Assembly: GCA_022484595.1 (NCBI GenBank)
Contig: JAKVLB010000010.1
Span: 1-55,567 of the forward strand
Length of the DNA: 55,567 nt
Source: Mageeibacillus sp.
GTDB taxonomy: Bacteria > Bacillota > Clostridia > Saccharofermentanales > Saccharofermentanaceae
Reading direction: 5' to 3'
Shown here one piece after another: positions 1 through 55,567 of the stretch. The stretch's first letter is position 1. Each line of letters opens with the position of its first letter. The position numbers and the translations under genes were made by a program. Below the pieces are notes generated by a model, which was not told where the DNA came from, made no database searches, and saw nothing but the letters and a program-made list of their open reading frames with translations.

Positions 1-828
1 CTTGAAGCATTCACCATCAATCCGGTGGACTTTAAGACGATTACAGGCTACGACGGCAAACTGATGTATCAGGTGCATGTACAGAACATCGGCTGGATGG
101 ATCCTGTTGAAGCGGGCCAGATGGCAGGAACCGAAGGCAAGGGCTTAAGAATCGAAGCGGTCAGAATCTGGCTTGAAGGCGAAGTGGCAAAACACTATAG
201 CGTTGAATATATAGTGCATGTTCAGGATTACGGCAATGCGCAGTGCTATGTATGCAACGGGACTGTAGCAGGCACCACGGGCGAGTCCAAGAGAATTGAA
301 GAATTGACGGTCAGAATTACGCCTTTATCACAATGTAATCTCACCTATCTGCAATACAGGGTGCATGTCCAGGACTTCGGCTGGGAGAACAAGTGGGCTT
401 ATGACGACGAGGTCTCAGGTACAGTCGGACAGGCCAAGAGGCTTGAAGCGATTGAGCTTTGCGTAGATAGTGATCAGTATCAGGGCGGGGTCCAATATCA
501 GGTTCACGTTCAGGATTACGGCTGGCAGGATCCCGTTACATCCGGGTATCTCTCAGGTACGCAGGGTGAGGGCAAGAGGCTTGAGGCAATCAAGATCAAC
601 CTGACCGGAGAACTTGCGGAGCATTATGACATCTATTACAGGGTGCACGTTCAGGATATAGGCTGGCTCTCGTGGGCCAAGAACGGTGAGATGAGCGGAA
701 CTTCCGGAAGATCCGCGAGGCTCGAAGGAATACAGATTACCCTTGTTAGGAAGGGCAATGATGCACCTGGTGCGACATATTATGGTGTCACAAGCGATGT
801 AAGCTACAGCAGCAGGACGGGTTTCTAA
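1..828 (+). CDS. ChW-repeat surface/secreted protein, 3' end (5' truncated by window)
   Basis: The frame is open from base 1, so the N-terminus lies outside the window. What remains is almost entirely five tandem copies of a unit of about 50 residues of the form Y-x-VHVQ-(D/N)-x-G-W ... (S/A)GT-x-G-x-x-x-R-(L/I)E, the clostridial hydrophobic-with-conserved-Trp (ChW) repeat. Such repeats are known from secreted and cell-surface proteins of Clostridia and are thought to mediate attachment or protein interaction; the function of this protein cannot be told from the repeats. Copies 1, 3, 4 and 5 keep the G-W pair, copy 2 has G-N followed by a C-Y-V-C motif. The protein ends shortly after repeat 5 with a Ser/Tyr-rich tail and is followed at once by a terminator. 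Any signal peptide or catalytic domain would be upstream. Family call is confident, role unknown. Confidence 0.88.
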   Translation, partial: LEAFTINPVDFKTITGYDGKLMYQVHVQNIGWMDPVEAGQMAGTEGKGLRIEAVRIWLEGEVAKHYSVEYIVHVQDYGNAQCYVCNGTVAGTTGESKRIEELTVRITPLSQCNLTYLQYRVHVQDFGWENKWAYDDEVSGTVGQAKRLEAIELCVDSDQYQGGVQYQVHVQDYGWQDPVTSGYLSGTQGEGKRLEAIKINLTGELAEHYDIYYRVHVQDIGWLSWAKNGEMSGTSGRSARLEGIQITLVRKGNDAPGATYYGVTSDVSYSSRTGF

Positions 829-857
829 AGAAGTACAATAAGCAAAACTAATGCATG

Positions 858-884
858 AGGCGTATCCGCAAGGGTGCGCCTTTT
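858..884 (+). terminator. Intrinsic terminator of the ChW-repeat gene
   Basis: A 10-bp stem (two G-U pairs) closed by a GCAA tetraloop and followed by TTTT lies between the convergent ChW gene and mnmA. The T-run is on the plus side only, so it mainly serves the upstream gene. Confidence 0.75.
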
Positions 885-896
885 GCCTGCCGTTCA

Positions 897-1958
897 TCAC
901 TTGGATATTATAGTTCCTCCGCCCAGGCAGCAGTCGCCGTCGTACAGAACCACGGACTGACCGGGTGTAGGTGCTCTTTGCTGCGCATCGAAAACAATCC
1001 GCACCGTTGAATCGCCGGTCGGCGTTACCGTACAGGGCTGTTCCGCCGCGTGATATCTTATTCTGGCGCAGCACCTGATTACTCCCGGAAGTCTGTTTGA
1101 GTCGCAGAATATCCAGTTGAATTCATCGGCATATATGACATCTTTCATAAGATCTTTCTCAGGCCCGAGCACGACCTCGTTGGTATTAGGTCTTATTCCG
1201 GTGACGAACACAGGGTGACCGAGCGCGACGCCAAGCCCTTTGCGCTGACCTATCGTGTAGTTGATGATTCCTCTGTGGGTTCCCAATATCTCTCCCGAAG
1301 CTGTCACATAGTTTCCGGGCTCGAAAACAAGCCCGCTCTCGCTCCTGATAAACCCGGCGTAGTCTCCGTCCGGAACAAAGCAGATGTCCTGACTGTCCTT
1401 CTTCCGGCTGTTCACAAATCCCCGGGCTGCGGCGATCTCTCTGACGGCTTCTTTTCTTAGTTCTCCAAGAGGGAAGATTACTCTGGAAAGCTGTTCCTGA
1501 GTAAGATTATAAAGGACATAAGACTGATCCTTCGCGGCTTCCTTGCCTTTAAGCAGAAGGTATCTGCCGCTGTTCCCGTCAAAGACGACGCGGGCATAGT
1601 GACCTGTCACGATATAACCGGCACCAAGCCTGTCGCATTCATCCGTCAGAAGCCCGAATTTGAGGGAACGGTTGCAGTAGATGCAGGGATTTGGCGTTCT
1701 GCCGCGCCTGTATTCATCTATAAATCTTGAGATTACAGACTGCCGGAACTCTTTCCGAAAGTCAAATGCCACGAAGTCCATTCCGAGTTTCTCTGAGACG
1801 GAACGCGCGTCATTCTCATCGTCGCTGTTTTTGTCAATCAGCCGCATTATTGACCCGATTGCTTCGTATCCGCTGCTGACTGCAAGAAAAGCCGCGACCG
1901 AAGAATCCACTCCGCCGCTCATTGCAATCAGTGCTTTTTGTCTGTTTTCGTTTATCAT
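897..1958 (-). CDS. mnmA: tRNA-specific 2-thiouridylase MnmA
   Basis: 353 residues, the usual length. MnmA uses ATP and a persulfide sulfur to make the 2-thio group of U34 in tRNA-Lys, -Glu and -Gln. The N-terminal PP-loop ATP-binding motif SGGVDSS is at residues 14-20. The two catalytic cysteines are recognisable: Cys95 in NPCIYCNRSLKF and Cys193 in DSQDICFV. The C-terminal half carries the beta-barrel domains (TIGQRKGLG). The gene stands alone, divergent from addB and convergent with the ChW gene. There is no Shine-Dalgarno at a usable distance; a -10 box (TAGAAT) ends 6 nt before the ATG, so the mRNA may be leaderless. The start fits the family, with 13 residues before the PP-loop. Confidence 0.96.
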   Translation of the reverse strand: MINENRQKALIAMSGGVDSSVAAFLAVSSGYEAIGSIMRLIDKNSDDENDARSVSEKLGMDFVAFDFRKEFRQSVISRFIDEYRRGRTPNPCIYCNRSLKFGLLTDECDRLGAGYIVTGHYARVVFDGNSGRYLLLKGKEAAKDQSYVLYNLTQEQLSRVIFPLGELRKEAVREIAAARGFVNSRKKDSQDICFVPDGDYAGFIRSESGLVFEPGNYVTASGEILGTHRGIINYTIGQRKGLGVALGHPVFVTGIRPNTNEVVLGPEKDLMKDVIYADEFNWIFCDSNRLPGVIRCCARIRYHAAEQPCTVTPTGDSTVRIVFDAQQRAPTPGQSVVLYDGDCCLGGGTIISK

Positions 1959-1970
1959 GCACTCATTCTA
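1956..1970 (-). promoter_or_regulatory. Candidate leaderless promoter of mnmA
   Basis: On the minus strand TAGAAT (1970-1965) is followed by 6 nt and then the mnmA ATG, which puts the expected +1 on the A of the start codon. A -35 box is poor (TTATTA 17 nt upstream). Same geometry as at 25098 and 52322. Confidence 0.5.
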
Positions 1971-2032
1971 CTACTTCCATAGGAAAATAATAAACTGTAT
2001 TTCGCAATGACCGTTGAGTCCTATTAATGACA

Positions 2033-2063
2033 TTGCTTTTTTTCTGCCATGGGTTACTATAAA
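2033..2063 (+). promoter_or_regulatory. Possible promoter of addBA
   Basis: TTGCTT, 19-nt spacer, TATAAA in the short gap between mnmA and addB. The spacer is long and the match modest; this is the best candidate upstream of addB. Confidence 0.35.
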
Positions 2064-2091
2064 TTAAAAGTTTTATGGGGGATGAGGGTGA

Positions 2092-5000
2092 ATGATCAAT
2101 GTTTTTACTACGGATTCCGTGCAAAATATCAACAGGGCAGTTATCAGACGGGAACTGTCACAGACGCACAGCGGCGACCTTATCTTCGTTGTCCCGGAGT
2201 TTGCAAAGGCTCAGGTAGAACGCGAGGTAATTGCCTGTCTTGAGACAGTCAGCAGCTATGAGATCAACGCGGGAAGTACTGTTGTAACCGCCGGATTTAC
2301 AAACGGCGATATCTTAAGCTTTATCAAGCTTGCGAGCCGTATTCTTGACTGCTGCGGAGTAAGCAGCTGCGGCGGCGAAGGCGACACGGTTCTCAGGAAT
2401 GCAATATATTCGGTAATCTCGAACAGGAGAGCAGATCTTAAGACACTCGGAAAGCTTGCCACGAGGTTCGAATACATTAATTCTGTTATCAGTCTTCTGG
2501 GAGATTTCTCGAGGTACGGTATCGGGCCGGATCAGCTTGATCAGGCGATCAGATATGCTTCAACTAAGAGCCGGTCGCAGGATTATCTTGACAAGCTTTC
2601 AGACATAAGACTTATCATGACTGAGCTTATGAAGCTTAACGAGAAGTACGGATTCATGTTTTTAAAGGATCCTATCGCGGCGGCAAATGAGACGATTGAA
2701 GGTCTTGATGACAGCAGACTGTCCGGAAGGCACTGCCGCTCAGCAGTCAGATTTTTTAAGAGTCATTACTGTTTTATAGGTTTTGGCAGTACGAGACTTC
2801 TTACGCCTCAGGAGATGAGACTTGTAAGCAATCTGTCCTCCCGCGGTGCCGTGATTGATTTCTACACGCTCTGTTCAGACGCGTCAGGTTCTGAAACGAG
2901 CAAGCTTTACAAGTGCGGCAATGAGTTTGTTTCAAAACTCAGCAGTGACTATGGCGCTAAAGTCTCAAGATTTGTGCCGGAACAAGAGTCATTCGACACT
3001 GCCGGTGACATGTCCGCCGTCAGTGAAGCGGCTATGGATTACGCGCTCGGCAGACCTTATGGAGGAGAACCGTCTGACGATATAATTCTGTCTGAGATTA
3101 AGGGGATTGACGACAGAATCGGTTATGTCTTTAATGAGATAATCCGCCTTACACACAGGAAAGACGGTCTGAGATACAAAGATATAAGGGTTGTCTGCTG
3201 CGACGAATCTCTCACAGGAAGACTGAGAAGCAATGCTGAGCTGTACGGACTGGATATTTTCATAGACCGTAAGATCGAACTCGGCAACACTGTCGTACCG
3301 TTCTTTGTTCAGACCATGATTGAGCTTCCGCTGCGCAATTACAGCGTTACATATATTCTTAAGGCTATGCGCTCGGGGGTACTTCATATACCGCCATATG
3401 TTGCGGATAACTTTGATAATTTCTGCAAGGCGCGGAACATAAAGGATGCGGCAAGACTTTTCGATGCCGACGCATATCAGGAACTGCAAGGTCATGAGCA
3501 TAGGATCTGGATAAAGGAAGGCACGGTTCCGGGTGTAAGCTGCGGATGGCATAACTGCGGCGAATTTTTCGCCGGATATGTTCTCAAAGACATACTTGTG
3601 CCTTTTAAAGAGGCGTGCGAGAAGGTCAGCAAAGCGCACACGCTGTCATTGAAGGCTGAGGCCGTAATGGAATACCTTCTTGCTTCAAAGGCATATGTTG
3701 AGGCGCTGCGCGATGAACTGATGAACCGCGGCGACAGCGCGAACGCCGTTGCGCTGGTAAGAGGATTTGACGAGCTTGTCAAACTTCTTACAGGCTTCAG
3801 ACATGAGATGAACGATGTGGATATTGATCAGAAGACTTTTCTGTCGCTCATAAGAATAGATATGAGGAACAAGACTGAAGGCACAATACCGCTCAAGGTT
3901 GATTCCATCGAGATTACTACTCCCGAACATGCCTTTCAGACACCGTGCAGGGCTATGTTTATACTTGGAGCGAACAGGGATAATTTTCCTTACAAGAGAA
4001 GGAACGAGGGTCTGTTCAGCCACAGCGAACTGGCGATGCTTTCGGATTCGATTGAAGGCGCGAGCCTTCCTGACAGGAATGAGATTATGAACCGTGAGGA
4101 GTTTGTCTCATGCTGTCTTCTTCTGGGCTCCTGCGGGCAGCGTCTGTATATGTGTCATGAATTTGCTTCGGCACCGAGCCGGGTATATGAATTTCTGAAG
4201 ACGTGTATCGACGGTCAGAGAATTCTTGTGAACAGCTACACGAACAATGCTTTTGGTGAAGCGGTGACTCAAAGACATGACTTTAAGTCTTCGTCAATAG
4301 ATCCCGGGGATATGAGGAAACTTCTGAACTTCAGGGATGGAGAAGAGGTCAGGAACGGAATGAGAGTCAGTGTATCTTCTATTGAGGAATTCAATAACTG
4401 CCATCTTAGGTTTATGATCAGGCGCATTCTCAAGATTGATGAACGCGAAGACAGGACTTCTGTGAAGAGCAATGATTTCGGTACATTGATGCATTCGATG
4501 CTGGAGCTGTCTATGAAGAAGCTCGCCGAAGGATGTATGAATTTTGATGATTTTAAGAAGAAGACTGAAGTGATGCTCGCGAGCGAAGACAGATTTACAG
4601 AACTGATGAATTATTCCTATATATCGGCGATTAAGGAAGCAGCGGTTCCGGGCAGCATTGACGGCGTTACGGAAGAAGTCTCACCGTGGTTTGACAGTCA
4701 GATCGGAACGAAGCTTCGCCGTATGTATCGTTTCATGATGAAAGGCATATTAAAAGACTGCACAGACGGCGGTTATCTGCCGTCGGGGTTCGAGCAGAAG
4801 ATAGGAGATGTGACTTCCGAACTACCTATTCTTATGGATTATCAGCTTGATTCAATGCTGTTCAGATTTACGGGGTCAATTGACCGTTATGACATAAAAG
4901 AGGGGGAAGACAATAAGAAGCACATAAGGGTGGAGGATTACAAGACAGGCAACAAGAGCCTCAGTTCTTCTGAACTTCTGAACGGCGTGCAGATTCAGCT

Positions 5001-5466
5001 TCCTGCATATTCATACGCTCTTTGCAAAGGAATCAGCAACTCGTTAATAGACAATTACGGGTATTCAAAGGTTGGTCTTGCGGCTCCGGAGAAGGGTGAA
5101 GCTCTGGTCTTCGAACCTAAGAATTGCGACTATTCTCCGGATGATATTGACACTGCCATGAGATATTCGGATTTGGTAATCAGACGAAGTATCAGGCGTA
5201 TTGCAGACGGTGAAGCGGATGCTCTCGCGGCTCCTGTCGGCCACACACTCTGCGCGTATTGTCCATATGCCGGTTCCTGCGGGAATGTTCCTTCAAAGCC
5301 GGTGAGAGCCAAAGGCGAAAATACCGATTCTGCTGCGGAATTTGTTAACTGTAACAGTAAAGCGCTGCAAGCTGAATATCAAAGCGGAAAAAGCAAATGG
5401 AACAAGAGAAATGCAATATCATTCAAAGCCATGAATGATGCTCTGGAAGAAGGAACAAGAGGTTGA
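2092..5466 (+). CDS. addB: ATP-dependent helicase/nuclease subunit B (AddB)
   Basis: 1124 residues, close to the Bacillus AddB length. AddB is the partner of AddA in the AddAB helicase-nuclease that resects double-strand DNA ends and loads RecA, the Gram-positive counterpart of RecBCD. The N-terminal part is a degenerate helicase-like region without a clear Walker A. The C-terminal RecB-type nuclease shows GSIDRYD and VEDYKTG. The iron-sulfur cysteines of AddB are present: one in NNCHLRF (about residue 767) and three in CAYCPYAGSC near residues 1050-1060. The start ATG follows a purine-rich stretch (GGGGGATGAGGGTGA). addA starts a few bases after the stop, so the two are cotranscribed. Confidence 0.93.
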   Translation: MINVFTTDSVQNINRAVIRRELSQTHSGDLIFVVPEFAKAQVEREVIACLETVSSYEINAGSTVVTAGFTNGDILSFIKLASRILDCCGVSSCGGEGDTVLRNAIYSVISNRRADLKTLGKLATRFEYINSVISLLGDFSRYGIGPDQLDQAIRYASTKSRSQDYLDKLSDIRLIMTELMKLNEKYGFMFLKDPIAAANETIEGLDDSRLSGRHCRSAVRFFKSHYCFIGFGSTRLLTPQEMRLVSNLSSRGAVIDFYTLCSDASGSETSKLYKCGNEFVSKLSSDYGAKVSRFVPEQESFDTAGDMSAVSEAAMDYALGRPYGGEPSDDIILSEIKGIDDRIGYVFNEIIRLTHRKDGLRYKDIRVVCCDESLTGRLRSNAELYGLDIFIDRKIELGNTVVPFFVQTMIELPLRNYSVTYILKAMRSGVLHIPPYVADNFDNFCKARNIKDAARLFDADAYQELQGHEHRIWIKEGTVPGVSCGWHNCGEFFAGYVLKDILVPFKEACEKVSKAHTLSLKAEAVMEYLLASKAYVEALRDELMNRGDSANAVALVRGFDELVKLLTGFRHEMNDVDIDQKTFLSLIRIDMRNKTEGTIPLKVDSIEITTPEHAFQTPCRAMFILGANRDNFPYKRRNEGLFSHSELAMLSDSIEGASLPDRNEIMNREEFVSCCLLLGSCGQRLYMCHEFASAPSRVYEFLKTCIDGQRILVNSYTNNAFGEAVTQRHDFKSSSIDPGDMRKLLNFRDGEEVRNGMRVSVSSIEEFNNCHLRFMIRRILKIDEREDRTSVKSNDFGTLMHSMLELSMKKLAEGCMNFDDFKKKTEVMLASEDRFTELMNYSYISAIKEAAVPGSIDGVTEEVSPWFDSQIGTKLRRMYRFMMKGILKDCTDGGYLPSGFEQKIGDVTSELPILMDYQLDSMLFRFTGSIDRYDIKEGEDNKKHIRVEDYKTGNKSLSSSELLNGVQIQLPAYSYALCKGISNSLIDNYGYSKVGLAAPEKGEALVFEPKNCDYSPDDIDTAMRYSDLVIRRSIRRIADGEADALAAPVGHTLCAYCPYAGSCGNVPSKPVRAKGENTDSAAEFVNCNSKALQAEYQSGKSKWNKRNAISFKAMNDALEEGTRG

Positions 5467-5471
5467 CATAT

Positions 5472-8400
5472 ATGGACTTTTCGGACGAACAGAAGAAAGC
5501 AATCGGCAACAGTACCGACAATATTCTGGTATCGGCAGCGGCCGGTTCAGGTAAGACAACCATGATGGTCGAACGTATAATCCGTGGTATACTCAGCGGC
5601 AATCTGTCTATTGACCGGGTGCTCGTTGTAACATTCACAGTCGATGCCGCGCAGAATATGCTCGGAAAGATTGAGAACAGCCTCACGGAAAGACTCGATC
5701 AGTGCAAGCGCTCCGGAGATAAAGACATGGCAGGATTGCTGTCCGAACAGCTTGACCTGCTCCCGAACGCCTATGTTCAGACCTTTGACAGTTTCTGTGC
5801 CAGATGCATCAGGGAGAAGGGATATACACTTGCGGATGACAGCAGAAATGACATTTATGACTCCGGCAATATTGTTCTTGACGGGAATGAGCTTGAGCTT
5901 CTGCTTGACGAAGCGGCAAAACTTTCAATTGAACAGAGCTATCAGAAAGGCAATCCGCTTTATGACAGTTTTCTGATGCTTACAGAGCGCTTCGGCGACG
6001 GAAGAAATGATGACAGCCTTGCCGGGACACTTGTAAGCTGCTATAACAGCCTGAGGAGTCTTCCTGATTATCTTGACGCGGTCGATTCATTTGTCAGCTT
6101 GAGGAAAAAGAGAGATAACGCCTGTGAGATCATGTATCTTGACGGCGGCAAATGGGACATAGTAGATGAGATTGTCGAAAAATTCAGGTGTATCAGGGAC
6201 GCTATAGCAGGAATCGGCGGCACAAAGGATTATCTTGATCGCCATAAGGATGTAAGCATAACAAGCAAGACGTCAAAAGGAGAGAAGATTGACTTCAGGG
6301 CGGCTATCGACAGCTATATCGGTGATGTCATCAGTTACCTTGACGGCGTAACGGTCGCATATGACAATTCTCTGCCAAGGTCGAGAATACTGGAGTTAAT
6401 CGGCAATTACGGAAGCCTGAGTTCGTTTAATTTCAGGATTTCTCATGGAAAAGCAGATAAAGCCGAGACTGACAGAGCGCTTGAGCCGCTTGTCGCATTG
6501 AGAAAATTTACCAATCCTGCAACGCTGACGAAAGAATACAACAGCTTTGTGATCCCCGGGGATTATTCTTTCCTTTTGAATTTCAATGCCGCGCGCCAGA
6601 TGCAGTATCAGAAAGAGGGGACACAGGCGATTGAGGCTTTTGCCGATCTGCTGCACAGGACTGACGCGAATTATTCCGCGCTTAAGTCGGCGGTACACGG
6701 TATGGATTTTGCCGATCAGGAACACGCTGCGTATCTCATAATGAAGAATGATGAAGCTGCTGATTTCTACAGAGAGAAATTCATTGAGATATTTATCGAT
6801 GAGTATCAGGATAACACCAGACTTCAGGACAGAATCATCGAACGCTTCGCAAGGAGCGAAGGCAATGTATTCAGGGTCGGAGATATAAAGCAGAGCATCT
6901 ATAAGTTCAGAAACGCAGATCCTGAGATTTTTGACGGAAAGATGAGAAATCTTAAATTATACAGGGAAGACAGCGGGAAGGGCGAGAAAGGCGAGCTTTT
7001 GAATCTTTCCCGGAACTTCAGAAGCACTGACGAGATTCTTGCCTTCGTCAACTCTGTGTTCAGACAGCTTATGACGGCAGACGGCGCAGAGATTGAATAC
7101 GACGATAACCAGAAGTTCAATGCGCCGGACAGCAAAGAAGACCGCGGCAGGCACGATCTGCCGAAGATCGTAATAGTTAACAGGGCAGATCAGAATTCGT
7201 CTGACAGTGAAGAAACAGACGGGAAGAGCGCGGATAATAAAGACAAGCCGGATTCTCCGGATACTGACGACAGTGAGGACATAAGTCATCTTATGCCGGA
7301 TACACGCGCTGTTTTGACAGGAATTGAGAAAGAGATACGTGAATACAGCGGAGGGCTCAGTGACATCTGTATACTTACCACTACCAAGAACAAGGCACAG
7401 ACTGTAACGGATTATCTCAATTCCAGAGGCCTTCCGGCGGCCGGGAGAGTTACGACCGGAATATTCGAAGACATAGATATTCACAGAATCATTAATCTTA
7501 TTGTATGCCTTGGGAACGAATACAGAGACGAATATCTTATGAGCGTATTTATATCAGGCTATATGTTCTCTAATTTTACTGTCAGAGAACTGGCATCTAT
7601 TCAGGCGTATGTTGTTACAAGTCGTCCCGATCTCCGGGAAGCGGCTCTGATCCTGAGACTTCGCTTTTACTGTGAGAATGCGGTCGGTGATCTGTCCGAC
7701 AGAGTAGCCGGATTTATCAACGTTTTCGATGATATGAGAATGCAATCACAGACAATGGATGTTGATGATATAGTGGAGCTGATTTATAAGCGAACCGGAA
7801 TTAAGGCAACGATGAGAGCGGAAGGAAAGGACGTCAACAGACTTACTTTCCTTAAGGACTGGCTCAGTTCTAACTTTAAGCGCTTTGGCTGCGATATCTC
7901 CGGGATAGCCGGTGAGCTTGAGAATATGAAGATTGTCATCAATACCAAAGCCAATATCGAAGTCACGGATTCTGACAAGAACAAGATTACGGTTATGAAT
8001 GTCCACAAGAGCAAGGGACTTGAATTTCCGTTCGTTATACTCGCGCTACAGGACGGCAGGGATGACAAGACCGACACGGTCTCGCCGCTTATGTTCGACA
8101 AGAATGACGGGTTTATTATAGATAACTACGATTATGAGAACATAATGAGAAGCAAGTCGGTCGAACAGTTTATTTACGGTCAGAAGATCAGGCTCGCCGG
8201 AAATGCCGAGAAACTGAGACTGCTGTATGTAGCGCTGACAAGAGCCAAAGAGAAGCTTACAATTGTCACCTACAGTGATAAAGATAAAGACAAAGTTCCG
8301 GGGTTCATAGCTGACGCCTCAAAGAAAGCTTCAAAGAACGGCAGTGTCGGCTTTGGCAGGGATTACTGGCTCAGCGGCAGCGGGAAGATGGGATTCCAGC

Positions 8401-9380
8401 TTATGTCGGGAATTATCAGAGCCAAGGCTGCAGAACCTATACGCGCTTTAACAGATAAAGACGTGAGCGACCCGGATTCGGGAATTGTTGATTTTGAAGA
8501 CATAAGAGGAAACAGAATTGACGACGGCTTTACAGTCTCGATTATTGACGGAGTGGCAGATTCCGTCACTGAGGACAGTTCCGGGATTAATTCTGCCGGG
8601 AAAGAGGCTGTCACTGAAGGTACGGACTCCTTTGATTCAGGCAGAAGCGAAGAGTCTGAACGGGAAGACCACGGAGGACTCGATGACTATGACGCTGAGT
8701 ATCCCTATTCAGAACAGATTCAGATACCGTTCAAGGTGTCGGTTACAGGAATTGAGAACGGCAGGGTAAAGGAGACAACTCACATAGACATGGAGCTTGC
8801 GGATCCTGACCGGATAGACAGACCGGGATTAAGAGGACTTACTTCCGCTTCCAAAGGAACAATTCTTCACAGGATTATGAGATTTGTCGATTACGACCGA
8901 ATAAAGAATGATCCGGCCGCTCTTGACGGTGAAGTAGAGTCCCTTATCAGCGAGGGTTTCTTCAAGGAATACGGAGCTGAGAATGTGAGAAGATGCAAAG
9001 AAGAGTTTGCCAGTGGAATTACCGGATTTGCAGGAAGCTCAATATGCGCGGAAATGATTAAAGCAGAGAGCAGCGGTGAAGCTGAGTGTGAGAAGCCGAT
9101 TGTATTTGCGGTTCCGTCAACAGAGGGCGCAAAGCGGACTGACTTTGCACTTGTTCAAGGTGTTATTGATCTGATTTATCAGGCTGACGGCGGTAAAGTG
9201 ATAATTGACTACAAGACTGACAGGCTTGATGGTATGACAGAAGATGAACGCGCGGCGCAGGCCCGCGAGCGCCACGGAGCTCAGCTCGGGTATTATTCGG
9301 CAGCCTGCGAAGCTTCCGGCAGTAAGGTCAAGGCTAAGTTTGTGTATCTTGTGAGGTACAGCCAGTTTGTGGAGGTGTGA
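5472..9380 (+). CDS. addA: ATP-dependent helicase/nuclease subunit A (AddA)
   Basis: 1302 residues; UvrD/Rep-type (SF1A) helicase fused to a RecB-family nuclease. Visible motifs in order: Walker A (AAAGSGKTT, about residue 22), DEYQD Walker B, GDIKQSIYKFR (motif III), LSRNFRST (motif IV), VHKSKGLEFPFV (motif V), LYVALTRAKEKL (motif VI), and the nuclease core VIDLIYQ...IIDYKTDR near the C-terminus. It unwinds DNA from a break and cuts it with AddB. I chose the ATG at 5472 over the upstream TTG because AGAGG sits 9 nt before it. Two low-complexity Asp/Ser/Glu-rich insertions (nt 7190-7290 and 8555-8700) enlarge it beyond the roughly 1230 residues of Bacillus AddA. Its 3' end overlaps that of tadA by 47 bp, tail to tail. 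Confidence 0.96.
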   Translation: MDFSDEQKKAIGNSTDNILVSAAAGSGKTTMMVERIIRGILSGNLSIDRVLVVTFTVDAAQNMLGKIENSLTERLDQCKRSGDKDMAGLLSEQLDLLPNAYVQTFDSFCARCIREKGYTLADDSRNDIYDSGNIVLDGNELELLLDEAAKLSIEQSYQKGNPLYDSFLMLTERFGDGRNDDSLAGTLVSCYNSLRSLPDYLDAVDSFVSLRKKRDNACEIMYLDGGKWDIVDEIVEKFRCIRDAIAGIGGTKDYLDRHKDVSITSKTSKGEKIDFRAAIDSYIGDVISYLDGVTVAYDNSLPRSRILELIGNYGSLSSFNFRISHGKADKAETDRALEPLVALRKFTNPATLTKEYNSFVIPGDYSFLLNFNAARQMQYQKEGTQAIEAFADLLHRTDANYSALKSAVHGMDFADQEHAAYLIMKNDEAADFYREKFIEIFIDEYQDNTRLQDRIIERFARSEGNVFRVGDIKQSIYKFRNADPEIFDGKMRNLKLYREDSGKGEKGELLNLSRNFRSTDEILAFVNSVFRQLMTADGAEIEYDDNQKFNAPDSKEDRGRHDLPKIVIVNRADQNSSDSEETDGKSADNKDKPDSPDTDDSEDISHLMPDTRAVLTGIEKEIREYSGGLSDICILTTTKNKAQTVTDYLNSRGLPAAGRVTTGIFEDIDIHRIINLIVCLGNEYRDEYLMSVFISGYMFSNFTVRELASIQAYVVTSRPDLREAALILRLRFYCENAVGDLSDRVAGFINVFDDMRMQSQTMDVDDIVELIYKRTGIKATMRAEGKDVNRLTFLKDWLSSNFKRFGCDISGIAGELENMKIVINTKANIEVTDSDKNKITVMNVHKSKGLEFPFVILALQDGRDDKTDTVSPLMFDKNDGFIIDNYDYENIMRSKSVEQFIYGQKIRLAGNAEKLRLLYVALTRAKEKLTIVTYSDKDKDKVPGFIADASKKASKNGSVGFGRDYWLSGSGKMGFQLMSGIIRAKAAEPIRALTDKDVSDPDSGIVDFEDIRGNRIDDGFTVSIIDGVADSVTEDSSGINSAGKEAVTEGTDSFDSGRSEESEREDHGGLDDYDAEYPYSEQIQIPFKVSVTGIENGRVKETTHIDMELADPDRIDRPGLRGLTSASKGTILHRIMRFVDYDRIKNDPAALDGEVESLISEGFFKEYGAENVRRCKEEFASGITGFAGSSICAEMIKAESSGEAECEKPIVFAVPSTEGAKRTDFALVQGVIDLIYQADGGKVIIDYKTDRLDGMTEDERAAQARERHGAQLGYYSAACEASGSKVKAKFVYLVRYSQFVEV

Positions 9381-9867
9381 CGGCTTTGCCGGCGTCGCGT
9401 CTGCGTATCTGACGGAAGAAATCGAGCATCATCTGTGAGCATTCGTTCTCGAGTATTCCGCCTTCAAACTCTACCTTGTGATTATGTCCGTGCGATACAT
9501 CGAAGATGTTGTTGCACGAGACAACAGCTCCGCTTTTTGGCTCATAGGCGCCGAAATAGACTTTGCGTATGCGAGACTGTATTATTGCGCCGGAACACAT
9601 GGTGCATGGCTCGAGCGTCACATACATGTCGCAGTCTTCAAGACGCCAGTCGCCGAGCTTTCTGCATGCTTTATCTATTGCAAGCACTTCGGCATGTGCT
9701 GTTGCGCTTTTCTTTGTCAGTCTCAGATTGTGAGATCTGACGAATACTTTGCCGTCTTTTATGATTACGCAGCCGATGGGACATTCGCCAAGGGCATATG
9801 CTTTGGCGGCCTCCTTAATTGCTTCGCGCATAAATCTGTTATTATCGTCTGCTATATTTACTGTCAT
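9334..9867 (-). CDS. tadA: tRNA-specific adenosine(34) deaminase TadA
   Basis: 177 residues. Zinc-dependent deaminase that turns A34 of tRNA-Arg(ACG) into inosine. The zinc site is HAE at residues 58-60 (His ligand and catalytic Glu) and PCTMC at 87-91 (two Cys ligands). The protein is about 15-20 residues longer than usual at the C-terminus, and this tail is the stretch that overlaps the end of addA. GGAG lies 7 nt before the ATG and a TATAAT further upstream (about 9900) is a likely -10. General cytidine/guanine deaminases share the fold, but HAE with PCTMC and the total length favour TadA. Confidence 0.93.
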   Translation of the reverse strand: MTVNIADDNNRFMREAIKEAAKAYALGECPIGCVIIKDGKVFVRSHNLRLTKKSATAHAEVLAIDKACRKLGDWRLEDCDMYVTLEPCTMCSGAIIQSRIRKVYFGAYEPKSGAVVSCNNIFDVSHGHNHKVEFEGGILENECSQMMLDFFRQIRRRDAGKAVTPPQTGCTSQDTQT

Positions 9868-9922
9868 TGAATGGCTCCGGTTGATGTTTACAGTAATTAT
9901 ACCGTATGATGTGAGTATTCGC

Positions 9923-9951
9923 TTGACCTAATTATTACCCGGTGGTAAAAT
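9923..9951 (+). promoter_or_regulatory. Sigma-A promoter upstream of the zinc-ribbon gene and rpoD
   Basis: TTGACC, 17-nt spacer, TAAAAT. The predicted start is near 9958, about 130 nt before the zinc-ribbon gene. The transcript would run on into rpoD, since no terminator is visible between them. Confidence 0.65.
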
Positions 9952-10091
9952 TATTCGTTGCTATAAGTACAACTATGCCTTTTTGCAGGGAAGCGCCGTG
10001 TTTACGGTTATGTCTTGGACGTTTTTGTTCCCGGGGGTAAAGCGAGGCTGGGCTTATGGTGATGATTATAATAGCAAAGGATGAACTTACA

Positions 10092-10817
10092 ATGGCAACA
10101 AAGCAAGGAATGTGTACTAATTGCGGTTCGCTCGTTATTTTCGATGACAGAGATGAGGTTTGTGAATGTATATTCTGTCACTGTGTTTTCCCGTCAGCAG
10201 AAGCTTTGGCACTGCTGGAGAACTCAGAGGTACACGAATTCAAGAATGAGGCATTTGAGAAAAAGGAAGGAAGCAAGAATTATTACTCATGCCCGGTCTT
10301 CCCTGACAAGGTAAGCAAGGCTGTCGAGAGAGACAAGGTCTCGAAGAGCAGAAGCGGAGATGATCTTAAACTAAAGCCGAGTGAATTCGAAGTTTCTCCG
10401 AATGATGTCAAGGCTCCGATGAAGCTGATTGTAACGCTCTCTGCCGCTGCTCTTCTGATAGTCGGTATAGTTGTCGCAGTGTCGCTGCCTATTTATTTCA
10501 ACAGAGTCAATCTCAAGACCGAGATGACTGCTGACATTGCGCAGGTCTTTGAAGGAAATGCGGAGGTTAATACCGACAGCAACGAAGACGGATACATTTA
10601 CGGATACAATATTTTCGGTATGACATGTCAGAACATAAAAGTTCAGACTGCAGATGAAGTTACTGATAAACAGGCTTCGGACATGTTCGAAGCATATTGC
10701 GCTCTCAGGTCCGAGAAGGGCGGTTATAAGTCTTCAAATTCTGTAAAGATGGAGATTTATACTCCTACTTCAATATACACTGTTACCGCTGACGGAATTG
10801 AGAATGCTGACGCTTAA
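10092..10817 (+). CDS. Zinc-ribbon single-pass membrane protein, unknown function
   Basis: 241 residues, family not recognised. Residues 8-31 hold a zinc-ribbon-like cysteine set (CTNC followed by CECIFCHC), suggesting a small cytoplasmic metal-binding domain. A charged linker leads to one hydrophobic segment at about 110-136, and the remaining 105 residues would be outside the cell. The start at ATG 10092 is preferred over the upstream frame because AAAGGA lies 10 nt before it and the cysteine motif then starts at once. It sits 15 nt upstream of rpoD with no terminator, so both are probably cotranscribed. dnaG, the usual upstream neighbour of rpoD, is absent. No function can be inferred beyond membrane anchoring. 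Confidence 0.7.
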   Translation: MATKQGMCTNCGSLVIFDDRDEVCECIFCHCVFPSAEALALLENSEVHEFKNEAFEKKEGSKNYYSCPVFPDKVSKAVERDKVSKSRSGDDLKLKPSEFEVSPNDVKAPMKLIVTLSAAALLIVGIVVAVSLPIYFNRVNLKTEMTADIAQVFEGNAEVNTDSNEDGYIYGYNIFGMTCQNIKVQTADEVTDKQASDMFEAYCALRSEKGGYKSSNSVKMEIYTPTSIYTVTADGIENADA

Positions 10818-10832
10818 TTAAGGGGTGAATTT

Positions 10833-11897
10833 ATGACAGATTTTGATACTGCTTTTGCTGCGGCACAGAAGCTTGCAGATAAGAATGGTAAAACGTTGAG
10901 TGATATTGAGCTTGAATCGATAACTGACAGTTACAAGATGGGTCCTGACGATATGATTACGCTCAGAAGCGAGCTTGAGAAGATCAACATATCAATCGGC
11001 GAGCCTGAGCTTGAGATGGATGATGACGACGGTGCGCCGGAACCTGAAGATGGTGCTTCGGAGACATCTGTCGTTGATGACTCTGTAAAGATGTATCTCA
11101 AGGAGATAGGTAAGATTGAGCTTCTGCATGCAGATGAAGAGCATGACATTGCAAAGCGTATGTCTGAAGGCGATGAGGATGCCAAAGAGACCTTGATTAA
11201 TTCCAACTTAAGACTTGTCGTATCAATTGCGAAGAAGTATATGAATCGCGGTTTGTCGCTTCTGGATCTTATTCAGGAGGGTAACATCGGATTGATAAAG
11301 GCTGTTGATAAGTTTGATTATACCAAGGGATTCAAGTTTTCGACATATGCGACATGGTGGATAAGGCAGGCGATAACACGCGCAATTGCGGATCAGGCAA
11401 GAACCATCAGAATTCCGGTTCATATGGTTGAGACAATCAACAAGCTTACGAGGGTTCAGAGACAGCTGGTTCAGGATCTCGGAAGAGAGCCTACGACCGA
11501 GGAGCTTGCCGAGTGCATGGGAATGGAACCCGCGAAGATTCGCGAGATACAGAAGATATCACAGGATCCTATATCAATTGATAAGCCTGTCGGTGAGGAA
11601 GAGGATTCGCATCTTGTTGACTTCATATCCAACGATGAGCTTGCGGCGCCTGAAGAAGAGGTCGCAAGGAATCTTCTTAAGGAAGATCTTATCAAGGCTT
11701 TGAACACACTTACCGATCGTGAGCGCAAGGTAATTGAGCTCAGATTCGGACTTAAGGACGGTGTACCGATGACGCTGGAGCAGGTAGGCAAGAAGCTCGG
11801 GGTTACCCGTGAACGTATCAGACAGATTGAAGCCAAAGCAATAAGAAAGCTATCGAGAGCTTCAAGTTCAAAGAAGCTTGAAGGATACACAGACTGA
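10833..11897 (+). CDS. rpoD: RNA polymerase primary sigma factor RpoD/SigA
   Basis: 354 residues, typical of Firmicutes SigA. It directs RNA polymerase to TTGACA/TATAAT promoters. Region 1.2 begins at [12 protein letters not shown] (about residue 80), after a short acidic region 1.1. Regions 2.1-2.4 are nearly canonical, with [18 protein letters not shown], then [17 protein letters not shown] which reads the -10 box. Region 3 has [12 protein letters not shown] and region 4.2 [20 protein letters not shown], the -35 helix-turn-helix. AGGGGTG precedes the ATG. rnfC follows after only 20 bp, so electron-transfer genes may be cotranscribed with the housekeeping sigma factor. Confidence 0.98.
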
Positions 11898-11917
11898 TAG
11901 ATACCGGGAGGCTGTAA

Positions 11918-13429
11918 GTGCCTGAGCGCAAGCTATATTCTTTTTATAAGGGCATTTTCTCAGGGGACGTTTTGAATTTTTCAAAACGTTCTCCTTTTGT
12001 CAGGGAAATAATGCTTGAGAGAATTAATCCGACAAGAATTATTCTTCCTATGAAGATGCACTACGGTGTTCCGGCGATACCTGCCGTAAAGGCAGGAGAC
12101 GCGGTAAAAGTCGGACAATGTGTCGGAATTCCGGCGAAGGGAAGTTTCTCCGTTCCTGTTCATTCCGGAATATCCGGAAGAGTCAGCCAAATTCAGGAAA
12201 TAAGGCTGCCTAACGGTATTATCACACCTGCGGTGATAATTGAGAATGATATGAAGCGCACAAGGCTGGATTCGCTTGTCCCGCGAAGCAATCTTAAACT
12301 GTCAGCGACGGAAACATTAAGTATCATAAGGAATGCCGGAATCTGCGGAATGGGCGGAGAAGGAATTCCTACAGCAGCCAAATTATCAAGGGCACGCAGT
12401 AAAGTTGTTTCTGATTTTCTCGTCAACTGCCTTCAGAGCGAGCCGTATTCGACATGTGACCTTACGGCAATCGTTGAGTATCCGGACTACTGCGTACGGG
12501 GTGCATGCGCGTGTGCACGAAGCGTCGGTGCGAAGAGAGTCAGATTTCTGGTTTCTTCCGGTCGCAAGTCCTGTATTACAGCTCTTGAGAATTCAATTAC
12601 TAAGGCAGGGAAAGACTTCAATGATCTGACAATTGAGATAAAGCTTTTTCGCGAACGATTCCCGCAGGGATACTACAGACTGGTTGCCAGAGCACTTTAC
12701 GGTAAAGAGATAAGAGCTGACGAGACGCTTGAAGATACTTGTGATGCGGTAATATTCAATTGCTCGACGATGCTGGCATGCTGGGAGGCACTGGCCGATA
12801 ATATTCCCATGATGAACCGTATTGTATCTGTATCGGGAGATTCTTCCGGCGGCCATAATGTGCTTGTGCCTGTCGGAACTCCGTTGTCTGAGATTCTGGC
12901 CAATGTTATTTCTTCCAATGACTCCGACAACAGGATAGTGTGGGGCAATTGTCTCACAGGAATTGAGATTACGAATCCGGATATGACACCGGTAATCAAG
13001 ATTACGTCTGTCATATCAATAATACGAAGAAACGAAGTCCCGCGCACGCCCTGTATTCATTGCGGGCTGTGTTCCGAGTGCTGTCCGATGAACCTGTCAC
13101 CGGATATCATATATGAGATGCTCGCGCAGGATCTTAAGCAGAAGGCTTCAGAAGAAGGCGCCAGAGACTGTATATCATGCGGTTCCTGTTCGTATGTCTG
13201 CCCTGCAGGTATTGATCTGACTTCGGCGATTGCAGGATTTGCCGGCGAGGGACGTGTAATTGAAGTTAATTCACTTCTTCATAACAATACTGAATTCAAT
13301 GTCCCGGCCGGCTGCTCTTCTGTCGGCGAGGTGTCATTGCTTGAGAATTACGGCGACGGCGATGACAGCAGCGGCGCTGAAGATCCTGGCAGACTCAATC
13401 TTCCTTTTGAAGGAGGTAAAACCGTATGA
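11918..13429 (+). CDS. rnfC: Electron transport complex subunit RnfC-like
   Basis: 503 residues. RnfC is the peripheral subunit of the Rnf complex and passes electrons between NADH and ferredoxin. An N-terminal barrel-like region is followed by the NuoF-type nucleotide/flavin loop GICGMGGEGIPTAAKL (about residues 136-151). Two 4Fe-4S ferredoxin motifs lie near the C-terminus: CIHCGLCSECCP (379-390) and CISCGSCSYVCP (418-429). The start is GTG, set by GGGAGG 6 nt upstream. The last 80 residues form an acidic tail beyond the second cluster. It overlaps rnfD by 4 nt (ATGA). The first gene of a four-gene set that lacks recognisable rnfA, rnfB and rnfE. Confidence 0.9.
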   Translation: MPERKLYSFYKGIFSGDVLNFSKRSPFVREIMLERINPTRIILPMKMHYGVPAIPAVKAGDAVKVGQCVGIPAKGSFSVPVHSGISGRVSQIQEIRLPNGIITPAVIIENDMKRTRLDSLVPRSNLKLSATETLSIIRNAGICGMGGEGIPTAAKLSRARSKVVSDFLVNCLQSEPYSTCDLTAIVEYPDYCVRGACACARSVGAKRVRFLVSSGRKSCITALENSITKAGKDFNDLTIEIKLFRERFPQGYYRLVARALYGKEIRADETLEDTCDAVIFNCSTMLACWEALADNIPMMNRIVSVSGDSSGGHNVLVPVGTPLSEILANVISSNDSDNRIVWGNCLTGIEITNPDMTPVIKITSVISIIRRNEVPRTPCIHCGLCSECCPMNLSPDIIYEMLAQDLKQKASEEGARDCISCGSCSYVCPAGIDLTSAIAGFAGEGRVIEVNSLLHNNTEFNVPAGCSSVGEVSLLENYGDGDDSSGAEDPGRLNLPFEGGKTV

Positions 13430-14385
13430 GTTCAAAGACCGGTCTTGCTCCGTTTATTCATACCGAGAAGAATGTACCATATATTTATCTGACGATTATT
13501 GTTGCGCTGGTGCCTTGTATTGCATATGCGGTTTTCTACTACGGAATCAGGGCGATTATTCTGATTCTGTTTTCTGCTGTGTGTTTTACACTGTCTGATT
13601 ACACATTCTCATTAATATCCCACAGACTTAACAAGAATGATTACTTTGACCTGTCATCAATTACTTCGGGACTGATATTCTCATTGATGCTTCCGCCTGA
13701 CACACCGCTGATTGTTGCTCTGTCCGGAGTTTTGTTCGGTTCTGTCGTCATAAAACAGTTTTTTGGCGGAGCGGGATGTGCCATTGTCAATCCGGCTGCC
13801 GGGGCTTCACTGTTTGTAAGAATGATGTTCCCGTCTGATATGCTTGGATATTCGTCGGGCAGCGGAGGCTTTTTTGACATGGGAAGCCTTTTTGCTCTGC
13901 ATTCAGGGACATCCGCAGTACCTGATTATTCGACGATCAGCTTTGCGGAGCTTGTGAGCGGCAATTATCCGGGTAACCTCGGTCAGGCATGCGCAGCGGT
14001 CGCACTTCTGGGTGCGGCGTTCATTGTCATACGCGGCAATTTAAGACTTTATGCTCCATGCTCATACCTTCTTGCCCTGACAGTCCTATATCTGATTTTT
14101 GGTCAGGCTAAAGAATATCTTGTGTTTATACTGTCTTCGGGTGTCGTTTTTGTTGCGTTTTTTCTTCTGGGAGATCTGACTACCATGCCGTCGAGATTCC
14201 TTGCAGGCGTATTCTCCGGCGTTGTCTGCGCCGCGCTTACAATAGTACTGTATTTTCATATCGACCATCAGATTGCCATTCTCGCACCGGTTGTGGCTGT
14301 CAACCTAATGTCATTTGTAATTGACTTTTTCGCGAAAACAATTTCAAGAAGAAAGAAGACTTCGCGGGAGGTTGATGTCTTATGA
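13426..14385 (+). CDS. rnfD: Electron transport complex subunit RnfD-like membrane protein
   Basis: 319 residues with about 8-10 hydrophobic segments, matching RnfD/NqrB, the integral membrane subunit that carries FMN and takes part in ion translocation. Supporting motifs: N-terminal PFIHTEKNVPYIY, SSITSGLIFSLMLPP and VNPAAGASLFVR (the NPA motif of the family). The Thr that normally carries covalent FMN (S-x-A-T-P-L) is not clearly kept; the nearest match is HSGTSAV at about 164-170, so flavinylation is uncertain. GGAGG precedes the start, which overlaps rnfC (ATGA); the stop overlaps the next gene in the same way. Confidence 0.85.
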   Translation: MSSKTGLAPFIHTEKNVPYIYLTIIVALVPCIAYAVFYYGIRAIILILFSAVCFTLSDYTFSLISHRLNKNDYFDLSSITSGLIFSLMLPPDTPLIVALSGVLFGSVVIKQFFGGAGCAIVNPAAGASLFVRMMFPSDMLGYSSGSGGFFDMGSLFALHSGTSAVPDYSTISFAELVSGNYPGNLGQACAAVALLGAAFIVIRGNLRLYAPCSYLLALTVLYLIFGQAKEYLVFILSSGVVFVAFFLLGDLTTMPSRFLAGVFSGVVCAALTIVLYFHIDHQIAILAPVVAVNLMSFVIDFFAKTISRRKKTSREVDVL

Positions 14386-15779
14386 TGACCCGATCACAGC
14401 TCAGAAGGTTCCTTTTTGAAGCCATAGGTCTTTTTGTCTTCAGCATGGCGTTTATACTCATAAGTTTTGTGAGATCTTCTTCAAATGCAGATATCAGAAG
14501 GCAACAGCAGCTTGTTACGCGGTTCGCTCCTGTTATGCAGGCTTCGGAATTTACGGAGATTACAGGTTCTGTTTTTAAAAGTTATCCTGATATTAATTCC
14601 GTATATATAGGTTACGGTGAGAACAGTGAGCCGATAGGATATGTTATTGATATATCTTCTGAGGCTGAAGACGCAACGTCGCTTCATCTGCTGATAGGTA
14701 TAGGCTATGAAAATGCTGAGATAACAGGAATTACCAGAGTAGGCGATAATGACGATACCTATGCTGTAAGCGCGGAAGATTTCAAAATGATAAGTGATGA
14801 TCTTGTGGGAACGCAGATTCCGATTGCTTTTAAGGACGAGTCTGTTACAGATGATTCTGAGCTGACTGACAGTAAAGTGATAAACGGACTTAATGACGGT
14901 ACATATTATGCGCAGAGTCTGACAGCCGATAAGAACGGATATATTGATTATGTCGAGCTTAAGGTTGAGGGAGGCGAGATAAGCAATGTCCAATGGGATG
15001 CTTTCAATCTTGATCCGACCACTGAGAACCGAAGCCGCGCTTCACTTTCCGGCGCGTATGAGGTCTCGGGCGATGACTGGGCGACACAGTCTTATACCGT
15101 ATGTCATGCTTTGCTTGAAGTGCAGAACCCGGATGACCTCGCTATGAAGTCCGACGGTACTACCGAGATAGTAACCGGGGTAACCTGTGATATAAGACCT
15201 TTCGTAGAGCTTGCCAATGAGTGTATTGATAATTCAAGAAACAGTTATGATATGGACAAGTACTTTGCAGATATGAGCAGACTCATTGAACACATTTTCG
15301 GAGTGAGCGCGGAAGATAAAGACCTGGTTAACAACGACGGATTTATTGTATATTCGTTTGATAAGTATCCCGAACTATATTCGGTCTATACGGCGGGGTC
15401 TGACCCGGAAGTGGTTGATACGCTGACTCTTCGCGAAATTATGGCAAATATCGATGCAGGTACGACGCCGGGGACAGCATCGGAGGTGACGCCTGAAGTT
15501 ACTTCGGGTGCAACACCGGAAGCAGCGGCTGAGACAACCGATTCATCTGTTACATCTGCAGACGGCGATAATACCGTAAACGGAGCAGAGGACGGTTATG
15601 TTGAGAGTGATGATGAAGACGATTCTGTTCTTTCTGACAGCATAGATGATCTGCCTATGTCAGAGATAGCTTCATATATCACACCGGTTGCCAACGCTCC
15701 GGCTCAGACAAGGCAGGTTGTGCATATGTGCAATACGTGCTACAAATTCCTTAAAGATTATCTGAATTGGCTGGTATAA
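14382..15779 (+). CDS. rnfG: RnfG-like FMN-binding protein, enlarged, with acidic Thr-rich tail
   Basis: 465 residues, about twice a normal RnfG. One N-terminal membrane anchor (residues 10-30) is followed by an RnfG-type segment (about 70-145: IGYVIDIS, LLIGIGYENAEITGIT). A second FMN_bind-like domain (about 165-280: DGTYYAQSLTADKNGYIDYV) ends in EIVTGVTCDIRPF, where TGVT (265-268) stands in place of the S/T-G-A-T flavinylation motif. The first segment has no such motif. Residues 360-430 are Thr/Glu/Asp-rich low complexity, and the C-terminus carries CNTC (450-453). The soluble part would lie outside the membrane, where ApbE would attach FMN. Overlaps rnfD by 4 nt; the next ATG is directly after the stop. 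Confidence 0.75.
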   Translation: MMTRSQLRRFLFEAIGLFVFSMAFILISFVRSSSNADIRRQQQLVTRFAPVMQASEFTEITGSVFKSYPDINSVYIGYGENSEPIGYVIDISSEAEDATSLHLLIGIGYENAEITGITRVGDNDDTYAVSAEDFKMISDDLVGTQIPIAFKDESVTDDSELTDSKVINGLNDGTYYAQSLTADKNGYIDYVELKVEGGEISNVQWDAFNLDPTTENRSRASLSGAYEVSGDDWATQSYTVCHALLEVQNPDDLAMKSDGTTEIVTGVTCDIRPFVELANECIDNSRNSYDMDKYFADMSRLIEHIFGVSAEDKDLVNNDGFIVYSFDKYPELYSVYTAGSDPEVVDTLTLREIMANIDAGTTPGTASEVTPEVTSGATPEAAAETTDSSVTSADGDNTVNGAEDGYVESDDEDDSVLSDSIDDLPMSEIASYITPVANAPAQTRQVVHMCNTCYKFLKDYLNWLV

Positions 15780-16922
15780 ATGATGAGCAGGAAATACGAT
15801 ACACCGTTTGACAATGAGAAGAACCGCCGCAGCTACAATGAGGTTCCGTCCGCTATGCATGTCAGGCCTGCGCGCTATATGTCAACGCGCGGATCGCTGT
15901 TTTTAGGTTTTGCGCTGGTATCGCTTTGTATTGAATTTCTGTATTCAAACAATATCTGGTGGCCTGCGGTTTGCTCACTTGTCGTACTTGCGGTCTGGAG
16001 CATCTCATTCCGTTTGTTTTTGCCGCGAAAGTACGCCGCACTTACTCTGTTAATTGTTATAGGAATGTTCTGCGCGGCCTGTGAAGTGTCAGTGCGTTTG
16101 GGCCTGTGTTCTCCGGTATCCGTATGCGGATTCGTCCCGTTCGCTATCGGAGTAATGATGCTGTCGCGCTTCAAGCGGGACGGTGAGGACGAGTTCAGAC
16201 CCGCAGAAACAGTACGAGAGATAGCAGTCCCGTACCTGTATGCCCTCGGCAGCTCACTTTCGGGATTCCTGGTATCAGAAGTGTTCGAAAAGCAGTACAT
16301 ATTTATCAGCACCCTCATTGCTGCGATGATGCTTGTATTCATATCATATTTTGTGTCGAAAATTTCAAGCTCGCCGTTGTATTTCACTTCGCGTGAGCTT
16401 ACCGAATTCTGGAATATACCGGTATCTGATATTGAAGAGCTGAGAAGGTTTGTAATTGCGAGAATTGAGTTTGCCGTTACCTGCGCAGGTGTCATAGTCG
16501 GCGTTATATCTGTTTCAGGATTTATAAGATCTGACATAGCTTCATGGCTGGTGCTTCCGGTCGCAGAAGTCATATCATGCGGACTCGGTATTCTTATAAT
16601 ATCCGGCGGCAGAGGCGGTGACTCAAAATCAGTTTTCGGTACAAGGTATTTTCTCAGTGAAACATCTGTTGCCGCGGCGCTGTTAACAGTTCCTTTTATC
16701 AGATCTCTTCCTGAGATGCCTTCAATAAGCGGAATTGTCGGACTGTTTATGTTTACGGTATTCGGCGATATTCTTGTGTCAGGTCTTCTGGCTGTTGTCA
16801 GGAGACGTCTGATATTCGTAAGAAAATCGAGATTCATTGACGGCCTTCCGTTCTATCTGATTATGCTGTCTCTTGTGCTTATGTTGTTTGAGACATGTCT
16901 TTATCGTATTCCGGGTTTGTGA
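15780..16922 (+). CDS. Polytopic membrane protein of unknown family in the Rnf-like cluster
   Basis: 380 residues with roughly ten hydrophobic segments after a 37-residue charged N-terminus. It starts on the base after the rnfG stop, so it belongs to the same operon and probably the same complex. I do not recognise the family. Its position is that of rnfE-rnfA in standard clusters, and its length is near the sum of those two proteins. Membrane cysteines C50, C116, C235 and C267 (LVSLCIEF, VSVCGFVP, AVTCAGVI, VISCGLGI) could suggest two diverged halves like RnfE and RnfA, which bind a 2Fe-2S cluster with intramembrane cysteines, but the spacing in the second half is too short for that family. 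It could equally be an unrelated transporter. Confidence 0.6.
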   Translation: MMSRKYDTPFDNEKNRRSYNEVPSAMHVRPARYMSTRGSLFLGFALVSLCIEFLYSNNIWWPAVCSLVVLAVWSISFRLFLPRKYAALTLLIVIGMFCAACEVSVRLGLCSPVSVCGFVPFAIGVMMLSRFKRDGEDEFRPAETVREIAVPYLYALGSSLSGFLVSEVFEKQYIFISTLIAAMMLVFISYFVSKISSSPLYFTSRELTEFWNIPVSDIEELRRFVIARIEFAVTCAGVIVGVISVSGFIRSDIASWLVLPVAEVISCGLGILIISGGRGGDSKSVFGTRYFLSETSVAAALLTVPFIRSLPEMPSISGIVGLFMFTVFGDILVSGLLAVVRRRLIFVRKSRFIDGLPFYLIMLSLVLMLFETCLYRIPGL

Positions 16923-16928
16923 TATAAT
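16920..16928 (+). promoter_or_regulatory. Extended -10 promoter of tRNA-Arg
   Basis: TGATATAAT is a perfect extended -10 (TGn-TATAAT); the TGA is also the stop codon of the preceding membrane protein. The -35 (TTTATC near 16900) is weak, as is common with an extended -10. Confidence 0.6.
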
Positions 16929-16950
16929 CTGACGCGTTGCAGTTCAAGAT

Positions 16951-17027
16951 GTTTGCGTAGCTCAGCAGGATAGAGCGACCGCCTCCTAAGCGGTAGGCCA
17001 GCGGTTCGAATCCGCTCGCGAACACCA
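16951..17027 (+). tRNA. tRNA-Arg (anticodon CCT)
   Basis: Complete cloverleaf of 77 nt with CCA encoded. The acceptor stem pairs GTTTGCG with CGCGAAC (one G-U). The anticodon stem is ACCGC/GCGGT around loop CTCCTAA, giving anticodon CCT (reads AGG). The T arm has GTTCGAATC. Confidence 0.97.
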
Positions 17028-17036
17028 GAATGAATC

Positions 17037-17074
17037 GCCGGGAGCCTTGGTTTACCAGGGCTTTCGGCTTTTTT
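17037..17074 (+). terminator. Terminator of tRNA-Arg transcript
   Basis: Fourteen-bp stem with three G-U pairs (GCCGGGAGCCTTGG with CCAGGGCTTTCGGC), TTTA loop, then six T. Confidence 0.88.
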
Positions 17075-17117
17075 ATTATAAGGACGCTCACATAGTGTCA
17101 GCGCAGGTTATCAGCAA

Positions 17118-17154
17118 TAAAAAGCCGTGCCGGAGTAGTTCCGACACGGCTGTA
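17118..17154 (-). terminator. Terminator of the amtB-glnK operon
   Basis: Stem AGCCGTGtCGGA/TCCGgCACGGCT with one mismatch; on the minus strand it is followed by TTTTTATT, just after the glnK stop. Confidence 0.8.
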
Positions 17155-17172
17155 TTTATAATTCTGTTGCCG

Positions 17173-17550
17173 TTACCTGCACTCGTTGGGCGACTGAACT
17201 GCATCGTAACCTGTTTCTCCGGTTCTGATCTTTACAGCCTGGCGTATGTTGTAGCTGAAGATCTTTCCGTCACCGGGATTGCCGGTGAAGGCTGCTCTGG
17301 AGATTGTTTCTATTGTTTTCTTCTCCCATTCCTCGGAAGACACTACAATCTCGAACTTTATCTTTGGAGTTACTTCAATCTCAACTTTCTGACCGCGGAC
17401 GTATTCTGACAGGCCGCGCTGCAGGCCGCAGCCCACAACCTGATAGACGGTGATTCCGTTTACTCCAATCTCTGACAAAGCGTGCTTTACGTCGAGGTAT
17501 GCCTCTTCGCGAACGATTGCTTCTATTTTGATAAGTGAAACATCAGACAT
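17173..17550 (-). CDS. glnK: Nitrogen regulatory PII-family protein (GlnK-like)
   Basis: 125 residues. PII proteins are trimers that sense ATP/ADP and 2-oxoglutarate, and GlnK blocks AmtB by inserting its T-loop into the transporter. The PII pattern is clear: KIEAIVREE at the N-terminus, ITVYQVVGCGLQRG leading into the T-loop, and VRTGE-like KIRTGETG at the C-terminus. The T-loop reads SEYVRGQKVEIEV, so the Tyr uridylylated in proteobacterial GlnB/GlnK (Tyr51 after RGAE) is replaced by Val56. Regulation here is therefore probably by effector binding alone. It starts 14 nt after the amtB stop, with AAGGAG before the ATG. Confidence 0.92.
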   Translation of the reverse strand: MSDVSLIKIEAIVREEAYLDVKHALSEIGVNGITVYQVVGCGLQRGLSEYVRGQKVEIEVTPKIKFEIVVSSEEWEKKTIETISRAAFTGNPGDGKIFSYNIRQAVKIRTGETGYDAVQSPNECR

Positions 17551-17564
17551 AGTATTCTCCTTGT

Positions 17565-18803
17565 TTATTCAAGTCCGTTGAATGACGGATAAGCGTTCTC
17601 ACCGTGCTGGCTGATATCAAGTCCGACAAGTTCATCTTTGGTATCAACTCTGATTTTACCTGTAATAAGCCTTGTAAGGAAGTAACAAACAAGCGTTCCC
17701 ACAACAGCAATTCCTATGGTGACAAGAATACCAACTGCCTGTGCTCCGAGCTGAGCCCAGTCTCCGTATATGGCTCCGTCGTAACCGCCGATGCTCATTT
17801 TCGCAAACACACCTGTCATAAGACCGCCCCATATTCCGCCGGTGCCGTGGCAGCTGAAAGCGTCAAGGGCATCGTCGAAGCCGAAGAATTTCTTGCCGAA
17901 CGAAATCATGCAGAAGCAGATCGGGCTTGTTGTCAGACCGATAATTAATGCGGCCCAGACAGGGACGAATCCTGCGCCGGGTGTTATACCTACAAGCCCT
18001 GCAACCATTCCCGTACAAGCACCGATAAGTGTCGGTTTTCCGGTCTTGAGGATATCGCAGAGCATCCAGGAAAGCAAAGCTGCAGCAGCCGACACGGCTG
18101 TTGTCATGAATGCGTGAGCGGCCTGACCGTTTGCTGCAAGTGCCGATCCGGCATTGAATCCGAACCATCCGAACATGAGAAGTGATGCGCCGAGCATTAC
18201 GGTAGGGATGTTGTGGATTCTGTATACTGCATGTCCAAGGTCTTTGCGCTTGCCGAGAAGTATGCAAAGAACAAGAGCCGATACTCCTGAACTGATATGA
18301 ACTACATCTCCGCCTGCAAAGTCAAGTGCTCCGAGACCATCCAGACCAAGCAGGCCGCCTTTTGCCCAGCACATATGCGCAAGCGGATAGTAGACGGCAA
18401 CAGACCATAGAATGATGAAGACAAAAAGTGATTTAAACTTCATTCTGCCCGCTACCGACCCCGTTATCAGTGCGGGGGTAATAACCGCGAACATCATCTG
18501 GAAGCAGCAGAAAACCATATTCGGTATGGTCTGTGAGTCTGTATAAGCATCTTCAAGAGATACTCCGTCGAGTCCGAGCCATCTGAAATCACCGATGATT
18601 CCGTTTGAAGCAGGCGCAAATGAAAGGCTGTATCCAAACAGAACCCACATACATATACCGGTCCCTATAATAAAAATCGATGTCATCATTGTATTGACTG
18701 TATTTTTCTTTCTTACCAGTCCGCCGTAGAAACAGGCGAGACCGGGAGTCATAAGGAAAACCAGAGCAGCACAAATCAGAATAAAACCACTGTCAGCATT
18801 CAT
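17565..18803 (-). CDS. amtB: Ammonium transporter AmtB
   Basis: 412 residues, about 11 membrane helices; conducts ammonium/ammonia into the cell. Family signatures include the N-terminal FLMTPGLACFYGGLVRKKN, CFQMMFAVITPALITG, DFAGGDVVHISSGVSAL, the pore-region FNAGSALAANG, and FSCHGTGGIWGG with the second pore His. The C-terminal ISQHGENAYP is the tail that contacts GlnK. GGAGG lies 8 nt before the ATG at 18803 and only 2 nt before an in-frame ATG six bases upstream, so the downstream ATG is chosen. An intrinsic-terminator hairpin lies in the leader, about 90 nt before the gene. Confidence 0.95.
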   Translation of the reverse strand: MNADSGFILICAALVFLMTPGLACFYGGLVRKKNTVNTMMTSIFIIGTGICMWVLFGYSLSFAPASNGIIGDFRWLGLDGVSLEDAYTDSQTIPNMVFCCFQMMFAVITPALITGSVAGRMKFKSLFVFIILWSVAVYYPLAHMCWAKGGLLGLDGLGALDFAGGDVVHISSGVSALVLCILLGKRKDLGHAVYRIHNIPTVMLGASLLMFGWFGFNAGSALAANGQAAHAFMTTAVSAAAALLSWMLCDILKTGKPTLIGACTGMVAGLVGITPGAGFVPVWAALIIGLTTSPICFCMISFGKKFFGFDDALDAFSCHGTGGIWGGLMTGVFAKMSIGGYDGAIYGDWAQLGAQAVGILVTIGIAVVGTLVCYFLTRLITGKIRVDTKDELVGLDISQHGENAYPSFNGLE

Positions 18804-18880
18804 AATCATTTCCTCCGTTAATTTTTCCGTTTGAATTTTACTTGTTCACGCGGTAAATGCTGTAACCATGTTTCCGGCGA

Positions 18881-18934
18881 AAAGCAAAAAAAGAGTTCAT
18901 CGCCAGTTTGCTGCTGCAAACTGAAGATGAACTC
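18881..18934 (-). terminator. Terminator-like hairpin in the amtB leader (candidate attenuator)
   Basis: On the minus strand GAGTTCATC pairs with GATGAACTC, and inside it AGTTTGC pairs with GCAAACT around an AGCA loop, followed by seven T. It lies between a likely promoter and amtB in the same direction, and no gene ends before it. It therefore looks like conditional termination of the amtB-glnK message rather than the end of another unit. Confidence 0.7.
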
Positions 18935-18954
18935 CTTTGTTCAAAATCGTATAA

Positions 18955-18983
18955 ATTCTGCAACTACTTTGTTTGAATGTCAA
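18955..18983 (-). promoter_or_regulatory. Candidate promoter of amtB-glnK
   Basis: Minus-strand TTGACA, 17-nt spacer, CAGAAT. Predicted start is about 14 nt before the leader hairpin. A second hairpin with a T-run (18986-19024) lies upstream, so a more distal promoter is also possible. Confidence 0.5.
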
Positions 18984-19182
18984 GCAAAAAAATAAGATGA
19001 ACTTAATTCGTAAATTCTTCTTACTTCATGAAAGAGGTTATTGCCAACCACTGTCTGTTTGTTGCCTGATCAACGCTTTTAGTGTACATAAACGGCAAAA
19101 TGTAATCTGTCGGATTTGATTAATAGAATGAAAACGAATTTTAAACATGGCTACTGCTAAATGTTCAATAATAACTATAAAT

Positions 19183-19214
19183 TAGTATTGCACAATAAAT
19201 AGTACTGTGCTATA
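19183..19214 (+). repeat. 15-bp imperfect direct repeat over the padR promoter
   Basis: TAGTATTGCACAATA and TAGTACTGTGCTATA, 2 nt apart, match at 11 of 15 positions and cover the -35 and -10 boxes of the padR operon. The placement suits an autoregulatory operator. Confidence 0.5.
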
Positions 19215-19216
19215 AT
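19188..19216 (+). promoter_or_regulatory. Promoter of the padR operon
   Basis: TTGCAC, 17-nt spacer, TATAAT; predicted start about 50 nt before padR. Confidence 0.78.
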
Positions 19217-19274
19217 TAATTGTGTCAGGAAGATACTTAACATTCTGATAGATCGAGGAAACGGAGGAAGCTGA

Positions 19275-19613
19275 ATGAACAATCAATTCAAGAAAGGTGT
19301 TCTGGATTTGTGCGTTCTTGCTTTTCTCGAGACGGGCGACAGTTACGGCTACGATCTTGCAGATTCGCTTACAAGCAAAATACAGGTGGCGGACGGTACG
19401 GTCTATCCTATTTTGAGAAAGCTTGCTGCAGATGGTTTCGTCAGTACATATCTTAAGGAGTCGCAGAATGGACCGCCGCGTAAGTATTATCATCTTACAC
19501 AGATGGGAACGGACAGACTTAAGAATGACAGGGCTGAATGGAAAGAATTTACAAAGGCCGTCGATGAGATTATAGAAGCAACAAACAGAGGTGATTCAAA
19601 TGACAAAATATGA
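19275..19613 (+). CDS. PadR-family transcriptional regulator
   Basis: 112 residues. N-terminal winged helix typical of small PadR (PadR-s2) proteins: FKKGVLDLCVLAFLE, SYGYDL, DGTVYPILRKLAADGFV and the wing PPRKYYHLT, with a short C-terminal dimerisation helix. Such regulators usually repress their own operon and respond to toxic compounds or envelope stress; the ligand here is unknown. The gene opens an operon with a DUF1700 protein whose start overlaps its 3' end by 14 nt. Close PadR/DUF1700 pairing is common in Clostridia. Confidence 0.92.
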   Translation: MNNQFKKGVLDLCVLAFLETGDSYGYDLADSLTSKIQVADGTVYPILRKLAADGFVSTYLKESQNGPPRKYYHLTQMGTDRLKNDRAEWKEFTKAVDEIIEATNRGDSNDKI

Positions 19614-20172
19614 ATATCTTGGAGAACTTGAGAAGCGTCTCGAAGCACTTCCGCACAAGGATGTCTGCGACATTATGGATGAGATAAGAAACCACTTTGA
19701 AGAGGGCATCGCATCCGGTAAGTCTGAAGAAGAGATATGCGAGAGTCTTGGTGATGTCGGCGAGCTTGCCGATTCATACAAAGACGGGGCAACGCTGCCG
19801 CAGATCATATCAAGGCGGGAAAAGGCAAACAGACCCAAGAATAGCGGGCCTGATACTCAGGGAATATTTTTCGTAATTCTGTTCAATCTTTTTGTCGGTC
19901 TTCCGGCGTGGCTCAGCGTCCTGGGGATTCTCTTAGGTCTGGCATTTGTTCTGCTGATTCTGGTGTCATTAATTGTTTTCTTTATTTCATCAGTCTTCAT
20001 GGGAAGCGCCGTTGGATTTGTAGCTTCGATTGTTCTGCTCTGCATAACACTCATGCTGCTTTCAGTTTTGATATTCTCTTTGGTTGTTCTCGGATTCAAG
20101 TATTTTGCCAAAGGAACAGCTGCATATATAAAGTGGAACAGAAAAGTCTGGTTCGAAGGTCTGGAGGGATAA
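19600..20172 (+). CDS. DUF1700 (HAAS-domain) membrane protein
   Basis: 190 residues. The N-terminal about 60 residues (EYLGELEKRLEALP, EIRNHFEEGIASGKSEEEI, LGDVGELADSY) form the helical DUF1700/HAAS domain; two or three long hydrophobic segments follow (about 85-165). The biochemical role is unknown; these proteins are habitually encoded behind PadR regulators. The ATG at 19600 has GAGGTG 6 nt upstream and overlaps padR, so translation is coupled. Confidence 0.85.
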   Translation: MTKYEYLGELEKRLEALPHKDVCDIMDEIRNHFEEGIASGKSEEEICESLGDVGELADSYKDGATLPQIISRREKANRPKNSGPDTQGIFFVILFNLFVGLPAWLSVLGILLGLAFVLLILVSLIVFFISSVFMGSAVGFVASIVLLCITLMLLSVLIFSLVVLGFKYFAKGTAAYIKWNRKVWFEGLEG

Positions 20173-20175
20173 TTT

Positions 20176-20361
20176 ATGAGTAAGAAAGATATCGGGTTGC
20201 TTATTACAGGAATCAGTTCGTTTGTTTTGGCTATTATTTTCGCGGTAATAACGTTAATTGTTTTCTCGGTTCAGGTTACAGGTGCTGTCGCCAAGACCAA
20301 CTGGAATCATCTCTGGAATCAGGCCAGGGATAATATTGAAGATATTGTCGATGGAAAATAA
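20176..20361 (+). CDS. Small membrane protein of the padR operon
   Basis: 61 residues with one long hydrophobic segment (about 6-38) and a short polar tail. It has its own site (GGAGGGATAATTT before the ATG) and starts 3 nt after the DUF1700 stop. Not recognised; the context suggests an accessory of the DUF1700 protein. Confidence 0.72.
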   Translation: MSKKDIGLLITGISSFVLAIIFAVITLIVFSVQVTGAVAKTNWNHLWNQARDNIEDIVDGK

Positions 20362-20406
20362 GTCTGTTTTATTTCGGTAAGATATAGGGGATTGGGTTTA
20401 GAAAGG

Positions 20407-20433
20407 TAGGCGCTGCTAATTTGGCAGCGCCTA
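20407..20433. terminator. Hairpin between convergent padR operon and plsC
   Basis: Ten-bp stem TAGGCGCTGC/GCAGCGCCTA between convergent genes. T-runs are weak on both sides, so it is a probable bidirectional terminator rather than a textbook one. Confidence 0.55.
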
Positions 20434-20458
20434 TACATTTTAAAGAATAAATATCAGC

Positions 20459-21193
20459 TTATTCGGTGTATGAGGTCTCAGGATCCCAATGCATGTCTTC
20501 CTGTGTGTGCATCCAGTCTGACAGAGCCTCGGTCATCTTGTGGGCATCGTTATCATAATCAGCCCCACAGAGAGGCTTGCCGATGTATATTCTGATTTTG
20601 CGACGTTTTAATCCTTTGAGCGGGTGGGGATGCTTTGAAGTACGGGGCCAGATCTGATATGCGCCCGAAATATATACCGGAACCAGCGGGACACCGGCTT
20701 TGATTGCCAGATAAGCAGCACCGTCTTTAAACTCGGCGAGCTTTCCTGTATGTGTTCTGGTTCCTTCGGGGAAAACAAAACATATATTGCCCTGTTCAAC
20801 TTCTTTCTTCGCTTTGATAAGACCTCTTACAGGATTACCGTAACGGTCTACTGCAATTCCGCGTCCTACTCTCATTATCAGTCTTCCGAGGGAACCGTGG
20901 TTTGTCTCAAGGTCAGACGCTGCAAGGCAGCACATCCATTTGAAATGTCCCTTTGGGAGATAGTCGATTATTAACACTCCATCGGGGTAGCTCTGATGAT
21001 TTGATGCCACAACATAAGGATTGTTTGCCGGAAAATTCTCTTTGCCGATGCACTTCATGTCGCAGAAGGTATGAGTCAGAAGAAGAAAAACATTCTTCGC
21101 GACTACATCCATAAAGCCTCTTTTTGTAGGATATTTCTCGTCTAATTGTTTGTGCTGCGTTGCCTTGCTGTTCTTATTGTCCGTATCCGGCAT
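20459..21193 (-). CDS. plsC: 1-acyl-sn-glycerol-3-phosphate acyltransferase (PlsC family)
   Basis: 244 residues. Adds the second acyl chain to lysophosphatidic acid in phospholipid synthesis at the inner face of the membrane. The catalytic H-x4-D is NHQSYPD (His66, Asp71) and the glycerol-phosphate motif is FPEGTR (141-146); the VPVYISGAY block is also present. One hydrophobic stretch (30-42) may sit on the membrane. The first 25 residues are polar. GAGGTG precedes the ATG. Divergent from an acyl-CoA synthetase gene, a sensible pairing for lipid metabolism. Confidence 0.9.
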   Translation of the reverse strand: MPDTDNKNSKATQHKQLDEKYPTKRGFMDVVAKNVFLLLTHTFCDMKCIGKENFPANNPYVVASNHQSYPDGVLIIDYLPKGHFKWMCCLAASDLETNHGSLGRLIMRVGRGIAVDRYGNPVRGLIKAKKEVEQGNICFVFPEGTRTHTGKLAEFKDGAAYLAIKAGVPLVPVYISGAYQIWPRTSKHPHPLKGLKRRKIRIYIGKPLCGADYDNDAHKMTEALSDWMHTQEDMHWDPETSYTE

Positions 21194-21235
21194 AATTCAC
21201 CTCGAAAATCATTACTGTATTTATATTATGTTTAA

Positions 21236-21265
21236 TTGTAAAATTTGCAAGAAGTATGTTATATT
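21236..21265 (+). promoter_or_regulatory. Candidate promoter of the acyl-CoA synthetase gene
   Basis: TTGTAA, 18-nt spacer, TATATT in the AT-rich gap between divergent plsC and the synthetase. Confidence 0.5.
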
Positions 21266-21303
21266 TTATCACGTTACTAAAAGCCTAATTTAGGAGGCAA
21301 GCT

Positions 21304-23166
21304 ATGAACCCCGTTACGGGCATTCCTGTATTCAGTTCGGAACGATATAACGATTTGCATGAGCTTATGATGAAGACCTGTGTCAAGTATTCAGAGTGTA
21401 ATGCTTTTATTTTCAGGCGTTCGCCAAAACTCAGTGAGGAACACAGAACTTATTTTGAATTCGGTGAAGATATTAAGGCACTCGGTACTTTCATTCTTGG
21501 AAGCAGCTATGCCGGTGACAGAATTGCTGTTGTCGGGGAGAATTCTTATGAGTGGTTTGTGACCTATAACGCTATATTATCAAGCGGCGCTGTCGGAGTT
21601 CCTCTGGACAGAGCGCTTCCGGAAGATGAACTTGTTCAGCTGCTGCAAAGGTCTCGGTGCAGGGTTGTCTGCTATCATCACAAACATCATAAAATGATGC
21701 TCTCAATTGCTGAAAGAATCAGAACCGGCGAGCTTGATCTTAAAGTCGAGAAGTTTGTTATCTTTTATAAGCAGGGATTAACCGGTAAGTCCGCAGATGA
21801 TACCTGGCCGGAGAATGATGAACGTTTTGCTGATATGTATGACCTTATAAGTCATGGCCGGGAAATGCTGTCATCAGGTGATAACAGTTTCGATTCGGTC
21901 ACCATTGACGCACAGGCTCCGCAGATCATTCTGTTCACTTCAGGAACAACGTCGATGAGCAAAGGTGTATTGCTGTCACATAAGAACATATGCTCAAATG
22001 TTTATTCTATAGGTCAGACTCTCGATGTTCACAAGGGCGATCGGGCATATTCGATATTGCCGCTGCATCATACCTTTGAGAACACCTGCGACTTTTTTAT
22101 CCTGACCTGCGGAGCATGCATCTGTCTGAGTGACGGACTGAGATATATCATAAAGAATCTGGAGGAGTGGAAACCGAGCGTATGCATATCGGTGCCGCTT
22201 CTTTTCGAGAACATATATTCCAAGATAGAAGAGGGAATAAAGGCATCGGGAAAAGAAAAGGTAATTTCTGTGGCAAGACCTGTGACGCGGTTTCTGAAGA
22301 AATGCGGGTTGGATGTCAGACGTGTTGTTTTTAAAGATATTCTTGATAAATTAGGCGGCAATTTCCGGATGGTTGTAATCGGAGGCGCCGGAATTGACAA
22401 GAAATATATTGATGCTTTCAGCGACTTCGGACTTCAGTTCTTTATGGGATACGGCCTTACCGAGACATCGCCTGTCATTGCTGTAAATACCGAAGTCTGT
22501 GATGTTCACGGTTCTGTCGGAAGGCCTATGGCGGGAATTACAGTCGCCATCGATTCCGAAGGAACCGGTCCGAAGAGTGTAGGAGAGATTCTTACCCGGT
22601 CAGATTGTGTAATGCTGGGCTACTATGAGAATGAAGCTGCAACAGCAGATGTGATTGATGAAGAAGGTTGGTTTCATACCGGTGATATGGGTTACATCGA
22701 TAAAAGCGGTTCTATTCATATAACAGGACGTGTCAAGTCGATGATTGTACTTACGAACGGAAAGAAAGCGTTTCCTGAAGAGATTGAAGCCGTACTGACC
22801 GAGATCCGCGGTGTCACTGAAGCTTTTGTCTGGGGCAACCGCAATGACAGACAGGCAATCGATGTCTGCGCGATGGTACTGATCAACCGCAAGGCAATTG
22901 CTTCCGAACTTGGAATGAACACAGAGCCTGATGACGCTATGGTTGAGACCTATCTCAATGACAGAATACATGATGCAAACCATACTTTGCCGCAATATAA
23001 GATAGTCAGAAACTACGTCTTCTCTGAAGAGGATATGATAAAGACAACAACGCTCAAGATCAAGCGTTCCAAGGAACAGGAACACATCGAATCAAAGCTG
23101 GCGGAGTGCAATCTTTCAATGCGCGATATGAACGGCAAGAATTTCGACAAGATGATTAAAGTCTGA
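21304..23166 (+). CDS. Long-chain acyl-CoA synthetase / AMP-dependent ligase
   Basis: 620 residues, ANL superfamily. Activates a fatty acid with ATP through an acyl-AMP and transfers it to CoA (or another thiol). Motifs: the P-loop IILFTSGTTSMSKGV (about 210-224), ILPLHHTFE, GYGLTETSP (A5, about 385), GWFHTGDMG (A7/A8, about 457) and ITGRVKSMIVLTNGKK. The protein has no clear membrane anchor. Substrate length cannot be fixed from sequence. AGGAGG precedes the ATG, and a YgjP-like gene starts one base after the stop region, so the two are cotranscribed. Confidence 0.92.
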   Translation: MNPVTGIPVFSSERYNDLHELMMKTCVKYSECNAFIFRRSPKLSEEHRTYFEFGEDIKALGTFILGSSYAGDRIAVVGENSYEWFVTYNAILSSGAVGVPLDRALPEDELVQLLQRSRCRVVCYHHKHHKMMLSIAERIRTGELDLKVEKFVIFYKQGLTGKSADDTWPENDERFADMYDLISHGREMLSSGDNSFDSVTIDAQAPQIILFTSGTTSMSKGVLLSHKNICSNVYSIGQTLDVHKGDRAYSILPLHHTFENTCDFFILTCGACICLSDGLRYIIKNLEEWKPSVCISVPLLFENIYSKIEEGIKASGKEKVISVARPVTRFLKKCGLDVRRVVFKDILDKLGGNFRMVVIGGAGIDKKYIDAFSDFGLQFFMGYGLTETSPVIAVNTEVCDVHGSVGRPMAGITVAIDSEGTGPKSVGEILTRSDCVMLGYYENEAATADVIDEEGWFHTGDMGYIDKSGSIHITGRVKSMIVLTNGKKAFPEEIEAVLTEIRGVTEAFVWGNRNDRQAIDVCAMVLINRKAIASELGMNTEPDDAMVETYLNDRIHDANHTLPQYKIVRNYVFSEEDMIKTTTLKIKRSKEQEHIESKLAECNLSMRDMNGKNFDKMIKV

Positions 23167-23167
23167 G

Positions 23168-23881
23168 ATGAGCGTTGTAAAGATTGTAAATCTGTCCGGT
23201 ATTCCGGTGATAACGGAGTTTGAGTGCAAGCGCGTAAAGAACATCAATGTCCGTGTCCGTAATGACGGTTCTCTGTATTGTTCATATCCAAAACATGTGT
23301 CACAGTCACGTGCGCAGTCTTTTGTCGAAACATCGGCCGGGCAGCTGCTGCGTGCCATAGATGCCGTAAACAGACGCCGCGTGGAGTCTCTCGGCGCAGC
23401 CGGATTGCAGGATTCAATGCAGGTTAAGGTATTCGGCAGGTATATGCCGATAATTATAGAAGAGAACAGCTGTACAGGCTGTTCTTCAGGCAGCGGCAGC
23501 GTTGTTGTCAGAGTAAGCGACAGGAACGATTTTGCGGCGGTTTGCGCGCTGTATGATACCTGGCGGAGAAACGAGCTTGAACGGTATGTCAGACAATGCT
23601 GCGACTCGATATATCCTTATTTTGAAGCATTGGGTGTCGATTATCCATCGAAAATAAGATTCGGCGAGTATAAGTCTTTCTGGGGCGAATGTCTGCCCGG
23701 GAAGTCGACATTGAAATTCAGTTACCGTCTTTTCGAAGTGCCGACTGAGTGCATCGAGTATGTGGTGGCCCATGAATTTGCTCATTTTCTTCAGCCCAAC
23801 CACTCAGAACATTTCTGGGCTCTGGTAGAAAATGTAATACCTGACTGCAAACAGCGCCGCAGAAGGCTTAATGCCGTGTGA
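23168..23881 (+). CDS. YgjP-like zinc metalloprotein (M48/SprT-like)
   Basis: 237 residues. The C-terminal zinc motif HEFAH (202-206) with a third His in NHSEHFW (His212) and the preceding KIRFGEYKSFWGEC / LKFSYRLFEVP block match the YgjP/DUF45 metallopeptidase-like family. Members are annotated as peptidases, though a pyrophosphatase activity on UTP has been reported for the E. coli protein. The middle of the chain has a CTGC pair (about residues 100-103) that is not a family hallmark. Directly downstream of the acyl-CoA synthetase; no functional link is evident. Confidence 0.85.
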   Translation: MSVVKIVNLSGIPVITEFECKRVKNINVRVRNDGSLYCSYPKHVSQSRAQSFVETSAGQLLRAIDAVNRRRVESLGAAGLQDSMQVKVFGRYMPIIIEENSCTGCSSGSGSVVVRVSDRNDFAAVCALYDTWRRNELERYVRQCCDSIYPYFEALGVDYPSKIRFGEYKSFWGECLPGKSTLKFSYRLFEVPTECIEYVVAHEFAHFLQPNHSEHFWALVENVIPDCKQRRRRLNAV

Positions 23882-23916
23882 TTCTTTATATTGAGAAATA
23901 TTGTCCTCTATTACGG

Positions 23917-23945
23917 TTGACTTAATAAAGCCCGAAAAGTATTAT
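23917..23945 (+). promoter_or_regulatory. Promoter of fba
   Basis: TTGACT, 17-nt spacer, TATTAT; predicted start about 60 nt before the aldolase gene. Confidence 0.75.
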
Positions 23946-24011
23946 TTAGTAGTACGATTAGCGGGGAAATATACCTGCATCAGACAAATATTTAAAAGGA
24001 GCGTAATGCTT

Positions 24012-24950
24012 ATGTCTTTAGTTACATCTACCGAATTGTTTAAGAAGGCTTATGACGGCGGATATGCCATCGGTGCTTTCAACGTAAACAACATGGAAAT
24101 TGTTCAGGGAATCACAGAGGCTGCTGCTGAGCTTAAGTCACCTGTTATTCTTCAGGCTTCTGCCGGCGCAAGAAAGTATGCTAACAACAACTACCTCGTT
24201 CATCTTGTTGAGGCTGCTGTTGAGCTTCATCCGGAGATCCCGATTGTTCTTCACCTTGATCACGGTGCAGATTTTGCTACATGCAAGTCTTGCGTAGATT
24301 CAGGTTTTACTTCAGTAATGATTGACTATTCCGGTCACAGTTTTGAAGAGAACATTGCTGAGTCCAGAAAAGTTGCTGAGTATGCACATGAGCATGGCGT
24401 CGTTGTTGAGGCTGAGCTTGGTACTCTGGCAGGCATTGAGGATGCAGTTTCTGTTGATAACGATAAGGCTATGTTCACAGATCCTGATCAGGTTGAGGAA
24501 TTTGTTAAGAGCACAGGCGTTGATTCACTTGCTATTGCAATCGGAACTTCACACGGCGCTTACAAGTTTAAGCCGGGTACAGATCCTAAGCTCAGACTTG
24601 ATATCCTTGCTGAAGTTGCAAGAAGACTCCCTGGTTTCCCTATTGTTCTTCACGGTTCATCTTCTGTTCCTCAGGAATATGTCAAGATCATCAACGCCAA
24701 CGGCGGCGCACTCAAGGACGCTATCGGCATCCCTGAAGACCAGCTCCGTAAGGCAGCAAAGGGCGCAGTCTGCAAGATCAATATCGATTCAGATTTGAGA
24801 CTCGGACTTACAGCAGGTATCCGTCAGCACTTCACAGAGCATCCTGATCATTTCGATCCTCGTCAGTATCTTTCTGACGGACGTGCGAATGTCAAGGCTA
24901 TCGTTGCACACAAGATCGTTGAGGTTCTGGGTTCTAACGATAAGGCTTAA
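24012..24950 (+). CDS. fba: Class II fructose-1,6-bisphosphate aldolase
   Basis: 312 residues. Zinc-dependent cleavage of fructose-1,6-bisphosphate to dihydroxyacetone phosphate and glyceraldehyde-3-phosphate in glycolysis. Visible: AIGAFNVNNMEI, the catalytic Asp and zinc His in HLDHGAD, VEAELGTLAG, GTSHGAYK with a zinc His, and VLHGSSSVP. The ATG at 24012 is chosen by AAGGAG 10 nt upstream and by the typical SLVTSTELFKKAY start. Codon use is clearly biased toward a few codons (CTT, GTT, GCT), as in highly expressed genes. A single-gene unit with its own promoter and terminator. Confidence 0.97.
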   Translation: MSLVTSTELFKKAYDGGYAIGAFNVNNMEIVQGITEAAAELKSPVILQASAGARKYANNNYLVHLVEAAVELHPEIPIVLHLDHGADFATCKSCVDSGFTSVMIDYSGHSFEENIAESRKVAEYAHEHGVVVEAELGTLAGIEDAVSVDNDKAMFTDPDQVEEFVKSTGVDSLAIAIGTSHGAYKFKPGTDPKLRLDILAEVARRLPGFPIVLHGSSSVPQEYVKIINANGGALKDAIGIPEDQLRKAAKGAVCKINIDSDLRLGLTAGIRQHFTEHPDHFDPRQYLSDGRANVKAIVAHKIVEVLGSNDKA

Positions 24951-24975
24951 TTCTATCTTTTAATCAGCTTTATTA

Positions 24976-25007
24976 AGACCCGAGGATTTTTGTCTTCGGG
25001 TCTTTTT
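24976..25007 (+). terminator. Terminator of fba
   Basis: Eleven-bp stem starting AGACCCGA/TCGGGTCT followed by five T, 25 nt after the stop. Confidence 0.9.
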
Positions 25008-25094
25008 ATGTTTGTTTTTCACTGACGGTAGAAAGCGATGCCTGTTGCTGAAACATCCTGTTTCCTGAATGAATTATGCAGTAATTTGCTGTTG

Positions 25095-25112
25095 TGCTAT
25101 AATTTTGCCATG
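25095..25112 (+). promoter_or_regulatory. Candidate leaderless promoter, extended -10
   Basis: TGC-TATAAT with exactly 6 nt to the ATG, so the predicted +1 is the A of the start codon. There is no convincing -35 and no Shine-Dalgarno. Confidence 0.55.
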
Positions 25113-25610
25113 AAAAGCAAAACGCCACAAAATGTTCCGCTGTATGAGAAGCCCGGTAATCTGGATCCCGGACGTAAAGTGCCGAATCTTAAGGATCCGG
25201 ATTTTACGATAGTTACTCACTACAGAAACAATGAATCAGACCTGAGCGGCGGGGACAGCTCTGCAGAATTCAACGAGATGTCAGCTAACGCGCTTGAACC
25301 TTTTGAGGATGAGGATCTTCTGAGCGGTAAGGTAAGCGTCCGCAGGACGGGGCGGCCGACCGGCGCCAAGGCTTATGTCACAAAGACCTTTGAGTCTGAG
25401 CTGGAGTCGGATTATGAGACAGACGGTCACAAATACAAGAGAAACAGCGATCCGATGGCCGGCGGCGCGGTTCCGTCACACGCGGCTACTGCTTTTCGGG
25501 CCGGAAGACCGTCATTTTACAGTGATCCCGTCAGACTCGGACTGTACTCGGCGGGTTTGATACTGCTTATCTGCGCTGAAGCGGCGGCACTGTTTTTCCT
25601 TTATCGCTGA
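25110..25610 (+). CDS. Tail-anchored membrane protein of unknown function
   Basis: 166 residues, not recognised. Residues 1-140 are polar, charged and apparently unstructured (many Asp, Glu, Ser, Lys), ending in one hydrophobic helix (about 144-163) and FLYR. This is the layout of a C-terminally anchored protein facing the cytoplasm. The ATG at 25110 is chosen because a perfect TATAAT lies 6 nt before it and the upstream in-frame residues would overlap the promoter. Its 3' end overlaps that of the YfhO-like gene by 10 bp. Confidence 0.6.
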   Translation: MKSKTPQNVPLYEKPGNLDPGRKVPNLKDPDFTIVTHYRNNESDLSGGDSSAEFNEMSANALEPFEDEDLLSGKVSVRRTGRPTGAKAYVTKTFESELESDYETDGHKYKRNSDPMAGGAVPSHAATAFRAGRPSFYSDPVRLGLYSAGLILLICAEAAALFFLYR

Positions 25611-27733
25611 TTTTGCTTCGCTCCGGATTTCCTTTTATTCGAGACCGCAAAGTATACGGAGAAACCGGCGATCCCGGCAGCTGATACAAGCAATGATATC
25701 TTAAGCGTCGGTGGGACATATCTGATTATAATGCTGTGTACTCCTTTGCCGGCGCTGATCAATATTGAGCTGCCATCGCTTTCAAGCGGCTGCTCGATTC
25801 CGTCCACATATATGTGAAGATCAGGATCCGCACTGTATGTTGCGTGAATTACGCCGCCTGCAAAATCCGAACCAGTGTTTATGGTTATGTAGTTTATGTG
25901 CTGTTCGAAGCTTATCCCTGATGATGAACAGTCAGAATATACTATCGGTTCGGCCTTTGAATCATAGAAGACTACTCTGTCGGCATCTTCATATTTCTCA
26001 ACGATTCCATAATCAGACAGGATCTTTGAGACTTCGGTTCTATTCTCGGGAATTGTTATATACCAGCATACCGAGGTGCTGCGCATGTCATCGATAAAGC
26101 CGTCATAGTATTTGTCAACCGAACCGGATTCGTAATTATAAAGATTGAAGTCGACAGATGATACGGGTTCAGTCTTGAAGAGAAGGTATCCGAAACGGTC
26201 GTTTATTCCAAAGTAGGAAGCGATATTGAGCGTCATACATGCGGGAAAGTTTACCGCATGGTGAGAATGGTCATCATCATACAGCGGCTGGCCGCATTCA
26301 AAATTAACATACCTCCCGCAGGAGAGCTCTTCAAGATAATTGGCGTTATAAGGAACCGCGTCGCTTCGCAGAGGTATGGAGATACATCGTACAGGTAAAA
26401 TAACATACAGGAGCGCGAGGCTTATTATATTAGCCGACAGCAATCCGTAAGATAGCATTCTGCTTTTTGAAGGATGCTTCGCGAGTAAGTCCGCAATCGT
26501 GATCCCGGCTGTAACTGTCATGAACGGCGGAAGAAACAATATGAGTTTAAACGGATATCTGAACCTGTTCAGTATCGGAATCAGGTAGATTATGTTATTG
26601 AAAAGATATGAGGAGGACCATATGAGTGCCAGAAAAGAACACAGCAGTATGAATCCGTCGCGCTTAAGTTTTGGGTTTGATTTATGATTGCGAAGGCAGA
26701 CGCGGGCTTCACGAATGAATGCAATTATACCAAGGATAAAGAAGAACAGGAGTATATATCCTATAAACCCGAGGTTCTTCTGAACATCTTCAAATAGAGC
26801 ATAGTCTGTAGTAAACCTGCCGCTCTCATCTATTGACAGAAATCCGTTATGTGAACTGTATGGATAAATAATCCCAATAAAGTTTATCATCGTATGTTCA
26901 ACAAACAGCTCCGGCGACAGTCTGCTGTCGCGGTCGCTGGATTGCTGCATGAAGTCATACATGGCGAAAAGAAGCGGGAAGCACAAGACCAGAACGCCGG
27001 CATATGTAATTATCAGCTGTTTTAGAAGATAACAGATGCGCCGGAAAGGAATCAGACCAAGCGAAAATACGACCTCGAAAATAACACAGCAGACGTAGAA
27101 CTGCGGATGCCCGGAGACAATAAAGGCAAAAGAATGTACCAGTATGGAAGAGATATACCGCCCGGTGCACGGTCTGTCAATAAGCAGACACATTGAATAC
27201 AGCATCCAGGGAAATAATGCCGTGGTAATCATCACCACTATCCAGCACTCGCTGACATAAATGTTAAAGCTGTTAAGCATCCAGCCGGATGCGGCTATCG
27301 CACTTGCTTCCGGCGAGTGTGTGAGTCTGCTGACAAACAGAAATGAACCGTATGTCCCGAAGAGAATCAGAAGCAAAGACATTATATCCACAGTGGCATC
27401 CGGATGACCAAATATAAGTCTGCTCAGCCCGTACGCCATGTACATAAACGGGTTGAATACGCCAACCTGTCCCTGAGCCGCAAATTCATAACCCATGTAC
27501 TGATTGAAGTTATAGAACGGAAACTCGCCGTGGCACAACGCTCTGACTGAATATACATACTGACACAGATATGAATCCGCATTATCGTCGTTGAGAAAAA
27601 AGTACGGATGAGATATTTCCGCTGCAGCAAAAACCACGCTTACCGAGAGTAACGATAAGACAAGGAACAGCAACTCCTTTTCAGACAGAAGCCGATGAAT
27701 TTTTCTTAATTTCAGCGAACCTGCGGAAATCAT
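25601..27733 (-). CDS. YfhO-like polytopic membrane protein
   Basis: 710 residues with about 12-13 hydrophobic helices and a large soluble segment near the C-terminus (about 470-660), then a last helix and a basic tail. The first periplasmic-side loop with NDDNADSYLCQYVYSVR and FPFYNFNQYMGYEF resembles the acidic loop of YfhO and other GT-C-fold proteins, where such residues bind the metal or lipid-linked sugar. The YfhO family has been linked to glycosylation of lipoteichoic acid in Gram-positives; I infer a similar envelope role without proof. The ATG overlaps the uracil permease stop by 4 nt (ATGA), so translation is coupled, an odd pairing. Confidence 0.72.
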   Translation of the reverse strand: MISAGSLKLRKIHRLLSEKELLFLVLSLLSVSVVFAAAEISHPYFFLNDDNADSYLCQYVYSVRALCHGEFPFYNFNQYMGYEFAAQGQVGVFNPFMYMAYGLSRLIFGHPDATVDIMSLLLILFGTYGSFLFVSRLTHSPEASAIAASGWMLNSFNIYVSECWIVVMITTALFPWMLYSMCLLIDRPCTGRYISSILVHSFAFIVSGHPQFYVCCVIFEVVFSLGLIPFRRICYLLKQLIITYAGVLVLCFPLLFAMYDFMQQSSDRDSRLSPELFVEHTMINFIGIIYPYSSHNGFLSIDESGRFTTDYALFEDVQKNLGFIGYILLFFFILGIIAFIREARVCLRNHKSNPKLKRDGFILLCSFLALIWSSSYLFNNIIYLIPILNRFRYPFKLILFLPPFMTVTAGITIADLLAKHPSKSRMLSYGLLSANIISLALLYVILPVRCISIPLRSDAVPYNANYLEELSCGRYVNFECGQPLYDDDHSHHAVNFPACMTLNIASYFGINDRFGYLLFKTEPVSSVDFNLYNYESGSVDKYYDGFIDDMRSTSVCWYITIPENRTEVSKILSDYGIVEKYEDADRVVFYDSKAEPIVYSDCSSSGISFEQHINYITINTGSDFAGGVIHATYSADPDLHIYVDGIEQPLESDGSSILISAGKGVHSIIIRYVPPTLKISLLVSAAGIAGFSVYFAVSNKRKSGAKQNQR

Positions 27734-29196
27734 TTCTTGTGAATTTTCTTTACACCTTCCGGTTCTGCCGGCTCTGGCTTAAGTGTCTCGTCCTTTGCCT
27801 GAGCTGCCTGCTGCTTGTCTTCGAAAACGTAGTCTTTTCCCGGAAGAACCGCATTGAGAATAATTCCGGCAAGTGAACCTACAGCAAGACCTGTGAGCTT
27901 TATTGTCATACTTCCGCACGGAATATTTATGGCTGTTGCCGCAGAGTAGGTAACTCCTATCGAAAGAACAAGGATTATGGCAGCAATAATGACGTTGCGC
28001 GACTTGCTGAAATCAATCTGGTTCTCAACTATATTGCGTACACCGACCGCTGATATCATGCCGTATAGTACGAGCGATATTCCGCCGATTACAGGAGTCG
28101 GAATAGCGGAGATGCATGCCGCAAGCTTGGGCGACAGTGAGAATACAACCGCAAAAACCGCAGCCAGTCTGATAACCATAGGATCATATACTTTGGACAG
28201 GGTGAGAACTCCTGTATTCTCTCCGTATGTTGTATTTGCAGGTGCACCGAAAAGCGAAGCCAGAGTTGTTGCGAGACCGTCGCCGGTGAGTGTTCTGTGA
28301 AGACCGGGGTCGGCAATGAAATTTTTGCCTACAGTTGAAGAAATAGCTGAGATATCACCTATGTGCTCAACTATTGTGGCCAGGGCAATCGGAACAATTG
28401 TTATGACTGATGTGATAAGCAGCGTTGTATCAATCTTGCCGCCTGTAAAAATACTGAACACGGTGTCCTGGTACTGAACCGGAAGACCGATCCATGCGGC
28501 ATTCTTTATTTTCTCGACAGATTCGACAGAAAAGAGCTGAAGGCTTGAATTGCCGTTAATTGCGTAGAAGAGGCCGTCAGAAGTTTCTTTGCCAATGCCT
28601 AAAGTAAGAATGATGCAGAGCAGGCAGGTTCCGAATACACCCAGCAGAATGGGGATGATTTTGACCATTCCTTTTCCCCAGATATTGCATATTACAATTA
28701 TCAGTATTGCTACAAGCGCAATCAGCCAGTTTGTTGAGCAGCTGTTGACTGCAGTGCCGGACAGGCACAGACCTATGGCGATTATGATAGGTCCGGTTAC
28801 AATCGGAGGGAAGAACTTCATTACTCTGTTGATACCGAATGCTTTGATGAGCAGTGCGAGTACGAGATATACCAGTCCTGCGCAGGCAACACCGAAACAA
28901 GCATACGGGAGCAGTTCACGCTCACCATGCGGAGCGATGGCGAAGTAACCGGCGAGAAAAGCAAAAGACGAACCGAGAAATGCCGGAACCTTCCTCTTTG
29001 AAATAAGGTGGAACAGCAATGTTCCAAGCCCGGCGAAAAGCAGTGTTGCAGATACGGAAAGTCCTGTAAGTGCAGGTACAAGAACGGTGGAACCAAACAT
29101 GGCAAACATGTGCTGCAGACCAAGGACGATGACCTTACCGGCGCCGAGAGATCGCGCGTCGTATATCGCACCTTCCTGAGAAGAAGATTTACTCAT
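27730..29196 (-). CDS. uraA: Uracil permease (UraA/PyrP, NCS2 family)
   Basis: 488 residues, 14 predicted membrane segments. Proton-coupled uracil import. The NCS2 motifs are present, including GLQHMFAMFGSTVLVP at the N-terminus, IVEHIGDI with the substrate-binding Glu, and FGAPANTTYGENTGVL, the form typical of uracil rather than xanthine or uric acid carriers. The C-terminal 35 residues are a charged cytoplasmic tail. Divergent from upp with shared, symmetric promoter sequences, so import and phosphoribosylation of uracil are likely co-regulated. Confidence 0.94.
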   Translation of the reverse strand: MSKSSSQEGAIYDARSLGAGKVIVLGLQHMFAMFGSTVLVPALTGLSVSATLLFAGLGTLLFHLISKRKVPAFLGSSFAFLAGYFAIAPHGERELLPYACFGVACAGLVYLVLALLIKAFGINRVMKFFPPIVTGPIIIAIGLCLSGTAVNSCSTNWLIALVAILIIVICNIWGKGMVKIIPILLGVFGTCLLCIILTLGIGKETSDGLFYAINGNSSLQLFSVESVEKIKNAAWIGLPVQYQDTVFSIFTGGKIDTTLLITSVITIVPIALATIVEHIGDISAISSTVGKNFIADPGLHRTLTGDGLATTLASLFGAPANTTYGENTGVLTLSKVYDPMVIRLAAVFAVVFSLSPKLAACISAIPTPVIGGISLVLYGMISAVGVRNIVENQIDFSKSRNVIIAAIILVLSIGVTYSAATAINIPCGSMTIKLTGLAVGSLAGIILNAVLPGKDYVFEDKQQAAQAKDETLKPEPAEPEGVKKIHKK

Positions 29197-29235
29197 AACA
29201 AAGCCTCCTGAAACTTTTGTGTTTATCTCCCATGT

Positions 29236-29264
29236 ATCTTAGTTGACTTAAAAAATCAAGTCAA
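29236..29264 (-). promoter_or_regulatory. Promoter of uraA-yfhO-like operon
   Basis: Minus-strand TTGACT, 17-nt spacer, TAAGAT. It overlaps the upp promoter on the other strand. Confidence 0.6.
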
Positions 29265-29268
29265 CTAA
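29239..29268. repeat. 11-bp perfect inverted repeat spanning both divergent promoters
   Basis: TTAGTTGACTT and AAGTCAACTAA separated by 8 nt. Each arm contains the -35 box of one promoter, so a dimeric regulator bound here would act on uraA and upp together. Confidence 0.8.
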
Positions 29269-29271
29269 AAT
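29243..29271 (+). promoter_or_regulatory. Promoter of upp operon
   Basis: TTGACT, 17-nt spacer, TAAAAT; the start would be about 37 nt before upp. Confidence 0.75.
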
Positions 29272-29314
29272 ATTACAAAATAATTACACTGTATTCAGGG
29301 AACGGAGAAATGTT

Positions 29315-29959
29315 ATGAAGTACAAAGATTTTGCAAATGTCCAGATAATGGAGCATCCGCTTATCAAACACAAGATATCACTTATGAGGAAGACTGATAC
29401 CGGTACGTACGAGTTCAGGAAACTTGTTGAGGAAGTCGCCATGCTCGAAGGCTACGAGGCTCTTCGCGATCTTCCTTTGGCAGATGTCGAGATAGAGACT
29501 CCGCTTGAGAAGACGATGCAGCCGATGATAGACGGAAAGAAGCTCGCGATTGTTCCTATTCTTCGCGCTGGCCTCGGTATGGTTCCGGGCGTTCAGGCGC
29601 TTACACCTCTTGCCAAGGTAGGTCATATCGGTCTTTACAGAGATCCTGTGACACACGAGCCGCATGATTACTACTGCAAGCTTCCTGATGCGATTGACCA
29701 GCGTCTCATTGTGGTTGTCGATCCTATGCTCGCGACCGGCGGCAGTGCTGTCGACGCAATAAACTCAATTAAGAGCAAGGGCGGAAAGAACATCAAATTC
29801 ATGTGCATAATTGCTGCTCCTGTAGGTCTGGAACGCCTTGCAAAGGCACATCCTGATATTGATATATATGTCGGTGCGGTTGATCGTGAGCTCAATGAGA
29901 ATGCATACATTCTTCCCGGACTTGGTGATGCCGGAGACAGAATTTTCGGAACCAAATGA
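29315..29959 (+). CDS. upp: Uracil phosphoribosyltransferase
   Basis: 214 residues. Makes UMP from uracil and [20 protein letters not shown] at the N-terminus, [11 protein letters not shown], the PRPP-binding loop [13 protein letters not shown] and the uracil-site region [19 protein letters not shown] near the C-terminus are all near-canonical. GGAGAA precedes the ATG. It overlaps the next gene by 4 nt (ATGA). Confidence 0.98.
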
Positions 29960-30531
29960 TATACGACATATCACGTGAGTTATTTATGGCACGCGTCTAT
30001 CCGGGGGACACCGTTCCTTCACACAGACGCGTGCTTTCTATTGATGAAGGAAATGTATGCAACCTGTCGCAGATGATTCTTGGCAGTCATTCAGGAACTC
30101 ATATTGACGCGCCGCTGCATTTTGTCGGCGGTGGGAAGGATGTTGCGCAGATCTCTCTTGAGAAGTGTTACGGCGAATGTGCGATAGTTACGGTTCCTCC
30201 GGTTGTTGATACCGATACTGTGAGAAGGCTTACCGAAGAATATCCGGGCTGCACCAGATTCATTTTCCGCAATTCACCCGATCTGTTGCCTGACGCCTGC
30301 CTTAAGCTCATGTCGGCGGGTGTTGTTCTTATCGGTACCGAGGGCATGTCTGTCGGGTTCGAAGGGAATGCAAAAGCCGTTCACGACATTCTTCTCGGCA
30401 ACAGTGCCGTCATTCTGGAGAGTGTGAAGCTTGATGGCGTACCTGACGGCAGGTACACGCTTGTATGCTTTCCGCTAAAGATGGAAGGACTTGACGGTTC
30501 TCCGGTTCGCGCAGTGCTAATTTGTCAGTAA
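29956..30531 (+). CDS. Cyclase-family metal-dependent hydrolase (kynurenine formamidase-like)
   Basis: 191 residues. The signature [12 protein letters not shown] (residues 45-56) of the cyclase/kynurenine-formamidase family is intact and supplies the His and Asp metal ligands; LYDISRE-like IYDISRELF starts the protein and [13 protein letters not shown] matches the family's central block. Members hydrolyse amide bonds such as N-formylkynurenine; the substrate here is unknown. Translationally coupled to upp by a 4-nt overlap, which suggests, but does not show, a job near uracil salvage or breakdown. Confidence 0.82.
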
Positions 30532-30603
30532 ATTCACGCGATTGAGGTATTTTTTGTGCATTTTCGCCCAGAGAAATTCAGTTTACTAAAGCGTTCTGTT
30601 AAT

Positions 30604-30632
30604 TTATCATAATTTTGTTAACACTTTATAAT
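30604..30632 (+). promoter_or_regulatory. Promoter of amino-acid-binding lipoprotein gene
   Basis: TTATCA, 17-nt spacer, TATAAT, followed by AAGGAG and the ATG about 20 nt downstream. Confidence 0.65.
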
Positions 30633-30653
30633 GATAAAGCAAGGAGAATAGTT

Positions 30654-31544
30654 ATGAAAATGAACAGAATTTGCGCGGCTCTTCTTACCGCCACAATGAT
30701 GGTTATGCCTCTTGCAGGATGCCAGTCCGCACAGAGTACATCAGAGTCTTCAGCATCTTCGTCTGCAGGTTCAGAAGCTTCAGTACAGGAATCGGTCTTG
30801 GCGTCTGACGCATCTTCTTCCGGTGCTGTAACCGGAACTGCTGATCCGGACAAGACTTTGACAGTAGGTTTTGACGCTGAGTTTCCTCCGATGGGATTTA
30901 TGGATGAAGACGGCAATTATGTCGGATTTGACCTTGATCTTGCGAAGGAAGTTGCAGACAGACTCGGTTATGAGTTCGTTGCGCAGCCTATTGCATGGGA
31001 TTCCAAGGATACTGAGCTTGAATCAGGCAATATTGACTGTATCTGGAACGGATTTACCATAAGCGGTCGTGAAGACCAGTATACATGGACAGAGCCTTAT
31101 ATGGAGAATCGCCAGGTAGTTGTTGTAAATTCCGATTCCAAGGTTACTTCGCTGGCTGACCTTGCGGGGCTTACGGTTGCCGTGCAGAAGGATTCGTCGG
31201 GACTTGCCGCTCTTGAAGAGAACTCACAGCTTACAGATACATTCGGAGAGCTTGTTCAGGAAGATTCTTACCTTAACGCACTTATGGAACTTGAGTCGGG
31301 AAGCGTTGATGCAGTTGTAATGGATGAGATTGTTGCACGCTATGAGATTCAGACTTCAGGCAAGTCTATGGTTGTTCTTGATGAGTCGATTGCAAGTGAA
31401 GAGTACGGCGTAGGTTTCCTTCTTGGAAATGAAGCGCTGAGAGATGAAGTGCAGGCAACACTTGAGGATATGGCTGCCGACGGAACAATGGCAGAGATTT
31501 CCAACAAGTGGTTCGGTGAGGACATTACGACAATCGGCAAGTAA
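30654..31544 (+). CDS. Amino-acid ABC transporter substrate-binding lipoprotein
   Basis: 296 residues. Signal peptide with lipobox LAGC (lipidated Cys23), a Ser/Ala-rich linker (24-65), then a periplasmic-binding-protein type 3 domain: LTVGFDAEFPPMGF, GNYVGFDLDLAKEVADRLG, and WTEPYMENRQVVVV. This family binds polar amino acids such as glutamine, cystine or arginine. The start at ATG 30654 follows AAGGAG. No permease or ATPase gene is adjacent, and a terminator follows, so it is an orphan binding protein here. Confidence 0.92.
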   Translation: MKMNRICAALLTATMMVMPLAGCQSAQSTSESSASSSAGSEASVQESVLASDASSSGAVTGTADPDKTLTVGFDAEFPPMGFMDEDGNYVGFDLDLAKEVADRLGYEFVAQPIAWDSKDTELESGNIDCIWNGFTISGREDQYTWTEPYMENRQVVVVNSDSKVTSLADLAGLTVAVQKDSSGLAALEENSQLTDTFGELVQEDSYLNALMELESGSVDAVVMDEIVARYEIQTSGKSMVVLDESIASEEYGVGFLLGNEALRDEVQATLEDMAADGTMAEISNKWFGEDITTIGK

Positions 31545-31585
31545 TACAGAGTTAACTTCAGCTGATTAATAATTTTGATACAAAG

Positions 31586-31616
31586 GCCGCTGCGGAAGAT
31601 TGCAGCGGCTTTATTA
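31586..31616 (+). terminator. Terminator of the binding-lipoprotein gene
   Basis: Perfect 8-bp stem GCCGCTGC/GCAGCGGC with an 8-nt loop, then TTTATT. Confidence 0.85.
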
Positions 31617-31672
31617 ATTGTAAAAAAAGTGTTCTCTTTCCGTGAAAGAGAACACAATCATAAGTAATACTG

Positions 31673-31682
31673 ATTGGAGCCA
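31673..31682. repeat. Copy of the tRNA-Thr 3' end (candidate attachment repeat)
   Basis: ATTGGAGCCA is identical to 32464-32473, which covers the last 8 nt of the tRNA-Thr gene (with CCA) plus two flanking bases. The two copies bracket the AT-rich cdd segment. At 10 bp, chance cannot be excluded. Confidence 0.4.
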
Positions 31683-31825
31683 GAGTCGTAGTTATTTACA
31701 ACTTTTTGCTCCTTGGCGATTGATATATAATCAATCAAATTATTAAAGTATATCATATTTTTAATAAATTACAATAAGAATCTTATAAAAAAACAAGGCT
31801 ACTTTAAAGTAACCTTACATTAAAA

Positions 31826-31855
31826 AAAGCAGAATTTTCTTCTGCTTTTTTCTGT
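31826..31855 (-). terminator. Terminator of cdd
   Basis: AAAAAAGCAGAA pairs with TTCTGCTTTTTT around a short loop about 25 nt after the cdd stop; the T-runs on both strands would allow bidirectional use. Confidence 0.8.
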
Positions 31856-31877
31856 ATATATATTATAATTTATAAAC

Positions 31878-32297
31878 TTATTTATTATATCTTTTATCTC
31901 CCCACCAGTTAGGAATTAAATCCTTCAAATATACAATTTTTCTTGTTTCATAGTCTGTAAGAATCTCCATGTTTCTATTTTCATAATTCAATTGCATTAA
32001 AAATTCTCTACAAGCACCACAAGGCATTCCTCCATTTAATTTAGGTGGCTCATTTCTAAAAGCAATCATTCTAAGGACTTTAGTTTCGCCAGTATTTATA
32101 TACATATTCAAAGTTGCTACTCTTTCAGCACATAAATTAATAACTCCACTTGCACCTTCTATGCAAAACCCTGTAAATATTTTTCCGCTTTCACTTTGAA
32201 CTGCTGCTACCACATGATGTGCTGTTATAAATGGTGAAACGTCTTCCGGATGATATTCGTTCTTTGCTTTTTCGTACATTTCTTGCCATATGTCCAT
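31878..32297 (-). CDS. Cytidine deaminase-family protein (blasticidin-S-deaminase-like)
   Basis: 139 residues. Zinc-dependent nucleoside deaminase fold: CAE in NLCAERVA supplies a Cys ligand and the catalytic Glu, and PCGACRE supplies the two other Cys. The motif set fits cytidine deaminase; the C-terminus (LIPNWWGDKRYNK) and small size recall blasticidin-S deaminase, so nucleoside salvage or detoxification are both possible. AGGAGG 7 nt before ATG 32297 sets the start. Codon use is strongly AT-rich (AAA, AAT, TTA, ATA), unlike every neighbouring gene, which points to recent transfer. Own promoter and terminator. Confidence 0.85.
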   Translation of the reverse strand: MDIWQEMYEKAKNEYHPEDVSPFITAHHVVAAVQSESGKIFTGFCIEGASGVINLCAERVATLNMYINTGETKVLRMIAFRNEPPKLNGGMPCGACREFLMQLNYENRNMEILTDYETRKIVYLKDLIPNWWGDKRYNK

Positions 32298-32353
32298 ATT
32301 AATACCTCCTAATTTGATTGTTTTATCTCTTTTCAATTTTTTCTTTAATAATT

Positions 32354-32382
32354 ATAATACTGTAATATCTTTTTACAATCAA
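32354..32382 (-). promoter_or_regulatory. Promoter of cdd
   Basis: Minus-strand TTGATT, 17-nt spacer, TATTAT, inside the AT-rich segment. Confidence 0.65.
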
Positions 32383-32424
32383 AAATAAAAAAAAAGAGCC
32401 CTGGAAAAGATTTCTAAAGCTCTT
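32382..32424 (-). terminator. Terminator of tRNA-Thr transcript
   Basis: AAGAGC/GCTCTT stem followed on the minus strand by a long T-run, about 40 nt after the tRNA. The T-run overlaps the cdd -35 region. Confidence 0.7.
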
Positions 32425-32465
32425 GTTATTACTGATGTTGTGCTTGGTGCGACCAACCTCATTAT

Positions 32466-32540
32466 TGGAGCCAATGGTGAGAATCGAACTCACGACCTAT
32501 TCATTACGAGTGAATTGCTCTACCCCTGAGCCACATTGGC
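32466..32540 (-). tRNA. tRNA-Thr (anticodon CGT)
   Basis: Complete 75-nt cloverleaf with CCA encoded. Acceptor GCCAATG/CATTGGC; anticodon stem ATTCA/TGAAT with loop CTCGTAA gives anticodon CGT (reads ACG); T arm has GTTCGATTC. Confidence 0.97.
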
Positions 32541-32550
32541 GTGCTCTAAA

Positions 32551-32579
32551 AATATACTAATTTAGTCTCAATATGTCAA
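32551..32579 (-). promoter_or_regulatory. Promoter of tRNA-Thr
   Basis: Minus-strand TTGACA, 17-nt spacer, TATATT, starting about 5-6 nt before the mature tRNA. Confidence 0.85.
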
Positions 32580-32588
32580 GCAAAAGGA

Positions 32589-32615
32589 TTGTCACAGCAT
32601 AAGGAATGATATAAT
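32589..32615 (+). promoter_or_regulatory. Possible promoter of the solute-binding lipoprotein operon
   Basis: TTGTCA, short 15-nt spacer, TATAAT, directly before AGGAGG. Confidence 0.45.
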
Positions 32616-32635
32616 AAAACAGGAGGTGCAAGGCG

Positions 32636-33976
32636 TTGATCAATATAAAGAGAGTATTTTTCCCGATATTTCTGTCATGCTCCGTTCTGCTTTGCGGCTG
32701 CACTTCTGATGGAAAGACATTTCCTTCAATTCCGGAAGAGACCACCTATGCAAGTGCATTTTCCGAGCCTGCCGAATCAGAGACAAGTGTAAGCTCGGTA
32801 GAAGAACTGACTGTTGCACTTCCGTATTCCGATGATACCATAAAGTGTCTTTCGGAGATGTTCTATGCCAAGAATAACGGAACCTGGAACTCAGCAGAAA
32901 CCGGCGCCACCGTTGCTGTCAGCTATCTTGACTCAATCAACACCAATTATGTAGTCAATAATATCGGAGTTTCTGATGAGGGTGCAAGTCTGGACAATTA
33001 CAATACATGGACAGCGGACGGCGCAGTTCCGGATGTATTTCTCGCTTCGGATTCCAAAGCTTTTTATGATAAAAATTTAACGATGGAACTCAATGACGAA
33101 CTTGCCGTTTCAGACTATATAGATTCGTCTGCGACAGAACCTTCGTGTCTTGAATTCAACTCGGTATCAGGTGTTTATTACGGTATTCCGCACTATTCAT
33201 CTGCGATAATCCTTATGGGAAACAATGATTTTATACCGGAATCCGGCAGCCTTCCGGCGCAGTACACGCTGTCTGACCTTTACGATTACCTCGGCGCTAT
33301 TGACAGCCGTTACGAAGATGCAGTGCCTTTTGCATCGGCTTATGAACTTACTCCGTATATCGGTTCCTGTTTCGACACGTCGTCACCGTCATTCATGACT
33401 TATGACGAGGAGTGCCGCAGTTCGGATTATGTGAAGAGTCTATATGATGCGGGATATTCTTCGACTGATTCAACTGCCGCATCCGACGCCTCCAATCCTG
33501 TCTATACACGCAATGCGGCGTTGTGGCTTGAGACATCGGCTCACATTGGCACATGGTCAGAGTATTATCCGTCAAAACTGTATCTTATGAGGCTTCCTGC
33601 CGCTGAGAACACGGATTCCGTAAGTCTTTATCTTCAGAATTACGCACTTTGCATTGCAAAAGATACCGATAACCCTGATTTTGCGGCGAAGTTTGCTGAA
33701 TTCATATCATTTGATCCTGATGCTGTGCAGCTGATATATCGTCTTGAAGATATGACCGGATTTCTTCCTGTAATCAAAGATGAAGATGTCTGGGACATAG
33801 TGAATGACAACGATTCTTTCGGCGCACTCAGTTCTGGTATTGAACACCTGATGAATGAAGCGGTTTATTGTCCGGGAAGTTACGACAACAGTCTTTACCG
33901 CAGCGTGAATAATTACCTGTCGGGATATTACGGAACTGACAGTGATTTTGACTGGGAGGCGTGCCTTGGAAACTAA
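32636..33976 (+). CDS. Extracellular solute-binding lipoprotein (family 1-like)
   Basis: 446 residues. Signal peptide with a lipobox-like LCGC (lipidated Cys22). The mature part shows the loose pattern of family-1 solute-binding proteins of ABC importers: LTVALPYSDDTIKCLSEMF at the start, DVFLASDSKAF, and a C-terminal hinge with KFAEFISFDPDAVQLIY. The substrate cannot be told, and no permease genes follow. The start is TTG, fixed by AGGAGGTG 7 nt upstream. It is the first gene of a run with the GNAT-MGMT fusion, flavin reductase and Nudix genes; the fusion gene overlaps its end by 11 nt. Confidence 0.75.
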   Translation: MINIKRVFFPIFLSCSVLLCGCTSDGKTFPSIPEETTYASAFSEPAESETSVSSVEELTVALPYSDDTIKCLSEMFYAKNNGTWNSAETGATVAVSYLDSINTNYVVNNIGVSDEGASLDNYNTWTADGAVPDVFLASDSKAFYDKNLTMELNDELAVSDYIDSSATEPSCLEFNSVSGVYYGIPHYSSAIILMGNNDFIPESGSLPAQYTLSDLYDYLGAIDSRYEDAVPFASAYELTPYIGSCFDTSSPSFMTYDEECRSSDYVKSLYDAGYSSTDSTAASDASNPVYTRNAALWLETSAHIGTWSEYYPSKLYLMRLPAAENTDSVSLYLQNYALCIAKDTDNPDFAAKFAEFISFDPDAVQLIYRLEDMTGFLPVIKDEDVWDIVNDNDSFGALSSGIEHLMNEAVYCPGSYDNSLYRSVNNYLSGYYGTDSDFDWEACLGN

Positions 33977-35045
33977 GCCTTGCATGAGAAGAATCAGGAT
34001 AAATGATGCAAAACCTCTGCGTGAGCGGCGGCTTATGGAGGGGACTCTTGCGGTTATTGAAGATGATATCAGAGGATTTGCCGCGAGCAGGACATCTGAG
34101 GTGCTTGTCGCATATACTGACAGAATTTATGCTATGGTAAAGCTCTTCAAGAGCGACAGAAGAAGGTGCCATGTACATCTTGAGTTTGTGTTTACCAAGG
34201 ATGCAAATGTAGGAACTCAGAGCGGAATTCTTGAAGCTGTCCTGAGTTACTGTTTTACAGTTGAGTTCTATCACAAGGTTACCGTTACCTGCGGCAGCAG
34301 TGACAACGGGTTTGAACGGCTGCTTATGGGCTTCGGTTTTGTACAGGAGGCTGTGCTCAAAGATGAGATACGAGTAAAGGGCGGATTTGAAGATGCCGGA
34401 CTTTTCGCAATGATGTCGCAGGACTATCCGGACAGTAATTACTGTTTTGTCCCGTTTGAACGCGGTGTAGCAGCGATATTCGGAAATCAGGACTATATAG
34501 ACGAGATAAGGCTGTATCATTTTGGCGCGCTTCCACAGGATGCGTTTGCAGCCAATGTCGCAGGAGGTCTCGGGCTCCTGGATTCGAACGGCGGATATGT
34601 CAGCGATGAGAATCGTTATATTATTGAAGAATCACAGCTCGCTGCAATGCCTCGTGAACTTGCGAAGGCGTATACTCAGCTTACGGAATATTTCGGCAAT
34701 CGGAGGGCGTCATTTGATCTGAACTATAGATTCCTTCACGGTACACCTTTTCAAATCAGTGTATGGAAATATCTGTGCAATATTCCGTACGGAACTTCGG
34801 TGAGCTATGAGGATGTTGCCTGCGCTCTGTGTGATAATAATATCAGGCAGGCACGCAAGATAACCAGGGCTGTAGGGGCAGCGTGTTCTGAGAACCCCGT
34901 GGCAATCGTTGTGCCGTGTCACAGGGTTATCGGCAAGGACGGAAATCTTGTAGGTTATTCCGCCGGTCTTGATATAAAGGATTACCTGTTGCTGCATGAA
35001 TCATTCTCGGCAGTGACACCGTTAATAATAACTAAGGAGGCCTGA
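33966..35045 (+). CDS. GNAT-like domain fused to methylated-DNA-[protein]-cysteine methyltransferase
   Basis: 359 residues. The C-terminal third is an O6-alkylguanine-DNA alkyltransferase: FLHGTPFQISVWKYLCNIPYG, the helix-turn-helix SYEDVA, and the active-site VVPCHRV with Cys318, which takes up the alkyl group in a suicide repair reaction. The N-terminal about 150 residues look like a GNAT acetyltransferase (VLVAYTDRIYAMVKLF, YHKVTVTCGSSDNGFERLL, GFGFVQEAVLKDE), but the acetyl-CoA loop (Q/R-x-x-G-x-G/A) is not clear, so it may be inactive. The start is TTG, chosen because GGGAGG lies 6 nt upstream; the first ATG (33984) has no site. MGMT call is certain, GNAT call tentative. Confidence 0.82.
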   Translation: METKPCMRRIRINDAKPLRERRLMEGTLAVIEDDIRGFAASRTSEVLVAYTDRIYAMVKLFKSDRRRCHVHLEFVFTKDANVGTQSGILEAVLSYCFTVEFYHKVTVTCGSSDNGFERLLMGFGFVQEAVLKDEIRVKGGFEDAGLFAMMSQDYPDSNYCFVPFERGVAAIFGNQDYIDEIRLYHFGALPQDAFAANVAGGLGLLDSNGGYVSDENRYIIEESQLAAMPRELAKAYTQLTEYFGNRRASFDLNYRFLHGTPFQISVWKYLCNIPYGTSVSYEDVACALCDNNIRQARKITRAVGAACSENPVAIVVPCHRVIGKDGNLVGYSAGLDIKDYLLLHESFSAVTPLIITKEA

Positions 35046-35046
35046 T

Positions 35047-35667
35047 ATGGCAAAACATGATAAGAAAGACATTGGAGTATCGACAATTCTCAACCCTGTA
35101 CCTGTGGTAATGGTATCCTGTGCGGGAGTAAATGCGGACAACGAGGCGGAAAGACCTAATATTATGACTGTTGCCTGGGCCGGCACAGTCAATTCCGAGC
35201 CGCCCATGCTCTCTGTCAGCATACGCAAGTCGCGGCATTCACATAAGCTGATTACCGAGACAGGCGAGTTTGTCGTAAATCTTGTATCCAAATCTCTTTG
35301 CAGGGCATGTGATTACTGCGGCGTCAAATCCGGTGCCGATGAAGACAAATTTAAAGCCTGCGGTCTGACACCCGTCAAGGCGTCCTGTCTCAAATATGCC
35401 TATGCTGTCAAGGAAGCTCCGGTATCCATATCCTGCACAGTCAGGAATGTTATTGAGCTTGGTTCGCATGATATGTTCATTGCTGAAATCACCGCCGTCA
35501 CTGCAGACTCTTATCTTCTTGATGCCCAGGGACGTCTGTGCCTTGACGATGCCAGACTGGTCGCTTATAACCACGGCGAGTATTTTCTTCTTGGCGAGAA
35601 GACCGGATTCTTCGGATATTCGGTTGCATCTGAAGATATAATCGCGAAAAGAATGGGCAAGAAGTGA
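35047..35667 (+). CDS. Flavin reductase-like / flavoredoxin family protein
   Basis: 206 residues. FMN-binding split-barrel family: NPVPVVMVSC, NIMTVAWAGTVNSEPPMLSVSIR, RHSHKLITETGEFVVNL and the C-terminal DARLVAYNHGEYFLLGEKTGFFGYS are typical. Members are flavoredoxins or NAD(P)H:flavin reductases; the electron partner here is unknown. A CRACDYCG cysteine pair is present in mid-chain. AAGGAGG precedes the ATG, one base after the upstream stop. Cotranscribed with the GNAT-MGMT gene and the Nudix gene. Confidence 0.88.
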   Translation: MAKHDKKDIGVSTILNPVPVVMVSCAGVNADNEAERPNIMTVAWAGTVNSEPPMLSVSIRKSRHSHKLITETGEFVVNLVSKSLCRACDYCGVKSGADEDKFKACGLTPVKASCLKYAYAVKEAPVSISCTVRNVIELGSHDMFIAEITAVTADSYLLDAQGRLCLDDARLVAYNHGEYFLLGEKTGFFGYSVASEDIIAKRMGKK

Positions 35668-35676
35668 GGCAGCTTA

Positions 35677-36237
35677 ATGAAGTTTGAAAGAATTGAGAAG
35701 ATACACGAAGGCAGATTTATTTCCTTCTACAATGCCATATACCGTACAGCGACAGGCAAACAGAAGATTTATGAGATGATATCGAGAGACCGGAACATCA
35801 GGTCGATTGATGATCTTAGGAAAGACAAATGCGACGCGGTAGTTCTGATTATTCAGACGCCGGATCATACGAAGATTCTTCTTAACCGTGAATTCCGTAT
35901 GGCAGTCGGTACCGAGGCTGTTAATTTTCCGGCCGGACTTATAGATTCCGGTGAGACATGTGAGATCGCAGCCGCACGAGAACTTCGAGAGGAGACAGGA
36001 CTTACACTTACTTCAATTGAAGATGTCCTGCCAATGAGCTATTCCGGAGTCGGCCTTACAAATGAGAGGAACTGTTGCGTAATCGGCACTGCCGAGGGAA
36101 CGTTTGCTCCGAGTACTTCCGATGAGGAAGAGATTCAGGCTGCATGGTATACAAAGGACCAGGTTAAAGAACTTCTAAAAGGTAATCTTTTCGCTGCAAG
36201 GACGCAGGCATTCTGCTATATGTGGGCAAACAGCTGA
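35677..36237 (+). CDS. Nudix hydrolase (ADP-ribose pyrophosphatase-like)
   Basis: 186 residues. The Nudix box G-x5-E-x7-R-E-U-x-E-E-x-G-U reads GLIDSGETCEIAAARELREE plus TGL (residues 87-109) and is complete. The preceding FRMAVGTEAVNFPAGL and the size suit ADP-ribose pyrophosphatase, which hydrolyses ADP-ribose to AMP and ribose-5-phosphate, but substrate assignment within Nudix enzymes is unreliable. GAGG precedes the ATG; it starts 9 nt after the flavin reductase stop. Confidence 0.9.
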   Translation: MKFERIEKIHEGRFISFYNAIYRTATGKQKIYEMISRDRNIRSIDDLRKDKCDAVVLIIQTPDHTKILLNREFRMAVGTEAVNFPAGLIDSGETCEIAAARELREETGLTLTSIEDVLPMSYSGVGLTNERNCCVIGTAEGTFAPSTSDEEEIQAAWYTKDQVKELLKGNLFAARTQAFCYMWANS

Positions 36238-36279
36238 ACAGTCAGACATTGTGTTTCCGCGATTAATTTATTGTAAATT

Positions 36280-36309
36280 GCGAATAAAAGTGTAGTAATT
36301 GGTATTCGC
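36280..36309. repeat. 7-bp inverted repeat before the diguanylate cyclase gene
   Basis: GCGAATA and TATTCGC, 16 nt apart, just upstream of a TGA-TAGAAT extended -10 (36313-36321). It has no T-run, so an operator is more likely than a terminator. Confidence 0.4.
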
Positions 36310-36341
36310 CGCTGATAGAATCTGACTTATGAGGTATCTGA

Positions 36342-38048
36342 ATGAAGTCCTTGCCGGTTCAGTTGAATTTAAAGAAGCTTCCCGTTTTATTATGGGTTCT
36401 CGCTGTCTGTCTTATAATCGTAGTGATGTATTGTTACTGCGCGGAAGTATCAGGGAGCGACAATATCCGTGAGACGGTTGATGACGGATGGGTACTTACA
36501 GGTACAGATATCAGTGTGAATCTTGCCGACAATCTCTCAATTCCCAAGGACGATGACGGCTCTTATTCAGTGAGCAATGTTCTGCCGGAAGATATCGATG
36601 ACGGGGAAGTTATTAATTTCCACACAAAGAGCGTTTTTTTTACTGTGTATGTCAACGGGGAACAGCGCTATGACTATCACCCGGAAGTTCCTGCTACATC
36701 AGGCAGATCAACAGGTTCGTCCTATCATACGGTGGTAATCTCATCAGACGACAGCGCGAGGACAGTCACAATTGTTGCTGATCCGGTTTATGACGATGAT
36801 TCGTGTTTCTTCAGAGATTTCTCCATTGAGAGTCCGGAAGAATATACGGCGCAATTTATGCGCGCCCATGTTCCGGCGGCGATTGTATGCATACTGATAG
36901 TATTCAGCGGAATTCTGTTCGCGCTGATATCACTTCTCGTTCCGGAAGAAGCTGAAGTGAGCAGCGATGCTATTCTTGCTCTTGCAGGGGTTGCAATAAC
37001 AGTCGGAGGCTGGGCTCTGACGGAGACAATGTTTATCCAGTACGCATTTCATATGGAGGCTTTTGCACACTCTCTCAATTTTTTTCTTATGATACTTATG
37101 CCTTTCCCGGTTGTCAGCTACGTCAACAAGATGTCTGCCAGACCTGTACGGTTCTGCACCGGGATATCGATGAGTATGACAATTATTGTCTTTATCATAT
37201 GTTCATTTCTCAATTATTCCGGAATTAAGGATTTCCATGAGTGCCTTCCGATAATTCATTTCAATATAATTCTGGCTGCTCTTGCGATTATTGTAATGGT
37301 GGTGCGAAGTGTCTTCTATCGCAAACATGCGAGAAACAAAGTACACAGCGATATCAGATGGGTTTGGATGGCGCTGTTTGTCTTCGGTGTGTTTGTACTT
37401 ACAGATGTTATCCGTTATACCCTGTCAAGTCACAGTTATCCTGACAACAGTGCTTTTACACGCGTAGGTCTCCTGCTCGCGATGTTAATACTTCTGGTGT
37501 ACCATATCGGTCTTGTTCTTGGTGCCGTTAAGTCATCATCCGAGAATCACATGTTCAAGCGAATGGCGTATGTTGACGTGATGACAGGTCTTGGCAACCG
37601 CGCGGCTTTCCGTGAGGAGGAGAAGACATATACCGAACATATAACAAGCGGAGTTAACAGTTCTGTTATCTGCTGTCAGTTCGACCTTAACGGACTCAAG
37701 GATGTAAATGACACGCAGGGTCATGCTGCCGGAGACACGTTTATCATCAGGGCGGCTGCCGCAATATCGGACATATTTGGAGGGGTAGGCTCATGCTTCA
37801 GGACAGGAGGAGATGAGTTCTTTGTTTTCGCACCAGATATCAGCGAGGATGAATTTGCCGACAGACTGAAGGTTCTGTCAGATAAATACAAAGATATTTC
37901 AATTGCCTATGGGTTCTGCAATTACAGGAGCATGGCGTTCGCGTCAATAGAGGTTGCGGAAATACTTGCGGACAAGAGAATGTATGAGATGAAGAGGAAA
38001 ATGAAGGATAGCGGTACTGATACTCCGGATGTTGAATCTGACAAGTAA
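36342..38048 (+). CDS. Membrane-bound diguanylate cyclase (GGDEF)
   Basis: 568 residues. Order: one N-terminal helix (about 13-33), an extracytoplasmic beta-rich sensor region (34-175) resembling 7TMR-DISM extracellular domains, seven hydrophobic helices (about 178-405), then a GGDEF domain (about 420-555). Catalytic features are intact: FDLNGLKDVNDTQGHAAGD and GGDEF at 489-493, so it should make cyclic di-GMP from two GTP. The RxxD inhibitory site expected just upstream of GGDEF is absent, hence no classical product inhibition. No EAL domain. GAGG precedes the ATG. No terminator separates it from ylxM. Confidence 0.92.
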   Translation: MKSLPVQLNLKKLPVLLWVLAVCLIIVVMYCYCAEVSGSDNIRETVDDGWVLTGTDISVNLADNLSIPKDDDGSYSVSNVLPEDIDDGEVINFHTKSVFFTVYVNGEQRYDYHPEVPATSGRSTGSSYHTVVISSDDSARTVTIVADPVYDDDSCFFRDFSIESPEEYTAQFMRAHVPAAIVCILIVFSGILFALISLLVPEEAEVSSDAILALAGVAITVGGWALTETMFIQYAFHMEAFAHSLNFFLMILMPFPVVSYVNKMSARPVRFCTGISMSMTIIVFIICSFLNYSGIKDFHECLPIIHFNIILAALAIIVMVVRSVFYRKHARNKVHSDIRWVWMALFVFGVFVLTDVIRYTLSSHSYPDNSAFTRVGLLLAMLILLVYHIGLVLGAVKSSSENHMFKRMAYVDVMTGLGNRAAFREEEKTYTEHITSGVNSSVICCQFDLNGLKDVNDTQGHAAGDTFIIRAAAAISDIFGGVGSCFRTGGDEFFVFAPDISEDEFADRLKVLSDKYKDISIAYGFCNYRSMAFASIEVAEILADKRMYEMKRKMKDSGTDTPDVESDK

Positions 38049-38054
38049 AAATAC

Positions 38055-38083
38055 TTGACACAAGGCGCCGGCTTTGTTATTAT
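38055..38083 (+). promoter_or_regulatory. Promoter of ylxM-ffh
   Basis: TTGACA, 17-nt spacer, TATTAT, followed by GGAGG and the ylxM ATG. Confidence 0.8.
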
Positions 38084-38113
38084 TCAACGGTCAGATTGGA
38101 GGTAATCTCTTAA

Positions 38114-38440
38114 ATGAAGGAGAAGTCAGTCAGAACAAGTCTTTTGCTCGATTTTTACGGAAGCCTCCTAACTGATAAGATGCGCAGAACCTGCGAGAGT
38201 TATTTTTACGAAGATTTATCTCTGGCTGAGATAGCTGAGAGTGAGAGTATATCAAGGCAGGGCGTACACGATACCATAAGGCGGGCAGAGAAGCAGCTTG
38301 ATGAATTCGAGAATAAACTCGGGCTCGTGGCTCTTTTCGAGAAGCAGCAGCATTCGGCAAAGCGTGCGCTTGAACTTATTAAGCAGGGCGATGCTGACAA
38401 AGCAGAAGCAGAGCTGGCGAAGCTCATAGATAATATGTAA
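38114..38440 (+). CDS. ylxM: YlxM/p13-family putative DNA-binding protein
   Basis: 108 residues. Helix-turn-helix protein (LSLAEIAESESISRQGVHDTIRRAEKQL) of the YlxM family, almost always encoded directly before ffh in Firmicutes and thought to act with the signal recognition particle. A coiled-coil-like C-terminus follows. It starts the operon and ends 11 nt before ffh. Confidence 0.93.
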   Translation: MKEKSVRTSLLLDFYGSLLTDKMRRTCESYFYEDLSLAEIAESESISRQGVHDTIRRAEKQLDEFENKLGLVALFEKQQHSAKRALELIKQGDADKAEAELAKLIDNM

Positions 38441-38451
38441 GGAAGATATTG

Positions 38452-40008
38452 ATGTTCGAGAGTCTGACAACCAAACTTCAGAATATAACGGGCAGGATGC
38501 GCGGCAAAGCTCGCGTTACCGATGCTGACATCAAGGAGATGATGCATGAGATTCGCATGGCTCTTCTTGAAGCAGACGTCAATTACGGCGTTGTGAAGGA
38601 ATTCATAGCGGATATGACTGAGAAATGCTCGGGCAGTGATATACAGTCTTCTTTTACTCCCGGTCAGCAGATAGTAAAGATAGTCAGGGATTCTCTTACG
38701 GAGCTTCTTGGCGGTGAGCAGGGCGAAGAGAAGCTTCTGTCTTCATCGACAGGCTTCAATACAATTATTCTTTACGGTCTTCAGGGTGCCGGCAAGACCA
38801 CGACAGCGGTTAAGCTTGCAAAACTCCTTAAGGCATCCGGCAAGAAGCCCATGGTCGTCTCGGTTGATGTGCACAGACCCGCTGCTGCACAGCAGCTTAA
38901 AGTTCTGGCGGATTCCGTAGGCGTCGACTGTTACATTGATCCTGAAGAACATGATGCGGTGAAGATAGCAAAGGATGGTGAAGGCAAGGCAAGATACATG
39001 CTTTGTAATTACCTGATTATCGATACTGCAGGACGTACGGTTGTTGACGATGAGCTGATGAATGAGCTTAAGTCGGTAAGCGATGCCGTCAATCCTACCG
39101 AGAAGCTGCTTGTCGTCGATTCAATGATCGGTCAGGAAGCGGTAAATGTCGCACAGACATTTGACGGAGCAATAGGCATGGACGGGTTCATAATGACAAA
39201 GCTCGACGGCGACGCCAGAGGCGGAGCCGCATTGTCAATAAGGAAGCTTACAGGAAAACCTATCAAGTATATATGCGTGGGCGAGAAGGTTGACGCAATC
39301 GAGCAGTTCTACCCGCAGCGAATGGCCGACAGAATTCTGGGAATGGGTGATGTTATCAGCCTCATTGAGAAGGCTTCCGTCAATGTTGATGAAGAAGAAG
39401 CTCGCAAGGCAATGGAGAGAATGATGTCGTCTGGTTATAACCTTGATGATCTTTATTCCCAGTTTGCACAGATGCGGAAACTCGGTTCGCTCAAGGATCT
39501 CGTCGGAATGATTCCCGGTGCTGCCGGTAAGGTCAATGAAGACGAGCTTGATGATAAGATAATTGACAGACAGATGGCTATAATTACTTCAATGACAAAG
39601 AAGGAGAGAAGAGTTCCTTCAATCCTCAATGCCAGCCGTCGCAAGAGAATTGCGGCAGGCGCCGGAGTTACGGTCACTGATGTCAACAGGCTTATGACTC
39701 AATATGAGCAGTCGGCCAAGATGATGAAGCAGTTCTCTAACGGCCGCGGCGGTATGAAGATGCCGAAGGGCATGGGAAAGATGATGTCAAAGATGGGCAA
39801 AGGCGGTTTGGGCGGCATTGGAGGTCCGGGTGCCCTGAAGGGCATGGACATGAACGCGCTCGGAAGTCTTGGCGGACTCGGCGGCATGTCAGGTTCGGAA
39901 GATCAGGATGCTGTTTCCGGCGGATTGTACGGAAGCGCAGATACGGTTTCAGGTCTGTCTCTGCCCGGAAGACGCGACCGCAAAAAGAAGAAGAAGGGCA
40001 AGAGGTAA
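38452..40008 (+). CDS. ffh: Signal recognition particle protein Ffh (SRP54)
   Basis: 518 residues, longer than the usual 440-460. GTPase that delivers ribosomes making membrane or secreted proteins to FtsY and the translocon. N domain, then GTPase motifs [10 protein letters not shown] (G1, about 107-116), DTAGR (G3) and [10 protein letters not shown] (G4/G5). The Met-rich M domain binds SRP RNA ([17 protein letters not shown]). The C-terminal 80 residues are Gly/Met-rich followed by a Lys-rich end. [11 protein letters not shown] replaces the common DVYRPAA. Start is the ATG at 38452 with AAGGAAG upstream; ftsY is not in the window. Confidence 0.97.
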
Positions 40009-40093
40009 TTTAAGTTCATCCCGCATGAACAGAGGCTGCAGGCTTCTGGTACAGGCGATGATTATAAACAATTTATTATTGGAGGAAGACAAA

Positions 40094-40336
40094 ATGGCAG
40101 TAAAGATTCGTTTGAGAAGAATGGGAAAGAAGAAGGCACCTTTTTATCGTGTAGTTGTTGCTGATTCTCGTTATCCGAGAAACGGCCGTTTCATCGAGGA
40201 AATCGGCACTTACAATCCTCTCGTTGCTGACGAGCAGATTAAGATTGATTCCGAAGCAGCTAAGAAGTGGATTGGCAACGGCGCACAGCCTACCGATACA
40301 GTAAGAGCCCTTCTTAAGAAGCAGGGAATCATCTGA
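40094..40336 (+). CDS. rpsP: Ribosomal protein S16
   Basis: 80 residues, canonical S16 ([38 protein letters not shown]). A 30S subunit protein needed for assembly. GGAGG 8 nt before ATG 40094 sets the start. First gene of the rpsP-khpA-rimM-trmD-rplS order standard in Firmicutes. Confidence 0.98.
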
Positions 40337-40384
40337 TTTTATACTTCAGAAGAACTCTAATATTTTTAGGAAGGAGAACGTGAT

Positions 40385-40615
40385 ATGGACGATTTATTGG
40401 TTTATATTGCAAAGGAATTGGTAAACAATCCCGAAGAGGTAAACGTCAAGAAAACAGAGCGCGGCAATACCGTTGTTTTCGAGCTTTCCGTTGCTCCTGA
40501 AGACACAGGAAAGATTATCGGTAAGAACGGCAAGAGAGCTCAGGCTATCAGATCCATCATGAAGGCAAAATACCTTAAGGATGGTAAGCGTGTAATCGTT
40601 GACATTGTCGGCTGA
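40385..40615 (+). CDS. khpA: KH-domain RNA-binding protein KhpA (YlqC)
   Basis: 76 residues forming one KH domain with the RNA-gripping GKIIGKNGKRAQAIR loop. KhpA acts with KhpB in RNA binding and cell-size control in Gram-positives. AGGAAGG precedes the ATG; the stop overlaps the rimM start by one base. Confidence 0.96.
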   Translation: MDDLLVYIAKELVNNPEEVNVKKTERGNTVVFELSVAPEDTGKIIGKNGKRAQAIRSIMKAKYLKDGKRVIVDIVG

Positions 40616-41142
40616 TGAATGATTATCTGATTATCGGTAAAATTATCGGCGCGCACGGCGTTCGCGGGGAACTTAAAGTGTTTCCTTTGACGGACGATGC
40701 GCGCCGTTTCCTTAAACTTCACGATTGTTTTATCTGTGATGAGAATTTAGGAAAACTTCAGGCGGCTGAGACCATATCTTCGCGCTTAGACAAAGATACA
40801 GTGCTTGTCAAGCTTAAGGACTATGATGACCGTACTGTTGCGGAAACATTGCGAGGCAGCTTTATTGCTGTGTCGAGGAGCAATGCGGTCAGACTGCCAA
40901 AGAACCGTTTCTTTATTGCAGATCTTGTGGGACTCAGTGTGACGGATGATGAGAGGGGATCTCTGGGAACAGTCTGCGACTGTTATGAGACAGGGGCCAA
41001 CTACATTCTTGAGGTTAAGAGATCCGGAAAGAATCAGAATCTTCTTATCCCGTTTATCAGGACTGTCTGTTATGAAGTTAATTTAGATGACGGCATAATG
41101 AAGTGCCGCCTTCCGGAAGGATTATTCGAACTCTATGAGTAA
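40615..41142 (+). CDS. rimM: Ribosome maturation factor RimM
   Basis: 175 residues. Assists maturation of the 30S head around S19. N-terminal GKIIGAHGVRGELKVFPLTD and the C-terminal PRC-barrel (ADLVGLSVTDDERGSLG, LLIPFI) are typical. The start overlaps the khpA stop and the end overlaps trmD by 8 nt, so the set is translationally coupled. Confidence 0.96.
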   Translation: MNDYLIIGKIIGAHGVRGELKVFPLTDDARRFLKLHDCFICDENLGKLQAAETISSRLDKDTVLVKLKDYDDRTVAETLRGSFIAVSRSNAVRLPKNRFFIADLVGLSVTDDERGSLGTVCDCYETGANYILEVKRSGKNQNLLIPFIRTVCYEVNLDDGIMKCRLPEGLFELYE

Positions 41143-41881
41143 TATGAATTTTCACGTCATTACTTTGTTTCCTGATCAGATTACCGGTTATCTCAACACG
41201 AGTATTACCGGACGGGCTATCAAGAACGGGGCTATCAGTCTCGACTGCGTCAATATAAGAGACTACTGTGAGAATTCATACGGCAAGATTGATGATACGA
41301 TGTACGGCGGCGGTACAGGACTTCTGGTCTATTGCCAGCCTGTATACGATGCTTTCAGAGCTGCGGCCGCAAGGTGCGACGCCGGGCCTCATACAATTTA
41401 TATGTCGCCTAAGGGCAGAGTTTTCGATGAGAAGATTGCACATGAACTGGCGGGTTACAAAGATCTTGTCATATTGTGCGGACATTACGAGGGCATAGAC
41501 GAGCGCGTGATCAATGAAATCTGCGACGAAGAGATATCTATAGGCGATTATGTCCTCACCGGCGGAGAGACAGCGGCGATTGTTATAATTGACGCAGTGT
41601 CAAGACTTGTACCGGGCGTGCTTCCTAACGAGGAAGCATATACCAACGAGTCTCATACTGACAATCTGCTGGAAGCGCCTCAGTATACCAAACCTCCTGT
41701 CTGGCATGACAATGAAGTTCCTCAGGTATTGAAGAATGGCAACAAGGCTGTAATTGATGACTATAATCATACGGCAGCTCTGGTGCAGACCCTGGAGAAG
41801 AGACCTGATATGCTTGACAGCAGAACAATTAACGAAGACGAGTGGCAGAAAATACTTGCCTTTAAAAAGTCGTTGTGCTAA
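41135..41881 (+). CDS. trmD: tRNA (guanine-N1)-methyltransferase TrmD
   Basis: 248 residues. Methylates G37 of tRNAs with SAM, preventing frameshifting. The trefoil-knot SAM site is seen in LCGHYEGIDERV and EISIGDYVLTGGETAA, with DDTMYGGGTGLL near the N-terminus and the catalytic Asp in the SHTDNLLEAPQYT region. Starts inside the end of rimM. Confidence 0.97.
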   Translation: MSNMNFHVITLFPDQITGYLNTSITGRAIKNGAISLDCVNIRDYCENSYGKIDDTMYGGGTGLLVYCQPVYDAFRAAAARCDAGPHTIYMSPKGRVFDEKIAHELAGYKDLVILCGHYEGIDERVINEICDEEISIGDYVLTGGETAAIVIIDAVSRLVPGVLPNEEAYTNESHTDNLLEAPQYTKPPVWHDNEVPQVLKNGNKAVIDDYNHTAALVQTLEKRPDMLDSRTINEDEWQKILAFKKSLC

Positions 41882-41959
41882 TATCTTTCAGTTAAACAGG
41901 ATGGTCCTCTGCCAAATTCCAGGCAAGAACATCTGCAGGAAAGCGAGGAAACAAACAAT

Positions 41960-42301
41960 ATGGATTTAGTTAAAGTTGTCGAGAGTGAGAATCTCAGAAA
42001 CAATTACCCGGATGTTGAGATTGGTGACTATGTTAAGGCACATCTTCTCATCAAAGAGGGTGCGAAGGAGCGTATTCAGGTATTTGAAGGATACGTTATT
42101 TCAAGGAGAGGCAGCGGCCTTTCAGAGTCAATCACTATCCGTCGTATTTCTTACGGCGTAGGTGTTGAGCGTATTCTTCCTGTTAACAGCCCCAAGATTG
42201 ATCACATTGAGATCATCCGCAAGGGTAAGGTAAGAAGAGCGAAGCTCTATTATCTCCGCGGTCGTCAGGGCAAGGCAGCAAAGATCACACAGAAGATCTG
42301 A
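41960..42301 (+). CDS. rplS: Ribosomal protein L19
   Basis: 113 residues, canonical L19 ([47 protein letters not shown]). Located at the 30S-50S interface. CGAGGAAAC precedes the ATG. The last gene of the block before the polyamine insertion; rbgA would normally follow. Confidence 0.98.
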
Positions 42302-42329
42302 TTGCTTCCCGGAATTTAATCGCTTAATG

Positions 42330-42364
42330 AATAATCCCACAGAGTTTGCTCTGCGGGATTATTT
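42330..42364. terminator. Bidirectional terminator between rplS and the SDR gene
   Basis: Fifteen-bp stem (AATAATCCC-CAGAG with CTCTG-GGGATTATT, one A/C mismatch) with a TTTG loop and short T-runs on both strands, between convergent genes. Confidence 0.75.
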
Positions 42365-42389
42365 CCTGTCTGAACTGCCATTGCCGCTG

Positions 42390-43118
42390 TCAGCTCTGAG
42401 CCATGGCCACTGCCTGTGAAATAGTCATACCCTTATATCTTTGCGCTTCGAAAATTCTTCCGGACTTACGGTCATCCGCAAAGGCTCCCACGAGAAGCCC
42501 GGGTATTGCACTGTCCGGGGAGTTTGGTGCCTTCTGACCTCCCAGATCTGTCCGGCACCAGCCCGGATCTGTCAGATTTATCATTACGTCGGTTCCTTCA
42601 ACCGTCGACCCAAGGTCAACGGTTATTTTGTTGAGAGCGGCTTTGCTGGCCGAATAACCAGCCTGCTGAGGTTCCAGTGCTATTCCTGATGTCGTATTGA
42701 CAATTCTTCCGAATCCGCGTTCAATCATCTTCGGCATGAAGTGATAGCATGTCAGAGCGGGCGCAACGGTATTAATCTTCATACTCTCGATAAAATCAGA
42801 TACCGGAGTGTTGAAATAGTCGTTTCTGTACGCTATCTGAAGACCGGCATTGTTGAGAACTATATCTACGTCGACATTAAGAAGGTCAATACTTTTAAGC
42901 ATTGCTTCAATCTGAGCACTGTCTGACAGTTCACACGCCCGGAGGCAGACTTCTATGCCTTTGTCCGCAATGCTTTCTGCAACATCGCCAAGACTTTCAA
43001 GAGTTCTTGACTGCAAAATCAGATTCGCACCATGGTCGGCCATATATTCGGCGCAGAGTCTTCCGAGTCCGCGCGATGCACCCGTAATAAAACACCATTT
43101 CCCGCAGACGTCTACCAT
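42390..43118 (-). CDS. Short-chain dehydrogenase/reductase
   Basis: 242 residues, classical SDR. NAD(P)-binding TGASRGLG near the N-terminus, NNAG at about residue 90, and the catalytic set Ser (NTTSG), Tyr-x3-Lys (YSASK). GGAGG 8 nt before the ATG at 43118 fixes the start; the longer frame upstream has no site. Substrate unknown. It lies in the opposite direction to the ribosomal genes on one side and divergent from the polyamine operon on the other. Confidence 0.9.
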   Translation of the reverse strand: MVDVCGKWCFITGASRGLGRLCAEYMADHGANLILQSRTLESLGDVAESIADKGIEVCLRACELSDSAQIEAMLKSIDLLNVDVDIVLNNAGLQIAYRNDYFNTPVSDFIESMKINTVAPALTCYHFMPKMIERGFGRIVNTTSGIALEPQQAGYSASKAALNKITVDLGSTVEGTDVMINLTDPGWCRTDLGGQKAPNSPDSAIPGLLVGAFADDRKSGRIFEAQRYKGMTISQAVAMAQS

Positions 43119-43467
43119 TGCTGTATCCTCCATAATGTCCGAAGACTTTCCACACGTGAATAATATCATCGTACATGACACGCAAATTGCAGAAATTCGA
43201 TTTTAATTTACTATTGTTTTCGCTAATTTTATACAGAATGTATTTTAAGCTCATACTGCGCTTTCGCACCGGAAATTATCCTCTTGAAAAATTGAAGACA
43301 CTATATTAAACTTCTTGCGTATGGAAATCAGACGAAGTAATGAGTCTTCCATGCAAATATTAATTTCGCAGCATTAATCTGTTGCATTATTGATTGAGTT
43401 TGAAGCTCAAATTTTATAAGTTGGTTACTTTATAACCCTTGTGCGTATGCACTTACAACTTGTGAAA
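43119..43467. other. AT-rich intergenic region with several hairpins
   Basis: No gene is seen. From 43315 on it contains a hairpin TTGC-ATGGAA/TTCCAT-GCAA (43315-43356), ATTAAT/ATTAAT (about 43359-43378), TTGAG/CTCAA (43395-43411), and a compact three-way-junction candidate: ATAAGTTG/CAACTTGT (43416-43463) enclosing GGTTA/TAACC and GTGC-GTAT-GCAC. These could be part of a longer leader or an independent RNA. Confidence 0.45.
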
Positions 43468-43495
43468 TGGTCAATAAGAGTAGTAAAAGTAATAT
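43468..43495 (+). promoter_or_regulatory. Candidate promoter of the polyamine operon
   Basis: TGGTCA, 16-nt spacer, TAATAT. The predicted start is at about 43502, exactly at the 5' edge of the leader RNA structure. Confidence 0.45.
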
Positions 43496-43501
43496 TTGCT
43501 A

Positions 43502-43593
43502 TATAGACTCTGATATAACGTCTGGGAAACCAATGCCGGTTTTGAGGCATCGGCTGCAGCTATAGAATCGTTAAAGCACGGGTGTGAGTCTAT
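43502..43593 (+). ncRNA. Candidate riboswitch-type leader of the polyamine operon
   Basis: Long-range helix P1 pairs ATAGACTC (43503-43510) with GAGTCTAT (43586-43593). Inside it TAACG (43516-43520) pairs with CGTTA (43569-43573), and within that CC-ATGCC/GGCAT-GG (43530-43553) forms a hairpin with a GGTTTTGA loop. The 5' arm of the downstream terminator lies inside P1 and its 3' arm outside, so the two folds exclude each other. This is the layout of an aptamer that prevents termination. It matches none of the riboswitch consensus sequences I know; the ligand is unknown, with polyamines, arginine or SAM-related compounds suggested only by context. Confidence 0.5.
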
Positions 43594-43620
43594 GTACTTG
43601 CTTGACCCCGTGCTTTTTTT
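43573..43620 (+). terminator. Leader terminator of the polyamine operon
   Basis: AAAGCACGGG/CCCGTGCTTT, 10 bp, with a run of seven T and a 24-nt loop that contains the 3' strand of the leader P1 helix. No gene ends upstream in this direction; it therefore acts as an attenuator. Confidence 0.8.
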
Positions 43621-43710
43621 ATGCAGTAGGGTTAATGCGGTATACGCGCAAAGAATGTCAATAATGCGAAAGAATCTTGCCGTGGATTGTTGTCGGAAAG
43701 GAACACATTA

Positions 43711-45171
43711 ATGACTGATCTTTCGCAGGATAGAGCGCCTATATATGAAGCACTCGAACGGTTCAGAAGAATGCGCGTTGTGCCGTTCGATGTACCGGGT
43801 CATAAACACGGCAGAGGCAATCCGGAGCTTGTAGAGCTTTTAGGAAGCCGATGTGTCGGTATTGATGTAAATTCCATGAAGCCGCTCGATAACCTCTGTC
43901 ATCCGATATCTGTCATTCGTGAATCAGAAGAGCTTGCCGCACAGGCTTTCGGGGCTGCGCATGCATTTCTTATGGTAGGCGGTACAACTTCATGTGTTCA
44001 AAGCATGATTCTTTCAGTCTGCAAACGCGGCGATAAGATTATCCTTCCGCGTAATGTTCACAGAAGTGCTATCAATGCTCTGGTGCTGTGCGGGGCGAAG
44101 CCTGTATACGTTAACCCTGAGGTTGATACTGAGCTTGGAATATCGCTCGGAATGAAGCTTAATCAGGTTAAGAAGGCTATAGAAGAGAATCCTGATGCGG
44201 TTGCTGTTTTCGTGAACAATCCAACTTATTACGGAATATGTTCAGATCTGAAATCGATTGTTCAGATTGCTCACGGTGCAGGAATGAAGGTGCTTGCCGA
44301 TGAGGCGCATGGGACTCATTTCTATTTCGGAGACAATCTTCCGATATGTGCGATGAAGGCCGGAGCCGATATGTCATCAGTAAGTATGCACAAGTCCGGA
44401 GGAAGTCTTACTCAGAGCTCATTTCTTCTTATAAACAATGCGGAGGACGAGGGCTATGTAAGGCAGATTATCAATCTTACGCAGACGACGAGCGCGTCTT
44501 ATCTTCTCCTGTCGAGTCTTGATATATCAAGGCGCAATCTCGCGCTGCGCGGCAAAGAAGAGTTTGCGAGGGTGACGGAGCTTGCGGACTATGCGAGAGA
44601 CGAGATTAATAAAATCGGCGGATATACGGCATTCGGAAGAGAGATTGTAAACGGCGAGAGTATTTTCGACTTTGACGTTACAAAGCTGTCAGTGCATACG
44701 CTTAACATCGGTCTTGCCGGAATAGAGGTTTACGATATTCTGAGGGACGAATATGATATTCAGATTGAGTTCGGAGACCTCGGCAACTGTCTGGCATATC
44801 TGTCGATAGGCGACAGAAAACAGGACGTTGAGCGTCTTGTAAGTGCGTTTGCAGAAGTCAAGAGACGTTTCAGCAAGGGCAGGGCAGGCATGCTGACGCA
44901 GGAATATATTCCTCCTAAAGTTGTACTTACCCCGCAGGCATCATTCTACGCCGATAAGGAAGAACTTGAGCTTGACAAGACTGTCGGAAGAGTCTGTACA
45001 GAATTTGTCATGTGCTATCCGCCGGGAATCCCGATACTTGCGCCGGGAGAAGAAATAACGCCCGATATCATAGACTATATAAAATATGCCAAGGAGAAGG
45101 GGTGCTCAATGACGGGACCCGAAGACCCGCGGATTGAGAAACTCAATGTCATTGCAGGCACTATATATTAA
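43711..45171 (+). CDS. speA: Arginine decarboxylase (Orn/Lys/Arg decarboxylase class I fold, SpeA-type)
   Basis: 486 residues, the size of Bacillus SpeA. PLP enzyme making agmatine from arginine. Seen: VPGHKHGRGNPEL, the PLP-phosphate region MVGGTTSCVQS, FVNNPTYYG, DEAHGTHF, and the PLP lysine in SMHKSGGSLTQSS. The C-terminal domain ends in PPGIPILAPGEEI. Lysine or ornithine are possible substrates of the fold; an agmatinase gene in the operon favours arginine. The ATG at 43711 has GAAAGGA 8 nt upstream. First gene of the polyamine operon, behind an attenuated leader. Confidence 0.9.
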   Translation: MTDLSQDRAPIYEALERFRRMRVVPFDVPGHKHGRGNPELVELLGSRCVGIDVNSMKPLDNLCHPISVIRESEELAAQAFGAAHAFLMVGGTTSCVQSMILSVCKRGDKIILPRNVHRSAINALVLCGAKPVYVNPEVDTELGISLGMKLNQVKKAIEENPDAVAVFVNNPTYYGICSDLKSIVQIAHGAGMKVLADEAHGTHFYFGDNLPICAMKAGADMSSVSMHKSGGSLTQSSFLLINNAEDEGYVRQIINLTQTTSASYLLLSSLDISRRNLALRGKEEFARVTELADYARDEINKIGGYTAFGREIVNGESIFDFDVTKLSVHTLNIGLAGIEVYDILRDEYDIQIEFGDLGNCLAYLSIGDRKQDVERLVSAFAEVKRRFSKGRAGMLTQEYIPPKVVLTPQASFYADKEELELDKTVGRVCTEFVMCYPPGIPILAPGEEITPDIIDYIKYAKEKGCSMTGPEDPRIEKLNVIAGTIY

Positions 45172-45186
45172 GAGGAGAACAGGTTA

Positions 45187-46044
45187 ATGGAAATGGACAT
45201 GTGGTTTTCGGACGAACACACGCCCGATGTGTCTTTGAGAATCAGAATCGACAAGCAGCTGTTCAGCGGCGAGAGTGAGTATCAGCGCATCGACGTTCTG
45301 GACTCAAGGGAGTTCGGCAAGATTCTTGTTGTTGACGGTGATCTTATGATTACTGAGAAGGACGAGTTTATTTATCACGAGATGATGACTCATGTTCCCA
45401 TGGCTGTCCATCCCGCAGTTAGGCGTGTTCTTGTAATCGGCGGCGGCGACGGCGGCGTGGTCAGAGAGCTTATCAAGTATGACGAGATAGAATCCATCGA
45501 TTGTGTCGAGATAGATCCGCTGCTCATAAAGGTTTGTGCCAAATATCTGCCGGAGCTTGCGTGCTCGCTCAATGATGACAGAGTAAGTGTGATAATTGAA
45601 GACGGGCTTAAGTTCATAAGGTCCAGATCCGATGAATACGATCTGATAATAATTGATTCTCCAAATCCTTTCGGAGCCGGTGAAGGATTGTTTACCAAGG
45701 AATTCTACGGCAACTGTTACAACGCTCTTCATGAAGACGGAATAATGATAAATCAGCACGAGAGTCCGTTCTATCAGGAAGAAGCTTTTCAGTGCCAGAG
45801 AATGCACAAGAGAATTCTCGATTCATTCCCGATAAGCCGCATCTATCAGGCGCACATTCCTTCTTATCCATCAGGACACTGGCTGTTCGGCTTTGCATCA
45901 AAAAAATATCATCCTATAGACGACCTGAATGACGCGGAGTGGAAGATGAAGGGAATCAGAACGAGGTATTATCTGCCGCGGATACACAAAGGGGTGTTTG
46001 CCCTGCCGGCTTACGTTGAGGAGCTTGTCAAAGATGTTGAATAA
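45187..46044 (+). CDS. speE: Spermidine synthase (aminopropyltransferase SpeE)
   Basis: 285 residues. Transfers the aminopropyl group of decarboxylated SAM to putrescine. Motifs: the GGG nucleotide loop VIGGGDGGVVREL (about 82-94), IDCVEIDPLLIKV, IIDSPNPFGAGEGLFTKEFY with the catalytic Asp, and QHESPFY. GAGGAGAAC precedes the ATG. Its cosubstrate needs SAM decarboxylase (SpeD), which is not in this window. Its 3' end overlaps speB by 11 nt. Confidence 0.94.
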   Translation: MEMDMWFSDEHTPDVSLRIRIDKQLFSGESEYQRIDVLDSREFGKILVVDGDLMITEKDEFIYHEMMTHVPMAVHPAVRRVLVIGGGDGGVVRELIKYDEIESIDCVEIDPLLIKVCAKYLPELACSLNDDRVSVIIEDGLKFIRSRSDEYDLIIIDSPNPFGAGEGLFTKEFYGNCYNALHEDGIMINQHESPFYQEEAFQCQRMHKRILDSFPISRIYQAHIPSYPSGHWLFGFASKKYHPIDDLNDAEWKMKGIRTRYYLPRIHKGVFALPAYVEELVKDVE

Positions 46045-46909
46045 GAATGTTGTAAATTTTATAGGGTGCGACGCAGAGTACGATGAGTCATCCGTGGTGC
46101 TTTTCGGAGTTCCGTTTGACTCTACGACTTCATTCAGACCCGGCGCCAGGTTCGGGCCTTCCGCAGCGCGAAATGAGTCATACGGTATTGAGACATACAG
46201 CCCTTATCTTGATGAAGAGCTGACTGATTTCAAAGTTTTCGACAGCGGAGATCTTGAACTTCCCATAGGTGACAGCAGAATGGTTCTCGACATGATTGAA
46301 GAGCGCGAAAAGGCGATACTCGATTCATCGAAACTTCCGTTTATGGTAGGCGGCGAACATCTTGTGACGCTCGGCGCTATCAGGGCGGTCGCGGCAAAAT
46401 ACCCGGATGTTAACATTATTCATTTCGATGCTCACGCCGATCTGAGACAGGATTATCTGGGCGTTGAACTGTCACATGCCTGCGTAATGAGGCGCGCGAG
46501 CGAACTTCTTGGCAAGGGCAGGATATACCAGTTCGGAATCAGATCCGGAGATAAGTCGGAATTTGTCAGAGACGACGATGACAAGAAGCGGATAGTCACA
46601 ACAAGATTCGGATTCGAAGGACTCGATAACACCGTAAAGGAGCTTGCCGGCAAGCCGGTGTATTTCTCGCTTGATCTGGATATTCTGGATCCTTCGATAC
46701 TTCCGGGTACCGGAACGCCTGAGGCCGGCGGAGTCGGATTTATTGTTTTGCTGAGGGCGATAGAGACAATATTCGCCGGAAACGCCGAGATTGTGGGTAT
46801 GGATGTCTGTGAACTCGCACCAAATCTTGATCCGAGCGGAGTCTCAACGGCGGTTACATGCAAGTTAATAAGGGAGATGCTTCTCGGCTATCTCTCAAAA
46901 AACAAATAA
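46034..46909 (+). CDS. speB: Agmatinase (ureohydrolase family)
   Basis: 291 residues. Splits agmatine into putrescine and urea. Mn2+ ligands are in GGEH, DAHADLR and SLDLDILDPS; GTGTPEAGG is the family's C-terminal signature. The ATG at 46034 lies inside the end of speE with GAGGAG 9 nt upstream. Directly complements the arginine decarboxylase. Confidence 0.95.
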   Translation: MLNKNVVNFIGCDAEYDESSVVLFGVPFDSTTSFRPGARFGPSAARNESYGIETYSPYLDEELTDFKVFDSGDLELPIGDSRMVLDMIEEREKAILDSSKLPFMVGGEHLVTLGAIRAVAAKYPDVNIIHFDAHADLRQDYLGVELSHACVMRRASELLGKGRIYQFGIRSGDKSEFVRDDDDKKRIVTTRFGFEGLDNTVKELAGKPVYFSLDLDILDPSILPGTGTPEAGGVGFIVLLRAIETIFAGNAEIVGMDVCELAPNLDPSGVSTAVTCKLIREMLLGYLSKNK

Positions 46910-46921
46910 GGAGAACGACAG

Positions 46922-48124
46922 ATGGGAAGATGTTTGATTATCGGATGCGGCGGCGTAGCAAGCGTTGCAATTCACAAGTGCTGTATGAACAGCAGGGTGT
47001 TTGAAGAGATATGTATCGCAAGCAGGACAAAATCAAAGTGTGACGCGCTAAAGGAGAAGCTTGAGCCTGTCACTGATACTGTTATTACTACGGCACAGGT
47101 AAATGCTGACAATACGGACGAACTTATAACACTTATCAAGGCGTATGATCCTGATGCCGTGCTCAACCTTGCGCTGCCTTACCAGGATCTTACGATAATG
47201 GATGCATGTCTTGCGACAGGAAAGCACTACATCGACACAGCCAATTATGAGCCTGAAGACACCGCCAAATTCGAATACAAGTGGCAGTGGGCTTATCGCG
47301 ACAGATTTGAGAAGGCCAACATTACGGCAGTTCTCGGCAGCGGTTTTGATCCCGGCGTAACTTCCGTGTTTACGGCTTATGCACTGAAACACTATTTCGA
47401 TGAGATCAATTACATCGACATACTTGACTGCAACGGCGGAGACCACGGTTATCCGTTCGCCACGAACTTCAATCCTGAGATAAATATCCGTGAGGTCTCA
47501 GCGAAAGGTTCATATTGGGAGGACGGTCACTGGGTCGAGACAGAGCCTCTTGAAATCAAGCGTGAATATGATTTTCCCCAGGTGGGCGTCAAAGATATGT
47601 ATCTGCTTCATCACGAGGAGATTGAGTCTCTCGCTGTCAACATTCCCGGAATTAAGAGAATAAGGTTTTTTATGACATTCGGACAGAGCTATCTTACTCA
47701 TCTCAAGTGTCTCGAGAACGTCGGAATGACATCAATAGAGCCTATTATGTTTGAGGGCAGGGAGATTGTGCCGCTCAAATTTCTCAATGCGGTGCTTCCG
47801 GATCCGGCTTCCCTGGGTCCGCGCACCAAAGGCAAGACCAATATCGGCTGCATCTTCACCGGCGTAAAGGACGGAAAGACAAAGACCATATATATATATA
47901 ATGTTTGCGACCATCAGGAGTGCTACCGTGAGTTAGGTTCTCAGGCTGTGGCCTATACGACCGGAGTTCCGGCTATGATCGGTACATCTATGGTACTCAG
48001 CGGCAAGTGGAATAAACCCGGAGTGTATACCGTTGAAGAATTTGATCCGGATCCTTTCATGGATGCCCTGAACAAGTGGGGTCTGCCATGGATTGTTGAC
48101 GAGAATCCGAAGACGGTACAGTGA
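46922..48124 (+). CDS. Carboxy(nor)spermidine dehydrogenase (saccharopine dehydrogenase family)
   Basis: 400 residues. Condenses a diamine with aspartate semialdehyde and reduces the imine to carboxy(nor)spermidine. N-terminal Rossmann LIIGCGGVASVAIHKC, then DTANYEPED and LGSGFDPGVTSVFTAYALKHYF, characteristic of CANSDH/CASDH. With putrescine from the upstream genes, carboxyspermidine is the expected product. GGAGAAC precedes the ATG; ends in a GTGA overlap with the decarboxylase gene. Confidence 0.92.
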   Translation: MGRCLIIGCGGVASVAIHKCCMNSRVFEEICIASRTKSKCDALKEKLEPVTDTVITTAQVNADNTDELITLIKAYDPDAVLNLALPYQDLTIMDACLATGKHYIDTANYEPEDTAKFEYKWQWAYRDRFEKANITAVLGSGFDPGVTSVFTAYALKHYFDEINYIDILDCNGGDHGYPFATNFNPEINIREVSAKGSYWEDGHWVETEPLEIKREYDFPQVGVKDMYLLHHEEIESLAVNIPGIKRIRFFMTFGQSYLTHLKCLENVGMTSIEPIMFEGREIVPLKFLNAVLPDPASLGPRTKGKTNIGCIFTGVKDGKTKTIYIYNVCDHQECYRELGSQAVAYTTGVPAMIGTSMVLSGKWNKPGVYTVEEFDPDPFMDALNKWGLPWIVDENPKTVQ

Positions 48125-49272
48125 CGGAAGCCATGAACATAAAAGAACTTAGAACTCCGTGCTACATAATTGACGAGGACGGACTGAAGGCCAATCTTGC
48201 GATATTGGACAACCTTCGGCATAAGACCGGATGCAGGATTCTGCTCGCGCAGAAAGCTTTCAGTATCTACCAGCTCTATGATCTGATGGGACAGTATCTT
48301 GACGGCACCACGGCAAGCGGTCTGTATGAAGCGAGGCTTGCTCATGAGTATATGCCCGAAGGCGAAAATCATGTGTTCTCACCGGCATACAGACCCGGAG
48401 AGATAGATGATATCTTAAGCTTATGCAACCATATTGTATTCAACTCTGAAAAACAGCTTGAACTATACGGCGCAAGGGCTGCCAAATCCGGCGCGAGTGT
48501 CGGCATACGCGTCAACCCTGAGTGTCAGACGCAGGAAGGTCACGTTATTTATGACCCGTGCGCGCCTATGTCAAGACTTGGTATTACGGCTGACAACATG
48601 CCGGAGAGACTTCCGGATTATGTCGAAGGCATTCATTTCCATACGCTGTGCGAACAGAATTCCGACAGCCTCGCCAGAACGCTGGACGCTGTAATCAGCC
48701 GTTTCGGACGCTATCTTGACGGCTCCTCAGGCGGATCGGTCAAGTGGATCAACCTTGGCGGAGGTCATCATATCACGCGCCCTGACTATGATATTGCTCT
48801 TCTTGAGGAGCTTATATTCAAACTCAAAGACAAGTATCACCTGGAAGTCTATCTTGAACCGGGTGAGGCCGTGGCGCTCAATTGCGGAACTTTGCTTACA
48901 ACCGTGCTTGAGACCGGTTACAACGGAGGAAATATTGCAGTAATAGATGCATCTGCGGCGTGCCATATGCCTGACGTAATTGAGATGCCTTACCGGCCGC
49001 CGCTTAAGGACTCTGATCTGCCCGGAAAGAAGGCATACACCTACCGTCTCGGAGGACCGTCCTGTCTTGCGGGAGATATAGCAGGCGATTATTCATTTGA
49101 CAGAAAGCTTGCTGCCGGCGATCTTCTTGAATTTGAAGATATGGCCATATATACGATGGTCAAGACAAATACTTTTAACGGAATCGCGCTTCCTGACATA
49201 TATCTCAAGCGAGGCGACGAATACTCCATAATCAGACAGTTCGGCTATGAAGACTTTAAATCGAGACTGTGA
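48121..49272 (+). CDS. nspC: Carboxy(nor)spermidine decarboxylase (NspC)
   Basis: 383 residues. PLP-dependent alanine-racemase-fold decarboxylase converting carboxyspermidine to spermidine (or the nor form). The PLP lysine is in LLAQKAFS (about Lys44), GIHFHTLCEQN and INLGGGHHITRPDY follow, and ACHMPDVIEMPYRP and the C-terminal GPSCLAGD with the active-site Cys are typical of NspC. I give GTG 48121, which overlaps the previous stop; ATG 48133 is an alternative that fits the family start equally well. Confidence 0.93.
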   Translation: MTEAMNIKELRTPCYIIDEDGLKANLAILDNLRHKTGCRILLAQKAFSIYQLYDLMGQYLDGTTASGLYEARLAHEYMPEGENHVFSPAYRPGEIDDILSLCNHIVFNSEKQLELYGARAAKSGASVGIRVNPECQTQEGHVIYDPCAPMSRLGITADNMPERLPDYVEGIHFHTLCEQNSDSLARTLDAVISRFGRYLDGSSGGSVKWINLGGGHHITRPDYDIALLEELIFKLKDKYHLEVYLEPGEAVALNCGTLLTTVLETGYNGGNIAVIDASAACHMPDVIEMPYRPPLKDSDLPGKKAYTYRLGGPSCLAGDIAGDYSFDRKLAAGDLLEFEDMAIYTMVKTNTFNGIALPDIYLKRGDEYSIIRQFGYEDFKSRL

Positions 49273-49286
49273 GCTTTTGCCCGGTG

Positions 49287-49295
49287 TGGTAGAAT
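49287..49295 (+). promoter_or_regulatory. Extended -10 promoter of rbgA-rnhB
   Basis: TGG-TAGAAT just after nspC, followed by GAGGTG and the rbgA ATG. Its presence fits rbgA having been cut off from the rplS operon. Confidence 0.5.
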
Positions 49296-49315
49296 TATTC
49301 ATACAGAGGTGAATT

Positions 49316-50248
49316 ATGGCAAATGATATAAACTGGTTTCCCGGACATATGCGCAAGGCGCTCAATGAGACGAAAGACAAGCTCAAGCTTGTTGATATCG
49401 TCTATGAGACTGCGGATGCGAGAATACCATTTTCGAGCAGGAATCCTGAACTTGACAGGATAATCGGTGACAAACCGCGTATTGTTATACTCAACAAAGC
49501 AGATCTTGCTGACCCGAACAAGACAGCGGCATGGATAAATTCACTCGGAAACAGAGGTGTCTGCGCGCTTGCGATGGAAGCATCCCACAAGAAAGGCTTT
49601 GACAGGCTGACACAGGCAACCGAGAATATGCTTCGCGAGAAGCTTGAGAATGCCGCGGCAAGGGGAAGAACAGGCCGGCCTATGAGAGCCATGGTAGTCG
49701 GAGCCCCGAACACAGGCAAGTCAACCCTTATAAACGGGCTTGCGGGCAAGAAAGCGGCAGTAACAGGCGACAGACCCGGTGTTACGCGTGACTTCAAGTG
49801 GATTCAGACTCCCGGAAGACTTGAACTTATGGATATGCCGGGAGTTCTGTGGCCGAAGATTGCTACCAGAAGAAGCGCCATATGTCTTACCGCGTGCGGC
49901 TCAATAAAGGAAGATGTCACAGATGTCGTCGAGACTGCGTATGACACTCTGAAGCTCCTGATTGCTTTGTATCCGGATTTGATAGAGCAGCGTTACGGCA
50001 TTGATACGGGAACTGTAACCGGTGGTGCAGATTTATCCGGAGAAACGCCTGAGATTTGCGATAATCAGTTTGCGTCCGATCCCCTATATGACTTGTTCAT
50101 TCTGATGGCAAAGAAGCGCGGATGCGTGATGTCAGGAGGCAGAGCGGACGAGATGAGATTTGCAAAGCTTCTTATAAATGATTTCAGAGAAGGCCGGATA
50201 GGAAGAATTACTCTTGAAGCCGCTGATAAACCGGAGAAGGAATGTTGA
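49316..50248 (+). CDS. rbgA: Ribosome biogenesis GTPase RbgA (YlqF)
   Basis: 310 residues. Circularly permuted GTPase required for late 50S assembly. WFPGHMRKAL at the N-terminus; motif order is permuted, with NKAD (G4) before GAPNTGKST (G1, about residue 126) and DMPG (G3). The C-terminal ANTAR-like RNA-binding region follows. In Firmicutes it normally comes straight after rplS; here a polyamine operon separates them. GAGGTG precedes the ATG. Confidence 0.95.
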   Translation: MANDINWFPGHMRKALNETKDKLKLVDIVYETADARIPFSSRNPELDRIIGDKPRIVILNKADLADPNKTAAWINSLGNRGVCALAMEASHKKGFDRLTQATENMLREKLENAAARGRTGRPMRAMVVGAPNTGKSTLINGLAGKKAAVTGDRPGVTRDFKWIQTPGRLELMDMPGVLWPKIATRRSAICLTACGSIKEDVTDVVETAYDTLKLLIALYPDLIEQRYGIDTGTVTGGADLSGETPEICDNQFASDPLYDLFILMAKKRGCVMSGGRADEMRFAKLLINDFREGRIGRITLEAADKPEKEC

Positions 50249-50252
50249 TTAT

Positions 50253-50888
50253 ATGCCGCGTTTGACCTATGAACAGCTTGTCAGCAAATATGAGTCCATG
50301 CTTGAGTATGAGCGCGGACAGAATGCCCTCGGATATCATTTTGCCGGCGGAATAGATGAAGCCGGAAGAGGCCCTCTCGCCGGCCCGGTTGTCGCTGCGT
50401 GCTGCATTCTTGATCCTGACAGGAAGATTTACGGACTCGATGATTCCAAGAAGCTCACGGAGAAGAAGAGGGAGGAGCTTTTCCCTCTCATCTGCGAAAA
50501 TGCTCTAAGCTACAGCGTTTGCAGCGTCGGTCCTGATGTTATTGACGAGATCAATATACTTGAGGCCACAAAACGGGCAATGCGGATGTGCGTCGAACAG
50601 ATTGAGATAAAACCCGATGTCCTGCTGATTGACGCCGTAAAACTTGAAGGCACGGGACTTCCTGTGGTTCCGATTATCAAGGGAGATGCCAAGTCTGTCT
50701 CGATAGCGGCGGCTTCAATCCTTGCGAAAGTCACAAGGGATCACATGATGCTTGAGTATGACAGAATGTATCCTCAATATGGTTTCGCATCGCACAAGGG
50801 ATACGGTACTGCCGCGCACTACGCTGCAATAAGGCAGTTCGGAATAACTGCGATTCACAGAAAAACTTTTTTGAAAGTAATTCATTGA
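50253..50888 (+). CDS. rnhB: Ribonuclease HII
   Basis: 211 residues. Removes ribonucleotides and RNA primers from RNA-DNA hybrids. GIDEAGRGPLAGPV holds the first catalytic Asp-Glu pair, DSKKLTEKKRE and IIKGDAKSVSIAAASILAKVTRD follow, then YPQYGFASHKGYGT. ATG 50253 is taken as the start (AAGGAA upstream); it begins 4 nt after the rbgA stop. Confidence 0.95.
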   Translation: MPRLTYEQLVSKYESMLEYERGQNALGYHFAGGIDEAGRGPLAGPVVAACCILDPDRKIYGLDDSKKLTEKKREELFPLICENALSYSVCSVGPDVIDEINILEATKRAMRMCVEQIEIKPDVLLIDAVKLEGTGLPVVPIIKGDAKSVSIAAASILAKVTRDHMMLEYDRMYPQYGFASHKGYGTAAHYAAIRQFGITAIHRKTFLKVIH

Positions 50889-50894
50889 AAAAGC

Positions 50895-50923
50895 TTGACT
50901 TTGGGAAGATGTTTTATTAACAT
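50895..50923 (+). promoter_or_regulatory. Candidate promoter of infC-rpmI-rplT
   Basis: TTGACT, 17-nt spacer, TAACAT. The transcript would have a leader of about 165 nt ending in the attenuator before infC. A second TTGACA at 50931 lacks a good -10. Confidence 0.5.
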
Positions 50924-51045
50924 AAGCAAGTTGACAAATTAAGAAGATCATCATGTTCTCACCTCAAGCGCCCGTTCGGACTGCAAAGAGGTTAATAGTT
51001 TTAAACCTGCAGAGGGGCCTTATACTTAAGGCGGGCTGTTATGAG

Positions 51046-51072
51046 AGAACGGATGATATCCGTTCTTTTTTT
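51046..51072 (+). terminator. Leader attenuator of infC-rpmI-rplT
   Basis: Perfect 9-bp stem AGAACGGAT/ATCCGTTCT with a GAT loop and seven T, ending 8 nt before the infC Shine-Dalgarno. Firmicutes infC operons are controlled by L20 through such leader terminators; the upstream GGCCTT/AAGGC segment may be part of the alternative fold. Confidence 0.82.
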
Positions 51073-51093
51073 ATTACCGAGGAGGTGTTTACC

Positions 51094-51618
51094 ATCGCTA
51101 AGACCAATGACAATCAGCTGATTAACGAAGCTATCAGATTCGCTAAGGTTCGCCTTATCAATGCTGAAGGTGAGATGCTCGGAGTTGTCTCAATCGAAGA
51201 TGCCCGCAGGGCAGCGGAAGAAGCAGGACTTGATCTCGTGTGTATCTCTCCAAATCCGGACAATGCTGTATGCAGAGTAATGGATTACAATAAGTTCCTT
51301 TTCGAGAAGAAGAAGAAAGAGAAGGAAGTTAAGAAGAAGCAGAAGGAGACAGAGCTTAAGGAAGTCGGGCTGAAGCTTACAACGGATGTTCACGACATCG
51401 ATGTCAAGCGCAAGGCAGTGATAAAGTTCCTGAGCAACGGCGACAGAGTTAAGGTTAATATCCGATACAGAGGTCGTGAGATGGCATTCCAGAACAAAGG
51501 CTTTGAGGTAATGGAGAAGTTCGCGGAAGGCGTGGCTGAATACGGTACAGTAGATAAGCCGCCCAAGGTTGAGGGAAGGAACATGGTGATGTATCTTTCC
51601 CCGTCAAAGAAGCAATAA
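51094..51618 (+). CDS. infC: Translation initiation factor IF-3
   Basis: 174 residues. Binds the 30S subunit and checks start-codon choice. N-terminal NDNQLINEAIRFAKVRLI, DYNKFLFEKKKKEK linker, C-terminal domain with TDVHDIDVKRK and NIRYRGREMAF. The start is a rare ATC: GAGGAGG lies 8 nt before it, the in-frame GTG at 51085 overlaps the Shine-Dalgarno itself, and no ATG fits. Non-AUG starts are a known trait of infC that allows IF-3 to repress its own synthesis. Confidence 0.93.
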   Translation: MAKTNDNQLINEAIRFAKVRLINAEGEMLGVVSIEDARRAAEEAGLDLVCISPNPDNAVCRVMDYNKFLFEKKKKEKEVKKKQKETELKEVGLKLTTDVHDIDVKRKAVIKFLSNGDRVKVNIRYRGREMAFQNKGFEVMEKFAEGVAEYGTVDKPPKVEGRNMVMYLSPSKKQ

Positions 51619-51636
51619 ATTTAGGAGGATAACAAT

Positions 51637-51834
51637 ATGCCTAAGCAGAAGACACACAGTTCATCAAAGAAGAGATTTAAGGTTACGGGTTCCGGTAAGG
51701 TTCTTCACAAGCAGGCTTTCAGAAGCCATATCCTGAGCAAGAGACCTACAAAGAGAATGAGACACCTTCGTCATAATCAGGTTTGTGATGACACAAATGC
51801 AAAGATTATCAAGAAGATGATCCCTTACGCATAA
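51637..51834 (+). CDS. rpmI: Ribosomal protein L35
   Basis: 65 residues, canonical bL35 (PKQKTHSSSKKRFKVTGSGKV). AGGAGG precedes the ATG. Middle gene of infC-rpmI-rplT. Confidence 0.98.
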   Translation: MPKQKTHSSSKKRFKVTGSGKVLHKQAFRSHILSKRPTKRMRHLRHNQVCDDTNAKIIKKMIPYA

Positions 51835-51873
51835 GCGTAACTTACTTAATACATATTCAGGAGGATATATTCC

Positions 51874-52227
51874 ATGTCAAGAGTTAAAAGAGGAATGCGT
51901 ACAAGAGCACGTCACCATAAGATTTTAAAGCAGGCTAAGGGCTATTTCGGTCATAAGAGCAAGCTTTTCAAGGTAGCCAACCAGCAGGTTCTTAAGTCAG
52001 GAAACTATGCTTTCCGTGACAGAAAGCTGAAGAAGAGAGATTTCAGAAAGCTTTGGATAACAAGAATCAATGCAGCTGCACGTATTAACGGCATGAGCTA
52101 TTCCAGATTTATGGATGGACTTAACAAGGCCGGCATCGAGCTTGACCGCAAGGTTCTCGCCGATATCGCTATTTCCGACGCAGCAGGTTTTGCTTCTCTC
52201 GCAGAGAAGGCAAAGGCAGCGCTCTGA
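51874..52227 (+). CDS. rplT: Ribosomal protein L20
   Basis: 117 residues, canonical bL20 ([23 protein letters not shown]). Primary 23S-binding protein and the repressor of its own operon. AGGAGG precedes the ATG. Confidence 0.98.
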
Positions 52228-52256
52228 TAGATTAAGCGAAGTTCAGATTTCTTCAA

Positions 52257-52286
52257 GACCCCGGCACACAGCCGGGGTTTTTATTT
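52257..52286 (+). terminator. Terminator of infC-rpmI-rplT
   Basis: Perfect 8-bp stem ACCCCGGC/GCCGGGGT with an ACACA loop, then TTTTATTT. Confidence 0.93.
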
Positions 52287-52318
52287 GTGCTCAGACGGAG
52301 ATTTACAGGAGTGATTTG

Positions 52319-52336
52319 TGTTATATTGTAGCAATG
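52319..52336 (+). promoter_or_regulatory. Candidate leaderless promoter, extended -10
   Basis: TGT-TATATT, then exactly 6 nt, then ATG. AGGAG at 52307 is too far (22 nt) to serve as a ribosome site. Confidence 0.5.
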
Positions 52337-53113
52337 CAGATAATTACAAGCAGTGACAATCCGAGAGTCAAGTATTACGCCTCACTCCACGACCGCAAGA
52401 CGGCAAGGAAGGAAGGCGTTGTTTTCCTTGAAGGAACGCGACTTTGTGAAGATGCCTTAAGTTCGGGCGCGATCCCTGCCGCCGCAGTGTCGACGGAGGA
52501 TATGTACGGGCGCGTGTCTTCGCTCTGCGCCGGCATGTGTTCCGTTGATGTGGTAAGCGACAGCTGTTTCAACAGAATAGCGTCTACGGTTAATCCGCAG
52601 GGAATGGCAATTGTTGTAAAGACACCGCCGAGATACAGGGATATTCCTTTTCGCGGTGACGGAAACGACATATATGCGGTGCTTGAGAATGTCCAGGATC
52701 CCGGGAACCTCGGTACCATAATCAGAATGGCCGATGCGTTTGATTTTACCGCGGTAATCATCACGTCAGGAACCTGTGATCCGTATAATGAGAAAGTCCT
52801 TAGAGCTTCAATGGGCTCTGTCTGGCACATACCGCTGATTGCTGTCCGGTCAATGGAAGAAGTATTCTCGTTCTGCAAAATAAACAATATTACAACCTAT
52901 GCAATGCATCTTAAGGGAGATGAGCTTAAGACAGGTTCGCTTGTGCTGCCTGCCGCATATATGATCGGCAATGAAGGCAACGGTCTGAGCGATTACGCAG
53001 CTTCAGGGTGTTCTTGCCTGCTTAAGATTCCAATGCCGGGAAGGGCGGAGTCTCTTAACGCGGCATCTGCGGCTTCAATAATCGGTTTTTGCCTCAGCAG
53101 TTCGCGAAAATAG
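52334..53113 (+). CDS. SpoU/TrmH-family RNA 2'-O-methyltransferase
   Basis: 259 residues. N-terminal substrate-binding region (ITSSDNPRVKYYASLHDRK) and a SPOUT SAM domain with the three motifs NVQDPGNLGTIIRMADAF, MIGNEGNGLSD and IPMPGRAESLNAASAASI. Such enzymes often follow rplT in Firmicutes and are annotated as 23S rRNA or tRNA methyltransferases; the exact target is unknown. The ATG fits the family start exactly, although there is no Shine-Dalgarno. Confidence 0.93.
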   Translation: MQIITSSDNPRVKYYASLHDRKTARKEGVVFLEGTRLCEDALSSGAIPAAAVSTEDMYGRVSSLCAGMCSVDVVSDSCFNRIASTVNPQGMAIVVKTPPRYRDIPFRGDGNDIYAVLENVQDPGNLGTIIRMADAFDFTAVIITSGTCDPYNEKVLRASMGSVWHIPLIAVRSMEEVFSFCKINNITTYAMHLKGDELKTGSLVLPAAYMIGNEGNGLSDYAASGCSCLLKIPMPGRAESLNAASAASIIGFCLSSSRK

Positions 53114-53210
53114 ACTAATATGTCAGAAGCGGGCTGGCTGCTGTTCTTTCCAATTTTTAAAATGCGCTTTCACCGGATATTGAGTAGTATTCAGTCTTCC
53201 TGTGCCCCGT

Positions 53211-53245
53211 TTGCGCCGTTTTTTGGAAACCTGTTAGAATATAAT
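53211..53245 (+). promoter_or_regulatory. Candidate promoter of a short transcript
   Basis: TTGCGC with TAGAAT 18 nt downstream and an overlapping TATAAT (53240-53245). Confidence 0.45.
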
Positions 53246-53269
53246 CAACTTCGTGGGTGAAGGAGAGGA

Positions 53270-53295
53270 AAGAGTTCCATAGGGAGCTCTTTTTT
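53270..53295 (+). terminator. Intrinsic terminator with no gene before it
   Basis: AAGAGTTCC/GGAGCTCTT, 9 bp with one G-U, followed by six T, about 20 nt after the expected start of transcription. Confidence 0.7.
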
Positions 53296-53366
53296 CCCGG
53301 ACTTTTGAACATTGAGAGCCGGATTTTGCGGCAAAATGAGCCGTGTTCGCCTTTGGGCGGCGACAT

Positions 53367-53394
53367 TTGTACTTCCTCATCCGGGCGGTATAAT
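53367..53394 (+). promoter_or_regulatory. Promoter of the Thr/Pro-linker lipoprotein gene
   Basis: TTGTAC, 16-nt spacer, TATAAT; leader of about 100 nt. Confidence 0.6.
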
Positions 53395-53500
53395 TAGGGT
53401 AAGAAGGAGAGAGACTCAGGCGAGAATCTCTTAAGAACGAAAACAGTGAAGTACCCGGATGCGAAATTCCCGGGTGGAAAAAGAAAAGAGGGAAATAACA

Positions 53501-54304
53501 ATGAAGAATTTTAATAATCGTGCAAAGGCGACAATTGCGATGATAACGTCTTTAGGACTGGCGCTTTCACTTATGTCCTGCACATCATGCGATATAAAGA
53601 CCGGTTCGCCCCCTGTTCAGGAAACATCAACTGCCGGTTCTGCTGTATCAGAGGCATCTGCTGTATCTGCTGTATCTGAAGTGACGGAGAGTTCTGAAGA
53701 ATCTGTCGCAATATCAGATTCAGTTACAACATCAGAATCAGAATCAACTTCTGCCTCGACTGCAAGACGAGCCACACCTACGCCTAAGCCGACAAGTACA
53801 CCGAAGGTTACAGCTACACCGGCGCCGACAGCAACGCCCGGTCGTACAACTGCACAGGCAGCTGCACCGACACCTACGCCGGTATCTGCGGGAACAAACA
53901 ATGCGGCAGCGGCAACCCCGACACCCGTGCCGACGGCAACGCCTGCACCTGTGCCGACAGCAACGCCGACACCCAAGCCGACGGCAACGCCCACACCGAC
54001 ACCGACAAAGGTTTCTGTGTACAGCACCTTACGGATTAACTGGGACTCTAATATACGTGCAGATGCTACGTCGAGAGGAATCGACCTTAACGCTGAAAGA
54101 CCGGTGGAGCACTGTACTGTTATATATGCCTGTGATGCAAATGGGCATTATAATGCCGGTTCTTGTATAGATAGCAGTGATCATGATGCTGCCGTAGACC
54201 GTATGTATGCGGCAGCGGATGCAATACTTACTAAGTATGGCTATCCTACTGGTTATTATGGTTATAGTGATATAGATGATGTAGAAACGCCTCTTTACGA
54301 TTAA
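53501..54304 (+). CDS. Lipoprotein with Thr/Pro-repeat linker, unknown C-terminal domain
   Basis: 267 residues. Signal peptide ending in LMSC (lipidated Cys27). Residues 30-85 are Ser/Val/Glu-rich, 87-170 are Thr-Pro repeats (TPTPKP, TATPAP and similar), a classic extended wall-spanning linker. The last 97 residues form a small domain I do not recognise, with two cysteines (EHCTVIYACD) and a third in GSCID, and a Tyr/Gly-rich end. AGAGGGAAATAACA precedes the ATG at 53501. The linker DNA is made of short imperfect GC-rich repeats. Followed by terminators. Confidence 0.75.
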   Translation: MKNFNNRAKATIAMITSLGLALSLMSCTSCDIKTGSPPVQETSTAGSAVSEASAVSAVSEVTESSEESVAISDSVTTSESESTSASTARRATPTPKPTSTPKVTATPAPTATPGRTTAQAAAPTPTPVSAGTNNAAAATPTPVPTATPAPVPTATPTPKPTATPTPTPTKVSVYSTLRINWDSNIRADATSRGIDLNAERPVEHCTVIYACDANGHYNAGSCIDSSDHDAAVDRMYAAADAILTKYGYPTGYYGYSDIDDVETPLYD

Positions 54305-54331
54305 GCATTTAGCTTGGTATAAGAACAAACT

Positions 54332-54360
54332 AAAAGGACACCTCCGGGTGCCCTTTTTTA
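54332..54360 (+). terminator. Terminator of the lipoprotein gene
   Basis: AAAAGG-CACC/GGTG-CCTTTT with one mismatch and a TCCG loop, then T-run. Confidence 0.8.
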
Positions 54361-54413
54361 TTGCCTGAAAGGCGGTGATTGACATGTAACCGAAACAACT
54401 CAGCACGCAGCGG

Positions 54414-54437
54414 AAGCACTGGAAACAGTGCTTTTTT
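54414..54437 (+). terminator. Second terminator upstream of the S8 protease unit
   Basis: Perfect 8-bp stem AAGCACTG/CAGTGCTT with a GAAA loop and further T. It lies 55 nt after the first, with no gene between; either a back-up terminator or an attenuator for the protease message. Confidence 0.7.
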
Positions 54438-54583
54438 AATGCCGAGATTTCTTTTTGAAAAGAACCTTAAAAGACCTTAATAAAGAAAACGGGTCTGTAA
54501 AAGGCATGATTATTAAGATAGGCGCACCTGATTCTTATTCGGGCGTTTCTATAAATATTTTATACGGAAAGGAAGTGTTTCCA

Positions 54584-54640
54584 GTGAGACGAAACAACAG
54601 ACGAGCAACAGCAACCAGATTTACTTACAAGGAGGTTTAA
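54584..54640 (+). CDS. Possible Arg-rich leader peptide before the S8 protease
   Basis: An 18-codon frame starting at GTG with AAAGGAAG 8 nt upstream; sequence MRRNNRRATATRFTYKEV, five Arg. The protease Shine-Dalgarno lies inside its last codons and its stop is 5 nt before the protease ATG. The same frame is open further upstream (to 54455) but lacks ribosome sites. Could be a coupling or attenuation peptide, or chance. Confidence 0.35.
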   Translation: MRRNNRRATATRFTYKEV

Positions 54641-54645
54641 TACCG

Positions 54646-55567
54646 ATGAGTATCTTTAAGAACATTGTGGCAGCCGGGCTTTCGGTTGCCATTTTAGCCA
54701 CACCGATGGTATCGAGTTTCAGAGTCAGTGCAGACGCGGAGACTCCTGAAACAACTATCAGCGAGACAACAGAGATTTCCGGAACAACCGCGGAGTCTTC
54801 AACAACAGAGGTTTCCGAAACAACCACGGAAACTTCAGAGACAACAACAGAACAGACAACAGCGACTACATCTGCGCCTGTTCAGACGGCAGGCGATGCG
54901 GACGCCTACATTGATGAGGTGTCAGAACTTCCGGACAGTTACAGACTTATTGTCAGTGCTGATACGGACACAAGCGCTCTCACCGGCGCGGCCGGCGTCG
55001 CCTATGACGGCTCATGTATTCTCACATTCACGAGCGAGACAGATTATAACGCCGCTATCGCATACTTTGATGCCAATGCGATCTCTTATGCGACAGACGG
55101 CGAAGTGTCTTTGTGCGGAGACGGCAGTGAGGATGTGCCGACGGGAACAGTATCAGACAATGCGGCAGTGAAGATTGCCATTATTGATACCGGTTCTAAT
55201 GTGGCGAACGAGTCCGTGTCCGTGTTAGGCGGCAGTCTGACAGATACTAACGGTCACGGCACAGCCATGGCGAACTACGTTCTTGCACAGACTGATAACG
55301 CGTATATCCTGTCCGTCAAGGCGATCGGCGATAACGGAAAGGGTTCGGTAACGGATGTCTATGCCGGTGTCCAGTATGCCATTGATGCAGATTGCGATGT
55401 TATTCTTCTTGCAATGTCCATTCCTGACAGCGGGAACTATGATACGTTCAAATCTCTCATAGGACAGGCTGAAGCAGACGGAATCACTGTAATTGCGTCA
55501 GCAGGCAATAATTCTGCCGATGCGAGTGCATATCTTCCAGCAGGCATAGACGGTGTAACCACAGTCG
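54646..55567 (+). CDS. Secreted subtilisin-like serine protease (S8), 5' part, cut by window end
   Basis: 307 residues visible, open at the window end. Signal peptide 1-29, a Thr/Glu/Ser-rich segment (30-80), a probable propeptide-like region (85-170), then the S8 catalytic domain: IAIIDTG with Asp181, NGHGT with His204, and ASAGNN with the oxyanion Asn (288). The catalytic Ser (GTS motif) would lie beyond the window. The Asp-His distance of 23 residues is shorter than usual. AAGGAGG precedes the ATG. Confidence 0.85.
   Translation, partial: MSIFKNIVAAGLSVAILATPMVSSFRVSADAETPETTISETTEISGTTAESSTTEVSETTTETSETTTEQTTATTSAPVQTAGDADAYIDEVSELPDSYRLIVSADTDTSALTGAAGVAYDGSCILTFTSETDYNAAIAYFDANAISYATDGEVSLCGDGSEDVPTGTVSDNAAVKIAIIDTGSNVANESVSVLGGSLTDTNGHGTAMANYVLAQTDNAYILSVKAIGDNGKGSVTDVYAGVQYAIDADCDVILLAMSIPDSGNYDTFKSLIGQAEADGITVIASAGNNSADASAYLPAGIDGVTTV

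Follow-up and report, generated by a model that had tools for sequence, protein, structure and literature searches.

A conserved leader RNA of a Mageeibacillus polyamine operon, related to SpF59/ldcC and probably a polyamine OFF riboswitch

The window, that is, the whole 55,567-nt stretch of Mageeibacillus sp. contig JAKVLB010000010.1 analyzed here, contains a polyamine operon on the forward strand, and all window features described below lie on this strand. The first gene (43711–45171) encodes an Orn/Lys/Arg decarboxylase of the speA type, whose NCBIfam matches are far below the cut-offs, no NCBIfam name being assigned to the protein at these cut-offs. It is followed by speE, the genes for agmatinase and a carboxynorspermidine synthase-like protein, and nspC (together 45187–49272). 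The speE, agmatinase and nspC products score above the NCBIfam cut-offs, and the carboxynorspermidine synthase match reaches 396 bits vs. the cut-off of 800.

Upstream of the operon, a candidate promoter TTGAAA–17–TAAACT is found at 43284–43312, with nine of twelve positions matching the consensus, and the transcription start is inferred to be near 43318. Promoter-like sites of this kind are no more common than expected by chance (two found, the mean in shuffled sequences being 2.1); the spacing between the candidate promoter and the 5′ hairpin that follows resembles, by eye, that of promoter-like boxes in two related leaders (L163 and L176). The segment 43480–43516 was also considered as an extended –10 promoter, which would have left the helix of the preliminary description (see below) untranscribed; this candidate was dropped because the segment belongs to a long conserved leader, of which it is the 3′ end.

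The leader opens with a 5′ hairpin (43321–43352) formed by AUGGA (43321–43325) and UCCAU (43348–43352), which is predicted for the nascent transcript and has the same layout in relatives. Its loop contains the 5′ strands of helices P1a and P1b, and hence the hairpin competes with both. These helices are parts of a composite P1, which closes the conserved core by pairing of the 5′ domain with the segment immediately 3′ of it: P1a is formed by UCAGACG (43328–43334) and CGUCUGG (43519–43525; seven pairs), P1b by GAGUCU (43342–43347) and AGACUC (43505–43510; six pairs), and P1c by GCAAAUAUUA (43353–43362) and 43490–43499 (ten pairs). A small hairpin GCAGCA/UGUUGC (43368–43385) occupies the site where long relatives have the module described by the Rfam family RF02440 and a hairpin. 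The conserved core itself (43388–43511; model R1) was delineated in a 60-sequence alignment, which yielded helices P2 (43388–43394/43470–43476), P3 (43395–43399/43405–43409), P4 (43412–43422/43457–43467), P5 (43423–43427/43433–43437) and P6 (43441–43444/43449–43452), as well as a conserved stretch, AAGAGUAGUAAAAGUA, at 43476–43491. According to pair counts and predicted pairs, the 3′ strands of P1c and P1b are located at 43490–43511. Pair counts also indicate an alternative local helix P7 (43481–43487/43495–43501, with a base at 43477–43480/43508–43511), which conflicts with P1b and P1c; the base pairs of P7 fit equally well.

Further downstream, pairing and a terminator scan identify an intrinsic terminator (43573–43582/43607–43616), with ten pairs in the window sequence and a T run after the second arm, just as the preliminary description had it. 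Two more segments are of interest here. CACGGGU (43577–43583) is a potential partner of the 3′ strand of P4, ACUUGUG (43458–43464), an antiterminator of the family type that is weak in the window, and GAGUCUAU (43586–43593) is the partner of 43503–43510 in a helix that we read as an antiterminator.

The core is widely distributed. With R1, it was found in 43 of 115 genomes of the family, 47 of 391 genomes of the class and 24 of 398 genomes of the phylum, and a pattern scan of named genomes yielded at least 120 loci. Among the matches listed are Paenibacillus, Bacillus, Neobacillus, many clostridial MAGs, and Phascolarctobacterium (Negativicutes), so that the core spreads over Clostridia, Bacilli and Negativicutes. 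A DNA search in the family produced 29 loci of the same genus (L003–L031), all with a speA-type gene downstream (75–77% identity), and in their alignment conservation extends about 200 nt upstream of 43480. The same search with the 3′ part alone matched only about 37 bases, in members of the genus, because the query started within the core. The conservation upstream of related operons expected in the preliminary description is thus seen, and it is strong. For comparative tests, 181 hits less the copy of the window itself (L001) gave 180; exclusion of L011 and of leaders without usable segments left 162, and reduction at 0.88 similarity, 100 non-redundant leaders, a number that does not represent an independent sample, as the loci were picked by similarity.

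First genes were recorded for 94 of these 100 leaders: 44 are of the speA type, 19 of the PotA type, 18 of the SpeD type and 11 of the carboxynorspermidine-synthase type, and two have no assignment. NCBIfam searches with representatives gave PotA (L032, L144, L159), adenosylmethionine decarboxylase (L038) and, below the cut-off, carboxynorspermidine synthase (L043). As one and the same element precedes importers and biosynthetic enzymes, this gene content suggests that the ligand would be a polyamine, the product common to them, and not arginine, agmatine or SAM.

The core alignment comprises 60 of 64 chosen cores, four (L051, L060, L098 and L180) having been dropped for odd lengths or ends. 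The core spans 123 positions, and 32 of the 145 alignment columns are invariant. Pairing of P2–P7 is retained in 92.0% of cells and falls to 38–45% if the partners are slid by 1–3 columns. Two-sided changes are observed at 13 pairs vs. the shuffled mean of 6.5 (0/500). They are confined to P3, P5, P6 and P7; P2, P4 and the P7 base are nearly invariant, have no two-sided changes and are therefore neither supported nor opposed. RNAalifold alone recovers only P2–P4, with one two-sided pair of 24. The R1 score of the window is 134 bits, which is not independent, the window being one of the 60 model rows. The stretch AAGAGUAGUAAAAGUA is kept in most of the 60 cores, though parts of it are predicted to be unpaired, and it is likely a site of ligand or tertiary contacts, judging by this conservation.

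Several cores are enlarged or interrupted. The P3 hairpin of L242 (genome G048, from the genus of the window) is longer by about 25 nt in the apical loop. In L254 (G411, complement strand), the core is split in the apical part of P6 by an inserted segment that has terminal inverted repeats and measures about 275 bp, and the downstream gene starts like PotA. The cores at L246–L249 (G102, G104, G106 and G107), in another genus of the family, are diverged, scoring about 45 bits, and their P3 and P6 are enlarged; the next gene there reads like adenosylmethionine decarboxylase.

The composite P1 was assessed by comparing the pairing of strands from the same locus with pairing across loci. In the 100 non-redundant loci, the P1 duplex has –20.5 kcal/mol for self pairs vs. 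–16.5 kcal/mol for cross-locus pairs (0/2000 permutations); locus by locus, no more than 34 of the 100 have a P1 that ranks within the top tenth of cross pairings, and base composition is uncontrolled in this comparison. P1c alone shows the same tendency (–8.9 vs. –7.2 kcal/mol, 0/5000 permutations, n = 100).

The leader is linked to Rfam family RF02440 (SpF59_sRNA, glossed as “ldcC RNA” and classed as an sRNA gene). All eight relatives tested match RF02440 with 61–71 bits, the match lying between the 5′ domain and the core, where it covers 54 nt and leaves the core, P1 and the expression platform outside. The window has no RF02440 match at the gathering score (37.2 bits), nor any at E up to 10. 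Other Rfam families matched the window leader at E up to 10 far below their cut-offs at best, and the matches to L20_leader (15.3 bits, cut-off 58.7) and DLEU2_2 (21.7 bits, cut-off 45) were taken as chance. This agrees with the absence of known riboswitch classes claimed from the letters alone: no Rfam riboswitch family matches the window leader. A hit to a known Rfam family, named in the preliminary description as a refuting outcome, is absent for the window and present for its relatives, which match RF02440.

The window leader shares the 5′ domain, the 123-position core and P1 with the leaders that bear RF02440, which also have their module between the 5′ domain and the core and precede the same kinds of genes; the difference is that the window is devoid of the 54-nt module. 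The same short layout is seen at 21 other loci, and all 22 are therefore missed by Rfam. These 22 short leaders, the window included, were picked by eye and then checked against Rfam, none of the other 21 reaching the RF02440 cut-off. Two of the short leaders (L124 and L144) retain a small extra hairpin, and fifteen further leaders have, by eye, an altered RF02440 module. L166 has neither the 5′ domain nor the RF02440 module, its promoter-like box being located just before the core; it may be a minimal form or an artefact of the MAG.

Of the 391 genomes of the class sample, 41 have RF02440, 40 of these over the cut-off, 47 have the core, and 40 have both. Annotation by RF02440 overlooks the seven remaining genomes with the core (G000, G047, G147, G191, G204, G305 and G411). 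In G204, G305 and perhaps G191 the module seems degenerate, and in G411 the leader is interrupted; G356 has only a partial RF02440 match at a contig end. The window leader looks like a shortened, formerly unrecognised, module-less variant of the known SpF59/ldcC leader, the module having apparently been lost from its lineage or never having been there.

Terminators are a general feature of these leaders. Of the 100 leaders, 93 have one downstream of the core according to an automated scan, vs. 14, 7 and 11 in three shuffled sets, the 93 including L144, where the terminator is inside a gene and probably spurious. In 93 loci, the terminator 5′ arm pairs with the P4 strand of the core better in self than in cross-locus combinations (–13.4 vs. 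–10.7 kcal/mol, 0/5000). Shuffled arms give –6.9 kcal/mol, and a control core segment yields no difference (–4.70 vs. –4.61). As the P4 strand pairs with the terminator 5′ arm, in the family the sensor itself would supply the antiterminator. The window departs from this pattern: its P4-type pairing (43458–43464/43577–43583) has –8.3 kcal/mol, and this arm pairs equally stably in 0.90 of its cross-locus combinations.

The helix on which the preliminary description was centered is real. Segments 43503–43510 (ATAGACTC) and 43586–43593 (GAGTCTAT) form eight Watson-Crick pairs, and of 5000 shuffled versions of the downstream part, 2 contain an exact complement of ATAGACTC. For an 8-bp Watson-Crick helix of any kind, dinucleotide shuffling of the 119 nt gave one or more in 87 of 2000 trials, and the overall folding energy of the 131-nt stretch is ordinary (z = –1.22, 25 of 200 shuffles being equally good). 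The claimed exclusion of this helix and the terminator is borne out by the predicted ensembles: the mean pair probability of the helix is 0.58 in the RNA ending at 43600 and 0.0 in the RNA extended to 43622, where the terminator has 0.94. In the energy model the two are thus mutually exclusive as nested structures.

The helix has no family-wide counterpart. In 93 non-redundant leaders, the strand corresponding to 43503–43510 pairs with its own downstream region and across loci with the same –5.51 kcal/mol (1017/2000 permutations), the window scoring the strongest of the 93, and so we reject it as a family-wide antiterminator; where the preliminary description looked for covariation in P1, these leaders give no family-wide pairing signal. 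In the conserved architecture its 5′ strand pairs with 43342–43347 instead, and the helix would represent the alternative, antiterminating state. It is probably an antiterminator at the 3′ end of the leader of about 300 nt starting near 43318, and likely a better candidate for this role in the window than the weak P4-type pairing.

Predicted folding energies of the window leader agree with such a role. In the RNA ending at 43600, the P1 state (–74.5 kcal/mol) and the state with the 43503–43510/43586–43593 helix (–74.9) differ by 0.4 kcal/mol, with pair probabilities of about 0.4 and 0.58, respectively. In the RNA ending at 43622, the minimum combines P1 and the terminator (–90.3 kcal/mol), with probabilities of 0.99 for P1 and 0.94 for the terminator. 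These values are the output of an energy model to which ligand, pseudoknots and kinetics are external; within it, two nearly equal states followed by P1 plus the terminator make up the balance expected of a switch.

The sequence thus shows that the leader combines a conserved core with a composite P1, that a terminator precedes the first gene, and that genes of polyamine synthesis and import are associated with the element; an aptamer-like conserved core is thus combined with a mutually exclusive expression platform, as in riboswitches. We therefore interpret 43318–43620 as a cis-acting transcription-attenuation RNA, probably a polyamine OFF riboswitch related by descent to SpF59/ldcC, with a rough probability of 0.6. 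Under this interpretation, a polyamine (most likely spermidine, with putrescine next, as we infer) would bind the core, the bound core would hold P1 and P4, and the terminator would form and stop transcription. When polyamines are scarce, one of the aptamer strands would pair downstream and block the terminator. In most relatives with a detectable terminator this would be the 3′ strand of P4, acting on the terminator 5′ arm, and in the window, the likely antiterminator 43503–43510/43586–43593 would remove the P1b strand.

The same attenuating leader might also have its core bound by a protein or another macromolecule instead of a small molecule. The high conservation over 123 positions, with 32 of 145 columns invariant, would suit a protein site, and the polyamine ligand is deduced from the genes only. 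However, these genes are responsible for synthesis and import of one metabolite family, as is the case for metabolite riboswitches, with transporters included in other lineages, and in a fold made of several helices the deepest constraint is seen at the junctions and in internal stretches, so that we consider this variant rather unlikely.

Still less probable is a trans-acting sRNA with the terminated transcript as the functional product. Rfam classes RF02440 as an sRNA gene, and relatives were first catalogued in pneumococcus, where F59 (also SN20 and srn235) is described as a transcript between SP0915 and SP0916, the latter, directly after F59, being an arginine decarboxylase gene. In our set, however, the leader immediately precedes polyamine genes in a single orientation, separated from them by the terminator, and it has strands that pair with the arm of this terminator, as expected of a cis-regulator. 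A consensus of the ldcC motif was reportedly published by Weinberg et al. in 2017. Our literature search, for which subscription papers were mostly beyond reach, found no paper that describes what the SpF59/ldcC leader does.

The original model, in which 43503–43593 is the aptamer and the ligand turns the operon on, has slightly lower odds again. The 8-bp helix exists, is improbable for its strand (2/5000) and excludes the terminator, but its interior (43511–43585) is not conserved in relatives, whereas the upstream core is, and the strand 43503–43510 has a conserved upstream partner, while the helix itself has no signal in the family. The aptamer-like fold that had been placed at 43502–43600 is probably located upstream, at 43321–43525, the former coordinates including no more of the element than its 3′ end, and the sign of the regulation is probably the reverse of that proposed, the ligand favouring termination, though the sequence would also be compatible with an ON switch. 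The more general claim is supported, namely, that the polyamine operon has a structured leader which acts in cis, is controlled by a terminator and adopts folds that exclude one another. As for a new metabolite sensor, the idea of a polyamine-related switch was a good one, and the novelty is partial, since relatives carry RF02440 in the same leader. Finally, attenuation by a leader peptide, with a short ORF starting, e.g., at the AUG in CCAUGCAAAUAUU, which is present in the window and a part of relatives, was rejected as highly improbable, since an ATG overlaps the CCAUGCAAAUAUU anchor in just 20 of 60 leaders with the anchor found and so is not a common feature.

Returning to the polyamine OFF riboswitch, the leader can be compared with known polyamine RNAs. 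The one validated spermidine riboswitch (PMC10853860) is an OFF switch derived from SAM-I, of which 13 representatives are reported from several genera of Bacilli and metagenomic DNA, and the same paper states that further polyamine riboswitch classes must remain undiscovered. Both RNAs are associated with polyamine genes and terminate transcription as OFF switches, which for the window leader is our proposal; the difference is that the core described here occurs across Clostridia, Bacilli and Negativicutes. Moreover, Rfam models yield no SAM-I family match in the window and detect no four-stem aptamer of the SAM-I type in the leader. The odc1 and potE motifs (PMC8632094) are also candidate RNA elements at polyamine-related genes; as described in that source, they are linked to other genes, odc1 contains an ORF, and potE has no expression platform.

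We give about even odds to a broader interpretation, namely, that these leaders constitute a widespread class of polyamine (spermidine or putrescine) riboswitches unrelated to the spermidine switch derived from SAM-I. The sensor of such a class would be the 123-position core with P1, the 54-nt module would be an optional accessory domain, and one sensor strand would double as the antiterminator; the class would control polyamine synthesis and import in many Bacillota. The leader is widespread, and the genes next to it serve a single metabolite family in both synthesis and import, which makes it a strong candidate for a further polyamine riboswitch class. The core is now separated from the module modelled in Rfam, and the candidate switch is concrete, setting a P1 or P4 strand against the terminator arm; the short natural leaders are convenient for probing and make the ligand question directly testable. 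For the bacteria that carry it, the leader RNA would probably serve to shut off both the production and the import of polyamines when these are plentiful.
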